Assembly (NCBI GenBank): GCA_018896645.1
Contig: JAHIMF010000079.1
Span: forward strand, 1-35,314
DNA length: 35,314 bases
Source: Patescibacteria group bacterium
Lineage (GTDB): Bacteria > Patescibacteriota > Patescibacteriia > UBA2591 > JABMQE01
Direction: 5' to 3'
A model generated the notes under the pieces. That model did not search any database and was not told where the DNA came from. It worked only from the letters and a program-made list of their open reading frames with translations. The position numbers and the translations under genes are program-made. Positions 1 to 35,314 of the stretch are shown piece by piece (within the stretch, counting starts at the first letter, position 1; each line of letters begins with the position of its first letter).

Positions 1-480
1 GATATCTTTGAACATTAAATCGTCAAGCCATTTGCTATTGAAAATAATCTCGGCTGGATTATCACCGTCAAATTTTAAAATTTTACTGGCCTGCTCTTGG
101 TATAATTTAGCATTTTCCAGGACTTGCTGATGGGTTAAGGGTTTGCGAGTGGCGAGCTTATCACTCGGGTCGCCAATCCGAGCGGTGAAGTCACCAATCA
201 GCATAATCACCTGATGGCCCAATTCTTGAAATTTTTGCAGGTTTTTTAGATTGACCGCGTGGCCAATGTGCAAACTGGGTCCAGTGGGGTCAATCCCCAG
301 ATAAACTTTAAGTTTTTTGCCGGATTGCAATAGTTTTAATAAAAATTCTCGCGAGGGGTAAATATTTTCTATTCCCCGGCTTAAAAATTCTTCAATTTTC
401 TTTTTATCAATAATAATCTGATTTGTTTTAATGCTTTCATGTTTTAATGATTTCATGTCGCAGGATTTACTTTTAGGCAT
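1..480 (-). CDS. tyrS: Tyrosyl-tRNA synthetase, N-terminal part (cut by window edge)
   Basis: I translated the minus strand from the ATG at 480; 160 codons stay open to the window edge, so the C-terminal part is missing. The enzyme charges tRNA-Tyr with tyrosine in the cytoplasm. Class I synthetase signatures are visible: GIDPTGPSLHIGH around residues 62-74, with the HIGH ATP-binding motif at 71-74, followed by GDFTARIGDPS near 96-106, which is typical of TyrS. A second in-frame ATG at 456 could be the true start, because the first eight residues are not conserved-looking. The KMSKS loop and S4 domain would lie outside the window. The gene is divergent from the small gene at 585. Confidence 0.93.
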   Translation of the reverse strand, partial: MPKSKSCDMKSLKHESIKTNQIIIDKKKIEEFLSRGIENIYPSREFLLKLLQSGKKLKVYLGIDPTGPSLHIGHAVNLKNLQKFQELGHQVIMLIGDFTARIGDPSDKLATRKPLTHQQVLENAKLYQEQASKILKFDGDNPAEIIFNSKWLDDLMFKDI

Positions 481-494
481 AAGTTTGGTATAAT
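466..494 (+). promoter_or_regulatory. Sigma-70-like promoter for the 585 gene
   Basis: TTTACT (466-471) and TATAAT (489-494) are separated by 17 bases, with TG one base before the -10 (extended -10). It lies inside and just upstream of the tyrS start and points rightward, giving a leader of about 85 nt before the ATG at 585. Confidence 0.55.
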
Positions 495-584
495 GAGGTT
501 AAATTAGTGATTTGACTTAATAATAGCAGATTTTGGGGGGAGGAGCAAGATAGATGATTGCTTTTTTAATTTTTAAATATACCC

Positions 585-1031
585 ATGGGAAAAGAAAATT
601 TTTATTCAAACATAGTAGAGGGTTTTACTGCCAATGAGTTTTTAAGAAGGAAGGATAAAACGAGAGAAGAAAAAAAACTTGATCAGCAAATAGAAAGTGT
701 TTCTCTTATGGAGTATCTTTTGAACCTCTTTGGCACGACCGCAGCAAAAGAACGGTTTTTGGATTTATGCAAAAAATACAGAATTTCCAAATGGCGGCAA
801 AGAACATCAAATTTATTAAAAATTGAGGAGCAAGAATCTTCAAGAGCTGAAGTTCATAATAAGATCATAGATACTATTGCTAGTTTATCAAGAGTAGATT
901 CGAGCTCTGAAAGTACTCACGTTTTTAGCCAGTTAGGGGCTCGTGACCGAGTTACGGACATGATTATAGATTATTTTGATTGGCAAGAAAAAAAGAAATT
1001 AGAAGAGTCGGAGTTTAGGAAAGCAGCTTAA
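585..1031 (+). CDS. Hypothetical protein, charged and helical
   Basis: 148 aa; I do not recognise the family. It is rich in Lys, Glu and Arg, has no signal peptide or membrane segment, and looks mostly alpha-helical. There are no Cys pairs or nucleotide-binding motifs. The region before the ATG is T/A-rich with no ribosome-binding site. A strong G-rich stretch (535-545) instead precedes an out-of-frame ATG at 554, which opens a 27-codon ORF ending at 637 and overlapping the gene start. That small ORF could be a leader peptide or chance. The gene has its own promoter at 466-494 and lies 73 bases before the penicillin-binding protein gene, perhaps in the same transcript. The function is unknown; codon use resembles the neighbours. 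Confidence 0.6.
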   Translation: MGKENFYSNIVEGFTANEFLRRKDKTREEKKLDQQIESVSLMEYLLNLFGTTAAKERFLDLCKKYRISKWRQRTSNLLKIEEQESSRAEVHNKIIDTIASLSRVDSSSESTHVFSQLGARDRVTDMIIDYFDWQEKKKLEESEFRKAA

Positions 1032-1104
1032 TTACGGATCAACTCTAACTTCGTCTGATATTCTTTAATGTTTTTTCTAACCTTATTAAACTTTTTAAAT
1101 ATCT

Positions 1105-4032
1105 ATGCCTATCCCTTCACTCCGCCCAAAGCCCAGAAAAAATAACTGGCGCTACAAACCTTTAGGCGGTGTTCGGCCAGCGTATTCGCCTCAAGCCTGG
1201 CGAAGCAAAAAATATAGACCCAGAAGAAAACAAGGCCTTGCATTGAGGTTGATTAAAGTGATTGTTCCGGCTGGTATTTTAGCTGGGCTTTTTAGTATTG
1301 TTTTTGTGGTCAGTTTATTCGCCTGGTATGGCAGAGACTTGCCTGACCCTGATAAGCTTTTAGAACGGTCTATTGCTCAAAGCACTACTATTTATGACCG
1401 GACTGGGGAAAATATTTTATACGAAGTTCACGGCGAGGAGCGAAGGACTATGGTAGAACTGGAAGAAATTCCCGAATATTTAGTTTGGGCCACGATTGTG
1501 GCTGAAGACCGCCAGTTTTACGAACACTCGGGATTTAATCTGCGCCGCATCATTATTACGGCTGTTAAAGATATCTTCACTGGCCAGCGCGCTGGCGCCT
1601 CCACCATTACCCAGCAATTTGTTAAGAACGCTATCCTTACACCCGAGAAAAGATATTCCCGAAAAATTAAAGAACTGATTCTTTCTTACCAAATTGAAAA
1701 CAAATTTACCAAAGACCAAATTTTAAAAATGTATTTTAATGAGATTCCTTATGGCTCAACCGCTTATGGCATTGAAGCCGCCAGCCAAATTTATTTAGGC
1801 AAAAGTGTTTCGGAATTAAGTTTAGCCGAAGCCGCCACCATAGCTGGCCTGCCGCAAGCGCCAACATATTACTATAACCATCAAGACGCATTGCAAGGAA
1901 GAAGGGATTATATTTTAGATAGCTTGGCAGAGTTTGGCTATATCACCCAGGAAGACGCCGAGCTTGCCAAAGAAGAGCCCCTAAAACTTGAACAGCGGAA
2001 AGAGGCTTTAGTAGCACCCCATTTTGTGATGTATGTTAAAGAATTATTAAGCCAACGTTATGGCGAACGTTTGGTGGAGAGCGGGGGTTTAAATATCCAA
2101 ACAACCCTTGATATAGAAAAACAAGAAGCGGCCGAAGCCGCTGTTGAAGAAAGGGCCCTAAATAATGAAACTGATTATGGAGCAATGAACGCCGCTTTGG
2201 TGGCGTTGGACCCTAAAACCGGCGATATTTTAGCCATGGTTGGTTCTCGTGATTTTTATAATGAAGATATTGATGGCCAGGTTAATGTTACTACCAGCCC
2301 TCGCCAGCCTGGTTCGTCTTTCAAGCCAATCGTTTATGCGGCTTCGTTCATCAAGGGATATACTCCAAAAACTATTCTTTGGGATGTAGTAACAACCTTT
2401 AAAACAGAGGTTGGCGAAGACTACACTCCGCATAATTATGACAACAAAGAGCACGGTCCAATAACCATGCGCAAAGCCCTGGCTGGTTCGCTTAATATCC
2501 CGGCGGTTAAAACCATCTATCTGACCGGTATTAGCAAAGTCCTGGATTTGGCTGACGCTCTTGGTTATACCACGCTTTATGACCGCAGTCGTTTCGGCCT
2601 TTCTTTGGTGCTGGGCGGAGGCGAGGTTAAGCTCTTGGAGCATGTGGCTGCTTATGGCGCTTTGAGTCAAGAGGGAATTATCCAAACCCCCAGAGCAGTT
2701 TTAAAAGTTACTGATAGCAATGGCGAGATATTGGAAGAAGCTGATGAAGAACCAACAGGAGAGCGGGCAATGGACCCGGAAATTTGCCGCTTGGTTAGCA
2801 ATATTTTATCGGATAACGAAGCCCGGGCTTTTACTTTTGGCTCTAGTAATTATCTTAATCTGGGTGAACGGCCGGTGGCGGCTAAAACCGGCACTACTAA
2901 TGATTATAAGGATGCTTGGGCTGTTGGTTATGCGCCATCACTGGTTGCTGGTGTCTGGGTTGGGAATAATGACAACAAAGAAATGAAGCGAGGCGCGGCT
3001 GGCGGTGTCGTGGCTGCGCCAATTTGGCATCATTTTATGCAAGCCGCGCTTCGGGGCAGCCCGATAGAACAGTTTGCCGTTCCCGCAGAAATTAAGGCGG
3101 AAAAGCCAGTACTGCGAGGTGAGACGGGCAGTGAAGTAACAGCTAAAATTGATAAAGCGAGCAATAAATTAGCCAGTTCCTCAACACCCCCAGAGTTGGT
3201 TGAAGAAAGAGCTTTTAAAGAAATGCATTCCATCTTGCATTATGTTGATAAAAATGATCCTCAAGGGCCAGTTCCCAAAGACCCAACCCAAGATTCTTAT
3301 TATGAACCTTGGGAACAGGCGATTCTAGAATTTTTAGCCCGGGAAAAAGAAAAACGCGAAGCTGGCGATGAGAAGGCTTTTGCGTATGATGCCTTGCCAA
3401 CCGAGGAAGATGATGTTCACACCCTGGAGAATATTCCCATCGTTTCTATCATTTCTCCCTTGCCGGGTAAAATTTTTACTACTAATATCTTAACAGCCAG
3501 GATTTCTGCTGATGTTCCCAGGGGCGAGATTAGTAAAGTAGAATATTGGATTGATAGCGAGCTTTTCGCTGCTGAAGAAAAGTCGCCGTATAATTTAGAA
3601 AAAACAATACTATCCACATCTGATGGCAAACATACTTTAATAGCTAAAGTTTATGATGACGTTTTAAATATGGGCGAAGCCAGGGTGGACTTTAATATAG
3701 ATTTGATTGATATCGCGCCAGCAATTAATTGGCTTTATCCTAAAACGGATATTATTCTGGGCGCAAACAATTTTCCTCTTAATTTAAGCATCAGTATTCC
3801 TAATCCGGACCAACAACGGATTGGTGTAGTTAGATTAAAATTTTTCTACCAAGCCGAGACCAGTTCCCAATCTCGATTATTGGGTCTGGTGACGGACCCT
3901 GAAGATTTTGATAAGATTGAACTCGCTTGGCCCAGCGCTCCCGGTTCTGGTATTTATAATGTTTATGTGGAAGCAGAGGATTATAAAGGCGAGGTTTATA
4001 GAAGTGAAGTGAGGCGAGTGGAAGTGGAGTGA
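1105..4032 (+). CDS. Class A penicillin-binding protein (PBP1A-like) with C-terminal Ig-like domains
   Basis: A bifunctional peptidoglycan synthase that polymerises glycan strands and cross-links the peptides. Order of parts: a basic cytoplasmic N-terminus (1-45), one membrane segment (about 47-74), and a GT51 glycosyltransferase with catalytic Glu134 in AEDRQFYEH and GASTITQQ at 164-171. A transpeptidase domain follows with SSFK (Ser404-Lys407), SLN (462-464) and KTGTT (594-598). After about residue 775 come one or two beta-rich Ig-like segments (775-870 and 873-975). At 975 aa it is longer than many family members because of these additions, which probably sit outside the membrane. All active-site motifs are intact. 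There is no clear ribosome-binding site (TTTTTAAATATCT before the ATG). A bidirectional terminator follows. Confidence 0.95.
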   Translation: MPIPSLRPKPRKNNWRYKPLGGVRPAYSPQAWRSKKYRPRRKQGLALRLIKVIVPAGILAGLFSIVFVVSLFAWYGRDLPDPDKLLERSIAQSTTIYDRTGENILYEVHGEERRTMVELEEIPEYLVWATIVAEDRQFYEHSGFNLRRIIITAVKDIFTGQRAGASTITQQFVKNAILTPEKRYSRKIKELILSYQIENKFTKDQILKMYFNEIPYGSTAYGIEAASQIYLGKSVSELSLAEAATIAGLPQAPTYYYNHQDALQGRRDYILDSLAEFGYITQEDAELAKEEPLKLEQRKEALVAPHFVMYVKELLSQRYGERLVESGGLNIQTTLDIEKQEAAEAAVEERALNNETDYGAMNAALVALDPKTGDILAMVGSRDFYNEDIDGQVNVTTSPRQPGSSFKPIVYAASFIKGYTPKTILWDVVTTFKTEVGEDYTPHNYDNKEHGPITMRKALAGSLNIPAVKTIYLTGISKVLDLADALGYTTLYDRSRFGLSLVLGGGEVKLLEHVAAYGALSQEGIIQTPRAVLKVTDSNGEILEEADEEPTGERAMDPEICRLVSNILSDNEARAFTFGSSNYLNLGERPVAAKTGTTNDYKDAWAVGYAPSLVAGVWVGNNDNKEMKRGAAGGVVAAPIWHHFMQAALRGSPIEQFAVPAEIKAEKPVLRGETGSEVTAKIDKASNKLASSSTPPELVEERAFKEMHSILHYVDKNDPQGPVPKDPTQDSYYEPWEQAILEFLAREKEKREAGDEKAFAYDALPTEEDDVHTLENIPIVSIISPLPGKIFTTNILTARISADVPRGEISKVEYWIDSELFAAEEKSPYNLEKTILSTSDGKHTLIAKVYDDVLNMGEARVDFNIDLIDIAPAINWLYPKTDIILGANNFPLNLSISIPNPDQQRIGVVRLKFFYQAETSSQSRLLGLVTDPEDFDKIELAWPSAPGSGIYNVYVEAEDYKGEVYRSEVRRVEVE

Positions 4033-4056
4033 ATAAATCCAAAATCTAAAATCCAA

Positions 4057-4265
4057 AAATAAAAAGGCCTACTCCTTGAAAGTTTAGAGTAGGTTTTTTG
4101 TTTTCTATACAAAAATAAAAAGAAGGCGGCCAAGGCAAAGTGATGAGCAAATAAAAGCTCTGTTTATCAGGATAAATTTGGCAGCCTGGTTATTGCATAG
4201 ATACAGACATCAGCCCGCAGCCATACCCCCGTTGACTACCAAATTTATTCTAACAAACTTTTTGA
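4057..4265 (-). ncRNA. Candidate structured non-coding RNA (unassigned)
   Basis: Between the penicillin-binding protein gene and rpsP there is no ORF, but there is a near-perfect promoter and a long helix. On the minus strand, 4258-4250 pairs with 4170-4162 (9 bp including G-U), then a 1x1 mismatch (4249/4171), then 4248-4236 pairs with 4184-4172 (13 bp). This gives 22 pairs closing a 51-nt apical region (4235-4185) rich in G. A small hairpin (GAGC/GCTC, 4160-4145) follows, then the shared terminator at 4093-4068. The length of about 205 nt and the long double-stranded body recall 6S RNA, but I cannot match 6S consensus features. I see no SRP RNA, RNase P or tmRNA motifs. It could also be a 3'-end processing structure of rpsP mRNA. 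Confidence 0.6.
4068..4099. terminator. Bidirectional intrinsic terminator
   Basis: CCTACTC (4068-4074) pairs with GAGTAGG (4087-4093). A T-run follows on the plus strand (4094-4099) and an A-run precedes it (4055-4065), giving T-runs in both directions. It ends the penicillin-binding protein transcript rightward and the candidate RNA leftward. Confidence 0.85.
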
Positions 4266-4271
4266 TACTTT

Positions 4272-4300
4272 ATTATATCACAAATAAAAAAATATGTCAA
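4272..4300 (-). promoter_or_regulatory. Consensus sigma-70-like promoter for the candidate ncRNA
   Basis: Read on the minus strand: TTGACA (4300-4295), 17-base spacer, TATAAT (4277-4272). Both boxes are perfect consensus. The expected start is near 4265, just outside the long helix. No ORF begins downstream. Confidence 0.75.
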
Positions 4301-4368
4301 ACGTTTGGCATATTCCAGTCGCCCACTCGGCTATGAGCTCGTGGCCGAATGGTCGCAAGGACAAAGGA

Positions 4369-4842
4369 TTACCCCGCTTTTTCTTCTTTCGGCTTTTCTT
4401 TTTCTTCAGATTTCTCTTTTTCAGCAGGCTTTTCCTCTGGTTTAGCTTGCTCGGAGTTCTTATCTTCAGCTGTTTCCGCCTGTTTGGCGGATAAATTTTC
4501 TTCTGTTTTTTGGGTTTCAGCTGATTTCTCGGCTTTTTCAGCAGCGCCAACGGCTTTATCGTCTTTTGTTTCTTTCTTTTTGGGTTTCCAGGCTTTTACT
4601 TTTTTAGCCTCAATCACTCCTTCTTTTACTAAAAGGTTATGTACAGTATCAGAGGTTCCTGCGCCGCAAGAAAGCCAATATTTGATTCTATCAGCTTTTA
4701 AAACCGTTTTTTTAGTTCTCGGATTGTAATGGCCCAAATTTTCTAAAAAATCACCAAAAGTATCTTTGGTTTTTTCATTGATGATTAAACGGTAATAAGG
4801 TTGTTTCTTTTTACCTATTCTTGCGAATCTGATGGTTAGCAT
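4369..4842 (-). CDS. rpsP: Ribosomal protein bS16 with long Lys/Glu/Ala-rich tail
   Basis: Small-subunit ribosomal protein that binds 16S rRNA during 30S assembly. The N-terminal 85 or so residues are a standard bS16 (MLTIRFARIGKKKQPYYRL start, then DFLENLGHYNPR and VKEGVIEAKKVKAW). The protein is 157 aa, while the family is usually 75-100. The extra 65-70 residues from about 88 onward are low-complexity Lys, Glu, Ala and Pro, probably disordered. The leader upstream (4843-4995) is one of the word-repeat palindromes and shows no ribosome-binding site. A consensus promoter and candidate ncRNA lie downstream on the same strand. Confidence 0.95.
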   Translation of the reverse strand: MLTIRFARIGKKKQPYYRLIINEKTKDTFGDFLENLGHYNPRTKKTVLKADRIKYWLSCGAGTSDTVHNLLVKEGVIEAKKVKAWKPKKKETKDDKAVGAAEKAEKSAETQKTEENLSAKQAETAEDKNSEQAKPEEKPAEKEKSEEKEKPKEEKAG

Positions 4843-4995
4843 AAATAGATCATTGTTACACCTTGCCTAACGCCTTGCCTACTGGCAGGCAGGTTGTTAA
4901 ATTGTTGATTACATTGCTAAATTGCTAAATTGTTACATTGCTAGCGATTTGACAACGCAACAATTTAGCAATATAACAATTTGATTAAGCTTACC
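4843..4995. repeat. Word-repeat palindromic leader upstream of rpsP
   Basis: Built from repeats of words like ATTGCTAAATTGTT. The copy at 4921-4934 is the exact inverse of 4959-4972 (14 bp). A second hairpin-forming stretch (TTGCCTACTGGCAGGCAGG) lies at 4874-4893. It forms the whole 5' leader of rpsP. Confidence 0.7.
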
Positions 4996-5027
4996 AGAAG
5001 TATAAATTTTAGTCAATAGCACCTGTT

Positions 5028-7412
5028 TTATTGCTTGATTTTGATTTCTTCCATTTTAATCGACAAGAGCTTTGAGACCCCGCTATCACTCATGGTTACA
5101 CCGTAAAGAATTCTAGCCTTTTCCATGGTAGCTCGGTTGTGGGTAATCATTACAAATTGGGTTTTGTGGGACAGTTGCTCCAAAATTTCGGCAAATCGAA
5201 CAGAATTAGCCTCATCAAGCGCGGCATCAACCTCGTCTAAAATCACAAAGGGCGAAGGGTTGTTGGCAATAATAGCGCAGATAAGGGCAATGGAAGTCAA
5301 AGCCCGCTCACCACCAGAGAGCATGTTGATAGATTTAAGTTTTTTGCCCGGTGGCGTGGCTTCTATTTCTACGCCCTCTTTGATGATAGTAGCGCTATTT
5401 TGGTCTGCGAAGGAAGGGAGATTCCTTTTTGTATTCTTTGGGTTATCTCGGATTTTCTCTAATGAACTCGAACTTTCTCTGGCAGACTCGGAATCGACTT
5501 GAATGTCCGCTGTCTCAAGTTGAGGTTGGGCGATAACCTCCCGCGTAAAGATTAGTTTAGCCTTGCCCCCGCCAAAAATGCTTTTGAAAAACTTCTGAAA
5601 TTCCTGATTAATTTTTTCAAATGAAGCATCAAATCTTGTCTTTATAATTTCTTCTAGTTTTTTAATCAGTTTTTCCAAAGACTCACTGGCTGTTTTTAAA
5701 TCATCAATTTGGGAATCAATAAAAGCATATCTTTTTTTTGTTTCCTGATATTCCTTGATTATTTCCTTGTCAATGCCGCCGATTAGTTCCAGCTGGTGTT
5801 TAAGATTTTCTATTTTTTGTTTGGCGGCCTCGCGGAGTTCGTTTTCATTGATCATCTGGATAGACCCATGAGCCAGCTTATCAGGGCTGCCCAACTCTTG
5901 CCTGATTTCTGCTTCCAAGTTTTCCTTTTTGGTCTCGGTTCGGGCCAGCTGGACTCTGATTTCGTTTTCTTGGGTTATGCATTGGTTGAGTTCGGACTGT
6001 GATTTTTGAACTTGTTTTTGAGTAGCTACCAGCTCTTCCCGTCCTTTTTGATGTTCTTGATTAAAATTGTTAAGTCCTGATTGGGCCTTTTTGATTTCTT
6101 CGTCCTGTCTGTTGATTTCTTTTTCCAGCTCGCCGAGTTCTTTCTCTATTTTTTTAATATAGTTTTCTGATTCTTGTTTTTTTGTGCTTAAGCTTTGTTC
6201 ATCCCCATCATTTTTTTGGATAGTTTGAATAAGCTGGCCTATTTTTTTGATAATACGCAAAGCCAGGTCGTTGATATTTTCCGTATCCTTGCTGTTTAAC
6301 CCAGCAATAAGTTTTTGTTGAAGAGCCTTGATGTTCTTAAGATTTCCGAGCAGTTCTCGGGTTTCTTCAGTTGAAAGAGCCGTGCTGGAGACGGTTTGCG
6401 CTTGGAGCCTGCTTTTTTCTCTTTGCAAAGTCAGCTTGCTTTGGAGTTCGGATTGGGTTCGTAAAAGCTTGTTTTTTTCATTATTTAACTCGTAATAGTT
6501 TTGTTGAAGTTTTTGAAATTGGTTATCATTGATTGTGCTTTTTCCCAGGCCCTCCAGTCTTTCTTGCAAACTAGTTACTTTGCGCTGTGTTTCTTGGCGT
6601 TCGGCCGTAATTTTATATAGGTGTTTTTTTTCTCTAAGCCAGCTGGTATTGATATCCTGCCAAAGAGCGCTATAGTAGGTGACTTGCAGACCATGAAGTT
6701 CGCGCTCCATCTCTTCTCGGCGCTCCAGCTTTTTAACTTGCCTTGATAAAGAACGAAGCCTCGGCTCTATTTCCTGGATTAGGCGCCCGGCCTGGGATAG
6801 GTTTTCTTTGGTTGATTCCATTTTATTCGCAGCTTGGTCGCGTTTGAGCTGATATTGTTTAATACCAGCGGCTTCGTTTAAAAAATCTTTACGTTCTCCC
6901 GGGCTTGCAGAAAGCACGGCATCCGCCAGGCCTTGGCCGATAACACTGTATGATTTTTGGCCAAAGGAAAGCTCGGCCATAAGCATCAAAATATCATTAA
7001 GCCGAGCCTTTGTTTTATTGATAAGATATTCGCTTTCACCGCTTCTATAGATTTTGCGAGTGATAATCATTTCCGAATAATTGGCGGGGTTTATTTGTTT
7101 TTTAGAATTATCGGGCAAGGATATTTTTTTATCAGAATTGGTAAGATACAAAGAAACTTCGGCGCAGCCCAGCCGAGCCAGTTTGTTGGTACCAGAAAAA
7201 ATAACATCCTCACCTTTTTTTCCGCGCAGAGTTTTTATGCTTTGTTCACCGGTGACCCAGCGAATGCCATCGGCAATATTGCTTTTACCGCTGCCATTAG
7301 GTCCGACAATAGCCGTGATATTAGATTTGCCGATTTCTAACTTAGGAAAAGTGAGAATGGTTTTTTTGGCGAAAGATTTGAAGCCTGACAATTCCAGTTT
7401 AGATAGGTACAT
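5028..7412 (-). CDS. smc: SMC-family chromosome segregation ATPase, short and apparently hinge-less
   Basis: SMC proteins fold and segregate the chromosome using ATP-binding heads on long coiled-coil arms. I start at 7412 (MYLSKLELSGFKSFAKKT), the family's usual beginning; the open frame continues to 7493 but those 27 residues look like leader DNA. In 794-residue numbering, Walker A GPNGSGKSN is at 37-45, the ABC signature LSGGERA at 698-704 and Walker B FVILDEVDAALDE at 722-734. Typical bacterial SMC is about 1150-1200 aa. Here the middle is nearly all Glu/Lys/Gln-rich coiled coil, with no recognisable globular glycine-rich hinge, and no CxxC zinc hook that would mark Rad50/SbcC. An extended -10 (TGGTATAAT, 7739-7731) lies far upstream. 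Confidence 0.9.
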   Translation of the reverse strand: MYLSKLELSGFKSFAKKTILTFPKLEIGKSNITAIVGPNGSGKSNIADGIRWVTGEQSIKTLRGKKGEDVIFSGTNKLARLGCAEVSLYLTNSDKKISLPDNSKKQINPANYSEMIITRKIYRSGESEYLINKTKARLNDILMLMAELSFGQKSYSVIGQGLADAVLSASPGERKDFLNEAAGIKQYQLKRDQAANKMESTKENLSQAGRLIQEIEPRLRSLSRQVKKLERREEMERELHGLQVTYYSALWQDINTSWLREKKHLYKITAERQETQRKVTSLQERLEGLGKSTINDNQFQKLQQNYYELNNEKNKLLRTQSELQSKLTLQREKSRLQAQTVSSTALSTEETRELLGNLKNIKALQQKLIAGLNSKDTENINDLALRIIKKIGQLIQTIQKNDGDEQSLSTKKQESENYIKKIEKELGELEKEINRQDEEIKKAQSGLNNFNQEHQKGREELVATQKQVQKSQSELNQCITQENEIRVQLARTETKKENLEAEIRQELGSPDKLAHGSIQMINENELREAAKQKIENLKHQLELIGGIDKEIIKEYQETKKRYAFIDSQIDDLKTASESLEKLIKKLEEIIKTRFDASFEKINQEFQKFFKSIFGGGKAKLIFTREVIAQPQLETADIQVDSESARESSSSLEKIRDNPKNTKRNLPSFADQNSATIIKEGVEIEATPPGKKLKSINMLSGGERALTSIALICAIIANNPSPFVILDEVDAALDEANSVRFAEILEQLSHKTQFVMITHNRATMEKARILYGVTMSDSGVSKLLSIKMEEIKIKQ

Positions 7413-7846
7413 ATGGTAAGTTGGATAAATTTTATTTTGAGATTTTAAAAAAGTGAAAGAAATGAAGAAACAAGATCTTCGGCAAGCTCCCATTCGGGCC
7501 TGAGGGCCTCAGGGCCTCGAACGGCAGATTCTATCGAAAACAAGAAACAAGGACACAAACAAATTTCAAATTCAAATAACAGATTCCAAAGAGTTTGAAA
7601 TTTGAGTTTTGAAATTTAGGATTTATTTGTAACTTGTATTTTAGTTAGATTGGTTATTGGTTAAGAATTTTTATCATTTTAACTTATAACTGTTCTAACT
7701 TATAACCCATAGCCCTTTTTATTATACCAGAAATTTTAGGAAAAAGAAAAAGCAGGTCGGTTGAGGGCCTGCCATAAGGAGGACAGTTTGTGTTAGGGGT
7801 AATTTCTGGTAATTTCAGTTAGGCGATTAAGTGTGGATAACTGGGC
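7413..7846. other. Gene-free region with palindromes and repeat words
   Basis: No supported protein gene. It holds a GC-rich palindrome (7499-7505 against 7507-7513, inside a longer imperfect one), AAATTTCAAA-type and ACTTATAAC-type word repeats (about 7560-7710), an extended -10 pointing to smc (7739-7731), and a hairpin (7752-7758 with 7766-7772). A strong AAGGAGG (7776-7782) comes 7 bases before a GTG that opens only a 10-codon ORF (7790-7822). A DnaA-box match lies at 7832-7840. Confidence 0.5.
7832..7840 (-). promoter_or_regulatory. Perfect DnaA-box match
   Basis: TGTGGATAA on plus is TTATCCACA on minus, the consensus DnaA box. It is close to dnaA (downstream of its 3' end). A single box is weak evidence of an origin. 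Confidence 0.45.
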
Positions 7847-7874
7847 TTGACAGGGTTTATAGATATGATATACT
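7847..7874 (+). promoter_or_regulatory. Promoter for a small RNA
   Basis: TTGACA (7847-7852), 16-base spacer, TATACT (7869-7874). The expected start is near 7881, exactly where the inverted-repeat sequence of the small RNA begins. Confidence 0.65.
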
Positions 7875-7880
7875 TAAGAT

Positions 7881-7946
7881 GCTAATCACGGATTCAATCG
7901 TGACCCCAGAAAATCCGAGAATTTATTTCTCGGGTTTTCTTTTTGT
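7881..7946 (+). ncRNA. Candidate 65-nt small RNA, antisense to the adjacent tRNA-like element
   Basis: A complete tiny transcription unit: promoter at 7847-7874, a 5' hairpin (TCACG/CGTGA), and an intrinsic terminator (7915-7921 pairs with 7927-7933, followed by TTTTCTTTTT). Its 5' end, with the preceding base, (7880-7895) is perfectly complementary over 16 nt to 7998-8013 in the tRNA-like element downstream. No ORF of note. It could be an antisense regulator, an attenuator, or a remnant of duplicated tRNA-like DNA. Confidence 0.55.
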
Positions 7947-7968
7947 GTAGATTTTGATACAATAAGCG

Positions 7969-8047
7969 TGGAGTCCAAGGGGCCACCTCACGGTGAGGAA
8001 TCCGTGATTAGCACTCGGATAGAGGGGTTCGATTCCCATTGGCTCCA
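7969..8047 (+). tRNA. tRNA-like element, isotype unassigned (possible degenerate tRNA)
   Basis: The 3' end looks like a T-arm plus acceptor: GGGGTTCGATTCCC followed by ATTGGCTCCA. The 5' TGGAG and CCAA segments can pair with TTGG and CTCCA around one bulged T. Inside are alternative hairpins (CCTCA/TGAGG, or the 6-bp TCACGG/CCGTGA). I cannot draw a normal D-arm or a 7-nt anticodon loop, so no isotype is given, and no CCA is encoded. A weak -10 (TACAAT, 7958-7963) precedes it and an intrinsic terminator follows. Readings considered: degenerate tRNA, unusual tRNA, or tRNA-like regulatory RNA. Confidence 0.35.
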
Positions 8048-8056
8048 TGCTTAAAG

Positions 8057-8080
8057 CCATCTTGAAAAGAGGTGGTTTTT
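8057..8080 (+). terminator. Intrinsic terminator after the tRNA-like element
   Basis: CCATCTT (8057-8063) pairs with GAGGTGG (8069-8075) including G-U pairs, loop GAAAA, then TTTTT. Another small palindrome (CCTGCC/GGCAGG, 8202-8218) lies in the otherwise empty stretch before the end of dnaA. Confidence 0.65.
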
Positions 8081-8246
8081 GGGTTTTGAAAAAAGTAAAT
8101 TCTTTCGCTTTGCGGAGCCGCATAGCAAGTTTTATACGAACTCGCTGATTTACTGGCTAATGCAAATTAAAAATTTAGAAATTTGAGTTTTGATTCCTGC
8201 CTCGTCGGCAGGCGGGTTGTTTTCTTGTTTTTTTGATTTCTTGATT

Positions 8247-9602
8247 TCACCCGTTATACATCCTCTCCCGAAGCATATCAATCTCCTGCTTAATTCGGCC
8301 GTGAGAATCCACTTCCTTGGTAATCTTTTTACAAGCATGCATCGCAGTGGTATGGTCGCGTCCGCCGAATTCCGTGCCAATCATGGGATAAGAGCATTCT
8401 AGCTCCTCGCGCAGTAAAAACATGGCGATCTGTCGGGGCAAGGCCAGTTCTTTTCGTCGGCCGCCTTGGGTCAAGTCCTCGATTTTTAACTCATAAAAGT
8501 CAGCCACGATTTTTATTAGTTGTTTGGCCGTAATAATGCCCCTCTTAGTTTGAGAAGAAAGATTAGAAACAATTTCTTTTACGATATCCGGGGTTATTTT
8601 TTTATTATAAAGCTCCCAATGGGCAATGATTTTATTAAGCGCGCTTTCCAGCTCCCTAATGTTCCTTTGAAAAGTAACCGCCAAATATTGGATAGACTCA
8701 TCATCCAATTGAAAATTGCGTTCTCGGGCTTTAGTTTTTAAAATAGCAATGCGAGTTTCCAGATCAGGCGGCGCTACATCAGCAATCATGCCCCAAGAAA
8801 AGCGAGAGCTTAAACGTTCTTCAAGGCCGGGGATGGCAGTGGGCGGTCTATCGGCAGTAAATACCAATTGGCTGTCTTTTTGATGAAGGGTGTTAAAGGT
8901 ATGAAAAAATTCTTCTTGAGTACGGTCTTTGCCGGCAATAAATTGAACATCATCAATTAGCAAGACATCAACATTGCGATAAGTTTTTTGAAAATCTTTT
9001 CCCCTGCCGCTGCGGACTGATTGAACATAGTCACTAATAAATTGCTCGGAGGTAATGTAGCGGATTTTAACATCTTTTGAGTTTGCCAAAACCGCATGTC
9101 CGATGGCCTGAATCATGTGGGTCTTTCCCAAACCAACACCGCCATAAATAAACAAGGGATTATATTTTTTTCCAGGATTTTTAGCAACGGACTGGCAGGC
9201 CGCATGAGCTAGCTCGTTATTTTTGCCAACAATAAAATTTTTAAATGTGTATTTTTGATTTAAACCAATCCGTTGTAAATCCTTTTGGACTTTTGGCGAG
9301 GGCGCGGCCTCCGAAACCGGTTTACTTGTTTCTGATGTCAGCGGCCTAGTGGTTTCCACCACATAGACTATTTTTTTAGCTTTGTCATCAGTAATATTTT
9401 TGAAGGCTATTAGTATTGCTTTATGATATTTTGTTTGGAGCCAGGTTTGGGTAAAAGCGTTTGGTACGCCAATAACAATTTCCTCCTGTTTTGTGTCGCA
9501 GGAAGAGATAAAAGTATTCTTAAACCAAGTATTAAAGTTTGGCTTGCTAAGCGTTAGTTCTATTTCTCCCAAAACCGCCTGCCAAAGCTCGTCATTAGTC
9601 AT
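8247..9602 (-). CDS. dnaA: Chromosomal replication initiator DnaA
   Basis: AAA+ ATPase that binds DnaA boxes and opens the replication origin. All four domains are present in 451 aa: an N-terminal interaction domain (1-80), a Pro/Ser-rich linker (85-108), the AAA+ core with Walker A GGVGLGKT (154-161) and Walker B LLIDD (214-218), and a DNA-binding domain with the signature FGGRDHTTAMHACKK (412-426). Length is normal. The start at 9602 gives the usual NDELWQAVLGEIE beginning. The leader is a hairpin of AATAGTAAA words nearly identical to that of the methyltransferase gene at 12746. rpmF lies divergently, as often seen near bacterial origins. Confidence 0.97.
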   Translation of the reverse strand: MTNDELWQAVLGEIELTLSKPNFNTWFKNTFISSCDTKQEEIVIGVPNAFTQTWLQTKYHKAILIAFKNITDDKAKKIVYVVETTRPLTSETSKPVSEAAPSPKVQKDLQRIGLNQKYTFKNFIVGKNNELAHAACQSVAKNPGKKYNPLFIYGGVGLGKTHMIQAIGHAVLANSKDVKIRYITSEQFISDYVQSVRSGRGKDFQKTYRNVDVLLIDDVQFIAGKDRTQEEFFHTFNTLHQKDSQLVFTADRPPTAIPGLEERLSSRFSWGMIADVAPPDLETRIAILKTKARERNFQLDDESIQYLAVTFQRNIRELESALNKIIAHWELYNKKITPDIVKEIVSNLSSQTKRGIITAKQLIKIVADFYELKIEDLTQGGRRKELALPRQIAMFLLREELECSYPMIGTEFGGRDHTTAMHACKKITKEVDSHGRIKQEIDMLRERMYNG

Positions 9603-9684
9603 ATGGTTACTATTTATTATTTACTATTCAAAAAATCACCCGAGAAAAAAGAATAGTAAATAGTAAATAACGAATAGTAAATTT
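9603..9684 (-). repeat. Word-repeat hairpin leader of dnaA (AATAGTAAA type)
   Basis: Tandem TTTACTATT words on one side and their inverses on the other flank a loop containing CTCGGGTGATTTTTTG. The 3' arm ends three bases before the dnaA ATG. About 60 bases align almost without change to 12655-12720. Confidence 0.8.
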
Positions 9685-9786
9685 GTCCTTAAGATGCCAC
9701 TATTGATTTTTTAATTTATCTACCATCTTTTCAACATCATTCTACCATAAACAAACATATCATAAAACCCCATACAAGGCAAGCAG

Positions 9787-9817
9787 TGTGATAAAGGTGT
9801 GGAAATCCTGTGCATGA
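9787..9817 (-). promoter_or_regulatory. Candidate DnaA-box array with 11-bp spacing (possible oriC part)
   Basis: Three TGTG-led 9-mers start at 9787, 9798 and 9809, exactly 11 bp apart: TGTGATAAA, TGTGGAAAT and TGTGCATGA. Read on minus, each ends in CACA like a DnaA box, though none is perfect consensus. They lie in the 369-base gene-free gap between dnaA and rpmF, next to AT-rich DNA. They may be weak DnaA sites for origin opening or dnaA autoregulation. An extended -10 for dnaA (TGGTAGAAT, 9747-9739) is nearby. Confidence 0.35.
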
Positions 9818-9858
9818 ACAAATTTGGCTTGCTATTTTTTGAGATTTCTGGTAGGATA

Positions 9859-9886
9859 TTGACAAGGTGGTGATTATTGTTAAATT
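9859..9886 (+). promoter_or_regulatory. Possible rpmF promoter
   Basis: TTGACA (9859-9864), 16-base spacer, TAAATT (9881-9886). The -35 is perfect, the -10 weak. A second TTGACA lies at 9902-9907 within repeat DNA. Confidence 0.35.
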
Positions 9887-9919
9887 GTTTTTTAATTCGC
9901 GTTGACAATGTAACAATTT

Positions 9920-9949
9920 TCCGCCAGAGGCGGATCAGCCTTTGGCTGA
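9920..9949 (-). repeat. Twin mini-hairpin element, copy 1
   Basis: Two adjacent 6-bp hairpins with 3-nt loops. Read on minus: TCAGCC/GGCTGA around AAA, then TCCGCC/GGCGGA around TCT. The second copy, at 11699-11728, has the same layout with paired base changes. Confidence 0.7.
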
Positions 9950-9971
9950 AATAATGTAACAATAGAAGTTC

Positions 9972-10184
9972 ATGGCTTTACCAACTCAAAAACATACAAA
10001 AAGTAGAAAAAGGAAACGATTAGCAACCCTAAGGTTAAAGCGGAGAAGGTTAGCTAAGTGCCCCCAATGTAAAAAGGCAATCCCAGCGCATCAAGCTTGT
10101 CCTTTTTGTGGTACCTATGCCAACAAACAAGTTATAAAAATAAAATCCAAAATCGATAAGAAGAAAGCAGAGAAAAAAGAATAA
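9972..10184 (+). CDS. rpmF: Ribosomal protein bL32
   Basis: Small protein of the 50S subunit, 70 aa. The start MALPTQKHTKSRKRKR is the family's hallmark, and a Zn-finger pattern CPQC (residues 31-34) with CPFC (44-47) is present, so this is the four-cysteine zinc-binding form. A Lys-rich tail ends it. It starts the rightward cluster rpmF-nusB-rnc-rnhB. The repeat-filled leader (9885-9971) has only a weak AGAAG before the ATG. Confidence 0.96.
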   Translation: MALPTQKHTKSRKRKRLATLRLKRRRLAKCPQCKKAIPAHQACPFCGTYANKQVIKIKSKIDKKKAEKKE

Positions 10185-10218
10185 CAAATAACAAATAATA
10201 AATAGTAAACAGTAAGCT

Positions 10219-10677
10219 ATGTCAAATCGACATCTAGCCCGGGCTCTTGCTATGCAAAGCCTTTTTCAATGGGATTTCAAGAGACAACAAGACGATCCAA
10301 CAACCATTCTTGAACATAACAAAAACTCATTTGCTCCGTTATTTAAGGATGCGGGGTTTTCTCGTAAAATAGTTGACGGAGTGATAAAGAACAAGGAACA
10401 AATTGATGAGACAATAAAAAAGTATGCGCCAGAGTGGCCTATAGAACAAATTACCATAGTAGATAGGAACATTTTAAGGATTGGGGTATACGAATTGAAG
10501 TTTTCCGATGAGATTCCTCCCAAGGTGGCCATTAATGAAGCCATTGAGCTGGCCAAAACTTTTGGGGGTGAATCGAGCGGAAAATTTGTTAATGGAGTTT
10601 TGGGCAGTATTTATCAGAAAATAAAGGAAGGGGAGAGCAGCGGCGTTAAAACTAAGAGTGACGCTGGAGAGGGGTGA
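10219..10677 (+). CDS. nusB: Transcription antitermination factor NusB
   Basis: NusB binds boxA RNA together with S10 and promotes rRNA antitermination. The 152-aa protein is all-helical with the family pattern: an N-terminal [19 protein letters not shown] helix (here [16 protein letters not shown]) and [15 protein letters not shown], then [19 protein letters not shown] and [12 protein letters not shown]. The last 15 residues are a variable hydrophilic tail. It follows rpmF by 34 bases of AAATAATAAATAG words with no ribosome-binding site. Probably co-transcribed with rpmF. Confidence 0.95.
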
Positions 10678-10756
10678 GCAGGCGGCGCTCCGATTGCTCT
10701 AATAAACTCTAAATACCTTAAATAGCGCGGATTAGTTAAAATTTATCAAATAGCAT

Positions 10757-10855
10757 TATAATTATTTAGTGTATTGTCATCAGTCTTTCGTGTGCTTTCG
10801 CTTTAGTTATGAAGACGAAATTACATGAAAACCAGACTCATAACGGACACTAAAT
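10757..10855 (+). promoter_or_regulatory. Promoter -10 and structured leader before rnc
   Basis: TATAAT at 10757-10762 has no clear -35. Just after the expected start, 10764-10772 is the exact inverse of 10847-10855 (9 bp), enclosing further pairs (AGTC/GACT; GTTATGA/TCATAAC at 10806-10812 and 10838-10844). A transcript starting here would begin with a long imperfect stem. RNase III mRNAs in some bacteria carry a 5' stem cut by RNase III itself; that role is inferred here. Confidence 0.45.
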
Positions 10856-10876
10856 GTTTGCAGGGACATTATATTT

Positions 10877-11566
10877 ATGAAGGATTTTTCTTCTTTAGAA
10901 AAAAAACTTGGTGTTAAATTTAAAAATCAGGATTTATTAAAGCAAGCCCTTGTTCATCGGTCTTATTTAAATGAAAATTCCGGTTTTAAATTAAGCCATA
11001 ATGAACGTTTGGAATTTTTGGGTGATGCTGTTTTGGAGCTAGTGGTGACCGAGCATTTATATAAAAAATATCCTAATCCCGAAGGAGAACTGACCAATTG
11101 GCGAGCCAGTTTGGTCAATTCTAACATGTTAGCCGAATTGGCTCAAGAAGTGAAGTTAGAAGAATACTTATACCTTTCCCGGGGGGAGACCAAAGATAAA
11201 AATTCAAAAGCCAGGCAGTATATTCTAGCCAATGCTTTTGAGGCTTTGATTGGCTCGATTTATCTGGATCAAAGAATGGGGGCGGTAAAGAAATTTATCA
11301 CAGAAAAGTTGATTTCAAAGTTAGATAATATTTTGGAAAATCAGCTGTATCTTGATCCCAAAACACGATTCCAAGAAGCGGCCCAGGAAAAAATTGGAGT
11401 TACCCCGTTTTATAAAGTGATTAAGGAGTCCGGGCCAGACCATGCTAAACGATTTATTATTGGTGTATTTTTAGAAGATAAAATGATAGCCGAAGGCGAA
11501 GGTATGTCTAAGCAAGAAGCCCAAGTTGATGCGGCGCAAAGGGCATTGGAAAAGAAGAAATGGTGA
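10877..11566 (+). CDS. rnc: Ribonuclease III
   Basis: Cuts double-stranded RNA in rRNA maturation and mRNA control. The 229-aa protein has the endonuclease domain with signature HNERLEFLGDAVLEL (41-55; metal ligands Glu47 and Asp51 region) and LANAFEALIGSIYLD (117-131). A C-terminal dsRNA-binding domain (about 160-227) ends KQEAQVDAAQRALEKK. One oddity: in the second motif the usual catalytic Asp is Asn119 (LANAFEALIG), while Glu122 is kept. It has its own -10 and a structured leader. A terminator-like stem (about 11630-11660) followed by T-runs lies downstream. Confidence 0.95.
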   Translation: MKDFSSLEKKLGVKFKNQDLLKQALVHRSYLNENSGFKLSHNERLEFLGDAVLELVVTEHLYKKYPNPEGELTNWRASLVNSNMLAELAQEVKLEEYLYLSRGETKDKNSKARQYILANAFEALIGSIYLDQRMGAVKKFITEKLISKLDNILENQLYLDPKTRFQEAAQEKIGVTPFYKVIKESGPDHAKRFIIGVFLEDKMIAEGEGMSKQEAQVDAAQRALEKKKW

Positions 11567-11698
11567 GTGTGGGGTAGTTGGTTAATAAAGTAGATTGTTA
11601 ATAGAATTAATCAATAAATGTTTAAATTGACCATGATTTAGAATATCACGGCTTTTTATTTTTATAAAGAAATGATAAAGTAAGAATAATAAATAATA

Positions 11699-11728
11699 TC
11701 AGCCAAAGGCTGATGAGCCTCTGGCTCA
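11699..11728 (+). repeat. Twin mini-hairpin element, copy 2
   Basis: TCAGCC/GGCTGA around AAA, then TGAGCC/GGCTCA around TCT. Compared with copy 1, two base pairs of the second stem are changed on both strands so pairing is kept. It sits among AATAATAAATA words just before rnhB. Confidence 0.7.
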
Positions 11729-11753
11729 AATAGTAAATAATAAATAATGCAAT

Positions 11754-12398
11754 ATGATATTGCCGACCCTATTAAGAGAAAAGAAACTTTGGGAACAAGG
11801 CTATGAAAATATAGTTGGTCTTGATGAGGTGGGGAGGGGGCCTTGGGCTGGGCCGCTTTTAGCCGCGGGCGTGGTGGTTCATAGGAATCAAGCTTCAAGC
11901 GTCAATCGTCAAGCGATATTCAAGTATGTTAGAGATTCTAAATTATTGAGCTGGAGACAGAGGGAGATGATTTACAATGAGTTGAGTAGTTGTGATTGGT
12001 TGGATTGGGCAGTGGGTATTGTAGAGGTTGCGGAAGTTGATACCTTGGGGATTGGCGAAGCCAGTCGTTTGGCAATGAGGCGGGCAATCGGGCAATTAAG
12101 TTTACGGCCTGATTTTTTATTGATTGACGCCGTTAAATTGCCAGAATACACTCGGCAGTCCGAAAGTATTATTAAAGGCGATGTTCAGGTATTTTCCATT
12201 GCCTGCGCTTCCATTATTGCCAAAGTTATTCGTGACAATATGATGCGCGAGTTAGCGCAAAAATATCCGTATTGGGGGTTTGATAAACACAAGGGCTATG
12301 GCACGGCGTTTCATTCGGCGATGATTGAGAAGTATGGTGTGAGCGAGGCGCATCGGAAGAGTTTTAGGCCGATAAAACGTGTGTTGAAGTTGGAGTGA
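11754..12398 (+). CDS. rnhB: Ribonuclease HII
   Basis: Removes ribonucleotides and RNA from RNA-DNA hybrids. 214 aa with active-site motif GLDEVGRGPWAGP (22-34; Asp24, Glu25), DSK at 61-63, and LLIDAVKLP with Asp125; the C-terminal part HKGYGTAFH is also typical. Between GPLLAAGVVV and RDSKLLS there is an unusual stretch (residues about 43-58). Its DNA (11880-11925) is a run of TCAAGC/GTCAA words like the intergenic repeats, suggesting an in-frame insertion. No ribosome-binding site; the leader consists of AATAGTAAATAAT words. It ends the rpmF-nusB-rnc-rnhB cluster. Confidence 0.95.
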   Translation: MILPTLLREKKLWEQGYENIVGLDEVGRGPWAGPLLAAGVVVHRNQASSVNRQAIFKYVRDSKLLSWRQREMIYNELSSCDWLDWAVGIVEVAEVDTLGIGEASRLAMRRAIGQLSLRPDFLLIDAVKLPEYTRQSESIIKGDVQVFSIACASIIAKVIRDNMMRELAQKYPYWGFDKHKGYGTAFHSAMIEKYGVSEAHRKSFRPIKRVLKLE

Positions 12399-12590
12399 CG
12401 GGGCGAGCCGCCTTTCGGCCCCGAGCTCTCCTTAAGTCTGAGCGACCTCGGAGTCGAAGACAAGGCCGAGGGGCAGCGAGCTCTGTTATCAGGGATAACG
12501 AAGCTCGTTGCGGCTCGCTTTGTCAGTCCGTCTTTCAGTCCGTCCTTCGTCAGTCCGTCCTTCGTCAGCCCGCTTTGTAGTTTTTGTGTA
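12399..12590 (+). other. GC-rich folded region after rnhB with tandem repeat
   Basis: No gene. Starting at the rnhB stop, GCGAGCCGC (12403-12411) can pair with GCGGCTCGC (12510-12518). Inside is a nested hairpin (12473-12482 with 12502-12511, and 12485-12490 with 12494-12499). Then about 3.5 units of a 14-15 base tandem repeat (CAGTCCGTCCTTCGT type) run from 12522 to 12575. It is visibly richer in GC than the genes around it. Confidence 0.55.
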
Positions 12591-12616
12591 AATAAAAAAA
12601 ATCCTTTCTTAGTATG

Positions 12617-12646
12617 TTTACAAAACAAAGTCAATAGTAGTATAAT
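12617..12646 (+). promoter_or_regulatory. Promoter for the methyltransferase gene
   Basis: TTTACA (12617-12622), 18-base spacer, TATAAT (12641-12646). Transcription would start near 12653, just before the word-repeat hairpin leader. Confidence 0.5.
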
Positions 12647-12654
12647 AAAGATAG

Positions 12655-12745
12655 ATTTGCTATTCGTTATTTACTATTTAACTATTTCATTTTTTCTCAG
12701 GTGATTTTTTGAATAGTAAACAATAAACAATAAACAATAAACAAA
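12655..12745 (+). repeat. Word-repeat hairpin leader (AATAGTAAA type), methyltransferase copy
   Basis: Near-identical over about 60 bases to the leader of dnaA, in the opposite chromosomal orientation, including the loop CTCAGGTGATTTTTTG (dnaA: CTCGGGTGATTTTTTG). It continues with four AATAAAC units ending at the ATG. Confidence 0.8.
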
Positions 12746-13312
12746 ATGACAAATCCAACAAAAATTCCGGGCGGCAACACTTTATTAGACGCGCAAAAAG
12801 TTTTAGAAACAGTTGGCATTACTCAAAATATGAAAGTGGGTGATTTTGGCTGCGGCGGCCTGGGTTATTTTACTTTGACCGCGGCTAAGATGGTGGGACG
12901 GGATGGCGTTGTTTATGCGGTTGATATTTTAAAGTCTGTGCTGGGGGGAGTGGCCGAGCGGGCTAAGGCTGAAAATTTGGATAATGTAAAAACCATTTGG
13001 TCAAACCTGGAAATTTATGGCGCTACAAAAATTGATAATGAGAGCCTGGACATCGGGCTTTTGATTAATATTTTGTTCCAGGCAAAAAAGGACTCTGATA
13101 TTATTAAGGAGTGCTTGCGCCTGGTTAAACCCGGAGGCAAACTTTTGATTGTTGATTGGAAACAAACAGGAGCGCCGCTCGGCCCCCCGCCGCAGGAGAG
13201 GGTTAGCCTAGAAGGAATAAAACAGATAGCGCAAAATCTCGGACTTAAGGAGGAGCAATCATTTGAAGCTGGTCCGTATCATTTTGGCATTATATTTGTG
13301 AAGCAAGTGTAA
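12746..13312 (+). CDS. Class I SAM-dependent methyltransferase
   Basis: 188 aa, one Rossmann-type methyltransferase domain. The SAM-binding motif I is VGDFGCGGLGYF (31-42), and VVYAVDI (55-61) ends in the acidic residue that contacts the ribose. Motifs LDIGLLINILFQ and LVKPGGKLLIVDW follow. The pattern resembles UbiE/arsenite-type small methyltransferases, but the substrate cannot be read from the sequence. It has its own promoter and a leader shared with dnaA. It is followed by a long word-repeat region and then ftsK. Confidence 0.85.
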   Translation: MTNPTKIPGGNTLLDAQKVLETVGITQNMKVGDFGCGGLGYFTLTAAKMVGRDGVVYAVDILKSVLGGVAERAKAENLDNVKTIWSNLEIYGATKIDNESLDIGLLINILFQAKKDSDIIKECLRLVKPGGKLLIVDWKQTGAPLGPPPQERVSLEGIKQIAQNLGLKEEQSFEAGPYHFGIIFVKQV

Positions 13313-13451
13313 CTTATAGTAACTTGCTGTAACTTGCTCGGTCTCACTTCACTCGATTTTGCGTAACTTATTGTAATTTGTTGTTGCTTGTTGTTTTTAC
13401 AATAAGTTACAATAAATTACAACAAGTTACTATAAGTTACGTTTTTAATTT
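13313..13451. repeat. Word-repeat palindromic leader upstream of ftsK (GTAACTT type)
   Basis: Tandem GTAACTT/GTAATTTG words on the left and their inverses (CAATAAGTTAC, CAACAAGTTAC) on the right, so the whole region can fold on itself around TTTTTA. The right arm ends 11 bases before the ftsK ATG. No ribosome-binding site. Confidence 0.75.
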
Positions 13452-15752
13452 ATGCGCAGAAAAAGGCGGAAAATTCGAAAATATAAAGAAGAAGATATCC
13501 CTAAACGTCTGCAACGTCAAAGAAAGAAGAGAGTAGACGATGATTATGAGATGCTGAAACCAAATTTAAGTCCAGTGGTTAAGCGCTGGATTGTGATTGT
13601 GGTAGTTTTTGGGCTTGCTGTTTTATCAATTTTGGCTGTTTTGGGCGGCGCCGGAAAATTAGGTGGATATTTAAGGCAAGGACTTTTTCTGCTTTTTGGC
13701 TGGAGCGCTCCCATTTTTCCATTTGTTATGTTGTTTTTGGGTTATTTTCTTCTGACCCACAAAAAACGCAATTTGGGTCCTGCCCATTATATTGGTTTTG
13801 TTCTGTTGGTTTTAAGTTATTCCGGACTTCTGCACTTGTTTGTTTTGGAAGAGGGCAAAACCGTGATTGCCCAAGGCCGAGGCGGCGGCTATTTAGGATA
13901 TGCGATTAGCTATCCTTTAAATCAATTGATGGGGGTGCTGGCATCCAGTATAGTTTTGATTGTTTTTTTACTGGTTGCCTTTTTAATTATTTTTGAATCG
14001 TGGATTGCCAAGGTTAAGGACAATGGTTTGGAAGCTGGCGCCTGGTGGCGGCTCAAGGGCGTTTTTTCCGGCTGGCGGGAGAGGTTTCAACCAGAGGAAG
14101 ATGCCGAGGATTCGGCTCAAGAGCGAGAGCAGTATCCCGAGGGCGAGGGTCCGGAAACTAATCAAGATAAGGAAGCGCTGGTTTCAGTCCCGCATCCTGC
14201 CCGCGAGGCAGTAAACATTAAGAATGATAGACCAAGTTTTAAAAAGAATCTTTTTAGTCAGGCATCACCAGAGCCATTTATGCCTAAGATTGAGATCCCC
14301 ATCAAACTTTTAAATGAAAAAGGGGGAAAAGCCAAGAGTGGAGATGTTGAAGCCAGTAAAATGGTTATCCAGAAGACATTGGCTAACTTTGGCATCTCTG
14401 TAGAAATGGGAGAAGTTAGTGTCGGCCCGACCGTGACTCAATATACTTTAAAGCCGGCCGAAGGCGTAAAGCTTTCCCAAATTACCACTTTGCAAAATGA
14501 CCTAGCTTTGGCATTAGCTGCCCATCCCATTCGAATTGAAGCGCCAATTCCTGGAAAATCTTTAGTAGGAATTGAAGTGCCTAACAGAGTGGTGGCGATT
14601 GTCACCTTGCGGGAGATTTTAGAACACGATACTTTTAAGCAGCGGAAATCTAATCTTTCGGTTGTTTTGGGTAAAGATGTGGCTGGCCAGCCGTGGATAG
14701 CTGATTTAGGCAAAATGCCCCATCTTTTAGTAGCTGGCTCTACCGGCAGCGGAAAAACAGTGTGCCTTAACACGATTATTATTAGCCTGCTTTATCAAAA
14801 TAATCCCGAAGAGCTGAAGTTTATATTGATTGATCCTAAACGGGTGGAGTTAACGGCTTATAATGGCATCCCGCATCTTTTAACGCCCGCGATTACTGAT
14901 GTCGGGAAAACTATCAGTGCTCTAAAATGGGCGATTGGCGAAATGGAGCGCCGGTTCCATGTTTTGTCAGAGGTTGGCAAGCGGGATATTTATGCCTATA
15001 ATGCCGTGGCGCCGGAGAAGATGCCGGTTTTGGTTATAGTTATTGACGAGCTGGCCGATTTAATGAGTGCTTCCGCGGCCGAAGTAGAGGCCTTAATTAT
15101 TCGTTTAGCCCAGATGGCCCGAGCCGTAGGCATCCATTTATTAATGGCTACCCAGAGACCGAGTGTTGATGTTATCACTGGTTTGATTAAAGCCAATATT
15201 ACCTCACGGGTGGCTTTTTCTGTGGCCTCAATTATGGATTCGCGAACTATCCTAGATACTTCTGGCGCGGAAAAGCTCCTGGGTCGGGGTGATATGCTTT
15301 ATATTTCTGCTGCCCTTTCAAAACCCAAACGATTGCAAGGCGCTTATTTGTCTGACCACGAGATTGAGAGAGTGGTGCATTATTTGCGAGAAAGAGGTGA
15401 GCCTGATTATAATGCAGAGATAGTGGAAACTACCCAGATAGCCGGGAGACTTGGGGGTGCTAGCGGCGTTGATGTTGCCAGTGGCGACGAGTTGCTGGAG
15501 AATGCTAAGGAGACGGTGATGTGGGCTGGAAAAGCCTCAGCTTCGCTTCTGCAACGACGTTTGCGTGTTGGCTACGCTAGGGCTGCGCGCTTGCTTGATT
15601 TATTAGAAGAGCAAGGCATTGTTGGTCCGGCTGATGGGGCTAAGCCGCGGGAAGTGTTAAAGATTCCTGATGATGGAACGACAGCCGAGGTAGCTGAAGA
15701 AGATGAAGAGGAAGGCGAGTATGAAGATGACGAGGAGGAAGAAGATAATTAA
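13452..15752 (+). CDS. ftsK: DNA translocase FtsK/SpoIIIE
   Basis: Membrane-anchored motor that pumps DNA across the closing septum. Order: basic N-terminus (1-40), four membrane segments (about 42-65, 76-97, 105-120, 150-178), acidic linker (195-245), and a RecA-like motor with Walker A GSTGSGKT (429-436) and Walker B ending at Asp532-Glu533. A C-terminal winged-helix gamma domain (about 685-745, with SASLLQRRLRVGYARAARL) normally reads KOPS orientation signals. 766 aa is normal for the shorter bacterial forms. A low-complexity Glu/Asp tail (746-766) ends it. The repeat-filled leader has no ribosome-binding site. Confidence 0.97.
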   Translation: MRRKRRKIRKYKEEDIPKRLQRQRKKRVDDDYEMLKPNLSPVVKRWIVIVVVFGLAVLSILAVLGGAGKLGGYLRQGLFLLFGWSAPIFPFVMLFLGYFLLTHKKRNLGPAHYIGFVLLVLSYSGLLHLFVLEEGKTVIAQGRGGGYLGYAISYPLNQLMGVLASSIVLIVFLLVAFLIIFESWIAKVKDNGLEAGAWWRLKGVFSGWRERFQPEEDAEDSAQEREQYPEGEGPETNQDKEALVSVPHPAREAVNIKNDRPSFKKNLFSQASPEPFMPKIEIPIKLLNEKGGKAKSGDVEASKMVIQKTLANFGISVEMGEVSVGPTVTQYTLKPAEGVKLSQITTLQNDLALALAAHPIRIEAPIPGKSLVGIEVPNRVVAIVTLREILEHDTFKQRKSNLSVVLGKDVAGQPWIADLGKMPHLLVAGSTGSGKTVCLNTIIISLLYQNNPEELKFILIDPKRVELTAYNGIPHLLTPAITDVGKTISALKWAIGEMERRFHVLSEVGKRDIYAYNAVAPEKMPVLVIVIDELADLMSASAAEVEALIIRLAQMARAVGIHLLMATQRPSVDVITGLIKANITSRVAFSVASIMDSRTILDTSGAEKLLGRGDMLYISAALSKPKRLQGAYLSDHEIERVVHYLRERGEPDYNAEIVETTQIAGRLGGASGVDVASGDELLENAKETVMWAGKASASLLQRRLRVGYARAARLLDLLEEQGIVGPADGAKPREVLKIPDDGTTAEVAEEDEEEGEYEDDEEEEDN

Positions 15753-15831
15753 TAATTAATAATTGAGTATGGTGACTGGGAATGGTTTAATTATTAATTA
15801 TCAATTATTAATTATCAATTATCAATACGCC
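15745..15831. repeat. Word-repeat palindromic leader (AATTATTAATT type)
   Basis: Left words AATTAATAATT and right words AATTATTAATTATC surround a short GC-richer centre (GTATGGTGACTGGG). It lies between ftsK and the RodZ-like gene and can be read through as an ORF from 15763. That makes an apparent N-terminal extension rich in Ile, Asn and Tyr, which I reject. Confidence 0.7.
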
Positions 15832-16554
15832 ATGTCTACCTTTATCAAGAGGAGGATTATTGCGCAAGAGACTTTGGGCGAGCACTTACGGAAGATAAGA
15901 GAGGGGACGGGATTGAGTTTGCGAGAAGTGGAGAAGGCAATTTGTCTAAAGCGGGAGTATTTAGAAAGCTTAGAAAGCGGGAACTATCTGGATTTGCCTG
16001 GGGAGATTTATGTTAAAAATTTTTTAAAGACCTATGGGTCTTTTTTGGGTTTGGATGAGGGGGAAGTAGTTATGTTATACGAGCAGGAGCAAGGAATCGT
16101 CAACCATGCCTTAATGAACCGTCTCCTGCTTGGCTCGCGGGATCTTTTTGGCAATAAGATTAAGCAAGAACAAGCCCCCACCATGAGGCAGGGCTTAAGA
16201 TTATGGGGAATCACTCTATCCTCAATTATCAAAAGAATAATTATTTTAGTTTTGATTTTGGCTACTCTTGGATATTTGGGTTTTGAGATCAGGAAAATTT
16301 TGATGCCTCCGGACTTGACGGTTCTTGCGCCAGTTGATAATTTAATAACTAAGGAAACCTCCATTACCTTTATCGGCAGTACTGTCAGTAATGCGACAGT
16401 TATGATTAATGATCAAGAGGTATTGCATAATGTAGATGGCGGTTTTGAGGAAACAATTGATTTAAAGCTGGGATTGAACGAGATTAAGATTTCTGCTTTT
16501 AAAAAACATAGCCGGCCGAATGTTGTTTATAGGAGGATAATGGTGGTAGAGTAG
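15832..16554 (+). CDS. RodZ-like HTH membrane protein
   Basis: 240 aa from the ATG at 15832 (MSTFIKRRI). I prefer this over 15763 because the earlier codons are repeat DNA. Residues 15-78 form the helix-turn-helix domain of the RodZ type (LGEHLRKIREGTGLSLREVE). A basic stretch and one membrane segment (about 134-152) follow. The outer part (160-240) is a beta-rich domain (TVLAPVDN, then SITFIGSTVSNATVMINDQEV) like extracytoplasmic Ig/glucodextranase-type modules. RodZ links MreB to the wall machinery in rod-shaped cells. No mreB is seen in this window. It sits between ftsK and recA. Confidence 0.8.
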   Translation: MSTFIKRRIIAQETLGEHLRKIREGTGLSLREVEKAICLKREYLESLESGNYLDLPGEIYVKNFLKTYGSFLGLDEGEVVMLYEQEQGIVNHALMNRLLLGSRDLFGNKIKQEQAPTMRQGLRLWGITLSSIIKRIIILVLILATLGYLGFEIRKILMPPDLTVLAPVDNLITKETSITFIGSTVSNATVMINDQEVLHNVDGGFEETIDLKLGLNEIKISAFKKHSRPNVVYRRIMVVE

Positions 16555-16559
16555 GAAAT

Positions 16560-16679
16560 TAAATACAAAATATAAAAATATTGTTAAATTGTTGTGATTG
16601 AGCAATGTAACAATTTAACAATGTAACAATTAATTTTGGATCTTTTATTTTTTATATTTTATTTTTTATTATAAAATCT
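16560..16679. repeat. Word-repeat palindromic leader upstream of recA
   Basis: A perfect 14-bp inverted pair, ATTGTTAAATTGTT against AACAATTTAACAAT, sits inside outer A/T-rich arms (AAATATAAAAAT against ATTTTTTATATTTT). The ATG of recA follows directly, with no ribosome-binding site. Confidence 0.7.
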
Positions 16680-17723
16680 ATGCCAAAAGAAAAAAGGGAG
16701 GAAAAGAAAATCAGTGAAGAAAGTGATAAATTACAAGCTGCGGAAAATGCCATTAGTCAGATAAAAGAAAAATTTGGTGACGGTTCAATTATGAAGCTGG
16801 GCGAGGCTCATAAGACAAATGTTGATAGCATCCCAACCGGTTGCCTTTCGCTTGATATTGCTTTGGGCGTTGGCGGCGTGCCGCGGGGCCGGGTGCTTGA
16901 AATTTTTGGACCAGAAATGAGCGGTAAATCAACTTTGGCCCAGCATATTGTGGCCGAGGTCCAGAAGCGAGGAGGCATTGCCGCATATATTGATGCGGAA
17001 CACGCGCTTGATCCTGATTATGCCAAAAAATTGGGAGTGAAAGTTGACGACCTTTTCATTTCCCAGCCAGACACCGGGGAGCAGGCTCTAGAAATTGTAG
17101 AAACCTTGGTGCGGTCCAATGGAGTGGATGTGATTGTGGTGGATAGCGTGGCGGCCTTGGTGCCCAAAAGAGAGATTGAAGGCGAGATGGGGGACCAGCA
17201 CATGGCTTTGCAGGCGAGGCTGATGAGCCAGGCCCTAAGGAAGCTGGCCGGGATTATCGGCAAGACAAATACAGTGGTGATTTTTATAAACCAAATAAGA
17301 ATGAAAATCGGGGTATTTTTTGGCAATCCGGAAACCACCCCCGGCGGCACAGCCTTAAAGTTTTATTCATCCGTGAGAATTGAGGTCCGGCGCTCTGCTT
17401 TGATTAAAATGGGAGAAAAAGTGATTGGCAACCGAGTCCGGTGTAAAGTAGTAAAAAATAAAGTGGCCGCCCCTTTTAGGGCTTGTGAATTTGATATTAT
17501 GTATAATGAAGGAATTTCCTTGACCGGCGATTTAATTGATTTGGGGGTTCAATACGAGGTTGTAGCTAAAAGCGGCAACAGCTACAGTTTTGAAGGAGAA
17601 AAGCTGGCATTAGGAAGAGAAGCAGCCAAGCGCTCCTTAAAGGAAAACCCAAAGATGATAAGAGAGATACGGAAAAGAATTTGGGAGAAGGTGCGATTAG
17701 CAGAGCAAGAAGACAACAGGTAG
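16680..17723 (+). CDS. recA: Recombinase RecA
   Basis: Forms filaments on single-stranded DNA and performs homologous pairing and LexA-type coprotease functions. 347 aa, normal length. The ATP-binding loop is GPEMSGKST (77-85), with Met and Ser replacing the usual Ser and Thr of [39 protein letters not shown] and [16 protein letters not shown] (loop 2 region) are all canonical. The C-terminus is short and mildly acidic. No SOS box was recognised in the leader. Two terminators follow. Confidence 0.98.
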
Positions 17724-17824
17724 TTTTATGACAGTCTTAAGTTGGACTTGTTAAAGTTGTATCAATACGGTAGTTAATGGGTTCGGCAAGCTCACCACAA
17801 ATAGAGCTAATAATTTTAAAATAC

Positions 17825-17851
17825 AAAAACCCCGTGGAGCGCGGGGTTTTT
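17825..17851. terminator. Strong bidirectional terminator after recA
   Basis: AAAAACCCCG (17825-17834) is the exact inverse of CGGGGTTTTT (17842-17851), with a 7-base loop. T-runs lie on both strands. Confidence 0.9.
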
Positions 17852-17865
17852 GCTTGGTAAAAAAG

Positions 17866-17893
17866 CCCAGTCCTTTTAAATGTGGACTGGGTT
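17866..17893. terminator. Terminator of the minus-strand lipoprotein gene
   Basis: CCCAGTCC (17866-17873) pairs with GGACTGGG (17884-17891). Read on minus, a run of six T follows. It also supports rightward termination weakly (GTTGTTTTG). Confidence 0.85.
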
Positions 17894-17903
17894 GTTTTGA
17901 AAT

Positions 17904-18263
17904 TTAGTAGAGCTTATGGAGTAAGACGTAATCTACCCCATCGTAACTGAATTTACGCAAAGGGTGGAATTTTTTCAGTGGCGAAGTTTGTAACCAATGA
18001 GAGGAAATCAGGACATAATCTATCCTCCCTTTTTCTAAGTTTTTAGCAATGTCTTGTTCATTATTATCGCGTTTAATCGTAATGCACTCTTCAGGAAACC
18101 CGAGGAGCGCCTGCAGATGCAACTTGATGGAGTCGTCGTCAATTCGGGTTTGTACGACAGTGGCTACAACAATAGGCGTTTGTTCTCCTTCTCGCGGCAT
18201 AGTAGCAACGCAACTTAAGACAAACAAACTGGCCAGCAAACACATTATTCTTCCTCGCAACAT
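17904..18263 (-). CDS. Small predicted lipoprotein, function unknown
   Basis: 119 aa. The N-terminus is a lipoprotein-type signal: basic start, hydrophobic CLLASLFVLS, then Cys18 in a lipobox-like VLSC. The mature part has alternating strands and helices (TPIVVATVVQTRIDD, GRIDYVLISSHW, DGVDYVLLHKLY), vaguely like a fragment of a periplasmic binding or LPS-transport-type fold, but I cannot assign a family. The start at 18263 is preceded by AAAGGGGATAG at a plausible distance. It lies 52 bases downstream of efp and may be co-transcribed. Confidence 0.6.
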   Translation of the reverse strand: MLRGRIMCLLASLFVLSCVATMPREGEQTPIVVATVVQTRIDDDSIKLHLQALLGFPEECITIKRDNNEQDIAKNLEKGRIDYVLISSHWLQTSPLKKFHPLRKFSYDGVDYVLLHKLY

Positions 18264-18315
18264 CGTTCACTATCCCCTTTCATTTTTCAATGATTTTGAA
18301 GTTTGGGAATCCTCC

Positions 18316-18876
18316 CTACATTCTCTCAACGTACTCCCCAGTCTCTGTGTTTATCCGTAATACATCCCCCTCTTTAACAAACAAGGGAACCTGGATTTGC
18401 ATTCCAGTTTCCAAAGTTATAGTTTTAGTAACCGAACCCTGGGCTGTATCGCCGCGGATGCCGGGTGGCGCTTGGGTAACTTTAAGCTCAACTTTAGCCG
18501 GCAGGAAAATTGAAACCGGCGTGTTTTTAAAATCTAAGACATCCACATTTTGGCCTTCTTTTAGCAATCCGGCTTCCGTGCCCAGCTGTTCTTTGGTTAA
18601 GAAGAATTGGTCATAAGTTTCCTCGTTCATAAAGTGATATTCATCACCCTGGTTATACAAAAAATTGGCTTTACTTCGTTTAAGCTCAGCGGTTTCTACT
18701 TTGTCTCCTTGTTTATAGGTTTTTTCTAGGACTTTACCACTAATCAGACTGCGGATTTTTACGCGGACACTGGCACCGCCGCGTCCCATATGCTTGTGTT
18801 CGGATTTAAGTACAGCATAAGGTTCGTCATCGATTTGGATTTCAGTTCCTATTTTTAAATCGTTAATGGTTAACAT
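18316..18876 (-). CDS. efp: Translation elongation factor P
   Basis: Binds stalled ribosomes between the P and E sites and helps form bonds at poly-proline. 186 aa, three beta-barrel domains, normal length. The tip loop that reaches the peptidyl-transferase centre reads HKHMGRGGAS, putting Arg32 where many bacteria have a modifiable Lys. Some proteobacteria rhamnosylate an Arg here using EarP, but no earP is in the window, so modification is unknown. The C-terminal signature region (RGDTAQGSVTKTITLETG) is conserved. It follows rpsR by 21 bases on the same strand. Confidence 0.96.
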   Translation of the reverse strand: MLTINDLKIGTEIQIDDEPYAVLKSEHKHMGRGGASVRVKIRSLISGKVLEKTYKQGDKVETAELKRSKANFLYNQGDEYHFMNEETYDQFFLTKEQLGTEAGLLKEGQNVDVLDFKNTPVSIFLPAKVELKVTQAPPGIRGDTAQGSVTKTITLETGMQIQVPLFVKEGDVLRINTETGEYVERM

Positions 18877-18897
18877 GGCGTATTATTTATCTTTTCA

Positions 18898-19128
18898 CTA
18901 TCTTGAAATAAAAGGAATCAAACCCATAATGCGGGCTCGTTTAATGGCAGCGGCTATTTTGCGCTGATGTTTGGCGCAAAGTCCGCTCCGCCGTTTAGGC
19001 ACGATTTTATTATAAGAAGAAATAAATTTTTGGAGGATTTGGATGTTTTGATAATCTATTTCTTTGATGCCGTTAATACAAAAGTAACACGGCTTTTCTT
19101 TGATGATAGTATTGGTTTTTCTAGGCAT
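18898..19128 (-). CDS. rpsR: Ribosomal protein bS18, zinc-binding form
   Basis: 30S subunit protein that packs against bS6. 76 aa. Cys14, Cys17, Cys51 and His54 (CYFC and CAKH) form a likely zinc site, which many bS18 proteins have lost. KRARIMGLIPFIS at the end is the typical C-terminus. It is transcribed with ssb and rpsF, the classic rpsF-ssb-rpsR order. The leader between ssb and rpsR (19129-19250) is an AATAGTAAA-type hairpin. Confidence 0.96.
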   Translation of the reverse strand: MPRKTNTIIKEKPCYFCINGIKEIDYQNIQILQKFISSYNKIVPKRRSGLCAKHQRKIAAAIKRARIMGLIPFISR

Positions 19129-19250
19129 ATTCTTTTTATTTACTATTTACTATTCACCGGGCAAGCGCCAGCGCTACCCCATAATAATTAAAGAGGAGAA
19201 AGAATAGTAAATAGTAAATAGTAAATTTATTAATTTACTATTTACTATAA
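19129..19250 (-). repeat. Word-repeat hairpin leader (AATAGTAAA type), rpsR copy
   Basis: Tandem TTTACTATT words, a 50-base centre containing a GCGCTGGCGC palindrome, then inverse AATAGTAAATAG words up to the rpsR start. Same arms and CTTTCTC.../GGTGA edges as the dnaA and methyltransferase leaders, but a different, longer loop. Confidence 0.75.
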
Positions 19251-19304
19251 ACAGGAGATCCTAAAGATTAAGCATTATCTTGATTTTCTATACCTGGGGG
19301 TTTC

Positions 19305-19760
19305 CTAAAACGGTACTTCTTCTACATTAACTTCCTCGTCACCAGTTGGCGGTTGAGAGGCTTCGGACTGGGTTGGCTCTTCTGTTGGTGATGGAGGCGG
19401 TGTTTCGGTCATGGGTGCGGGTTCATTAGCGCCTTTCGTATCAAGCATAATCATATTATCAGCAACAATTTCTGTGCGATAGCGCTTGATACCGTCTTGG
19501 CCATCCCAGCTCCTTGTTTGCAAGCGGCCTTCAATATAAATTTTTGAGCCTTTGCGTAAATATTGACCGCAGATTTCTGCCAATCTTCTCCAAGCAACTA
19601 TATTGTGGAACTCTACTGCTTCTTGTTTTTGACCGGCAGCATCGGTCCAAACTCTGTTAGTAGCGAGTCCAAAAGAGGTAACTGTGTGGCCCGAAGGAAT
19701 AGTCCGAGTCTCTGGGTCGCGCGTTAGGCGACCAATAATCATGGCTTTGTTTAAATCCAT
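19305..19760 (-). CDS. ssb: Single-stranded DNA-binding protein
   Basis: Coats single-stranded DNA in replication and repair and recruits partners through its tail. 151 aa: an OB fold in the first 105 residues (MDLNKAMIIGRLTRDPETR start, VEFHNIVAWRRLAEICGQYL, GSKIYIEGRLQTRSW), a Pro/Thr/Glu-rich linker, and an acidic tip ending EEVPF. That tip matches the role of the usual DDDIPF end. AAGGAAAAAAGT precedes the ATG, one of the few recognisable ribosome-binding sites here. Middle gene of rpsF-ssb-rpsR. Confidence 0.96.
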   Translation of the reverse strand: MDLNKAMIIGRLTRDPETRTIPSGHTVTSFGLATNRVWTDAAGQKQEAVEFHNIVAWRRLAEICGQYLRKGSKIYIEGRLQTRSWDGQDGIKRYRTEIVADNMIMLDTKGANEPAPMTETPPPSPTEEPTQSEASQPPTGDEEVNVEEVPF

Positions 19761-19880
19761 ACTTTTTTCCTTATACGAATAGCTACGAATAAATGACGAA
19801 TAGCAACAAATTGCGAATTACGAATTTTTGAATCCGTGATCCGTGGCCATCCGTTTAAATCCGCGGCAATTCGTTTATAA
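19761..19880. repeat. Word-repeat leader between rpsF and ssb (ACGAAT and ATCCGTG types)
   Basis: On plus: ACGAATAGCTACGAATAA, TGACGAATAGC and GCGAATTACGAATT words, then a cluster of AATCCGTGATCCGTGG and AATCCGCGG words. The ACGAAT words resemble the insert inside rtcB (26527-26583). Confidence 0.65.
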
Positions 19881-20390
19881 TTATATATCTTCTTCTAATA
19901 TTTTATCAAGCTTTTTACCCAACTCATCCAGGCTGATTTTCGGTCTAGCTGATTTCTTTTGCTTGGTTGTTGGCCGGATCTCTTTTTGGATAGTTTCGGT
20001 AATTTCGGGGATTTTTTGATTCGGTATTTTTTCTAAAACAGCCTTGTTTTTTTCAATTGTTTTTTTTCTTTTAGCTTCACCCACTGTGGGTTTGTAGCCG
20101 CCGGGCCTTTTCTTAGTAACTTGAAATCTTAAAACCTCGGGAACGAGCTTGAGTTCTTTGGTTAATTTTTCTATAGTTTCGGGATTAGAATCAACTTCAT
20201 TGGCAATAAAATAGCCATGCCGGACATGTTTTATAGGATAAGCCAATTTTCTTTTGACTAGTTTTTCCTCATGAACGATTTTGCCGCCAGTGGATTTGAT
20301 CAGGTTATTTATTTTATCAATAATTGGCTTAACTTCTTTCTCGGTGAAGTTCACCGGAATAATGTAAAGCAGTTCATAGTGATTAAGCAT
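19881..20390 (-). CDS. rpsF: Ribosomal protein bS6 with extended tail
   Basis: 30S protein that pairs with bS18. 169 aa; the first 95 or so are standard (MLNHYELLYIIP start, LVKRKLAYPIKHVRHGYFI, EVLRFQVTKKRPG). The remaining 70, rich in Lys, Glu and Pro, extend beyond the usual 95-135 aa length and are probably flexible. First gene of the rpsF-ssb-rpsR-efp group, with promoter TTGCAT-17-TAAAAT (20468-20440) and a leader of about 40 nt. Confidence 0.95.
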   Translation of the reverse strand: MLNHYELLYIIPVNFTEKEVKPIIDKINNLIKSTGGKIVHEEKLVKRKLAYPIKHVRHGYFIANEVDSNPETIEKLTKELKLVPEVLRFQVTKKRPGGYKPTVGEAKRKKTIEKNKAVLEKIPNQKIPEITETIQKEIRPTTKQKKSARPKISLDELGKKLDKILEEDI

Positions 20391-20439
20391 ATGGTCTTTG
20401 GCTGATTAGTTAATGATGAATAAAGAGAATGGTAGAATT

Positions 20440-20482
20440 ATTTTACCACACCTTGTTGTAAAATGCAAATTTTAGGTATAAT
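20440..20482. promoter_or_regulatory. Overlapping divergent promoters (rpsF and Trm11-like gene)
   Basis: Leftward: TTGCAT (20468-20463), 17 bases, TAAAAT (20445-20440) with TG before the -10. Rightward: TTGTTG (20453-20458), 18 bases, TATAAT (20477-20482). The two promoters overlap, so polymerase binding is likely mutually exclusive. The rightward start would fall near 20489, exactly on an ATG. Confidence 0.6.
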
Positions 20483-20542
20483 ATAATAATGGGACCGCGC
20501 TTCCAATGTCAGATTATCAGATTAAATAATTATTATCAAACT

Positions 20543-21832
20543 ATGCAACACTTTTTTATTTTAGGGAAAACCCCGGATTTGTCAATAGTTGAGCTTCGGG
20601 AAATGTTTATAAAAAAAACGTCTAAGCCGGGAGCATCATGGCGACGGCCAGGCGAGTCGGTATTAATCGTGGATTCGCAAAAAGAATTTGACCACGAGGC
20701 TATAATTAAACGTTTGGGCGGGACAGTCAAGGTGGGAAAAATTGTAAAACAGTTAAATCGTCTGCAGGAGATAGAACCCCAGGTTATCACCCAGTTGATT
20801 TTAAACCACGTTAGCTTGGAGAAGAAGATCTATTTTGGTTTTTCCCCAGAGGGTGGGACAGACCCCAAATTTTGTTCAGCCTCTTATAGAAGCGAAGGTG
20901 TTTTTAAAAAATTAGGATTGGCAGTAAAAAAAGGTTTAAAAGACAAGGGTATCAGCTCTCGTTTTGTTACTTCCAAAGATAAGAGCTTGTCTTCTGTGGT
21001 GGTCCAAAAGAACAAATTAGTTTCCCCTCGGGGCATAGAATTGGTTTTTATTTTTGATCGTGAGCAAGTTTTTATTGGACAAACTTTAGCTGTTCAGGAT
21101 TTTAAAGATTATTCTTTTCGTGATTATGCCAGGCCTTCCCGGGATTTGAGAGTGGGGATGCTGCCGCCAAAGTTGGCCAAGATGATGATTAATATAACAG
21201 GGCTAAATTTTGATAAAGTTATTTTAGATCCTTTTTGCGGCGGAGGAACAATTTTGCAAGAAGCTTTGCTCATGGGTTACGAGCAGGTGATTGGCGGCGA
21301 CATTAACCAGAACATGTTAGGAGGGGCTTTAAATAATTTAAGCTGGATTAAGGCTAAGTATAACTTACTTGATTTGAGCCGGCACTACCAGTTATATCGC
21401 AGTGATGCTTCCAAGCTTTCGCAGGTGGTTCCTCACGGATCGGTTGATGGTATTGTTACCGAGCCCCACCTTGGTCCGCCCCTAACAGGCAAGGAAAATG
21501 CCAAGCAATTAGTAAGGGTAACCAGCGAGCTGTCCGAGTTGTATGTCGGCGCTTTCCGAGAATTTAAAAAGGTTTTGCGAAAGGATGGCGTGGTAGTGAT
21601 GGTTTGGCCGGTGTTTATTTCTAATCATTCTCGGCCTTCGCCTAAACATCCGCAGGCCGGAAGATTGTCCATTGATATTTTACCGCAGGTTGAAAAGCTT
21701 GGCTTTGAATCGGTCTTGCAAAAAGAGCAGCCTGATTTAGCCAAAACAACAGACCGGGGTTCTATTATCTATTCGCGGCCAGACCAGTGGGTAGCGAGAG
21801 AGATATTTAAATTTCGGGTAAAAAAATCGTAG
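20543..21832 (+). CDS. Trm11/THUMP-type RNA methyltransferase
   Basis: A SAM-dependent methyltransferase of the Trm11/COG1041 type, probably modifying tRNA guanosine. I start at 20543 (MQHFFILGKTPDLSIVELREMF, 429 aa). An ATG at 20489 adds 18 unlikely residues but would sit right at the predicted transcription start, as in a leaderless mRNA. An N-terminal substrate-binding half is followed by motif I ILDPFCGGGTILQEA (about 232-246). Motif IV reads TEPHLGPP in place of the usual DPPY, an unusual catalytic loop. The C-terminal end DRGSIIYSRPDQWVAREIF is well ordered. Substrate unproven. Confidence 0.8.
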   Translation: MQHFFILGKTPDLSIVELREMFIKKTSKPGASWRRPGESVLIVDSQKEFDHEAIIKRLGGTVKVGKIVKQLNRLQEIEPQVITQLILNHVSLEKKIYFGFSPEGGTDPKFCSASYRSEGVFKKLGLAVKKGLKDKGISSRFVTSKDKSLSSVVVQKNKLVSPRGIELVFIFDREQVFIGQTLAVQDFKDYSFRDYARPSRDLRVGMLPPKLAKMMINITGLNFDKVILDPFCGGGTILQEALLMGYEQVIGGDINQNMLGGALNNLSWIKAKYNLLDLSRHYQLYRSDASKLSQVVPHGSVDGIVTEPHLGPPLTGKENAKQLVRVTSELSELYVGAFREFKKVLRKDGVVVMVWPVFISNHSRPSPKHPQAGRLSIDILPQVEKLGFESVLQKEQPDLAKTTDRGSIIYSRPDQWVAREIFKFRVKKS

Positions 21833-21879
21833 AGACAAGGCAGTGCCTGGTCCCTACGGTTTGTCTAAAAAATAAAAAA

Positions 21880-21907
21880 GGACTCCATTACTTTTTAACT
21901 GGAGCCC
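21880..21907. terminator. Bidirectional terminator between convergent genes
   Basis: GGACTCCA (21880-21887) pairs with TGGAGCCC (21900-21907). Leftward T-run TTTTTT follows, and its stem ends beside the stop codon of the 21908 gene. A separate palindrome (GTAG-GAC...GTC-CTAC, 21831-21859) overlaps the end of the Trm11-like gene. Confidence 0.8.
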
Positions 21908-22243
21908 TTATTGTTTTGTGACAGTTGGTCTATTGTATATTGATATTCTAAACGAATTAGCCATTAAGATGAATAAATGCCGCCATTGATCCTTGGATAG
22001 AGATTCGCATACTAGTTTCTCTTTTTTTTCTACCATGCCTTCCGACCATTCCGGATGAAGAAGGTGCAGACATTCATGAATTAGGGTTAGAAGTATATCC
22101 CACTTAGGATTTATATAGATTATCTTGTCTGATGGTTCAATTATTCCTTGTCTGGACGGGTTTGTATCAAAATCAATCTCATAGTTTTCTAATTTGAGAA
22201 GATTATATATTCTTCGCCATAATTTTTGGGCTTTATTTGCCAT
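21908..22243 (-). CDS. Small HExxH putative zinc metalloprotein
   Basis: 111 aa. LTLIHECLHLLHPEWSEGMVEKKEK (about residues 52-76) contains HExxH plus a further His and Glu, as in small zincin peptidases (SprT/WLM-like patterns). No signal peptide or membrane segment, so cytoplasmic. A strong ribosome-binding site (GGAGGATTAA) precedes the ATG, unlike most genes here. Its 5' end overlaps the last 55 bases of the next upstream gene, which also encodes an HExxH protein. Proteolytic activity is inferred only; a phage or plasmid origin is possible. Confidence 0.6.
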   Translation of the reverse strand: MANKAQKLWRRIYNLLKLENYEIDFDTNPSRQGIIEPSDKIIYINPKWDILLTLIHECLHLLHPEWSEGMVEKKEKLVCESLSKDQWRHLFILMANSFRISIYNRPTVTKQ

Positions 22244-22656
22244 TTAATCCTCCTCTCGGCCGTATGTCGCGGCAGTTGGGATACTTTGGGAATCGTATTA
22301 TTTTTATTACTCCTTTTTTTGTAGGGATGGCCGTGCCTGGTTTCCCACATATCAATCAGAATCTTTCGCGCTTCTCCACATAATGCATCCAGTGCCCAGC
22401 GGTCGGCTTCTTCTTGGTCGCCAATGCCCGCAATAACATGGGCGCGCTCGTGGGCAATAATAATTTCTCGTTTGACGGGCTCCAAAGCCATTACGGCGGT
22501 TGAAAGTAGAATACATGGTATGCCACCGCTTTTGTCGCTCAAAGCTATTTTCTCCTCCATATCGATTTCGGCTCCAAGGGCTTGGGCGCGTTTTTTAAAA
22601 GCCTCAAATTCTTTTTCATCTAAAGGAATGATCAATACATCGTTAGTCTTAGTCAT
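22189..22656 (-). CDS. Second HExxH putative zinc metalloprotein
   Basis: 155 aa from the ATG at 22656. The ATG at 22662 lies only 3 bases after GGAGG, while 22656 lies 9 bases after it and is better placed. IIIAHERAHVIAGIGDQEEADRWALDAL (about 82-109) has HExxH followed by EEADxWA, the arrangement seen in gluzincin-type and ImmA/IrrE-like proteins. The C-terminus is basic and Lys/Arg-rich and may bind nucleic acid. It overlaps the downstream HExxH gene by 55 bases, implying translational coupling. A palindromic operator-like site lies in its promoter. Confidence 0.6.
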   Translation of the reverse strand: MTKTNDVLIIPLDEKEFEAFKKRAQALGAEIDMEEKIALSDKSGGIPCILLSTAVMALEPVKREIIIAHERAHVIAGIGDQEEADRWALDALCGEARKILIDMWETRHGHPYKKRSNKNNTIPKVSQLPRHTAERRIKWQIKPKNYGEEYIIFSN

Positions 22657-22692
22657 GCGCATTTACCTCCACATTTGATTGTCAAAGTGCCA

Positions 22693-22754
22693 ATTATAGT
22701 TAGAGAGTTTAGGGTTTTAAAACCCAGTCTAACTAAACTTAAAATTTTTGTCAA
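22693..22754 (-). promoter_or_regulatory. Tandem promoters and palindromic operator of the metalloprotein pair
   Basis: On minus: P1 TTGACA (22754-22749), 17 bases, TAGACT (22731-22726); P2 TTTAAA (22721-22716), 17 bases, TATAAT (22698-22693). A perfect 14-base palindrome GGGTTTTAAAACCC (22712-22725) covers the P1 start point and the P2 -35, a good place for a repressor. Confidence 0.5.
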
Positions 22755-22758
22755 TATT

Positions 22759-23829
22759 TTATTTAAAATGAAACAAACATACATCCCCGTCTTGCATTTC
22801 GTAGTTTTTGCCTTCCAGATGCATTAGGCCTTTCTCCTTGGCCAGGTGTTCGCCGCCAGCCCTAACAAAGTCCTGCCAGTTGATAATTTCCGCTTTGATA
22901 AAACCTTCTTCAAAGTCGGTATGGATTTTACCGGCAGCTTCCGGCGCTTTGGCGCCTTGGGAAATAGTCCAGGCATGGGTTTCTTTGGGTCCGGAAGCAA
23001 AAAAAGTAATTAGATTGAGCAACTTATATGAAGCAATAATCAGGCGGTCAAGCCCGGATTCTTGGATGCCTGCTTCTTGCATGTATTCTTTGGCTTCGGA
23101 TTCTTCAAGCTCGGCAATTTCCGATTCGATTTTAGCGGAAAGAGAGATTGCCAGTTGTTGACCATTAAATTGGGAATCTGGTTTTTGTTTAATGTCCTCC
23201 TCATCAATGTTTATTACATAGAGCATGGGTTTTAATGTCAGAAGTCCGAGATCTTTGATTAGCTTTTGCTGTTCGTTTGATAATTCTACGGTTGAGGCTA
23301 GCTTGCCGTCATCAAGAGCGGTTTTTATTTTTTTATAGATTTCCAGCAATTGCTGCAGTTCCTTATCGCCGCTTCGGGCTTTGCCTTCTGTATCAGCAGC
23401 CCGTTTGGTTATTGTGGACAGGTCGGCCATAATCAGTTCAAGATTAATGATTTCAATATCATTTTTGGGATTAACTTCGCCCTCAATATGGGTAACATCA
23501 AGATTATGAAAGTTGCGGACAACCTGGCAGATTGCGTCAACCTCGCGGATATTGGATAAAAATTGGTTGCCAAGCCCCTCGCCCTTATGGGCGCCCTTAA
23601 CTAAGCCGGCAATATCAACAAACTCAATCGTGGTGGGGACAATTTTTTCCGATTGGGAAATTTTTGCCAATTGCTCAAGCCGTTCATCAGGAACCTTAAC
23701 CACGCCCACATTAGGATCAATAGTGCAAAATGGGTAATTAGAAGCGTCAACTTGTTTTTTTGTCAGGGCCTTGAATAATGTGGATTTACCCACATTAGGC
23801 AGGCCGACGATGCCGATGGAGAAAGACAT
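22759..23829 (-). CDS. ychF: Ribosome-binding ATPase YchF/OLA1
   Basis: Obg-family P-loop NTPase that associates with ribosomes. 356 aa, normal length. G1 loop GLPNVGKST (9-17), G3 DIAGLVKGAHKGEGLGN, and NIDEED in the place of the usual NKxD, which is the YchF change that favours ATP over GTP. A coiled-coil insert (about 130-200) and a C-terminal TGS domain (AWTISQGAKAPEAAGKIHTD onward) complete it. The ending MQDGDVCLFHFK is typical. No ribosome-binding site. Confidence 0.96.
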   Translation of the reverse strand: MSFSIGIVGLPNVGKSTLFKALTKKQVDASNYPFCTIDPNVGVVKVPDERLEQLAKISQSEKIVPTTIEFVDIAGLVKGAHKGEGLGNQFLSNIREVDAICQVVRNFHNLDVTHIEGEVNPKNDIEIINLELIMADLSTITKRAADTEGKARSGDKELQQLLEIYKKIKTALDDGKLASTVELSNEQQKLIKDLGLLTLKPMLYVINIDEEDIKQKPDSQFNGQQLAISLSAKIESEIAELEESEAKEYMQEAGIQESGLDRLIIASYKLLNLITFFASGPKETHAWTISQGAKAPEAAGKIHTDFEEGFIKAEIINWQDFVRAGGEHLAKEKGLMHLEGKNYEMQDGDVCLFHFK

Positions 23830-23908
23830 AGATGTAGAAATTTTAAAGCTGGTTTTACTTTAGCAAAATATTGGTATAAATACAATGTTTTTTTTCTGGG
23901 AGTGATTA

Positions 23909-23917
23909 TGTTATAAT
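23909..23917 (+). promoter_or_regulatory. Extended -10 promoter of a leaderless gene
   Basis: TGTTATAAT (23909-23917) lies 6 bases before the ATG at 23924. The expected start of transcription is at or next to the start codon. Confidence 0.6.
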
Positions 23918-23923
23918 AAAGTC

Positions 23924-24313
23924 ATGTTAACCGCCTTGATTCCAATTTTTATTTTCACTCCCTTGGTGGAGTTAGCGCTTTTGATAGAAGTGGGCCAGAG
24001 GATTGGCACTTTGCCTGCGGTTTTGATTGTGGTAGCAACCGGCGCCTTGGGCGCGATTTTAGCCCAGTGGCAGGGCGCGCGAGTCTGGAAGAGTCTGCAA
24101 GAAGATTTGCAGGCATTAAAAATGCCGACTGATAAAATTATTGAAGGGGCGCTGGTGCTGGTTGGCGGCGTGCTTTTAATTACCCCGGGACTGCTTACTG
24201 ATGTGATTGGGTTTTTGCTGGTGATTCCCTGGAGCCGGACATTGGTACGGGAGCTGATTAAAAAGCGGTTTGAGCGCAAGATACAGCGGGCGAGGTTTAA
24301 GGTGATTGGATAA
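23924..24313 (+). CDS. fxsA: FxsA-family membrane protein
   Basis: 129-aa membrane protein. Segments: residues 5-22, 28-46 (VLIVVATGALGAILAQWQG) and 75-105 (ALVLVGGVLLITPGLLTDVIGFLLVIP), with the family signature LLITPGLLTDVIGFLL. FxsA was named for relieving phage T7 exclusion when overproduced; its normal role is not settled. The C-terminal tail is very basic and cytoplasmic. Transcription probably starts at the ATG (leaderless). It precedes the archease gene on the same strand. Confidence 0.85.
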   Translation: MLTALIPIFIFTPLVELALLIEVGQRIGTLPAVLIVVATGALGAILAQWQGARVWKSLQEDLQALKMPTDKIIEGALVLVGGVLLITPGLLTDVIGFLLVIPWSRTLVRELIKKRFERKIQRARFKVIG

Positions 24314-24402
24314 TAAGCTTGGCTCGCTGACGCTCGCCTTCGCGTAATACTGTAGTAACTCAATGGTAATACAATAGTAACTCATTGTAATTTATTGTTT
24401 CT
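24314..24402. repeat. Word-repeat leader upstream of archease
   Basis: Two copies of a TAGTAACTCA word (about 24351 and 24374) with GTAATAC words around them, ending in TTGTAATTTATTGTTTCT before the ATG. No ribosome-binding site. Confidence 0.6.
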
Positions 24403-24819
24403 ATGAATAATGATACTAAAAAATTTGAGGTTCTGGAGCATCCGGCGGATTTGAAAATAAGGGCTTGGGGCAAGGATTTAAAAGAAGTTTTTACTAACAT
24501 GGCCTTGGGAATGATGCAAAGTATTAAGTCTAATGCTCAAGGCGCGGCCAGAACAGAGCATGAAGTTAAAATTTCCTCAATTAACCGAGAAAGTTTGTTG
24601 ATTGATTTTTTAAGCGAGCTTTTATATTTGGTTGAGATCAACAGGGAGGTTTATTCTAAGATTGAAATTACTCAATTGAGTGAAAAATATTTACAAGCCA
24701 AACTTTATGGTGTAAAAGCGCGCGGTTTTGATTTGGAGATTAAGGCCGTGACTTATGGCGGGGAGGAGGTGAGGCGCGGAGGTGGCGGGTGGGAGGCGGT
24801 AGTTATCTTTGACATTTGA
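24403..24819 (+). CDS. Archease
   Basis: 138-aa chaperone-like partner of RNA ligase RtcB; it speeds guanylylation and turnover of RtcB in archaea and humans. The fold signature is visible: FEVLEHPADLKIRAWGKDLKEVF (8-30) and FLSELLYLVEINREVYSKIEI, then VKARGFDLEIKAVTY. The acidic metal-binding residues of the family are plausible at Asp16 and the C-terminal Asp. The rtcB gene is nearby, as expected, but separated by a toxin-antitoxin pair. The stop codon overlaps the -35 of that pair's promoter. Confidence 0.93.
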   Translation: MNNDTKKFEVLEHPADLKIRAWGKDLKEVFTNMALGMMQSIKSNAQGAARTEHEVKISSINRESLLIDFLSELLYLVEINREVYSKIEITQLSEKYLQAKLYGVKARGFDLEIKAVTYGGEEVRRGGGGWEAVVIFDI

Positions 24820-24869
24820 CACTAGATTAAAATTTTGTTAGACTTAAAGCAGCTTAAAGTTTAACTTTA
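24816..24869 (+). promoter_or_regulatory. Promoter and inverted-repeat operator of the toxin-antitoxin pair
   Basis: TTGACA (24816-24821), 17 bases, TAGACT (24839-24844). Just after the expected start, TAAAGTT (24855-24861) and AACTTTA (24863-24869) form a perfect inverted repeat around one base, a likely site for antitoxin autorepression. The promoter would also drive rtcB. Confidence 0.55.
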
Positions 24870-24874
24870 TTTTT

Positions 24875-25120
24875 ATGCCCGAGGCGCAAATTATCGGAGT
24901 AAAACAGCTTTATACCAACTTAAAAAAAATCTCCCAAAGAACAGCCAAAGGAGAAAGTTTTATTGTTGTTAGGCGCTCGCAACCACTTTTTAGGGTTATC
25001 CCTTACCAAAAGGAAGAGTCTAAAAAATACACCCTAAAAGATTTAGAGAAACTCCAGTTTAATAGTGGAGATAAAGATTTAAGTAAGAAAATTGACGAGG
25101 TAGTATATAAACATAAATAA
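24875..25120 (+). CDS. Phd/YefM-like antitoxin
   Basis: 81 aa. The first 45 residues (IIGVKQLYTNLKKISQRTAKGESFIVVRRSQPLFRVIPY) match the Phd/YefM DNA-binding fold: a short strand, a helix beginning at Gly-Val-Lys, and the strand pair around FIVVRRSQPLFRVI. The charged tail (46-81) would wrap the toxin. It precedes a PIN toxin by 14 bases, the usual antitoxin-first order. It probably represses its own promoter at the inverted repeat 24855-24869. No strong ribosome-binding site. Confidence 0.8.
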   Translation: MPEAQIIGVKQLYTNLKKISQRTAKGESFIVVRRSQPLFRVIPYQKEESKKYTLKDLEKLQFNSGDKDLSKKIDEVVYKHK

Positions 25121-25134
25121 AATTAGGTAAAAAT

Positions 25135-25515
25135 ATGATAATTCTAGATTCTAATATTTGGATAGCTCTTTTAAATATTGATGATTCGGATCACGCGCGG
25201 GCCCAAGAGTTAATGAAGGATTTAGAAGAGAATATTATCGTGACCGAACACGTACTTTTAGAAGTAGCAACTATAATTTCTCAAAAAGTTGACAAAGATA
25301 CAGCTGATAATTTCATCAAAAGAGTGATTAGTACCAAAGAAATTGAAATTTTTCCCTCTTCCGAGGAGTTTTTAGATAGGGTTATCAAGTTTTATTTGTC
25401 AAAATCTAATAGAAATTTATCTTTTGTTGATTATTCATTACTTCTGCTTTCCAAGAGAATAAAGGTTATTACTTTTGATAAAATACTTAAAAAAGAACTG
25501 GCAAAAGTTTTATGA
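25135..25515 (+). CDS. PIN-domain toxin (VapC-like)
   Basis: 126 aa, one PIN ribonuclease domain. The acidic metal-binding set is intact: Asp5 (LDSNIW), Glu43 (LLEVATI), Asp99 (LSFVDYSLL) and Asp115 (ITFDKIL). VapC toxins of this fold cut tRNA or rRNA at specific sites. AGGT lies 8-11 bases before the ATG. Its TGA stop overlaps the ATG of rtcB (ATGA, 25512-25515), so the toxin and the RNA ligase are translationally coupled. Target RNA unknown. Confidence 0.85.
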   Translation: MIILDSNIWIALLNIDDSDHARAQELMKDLEENIIVTEHVLLEVATIISQKVDKDTADNFIKRVISTKEIEIFPSSEEFLDRVIKFYLSKSNRNLSFVDYSLLLLSKRIKVITFDKILKKELAKVL

Positions 25516-27011
25516 TTAGCAAAAATGATTTAAAAAGAATAAGTGATTATCTCTGGGAAATACCCAGAGATTTTAAATCCGGCATGAAAGTGCCGGCGCG
25601 GTTTTATGCGAGCGAGAAAATGTTGGACCAGCTTTTTAAAGACCGGTCCTTGGAGCAACTAGTTAATGTCGCGACTTTACCGGGCGTAGAAAAATATGCA
25701 TTGGCAATGCCGGATATCCACGAAGGTTATGGTTTCCCGATTGGCGGGGTGGCTGGCATTGATGCGGAGACCGGTGTGATTTCACCTGGTGGCGTGGGTT
25801 ATGACATCAATTGCGGGGTCCGACTTTTGCGAAGTGAAAAAAGCTTTGATGAGATTAAGCATAAACTTGTTGACCTAGTTAATCAAATTCAGCGCGATGT
25901 GCCTTCTGGCGTGGGCCGAGGCGGTCGGATTAAGCTGGAAAAAGAATCAATGGATAAAATTTTGACTTTGGGAGCGAGGCGAGCAGTAGAGCTCGGCTAT
26001 GCCAAAGAAGAGGACTTAGAAAATTGCGAAGAAAGGGGCTCAATGCCTGGCGCTGATGCAAGCGCGGTGTCTGACCGAGCCAAGAGGCGAGGTTATGACC
26101 AGTGCGGCACTTTGGGCAGTGGTAATCATTTTTTAGAAATCCAAAGGGTAGAGCAGATATTTAATCAAGAAGCGGCCAAGGTTTTTGGATTATTCAAAGA
26201 CCAAGTTACAATTATGATTCACTCGGGTTCGCGCGGCCTTGGCCACCAAGTTTGTACTGATTATGTGCGGCTAATGCAAAGCGCAATGGCTAAGTATAAC
26301 ATCAGACTGCCTGATCAGGAGCTGGCTTGCGCACCTTTCAGCTCTCCAGAGGGTCAGCAATATTTTAAAGCCATGGCCGCTAGCGCTAATTTTGCTTGGG
26401 CTAATCGGTTGATGATGGCGTATTTAATTAGGCAGGCGTGGAAACAGGTTATTGGTCAAGGCGAACTTGAGAGTGTTTATGATGTGGCGCATAATATTGC
26501 TAAGATAGAGAGACATGATATGAATAGACGAATCAGCACGAATCTGTACACAAATCGCACGAATCACGAATCTGACGTGAATATAAAAGTTAAGGAATTG
26601 ATTGTTCATCGGAAGGGAGCGACTCGGGCGTTTGGGCCCGGTAGCAAAGAGGTGCCGGAAAAGTATCGGGAGGTGGGTCAGCCCGTGTTAATCCCGGGCT
26701 CCATGGGTACGGCTTCGTATGTTTTAGCGGGTAGCGGCAAAGCTATGCAGGAAACTTTTGGCAGTGTTTGCCATGGCGCGGGTCGGCGAATGTCCCGAGC
26801 CGCGGCTAAAAAACAGATTGATGCTGGTAAGTTAAAAAAGGATTTAGAAGCTAAAGGCATTATTATCCGTTGCGGTTCTGCTCGCGGCTTGGCTGAAGAA
26901 GCGCCTTTAGCGTATAAAGATATTGATAATGTGGTGCAGGTGGTAGCTGAAGCTGGTTTGGCCCAGAAAGTGGCGCGGTTGAAGCCGGTGGGGGTGGTGA
27001 AGGGCGGGTAG
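25512..27011 (+). CDS. rtcB: RNA-splicing/repair ligase RtcB
   Basis: Joins RNA 2',3'-cyclic-phosphate (or 3'-phosphate) and 5'-OH ends using GTP and Mn2+. 499 aa. The metal-binding motif GGVGYDINCGVRLL has Asp98 and Cys101; HSGSRGLGHQ and HRKGATRAFGPG (with the His that becomes guanylylated) are intact. Between VAHNIAKIE and KELIVHRKGA there is an extra segment of about 25 residues (roughly 338-361, rich in Asn, Arg, Thr and Ser). It is encoded by CACGAATC-type repeat words and is not seen in the usual family. The start overlaps the PIN toxin stop by 4 bases. A hairpin-containing direct repeat follows. Confidence 0.96.
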   Translation: MISKNDLKRISDYLWEIPRDFKSGMKVPARFYASEKMLDQLFKDRSLEQLVNVATLPGVEKYALAMPDIHEGYGFPIGGVAGIDAETGVISPGGVGYDINCGVRLLRSEKSFDEIKHKLVDLVNQIQRDVPSGVGRGGRIKLEKESMDKILTLGARRAVELGYAKEEDLENCEERGSMPGADASAVSDRAKRRGYDQCGTLGSGNHFLEIQRVEQIFNQEAAKVFGLFKDQVTIMIHSGSRGLGHQVCTDYVRLMQSAMAKYNIRLPDQELACAPFSSPEGQQYFKAMAASANFAWANRLMMAYLIRQAWKQVIGQGELESVYDVAHNIAKIERHDMNRRISTNLYTNRTNHESDVNIKVKELIVHRKGATRAFGPGSKEVPEKYREVGQPVLIPGSMGTASYVLAGSGKAMQETFGSVCHGAGRRMSRAAAKKQIDAGKLKKDLEAKGIIIRCGSARGLAEEAPLAYKDIDNVVQVVAEAGLAQKVARLKPVGVVKGG

Positions 27012-27036
27012 GGGAAATAAATTTTTAATTTTTACT

Positions 27037-27220
27037 TGACACCCCTCGTAACCCTCGGGGTGTCATTCCAGTTCCGGTTTTGATGGATTGACATCGCGAC
27101 CCTAAGGAGCGATGTTAAGTCAGTCCGGTTTTGGATTTGACATCGCGACCGCGAGGAGCGATGTTATCAGAGTCGTGTTACGTGTATCGTGTATCGCGCT
27201 CCCAAGTTATGCACAATTTT
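27037..27220 (+). repeat. Direct repeat A flanking the surface-protein cassette
   Basis: Starts with a 9-bp hairpin (TGACACCCC 27037-27045 with GGGGTGTCA 27057-27065), then two ACATCGC/GCGATGT hairpins (27091-27115 and 27140-27164). GTGTTACGTGTATCG words follow, ending in CCCAAGTTATGCACA. Repeat B at 32335-32473 is nearly the same with one hairpin missing. The first hairpin follows the rtcB stop and could act as its terminator, though no T-run follows. Confidence 0.85.
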
Positions 27221-27224
27221 ATTC

Positions 27225-27253
27225 TTGTCATTTCTTCAACAGTGCGGTATAAT
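27225..27253 (+). promoter_or_regulatory. Promoter downstream of repeat A
   Basis: TTGTCA (27225-27230), 17 bases, TATAAT (27248-27253). The start near 27260 leads into a terminator within about 65 nt. Confidence 0.65.
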
Positions 27254-27259
27254 AAGATA

Positions 27260-27327
27260 ATAGACATCAAAAACCAAATTAATTGATTTTAGGAGGAGCT
27301 TCCATAAGGAGCGTCTCCTTTTATTTT
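27260..27327 (+). ncRNA. Candidate short RNA or attenuator ahead of the TasA-like gene
   Basis: From the promoter at 27225-27253. A hairpin (AGGAG 27291-27295 with CTCCT 27315-27319, inner GCT-CC with GGAGC) followed by TTTTATTTT forms an intrinsic terminator about 60 nt after the start. No gene lies within it. Readthrough would reach the TasA-like gene 330 bases on. It may be a small RNA or a conditional terminator. Confidence 0.45.
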
Positions 27328-27456
27328 ATGAAAGGTGATTTGACCCATGTCCAGATTATTTTTTGGTTTTTCGAAAAAGATTTTTTGTATTACAAGAATC
27401 TTGGCCTTATTTATTAGGGCGAGGACTTTTTTTATAAATGCGAAATTATGCGAAAT

Positions 27457-27517
27457 ATGCGAAACTACGAAAATGCGAAAACGTGATAGAATTTTTCGCA
27501 TTTTCGTAGTTTCGCAT
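27457..27517. repeat. Perfect 25-bp inverted repeat of GCGAAA words
   Basis: 27457-27481 is the exact inverse of 27493-27517, separated by 11 bases; further ATGCGAAAT words precede it (27438-27456). It lies in the otherwise gene-free region 27328-27548 before the surface-protein cassette. It shows the same tandem-word style as other leaders. Confidence 0.85.
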
Positions 27518-27547
27518 CAATGAATACAACTAACTATTTAAATATTT

Positions 27548-27647
27548 ACCCTGTGCCTTGAAAAGGTATGGGGTTAATAAAGGTCGAATGTCCCGGTTTA
27601 CCGGGATGATTGAATAATTAAGTTAAACCTGCTTTTAAAAGCAGGTT
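27548..27647 (+). promoter_or_regulatory. Leader motif (hairpin, AAAGGTCGA, hairpin) before TasA-like gene 1
   Basis: Hairpin 1 at 27548-27574 (ACCC/GGGT outer and GCCTT/AAGGT inner stems), then AAAGGTCGA at 27579-27587, then TCCCGG/CCGGGA (27591-27606). A perfect 22-base palindrome at 27626-27647 follows, with no T-run. The gene's GGAG and ATG come straight after. The same order recurs at 33390 and 33534. Confidence 0.55.
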
Positions 27648-27660
27648 ATGGAGATAAATT

Positions 27661-28830
27661 ATGAAAAAAATTCTAATTAGTTTATCAATTATTGGAGCAG
27701 TTGCCGCTATTGTCATTGGCGCGACTACTGCTTTTTTCAGTGATATTGAGACAAGCAGCGGGAATACTTTTACTGCTGGCGTTGTTGACATTGTGGTTGA
27801 CGATCAGAATCCCTGGGATGAACATTCAGAACCATTTGTATTAGATGATATCAAGCCTTCTCAGACTAGATATATAGAGTTTACCATTAGAAATTTGGTA
27901 GAGAGCAATCCGGCTGATGTTTGGAAGCATATTAATGTTACCAGCCAGGTGGACGGAGTTATTACCGAGCCAGAATGTACTGAAGGTGGAGGAACTTGGA
28001 TTTGGGAGCCAGTAACTCAAACTGGGACATGTGAAGGTGATTACGAGGAAAGGAATAATTTGGCTGCTTATATTATCTATGATTTGTATGTGTGTGAGGA
28101 TCCTGCAACAGACAAATGTTTGACAGATGGAGATAGCAAACCTACTGATATCGGAGATTGGATACCAATTATTACAGAGGAGCAGTATGTGCGGCTTGAT
28201 AATGTTAGTAGCGCTTGGATTAAATTAGGCCAATTAAACTCAGCTAAAGAATTGAAAGTCGTGCAGAGTTATCATTTGCGGTCTTGGCCAGATGCCCCAG
28301 AAGAAGAAGTTGGCAACTGGGCCCAAGGGGATATCTTGACTTTTGATATTGAAATTTATGCTGAACAACTTGGCGGTTATGGTCCAAAAGGTGAGCAAGC
28401 AATGCTTACTTTAGATAATAAAGATGAAAATTGGGACCCAGTTAGTGACGATATCAGCGCTACTTTGACCTATAAAACTTCAGGCGAAGAGTTTGATTAC
28501 TCCTTAACTGGAACAGTACAGAATACAGACACTAACTATTGCTTGATTTATTATGCAGATCCATATCCAGGGAATGGGCCTGGAGGGACTGGCGGTGCTT
28601 TAATTGGCAGTGAACTATCTGATGGCGCTGGTAATATTACAATGTCAGGCACACCGGATCTTGGTATGGATCTCCCAAGTGCTGATGATGACAATTATCC
28701 AGCAGGAGCTAAGATTTGGTTAGTGCCTTGCGGCGAGTATGATCAAGCTGGGAATATGTTAACTGCTTGGAATCCAGCTGAATATCTATTTGAGATGCAA
28801 TTCATCACCTATGATGATACGGGTATCTAA
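27661..28830 (+). CDS. TasA/CalY-like (SipW-dependent) surface protein 1
   Basis: 389-aa exported protein. The N-terminus MKKILISLSIIGAVAAIVIG followed by ATTAFFSDIETSSGNTF is the SipW-type signal peptide of TasA/camelysin proteins. Cleavage would fall near Ala24, leaving the FFSDIET start. The first 250 residues of the mature protein are strand-rich, as in filament-forming TasA. The rest (about 255-389) looks like a second beta domain with Gly/Asp-rich turns. Several Cys are present. A SipW-like peptidase is two genes downstream. Probably forms or decorates surface fibres. GGAG precedes the ATG at a usable distance. Confidence 0.8.
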   Translation: MKKILISLSIIGAVAAIVIGATTAFFSDIETSSGNTFTAGVVDIVVDDQNPWDEHSEPFVLDDIKPSQTRYIEFTIRNLVESNPADVWKHINVTSQVDGVITEPECTEGGGTWIWEPVTQTGTCEGDYEERNNLAAYIIYDLYVCEDPATDKCLTDGDSKPTDIGDWIPIITEEQYVRLDNVSSAWIKLGQLNSAKELKVVQSYHLRSWPDAPEEEVGNWAQGDILTFDIEIYAEQLGGYGPKGEQAMLTLDNKDENWDPVSDDISATLTYKTSGEEFDYSLTGTVQNTDTNYCLIYYADPYPGNGPGGTGGALIGSELSDGAGNITMSGTPDLGMDLPSADDDNYPAGAKIWLVPCGEYDQAGNMLTAWNPAEYLFEMQFITYDDTGI

Positions 28831-28839
28831 GAAATAAAA

Positions 28840-28871
28840 GACACCAGGTGTCCAAGAGGATACCTGGTGTC
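28840..28871 (+). repeat. 10-bp inverted repeat between the two TasA-like genes
   Basis: GACACCAGGT (28840-28849) is the exact inverse of ACCTGGTGTC (28862-28871), with a 12-base loop. No T-run follows, and the next ATG is 14 bases on. It resembles the palindrome in front of TasA-like gene 1 in placement (then ATGGATATAA against ATGGAGATAA). It may protect or control segmental mRNA. Confidence 0.65.
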
Positions 28872-28885
28872 ATGGATATAATTAT

Positions 28886-29503
28886 ATGAAAAAGATACTC
28901 GTTAGTCTTGTAATTATTAGTATTATCTTGATGATTGTTGTTAGTGCGACAGTTGCTTATTTTTCTGATAGTGAAACCAACAGAGGCAACACCTTTGCCA
29001 ACGGTACTTTGGATTTACAAATAAGCGATCAGGATGACCCTTGGGGAGACGGAGTTACTGCTACTTGGGTAATGGACGATATGATACCCGGAGATATAAG
29101 CGCCAGGAATAGTGTTTATCTAAGAAATATTGGCAGTATTGAAGCCGATCATGTGGAGATAAGTGTTGAGAATATTACGACTGATCCCAATAATGAAGAA
29201 AGTGATATAGAGCATCCCACTATTGATAATTTGGATAAATGGATGGAGATTATAGAGATGTATTATAGCGGCAACAATGTCTTAATTGGTTTGAATGATA
29301 ATAATGCTAATGGCTGGAAAGATTTAGATGATCTGGAATCTCAAGGGCTAAATGATTTGACTCCGTCTCCGTCTGCCAATAGCGGCAATATGAAAACTTT
29401 TACGATGCAGCTCAAGTTTAGAGAAGATATTGGCAATGAATTTCAAGGCGATGTTTTAGAAAGCACATTTACTTTCAGGCTGAATCAAGATGCCAGTCAA
29501 TAA
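28886..29503 (+). CDS. TasA/CalY-like surface protein 2
   Basis: 205 aa with the same signal type: MKKILVSLVIISIILMIVVS then ATVAYFSDSETNRGNTFANG, followed by a single strand-rich domain (TLDLQISDQDDPW, SVYLRNIGSIEADHVEISVENI). It is shorter and closer to classic TasA/camelysin length than gene 1, so it may be the main filament subunit and gene 1 a larger partner; that is inference. It lies 55 bases after gene 1. A hairpin (CCTCC/GGAGG, 29521-29548) separates it from the signal peptidase gene. Confidence 0.8.
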   Translation: MKKILVSLVIISIILMIVVSATVAYFSDSETNRGNTFANGTLDLQISDQDDPWGDGVTATWVMDDMIPGDISARNSVYLRNIGSIEADHVEISVENITTDPNNEESDIEHPTIDNLDKWMEIIEMYYSGNNVLIGLNDNNANGWKDLDDLESQGLNDLTPSPSANSGNMKTFTMQLKFREDIGNEFQGDVLESTFTFRLNQDASQ

Positions 29504-29566
29504 GCTTAAGGTCTTTTTTTCCTCCTAACAAAATATGTTGGGGGGAGGATTAAGATTTTAAAAGAT

Positions 29567-30109
29567 ATGAGAATTTTCAAAATTATTTATTACATTTTTC
29601 TTTCTTGTTTAGCAATTATTGCTTTACTTTTGGTCTCTACCATTTTTCCCATCACCGGAAATTTTAAAGTTCTAGTGGTCCAGTCGGGTTCAATGGAGCC
29701 GGCGGTTAGGCAGGGAGGGATTGTGGTTATTAAGCCCGCGACTGAATATCACGTTGGTGATGTGATTACATTTGGCAAGGCAAGCAGAACCGAGGCGCCA
29801 ACCACCCATAGAATTTTTGATATCAAGGTTGAGCAAGGCAAAACAACTTACATTACAAAAGGTGATGCTAACAATGGTCCGGACAAAAGAGAAATTGCCT
29901 CAAGAGAAATTATTGGTAAGGTTTTATTTAATGTTCCTTATGTTGGTTATGCGATTGATACTGCCAAAAAACCCTGGGGTTTTATTTTGATAATTGTTAT
30001 CCCGGCGCTAATTATTATTTATGATGAGGGGGTAAAAATTTGGAAAGAGATAAAAAGAGTGAGGAATAAGAAAACAAGAAAAAGAAAAATCAAACATTTT
30101 AGCCTCTAG
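29567..30109 (+). CDS. sipW: Signal peptidase I, SipW (ER) type
   Basis: 180 aa. Membrane segment 8-30, then the catalytic Ser in VVQSGSMEPAV (about Ser42), HRI (about His82) in place of the usual catalytic Lys, TKGDANNGPD (box E), and a second membrane segment near the C-terminus (about 135-150) with a very basic tail. The Ser-His arrangement marks the ER/SipW class that processes TasA-type substrates. It sits between the TasA-like genes and the lamin-tail gene, whose N-termini all carry the matching signal. Confidence 0.9.
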   Translation: MRIFKIIYYIFLSCLAIIALLLVSTIFPITGNFKVLVVQSGSMEPAVRQGGIVVIKPATEYHVGDVITFGKASRTEAPTTHRIFDIKVEQGKTTYITKGDANNGPDKREIASREIIGKVLFNVPYVGYAIDTAKKPWGFILIIVIPALIIIYDEGVKIWKEIKRVRNKKTRKRKIKHFSL

Positions 30110-30126
30110 ACATTCTAACACAACTT

Positions 30127-32337
30127 ATGATTAAGAAGACAACGGCAAAAAAGCCTGGCCAAGCAAAGGGCAAGACAAGTGCCAGAACAAGGACCAGGAA
30201 AAGAGTTAACAAAAATGTTTCTTGTGATGTTTGTAAGGTAAAGCCGGTAAAAAGAAAAATCGCGAAGAAAGACAAGAGCGGCCAAATCATTAAAAAGTCA
30301 ATTGGCAAACTGACTGTTTTGTTTTTGATTATTAGCCTTAACTGGTCTGGGCTTGCGGCTATTGGCGAAACTCTGGCTTATTTTAATGATACTGAAACTT
30401 TTTTAGAAAGCACTTATTCGGCCGGCACTTTGGATTTTTCTTTGAATCAATTCAACGGCTTCTCTCCTGATGTTACTCCCAGTCAATCAGCGAGCAGTAC
30501 GATTGAGCTGGTAAATAATGGGAATTTAGCTTTTCAGTATGAAGCTTCCACCAGCACTATTTCTGGAGACTTAGATTTGTGCAAAGAACTTTATCTTGAG
30601 GTCTTTTTAGAATTAGAGCCAATTTACAACGGGAGCTTGTCTGGGTTTTCTCTGGCTACTTCTAGTCTGACAGTAGCGAGTTCAACTACTCAAAGTTTAG
30701 ATTTTATTGTTTCTTTGGTCAGCAGTACTTCTAGTCTGCAAGACAAAACCTGTAATTTTGATTTTGAATTTCGCGCTTGGCAAAAGGACCAGCCGAGTTA
30801 CGATCCAAAAGCCGGTTTTTCTGATGCGGAAATAATTAGCAATACAGTCACCAGCGGCAATTGGGAATACATTGTAATTAATAAAGTTTATTATGATGTG
30901 GATGATGCCCATGGTGATGACCCAGCCAATGAATGGGTTGAGCTTTATAATCCCACTGATTCTTCAGTTGATATTTCCGGTTGGAAAATTTTAGATAATC
31001 ATTCAGAAGACCTGATTCCCACGTCTACTAGTTCCATACCCGCTTTAGGCTATGCCATTATTACTGGGGCAAGCTCAACTTTTGATTATTGGGATATCCC
31101 GGACCAGGCAGTAAAAATAGTATTAGCTGATGGAAAAATTGGCAATGGGCTTGGCAATGATAATGATATGCTGATTTTATTAGATGATGCCGGCAATATT
31201 GTTGACCAAATGAATTGGGGTACTCCTATCAATGGCTGGCCCAATTATAATTCAAATCTTTGGGATCCCGGCGCTGCTAAAGTAGCTGAAGGTAATCTTT
31301 TAAGCAGAGAACCCAATGGCTATGATACTGACCAAGCTTCTGATTGGACAGAATTTAGCCTACCCAGTGTCACGGTTATTATTCCCAATGGCGGCGAGGT
31401 TTGGTATGTGGGGGCCACCTCTACTATAGATTGGCAAGCAACAAATAATAACGGCGATGACAATGATTTAAGCATTGATATTTATTATTCAGCTGACAGC
31501 GGCAATACTTGGGGAAATATAGCAACCAGCACGGAAAATGACGGGACTTATGATTGGCGCGTCTCGCTTTGCCTTGATGATGGCAGCGGCTCTTGCTATT
31601 GGGTGCCTTCGGCTAAGGCCCGAATAAAAATCGTGGCGACTGATTATACTAAGAATTTTATGCTCACGGCTTGGGACGAAAGTGACGAGGATTTTTGTCC
31701 GCCTATTCTTTATGATTCATTAACTGATGAAGAACTGGAGTTATTGGAAAAAATGGGATTACTGCCTGATGATTTTATAAATCAGGAGGCAACAGATAGC
31801 GATGAATTAATTCCGGAGACAAGCGAAGAATCTGAAGAAGATGGTGAAGAAATAGAGAAACAAAGAAATAAAGAAACTAAGGATGCGAATATCGCGAATA
31901 ATGGAGAAAGTGAGGTAGAAGAACCAGAGATGGCTGAAGAGGATGAGGATGAAGCTGAATTTGACGAGGAAGAAGATGATGACCTTGGCGGCGCGGTTGA
32001 AGAAAGTGATAATAAAGAAGTTGAAGCTAATGATGAGCCGGAATTAGAGCTTATTGAAAATAACCAGACTGATATTACCGAGGCTAATGCTTTGAGTACC
32101 GAAGATGTGATTAAGGGAGATGATGCAGAAGATAGTGATAATCAAATAGAAGAGGGTGATGAAATTGATGCTCAAGATGAGATTAAAACTGATGAATTAG
32201 ATGAGCCTGATGAGTCAGGCGAACTTGAGCAAGCTAAAGAACCAGAAAAGCCAGAGGAATTAGAAGGCTCCGAAGAACCAGAGCCAGTTGATGCGTCAAA
32301 AGATATTATCAATGAAAATGATGATGACATTGTTTGA
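30127..32337 (+). CDS. Lamin-tail-domain surface protein with SipW-type signal and acidic tail
   Basis: 736 aa. An unusually long basic N-region (1-60, with CxxC at Cys33/Cys36) precedes a membrane segment (61-79) and the SipW-type AYFNDTETFLESTYSAG. Then: a TasA-like strand domain (about 85-230), a lamin-tail domain (about 245-375, with INKVYYD, NEWVELYNPTDSSVDISGWKI), a Kre9/Ser-Thr-type Ig domain (about 412-508, PNGGEVWYVGATSTIDW), and a highly acidic low-complexity tail (about 520-736). No C-terminal anchor is seen. Its TGA stop is the first codon of repeat B. Last gene of the cassette; probably a surface or filament-attachment protein. Confidence 0.75.
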   Translation: MIKKTTAKKPGQAKGKTSARTRTRKRVNKNVSCDVCKVKPVKRKIAKKDKSGQIIKKSIGKLTVLFLIISLNWSGLAAIGETLAYFNDTETFLESTYSAGTLDFSLNQFNGFSPDVTPSQSASSTIELVNNGNLAFQYEASTSTISGDLDLCKELYLEVFLELEPIYNGSLSGFSLATSSLTVASSTTQSLDFIVSLVSSTSSLQDKTCNFDFEFRAWQKDQPSYDPKAGFSDAEIISNTVTSGNWEYIVINKVYYDVDDAHGDDPANEWVELYNPTDSSVDISGWKILDNHSEDLIPTSTSSIPALGYAIITGASSTFDYWDIPDQAVKIVLADGKIGNGLGNDNDMLILLDDAGNIVDQMNWGTPINGWPNYNSNLWDPGAAKVAEGNLLSREPNGYDTDQASDWTEFSLPSVTVIIPNGGEVWYVGATSTIDWQATNNNGDDNDLSIDIYYSADSGNTWGNIATSTENDGTYDWRVSLCLDDGSGSCYWVPSAKARIKIVATDYTKNFMLTAWDESDEDFCPPILYDSLTDEELELLEKMGLLPDDFINQEATDSDELIPETSEESEEDGEEIEKQRNKETKDANIANNGESEVEEPEMAEEDEDEAEFDEEEDDDLGGAVEESDNKEVEANDEPELELIENNQTDITEANALSTEDVIKGDDAEDSDNQIEEGDEIDAQDEIKTDELDEPDESGELEQAKEPEKPEELEGSEEPEPVDASKDIINENDDDIV

Positions 32338-32473
32338 CACCCCTCGTAACCCTCGGGGTGTCATTCCAGTTCCGGGTTTGATGGATTGACATCGCGACCC
32401 CAAGGAGCGATGTTAAGTCGTGTTACGTGTATCGTGTCTCGTGTATCGTGTTCCCAAGTTATCCACAACTTTT
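32335..32473 (+). repeat. Direct repeat B flanking the surface-protein cassette
   Basis: Matches repeat A (27037-27220) along its length except for one deletion of about 40 bases (the second ACATCGC hairpin). It starts exactly at the TGA of the lamin-tail gene with the 9-bp hairpin (32335-32343 with 32355-32363). It ends in CCCAAGTTATCCACA, where TTATCCACA (32459-32467) is a perfect DnaA-box match; A has TTATGCACA. Confidence 0.85.
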
Positions 32474-32486
32474 ACCCCTATCTATA

Positions 32487-32516
32487 TTGACAATATATTC
32501 GTTGGTTTGATAAAAT
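32487..32516 (+). promoter_or_regulatory. Promoter downstream of repeat B
   Basis: TTGACA (32487-32492), 18 bases, TAAAAT (32511-32516); start near 32523. As at repeat A, a promoter comes directly after the repeat. Confidence 0.6.
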
Positions 32517-32522
32517 ATAAAA

Positions 32523-32723
32523 ACATTTGAGAGATTGATCCCTTGATAAACTCGGGGTCTGCGAAAACAAAAACCTTTTTTATGGTTGTCTAATTAGTTC
32601 AGGAGGATTCAGGAGGAACTGAATTTTGCCCTATGCAAAAGCAAGCTTGTGTTATCCATACTTTCCGTGTGCGAAAAAAGGCTTTTTTAAATCCTTGCCT
32701 TTAATTATTGGCAGGGTTTTTTG
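32523..32723 (+). ncRNA. Candidate 200-nt structured RNA or attenuator leader
   Basis: From the promoter above to an intrinsic terminator (CCTTGCC 32693-32699 with GGCAGGG 32710-32716, then TTTTTTG). Contains a hairpin GATCCC/GGGGTC with loop TTGATAAACTC (about 32537-32561), a stem AGTTC/GAACT around two CAGGAGGA copies, and AAAAAAGGCTTTTTT. No ORF. The zinc-ribbon gene starts 26 bases after it, so it may be an attenuator or a stand-alone RNA. This explains the gene-free gap 32474-32748. Confidence 0.5.
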
Positions 32724-32748
32724 TTTAACTAATTAGCCATTTAGAGCC

Positions 32749-32982
32749 ATGTCAGATAATTTTTACATTTGGAGATGCGCTAAATGTTCCTGCCATTTGG
32801 CTAATATAGTGAAAATAGATGGCATGCTTAAGCAAGAAAAAAAATGTCCTAAATGCAAGTCTTTGAATACATTAACTTTGGCTAATAAAGAGATATCCAT
32901 CCAGTGTAAAATTTTTGACCCGAGTATAAATGGTTATGGCGATGAAGAAGCAGAGGGTTATTCCTATTCAGCGCCGGGATAA
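32749..32982 (+). CDS. Small zinc-ribbon protein
   Basis: 77 aa, cytoplasmic. Two Cys pairs, Cys10/Cys13 (WRCAKC) and Cys33/Cys36 (KKCPKC), spaced 20 apart, make a classic zinc ribbon; an extra Cys15 is present. The tail is acidic and Gly/Tyr-rich. Possible roles are nucleic-acid or protein binding; the family is not recognised. It lies just after a candidate attenuator and just before a large palindrome. No ribosome-binding site. Confidence 0.65.
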   Translation: MSDNFYIWRCAKCSCHLANIVKIDGMLKQEKKCPKCKSLNTLTLANKEISIQCKIFDPSINGYGDEEAEGYSYSAPG

Positions 32983-33000
32983 AGGTCGGCTGTCCCTCCT

Positions 33001-33210
33001 GTCATCCCGAGCGAAGCCCCATTTCTCTGTCATTCCGACCGAAGCGACCCGCAGGGAGCGAAGTGGAGGAATCCCGACGATATCCTGTGGACGCTGTTGT
33101 GTTCCCATGTCCACGGTACATCCACGGGATTCCTCCACTCCCTCGTCCTCACTGCGGTTCGTCCTCGGTCGGTCGGAATGACAGAGAAATGGGGCTTCGG
33201 TCGAGATGAC
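33001..33210. repeat. Large imperfect palindrome (210 bases)
   Basis: 33001-33042 is the inverse of 33169-33210 with two mismatches; a second pair of arms (GGAGGAATCCCG about 33065-33076 against CGGGATTCCTCC about 33125-33136) lies inside. The sequence is of the GTCATTCCGAGCGAAG-type family of palindromic elements scattered in many bacterial genomes. GC-richer than neighbours. No ORF of significance, although readable frames cross it. Confidence 0.85.
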
Positions 33211-33227
33211 AGAAAAGAAAGGGTCGG

Positions 33228-33255
33228 TTGAGATAACACTTTAAAATAATATAAT
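33228..33255 (+). promoter_or_regulatory. Promoter of a structured leader
   Basis: TTGAGA (33228-33233), 16 bases, TATAAT (33250-33255). The start near 33262 leads directly into the helix at 33284-33379. Confidence 0.55.
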
Positions 33256-33283
33256 AGGCATACACGTTTTATTTACAAAACAT

Positions 33284-33398
33284 AAACGCCTCTATAAAGA
33301 AGTAACTTTTCCTTCCTGTGTCTCCTTGGTCTAACAACTGGGGGGCCGGGTTTAAAGGTTATTTCTTGTAGGGGCGTTTTATAACTTTCAAAGGTCGA
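33284..33398 (+). ncRNA. Long-helix RNA element followed by AAAGGTCGA
   Basis: AAACGCCTCTA (33284-33294) pairs with TAGGGGCGTTT (33369-33379); after a 3x2 internal loop, 33298-33310 pairs with 33354-33366 (13 bp with G-U pairs). This gives 24 bp closing a 43-nt apical region with a GGGGGG run. AAAGGTCGA (33390-33398) and another hairpin (TTCTTCC/GGAAGAA, from 33399) follow. No ORF. It could be a riboswitch-like leader or a stable RNA. The 210 bases from here to the next gene hold only this and the motif at 33534. Confidence 0.5.
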
Positions 33399-33497
33399 TT
33401 CTTCCTGTTATCTAGAAATGGGAAGAAAAAAATATTAGTGATTAATCATTAGTAATTATCGAGCCATGTTGCGATTTTGTCCTTCTTTGGGAAAAAA

Positions 33498-33558
33498 ATC
33501 CTTCACCTTTCGATAAACTCAAGGTGTGGGGGTAAAGGTCGAGAATATTCTTATAAAG
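33498..33558 (+). promoter_or_regulatory. Leader motif (hairpin, AAAGGTCGA, hairpin) before the exported protein
   Basis: Hairpin 33498-33533 with CACCTT/AAGGTG and loop TCGATAAACTC, then AAAGGTCGA (33534-33542), then TTCTT/AAGAA (about 33548-33560). A -10-like TATAAT (33575-33580) comes next. Same layout as at 27548. Confidence 0.5.
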
Positions 33559-33608
33559 AAGGGGTACAAAAACGTATAATATTATATGGCTTGAAAAGGA
33601 AAAAATCT

Positions 33609-34832
33609 ATGAAGAAATTAATTGTTTTATCGTTAGTCTTGGTAATGTCAATGAGTTTGACATTATCTGCTACTACTGTATCTGCTACTGAACCCCCTTG
33701 TGATGGTGAAGTTTGTACTGAATTGACTAGGGGTGTTAGTGGCGGAACTGGCCCAATCATCAAAGCTAAATGGGAAATGCTTCGTCAGGGAAACTGGCAT
33801 GGTACTGGTACCATTCTTGATCCTTATCGCCTTGATGATTTTACTGCTGCTGGCGCTCAATTTACTCCACCAAATGTTTGGGGTGCTAATATGGATTACG
33901 CTGTGTGCGCTATTGTCACCGATCCAAATGGTGTGGCAGATATTGATGGCGTTTATGTGGATATTTATTATCCACAAGGTATTGCGTTCCATTATGCTTA
34001 TCCGGCCAATACAAGTTATAATGGAAAACCAATGGTTGCGGATGTAATAAATGGCAGCTCTCAAGATAAAGGCGTGCATGGCTGCGGAGAATTTATTGAA
34101 GAAAATGAATTATTGCCATTACCAAAAATGGATGGCTATAATTTATTCTGTGGTACAATTCGAAATGACAATAGTAATCTTCCAAAATTCTTCCCAATGG
34201 ACCCAGATACCACACTTTATAACTATGATGAAATCTGTGGCGCCACGGGTGAGTTAATGAAAGAGACGGCTAAGGTTTATTGCGATGACAAAGATTTAAC
34301 TTGGGAAGACCCGGCTGGTAATTATAGAGTTGAAGTTTTTGCTCAAGACAAAGCTGGTAATTTCAGCTACCTATCGCAAGATAAATCTGATATAGATTAT
34401 AATGAGTTTACCTATTTAGAAGCTCAAGGTTATGACATTGATTTTACTGCTATTGATTATGGTGAAGTAGCGCTTAATAGCCACAAGATTATTTCTGGTG
34501 ACTTAACTTGGGGTAATAATGTGCCATCAATCAGAAATACTGGTAATGTCCGACTGTATATATCTATAAACCAAGATGATATGGGCTTAGGCAAAGTAGG
34601 CACTACTTGGAATGTTAAGTATGATGCCAGAATAGGTAATGAACAACTTGATTGGAAATGGTATTGGCCAGAAGTCAATACTAAATTAGAAGACATTCTT
34701 GACTTGTCTGAAATTGAAGAAATGGATTTCTCTGTTTTGATTACCAAGTTCCCTTCAATTAGTGCTACATATACGGGCGTTATGGATTTAAGCGCTAGTA
34801 AAGCTGTCTTTAGAGGTTGTATACCTCAATAA
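33609..34832 (+). CDS. Exported protein with Ig-like domains, function unknown
   Basis: 407 aa from the ATG at 33609 (MKKLIVLSLVLVMSMSLTLS), a standard signal peptide with likely cleavage near VSA-TE (26/27). The open frame begins at 33477 but those 44 residues come from leader DNA. The mature protein has two beta-rich regions: DYAVCAIVTDPNGVADIDGV and GNYRVEVFAQDKAGNFSYL are typical of bacterial Ig-like folds. Several Cys may form disulfides. No anchor is seen. It sits in the surface-protein region, but its signal is not SipW-type. Family not recognised. Confidence 0.7.
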   Translation: MKKLIVLSLVLVMSMSLTLSATTVSATEPPCDGEVCTELTRGVSGGTGPIIKAKWEMLRQGNWHGTGTILDPYRLDDFTAAGAQFTPPNVWGANMDYAVCAIVTDPNGVADIDGVYVDIYYPQGIAFHYAYPANTSYNGKPMVADVINGSSQDKGVHGCGEFIEENELLPLPKMDGYNLFCGTIRNDNSNLPKFFPMDPDTTLYNYDEICGATGELMKETAKVYCDDKDLTWEDPAGNYRVEVFAQDKAGNFSYLSQDKSDIDYNEFTYLEAQGYDIDFTAIDYGEVALNSHKIISGDLTWGNNVPSIRNTGNVRLYISINQDDMGLGKVGTTWNVKYDARIGNEQLDWKWYWPEVNTKLEDILDLSEIEEMDFSVLITKFPSISATYTGVMDLSASKAVFRGCIPQ

Positions 34833-34934
34833 GATTAGAATCCTTTTGGGAGGTCGGTTTATTCGGCCTCCTAGAGGAGCTTGGGTCTGAATAATTTTCG
34901 GCCCCAGACTTCTCTAAAAATTAATTTTATCCTT

Positions 34935-35314
34935 ATGCAAAAAACACTTGTCTGCTTGCATGGCGGGAAACTTAGAAAAATTTTACTAGTTGTAAGTATT
35001 CTGGCTCTTGTCCTTGATATTGGTTTTCTGACCGCTCTTATTGGTACGCCAACAACCTTGGCCCAAGTGGCTCCTATCTGTCCCAATCCGGGTGATATTG
35101 TAATTAACGAAATCATGCAAAACCCTAACGCTGTCTTAAATGGTAATGGCGAGTGGTTTGAGGTTTATAACCCGACCGGAAGCGCGGTTGATTTGCAAGA
35201 TTGCGTTATTAGCGATAATAATGGCGACAGCCATGTGATTGACCCGGTAATCAATGTTGACACTTCAGTTGTGCCTGCTGGCGGATATTTGGTTTTGGGC
35301 CGGAACCCGGTTAC
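34935..35314 (+). CDS. Second lamin-tail-domain exported protein (cut by window edge)
   Basis: I translated from the ATG at 34935; 126 codons remain open to the window end. Residues about 14-43 form a signal or membrane segment (ILLVVSILALVLDIGFLTAL then TLAQ). A lamin-tail domain starts at about 53: DIVINEIMQNP, GEWFEVYNPTGSAVDLQDC, VISDNNGDSHVI and VVPAGGYLVLGRN. The same domain type occurs in the 30127 gene. The stretch before it carries a hairpin (GGAGGTC/GGCCTCC, about 34851-34873) and a weaker one up to 34915. Confidence 0.75.
   Translation, partial: MQKTLVCLHGGKLRKILLVVSILALVLDIGFLTALIGTPTTLAQVAPICPNPGDIVINEIMQNPNAVLNGNGEWFEVYNPTGSAVDLQDCVISDNNGDSHVIDPVINVDTSVVPAGGYLVLGRNPV

Follow-up and report, generated by a model that had tools for sequence, protein, structure and literature searches.

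The 6S RNA is laid out as a closing stem, a large central bulge and an apical stem, and the known pRNAs carry GG at positions 4/5 or 5/6 (PMC8414754). Base-pairing small RNAs (sRNAs) encoded between genes have a stable 5' hairpin, a pyrimidine-rich segment that is left unpaired and an intrinsic terminator. In the open-licence literature, no report of 6S RNA or of another regulatory small RNA was found for the ultra-small bacteria to which the present host belongs, a group that is mostly uncultured and poorly studied. The DNA analysed here, referred to as the window, is a stretch of 35,314 nucleotides and corresponds to contig C79 of a 1.33-Mb Patescibacteria (candidate phyla radiation) genome that is 96% complete. 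Judged by its SMC protein, the nearest named relative is a Candidatus Kerfeldbacteria genome, at 50% identity. The genomes used for comparison comprised one from the same family (G001), 24 from the same order and none from the same genus.

Between rpsP and a convergent gene for a penicillin-binding protein (PBP), the window contains a candidate small-RNA gene on the minus strand. The first-pass annotation had proposed a stand-alone structured RNA with a strong promoter of its own at this place, and the promoter, helix and terminator described below support that proposal. The coordinates of the features are collected in Table 1, together with those of the khpA leaders of this and related genomes.

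Table 1. Features of the candidate small-RNA locus, its neighbours and the khpA leaders of relatives.
Feature	Position	Strand	Basis
Predicted small-RNA transcript, ~205-209 nt	4057..4265	-	predicted from promoter and terminator; start placed ~7 nt after the -10 box
Long helix, 5' arm	4234..4258	-	fold, inverted repeat
Long helix, 3' arm	4162..4186	-	fold, inverted repeat
47-nt apex: small internal bubble and 13-pair apical hairpin (4195-4226) with UGAU loop	4187..4233	-	fold
Predicted sigma-70-type promoter, perfect TTGACA-17-TATAAT with extended -10 (TGATATAAT)	4272..4300	-	motif match; genome-wide pattern count
Predicted bidirectional terminator common to the small RNA and the convergent PBP gene	4057..4104	.	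inverted repeat, fold
C/U-rich tail (GCCUUGGCCGCCUUCUUUUUAUUUUU), largely unpaired, candidate base-pairing region	4107..4161	-	predicted pairing probabilities; function inferred
rpsP (ribosomal protein S16), upstream neighbour of the small RNA	4369..4842	-	Pfam PF00886
PBP with transglycosylase and transpeptidase domains, convergent neighbour	1105..4032	+	Pfam PF00912, PF00905
rpsP terminator-like palindrome (AATATGCCAAACGTTTGACATATT, then a T tract), with the small-RNA -35 box inside	4291..4314	-	fold AUAUG.CAA....UUG.CAUAU then U7; inverted repeat
khpA leaders	L005:1393-1452, L006:1359-1439, L008:1399-1462, L011:1023-1088, L013:1974-2049, L015:1863-1948
khpA leaders, continued	L017:2133-2189, L018:1387-1460, L022:2119-2189, L023:1130-1222, L074:903-961 (own genome)

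The promoter element is composed of TTGACA at 4300-4295, a 17-nt spacer and TATAAT at 4277-4272 on the minus strand, with a TG one base before the -10 box. All 12 of the 12 consensus positions matched, as the first-pass annotation had read them. The TTGACA forms the final bases of the terminator-like palindrome that directly follows rpsP. The 1.33-Mb genome has 33 perfect matches and G001 has 20, compared with 0 and 1, respectively, for a reversed-pattern control. This excess over the control demonstrates that the pattern is a real promoter consensus in this genome, and the element at 4300-4272 is very probably a real promoter. It had been described as the strongest promoter in the window and as suggesting abundant expression; this holds within the window, where it is the sole perfect match, but 32 other perfect promoters were counted in the genome. 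Given the 33 perfect matches, the predicted promoter is good rather than exceptional, and ordinary on a genome scale.

The repeat search located inverted-repeat arms at 4162-4184 and 4236-4258 with 51 nt between them, in agreement with the earlier description of a long helix with one mismatch. The fold extends this helix to 25 positions (24 pairs and one A-C mismatch, 4234-4258 with 4162-4186), which close the 47-nt apex; the helix begins 14 nt past the promoter and ~7 nt past the inferred start. Folding energies were compared with those of shuffled controls. The full 209-nt transcript gave z = -4.8, with 0 of 200 shuffles equally stable, and the 97-nt core hairpin reached -44.6 kcal/mol (z = -7.8), while the best of 1000 dinucleotide shuffles reached -31.2. 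The opposite strand of the core was far less stable (-19.5 kcal/mol, z = -2.1), because nine of the 39 pairs in the core hairpin are G-U and can form in the minus-strand RNA alone. Within the long helix by itself, four G-U pairs against one A-C mismatch are weak evidence; the agreement of the strand bias with the direction of the promoter is the better argument.

At the other end of the locus, the terminator arms (4057-4074 and 4087-4104) are flanked by A/T tracts on both sides, and the element is therefore predicted to work in both directions, which bears out the earlier claim of a terminator common to the convergent gene. With a loop of more than 8, it escaped a simple terminator scan. The transcript was also said to be about 205 nt long and free of open reading frames (ORFs). 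This agrees with the length predicted from the promoter and terminator, and no convincing ORF was identified; only one frame, of 34 codons and starting with TTG, falls largely within the transcript, and it continues beyond the terminator.

We tentatively lean towards reading the locus as a stand-alone, lineage-specific orphan small-RNA gene that would act in trans, most likely through its C/U-rich tail on mRNAs. This reading takes the promoter, the strand-specific helix, the terminator, the lack of a convincing ORF and the lack of detectable relatives from the sequence, and it adds transcription, stability and trans action by inference. The strong sigma-70-type promoter, located where the rpsP terminator has its T tract, would make an RNA of ~205 nt, which the long 5' helix may protect and whose 3' end would be set by the terminator common to the PBP gene. 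The exposed tail could then base-pair with mRNAs, being potentially complementary to ribosome-binding sites of the AAGG type; its unpaired, C/U-rich character suggests pairing at such sites. Pairing of the tail with the start regions of 25 window genes was no better than that of shuffled tails (mean z -0.13), and a target search with the tail and apex gave no signal.

The search for relatives of this RNA was extended over several collections. BLAST found the transcript only in its own genome among 97 genomes (its own and 96 relatives). A covariance model built from the single sequence, and weak for that reason, likewise recovered nothing but its own sequence when run on 381 class and 380 phylum genomes, and a covariance search of ~80% of G001 gave nothing credible. 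With the filters off, the matches of the model were other long hairpins with no common sequence. Phage and plasmid collections returned only short, low-scoring chance matches, and no viral contig patterns were seen. The rpsP-PBP neighbourhood is not conserved in the relatives, in which the regions downstream of rpsP and of PBP held other content and no comparable RNA. Conservation of the helix, on which the first-pass annotation had let its proposal depend, was not found, as no homologue emerged from a comparison that included one same-family and no same-genus genome. This outcome is a lack of demonstrable conservation, not an absence of function, and recent origin and fast divergence are not distinguishable because no same-genus genome was in the comparison. 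One resemblance in the same-family genome, a GGGC-N4-GUCUGU in an apical hairpin at L039 as in the window RNA, was judged to be chance; the architecture differs and an ORF follows.

Dozens of long intergenic hairpins were detected in 818 kb of G001, a few of them behind good promoters. One of these, at L209 (11291-11396), stands alone behind an 11/12 promoter; its helix spans 25 positions, two of them mismatched, and carries a multi-hairpin apex. Downstream of it lies a terminator-like GC hairpin with a T tract, and the locus (11247-11525) is convergent with a HicA-like ORF. The layout is like that of the window RNA, and the sequence is different and the genomic place unrelated. As this similar layout exists in the sole same-family genome, RNAs of such a layout may recur in the family. 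Other structured elements were observed in the course of the analysis. Both genera of the family carry, ahead of a DksA/TraR-like gene and at an apparently equivalent position, a perfect promoter with a similar structured RNA (AGAGAA...UUCUCUGGAA...) behind it, at L070 ~870-1020 (own genome, C56) and at L061 566-720 (G001, C127). This is a better conserved small-RNA candidate than the window RNA. Hairpins with a common closing stem, CCCCGCACCAA/UUGGUGCGGGG, were also found in both genera, at L078 ~860-1030 (own genome, C88) and at L151 6116-6230 (G001); the one at L078 has a perfect promoter before it and an ORF after it, and the pair is perhaps a conserved leader. At 33060-33141 the window has a complex hairpin with GGAGTGGAGGAATCCCG arms that is very stable on both strands (~-57 kcal/mol with flanks) and differs from the simple-repeat hairpins.

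The comparison of relatives also revealed a conserved leader upstream of khpA, which encodes a KH-domain RNA-binding protein. It is usually located between rpsP and khpA, often behind a promoter of the TTGACA/TATAAT type, and consists of a CCAGUC stem, an invariant GGUCG core and GACUGG. In the alignment, 88% of cells were paired, against 15-48% when slid, and the shuffle control was not exceeded. The leader is nearly restricted to the order of the host, and autoregulation by KhpA is possible. In G001, a cobalamin-riboswitch-like sequence, recognised by eye, was present after rpsP at L003 (~2080-2270), between rpsP and the next ORF.

Several alternatives to the orphan small-RNA gene have to be weighed. 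Arms of ~20 positions or more, with no more than two mismatches, are also seen in several further intergenic inverted repeats of the window. Arm length by itself therefore does not set the locus apart, and the element might be a DNA-level inverted repeat (a small mobile element or a simple-repeat hairpin) with no RNA role. We give this scant credence. Those repeats are mostly simple sequence, for example TTACTATTTACTA, and pair almost equally on both strands, whereas the locus at 4057-4265 is distinguished by its complex sequence, its strand bias and a promoter that reads the same way. It occurs once in its own genome at E <= 0.001; the window RNA is thus not an insertion-element repeat, and a repeated mobile element (MITE) was rejected. 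A more serious alternative, which we nevertheless consider unlikely, is that the rpsP-PBP junction was rearranged and the gene once located there disappeared or was carried elsewhere; the locus would then be a vestige, the promoter and leader left by that gene, and would now yield a functionless orphan transcript. In many relatives, khpA is driven by a promoter and structured leader located after rpsP, and the window RNA likewise lies directly downstream of rpsP. In the host, khpA follows a DciA-like ORF on a different contig, which indicates that the junction was rearranged, and the lack of detected conservation points the same way. However, the khpA of the host keeps its own promoter and leader, the khpA-leader model did not match at 4000-4300, and the promoter and helix look intact, not decayed. 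Unlike the khpA leaders, the window RNA has neither the GGUCG core nor the CCAGUC/GACUGG stem, and no khpA lies downstream of it; a displaced khpA leader was rejected on the model search.

The long near-perfect helix and separate apical hairpin would also suit a structured RNA with a protein partner, such as one that sequesters a protein or is an RNase III substrate, in place of a base-pairing one. An RNase III-like ORF, read by eye from the sequence, is located in the window at 10877-11566; yet one sequence allows no conserved motif to be defined, and we regard this explanation as quite unlikely. The first-pass annotation was reminded of 6S RNA, and a highly diverged 6S-like RNA, binding the RNA polymerase holoenzyme as a promoter mimic, would share with 6S RNA the length (~200 nt, here ~205 nt), closing stem, internal bubble, apical arm and strong promoter of its own. 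The role is vacant, as the genome search returned no other 6S RNA. The resemblance proved to be one of outline only. An Rfam scan of the window returned no family at the gathering score and none convincing below it, and RF00013 was unmatched in the window and the whole genome even at E <= 10, with controls found, in line with the earlier failure to match the 6S consensus. Since tmRNA was recovered in 6/6 genomes tested, the RNA model search works on these genomes. No 6S above threshold was present in 192 class genomes, with one sub-threshold match of 25.4 bits. The stem-bubble-arm order is present, but the bubble (~7 x 9 nt) is too small and the arm (13 pairs) short, a 3' tail of ~100 nt extends beyond the closing stem, and a pRNA templated by AACGGGG, the 5' strand of the bubble, would be CCCCGUU, which has CCCC and lacks the pRNA GG. 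The 6S identity was rejected on these grounds, and a highly diverged relative of 6S is improbable. That the RNA represents a new class of abundant structured RNA, family-specific and functionally replacing 6S where no 6S is recognisable, is a long shot. The sub-threshold match itself (L231 1501-1602 in G124, same class, another family; GGGAGUCC...GGACACCCACCU) is unrelated to the window RNA and could be contamination or a 6S RNA that is rare in this class.

The bacterial SRP RNA resembles the window RNA in forming one long hairpin, and differs in that its model (RF00169) found no match in six genomes of the order (G000-G005). In the same genomes, in which tmRNA was recovered, no SRP54 GTPase (PF00448) scored above the cut-off, with one sub-cut-off fragment. 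The SRP RNA identity was therefore rejected, and a missing SRP RNA needs no explaining, since the SRP54 GTPases were undetected too; the order of the host may lack the signal recognition particle altogether.

As a single RNA without relatives, the proposed orphan small-RNA gene answers no open question as it stands; as a well-supported small-RNA gene, it provides a concrete target for metatranscriptomics. Among known systems, it can be compared with the intergenic base-pairing sRNAs. It differs from these in its unusually long helix, in that no target was found and in that no conservation was shown. It resembles them in the features seen in trans-acting sRNAs, namely a promoter and terminator of its own and no convincing ORF, and in a C/U-rich segment that is predicted to be exposed.
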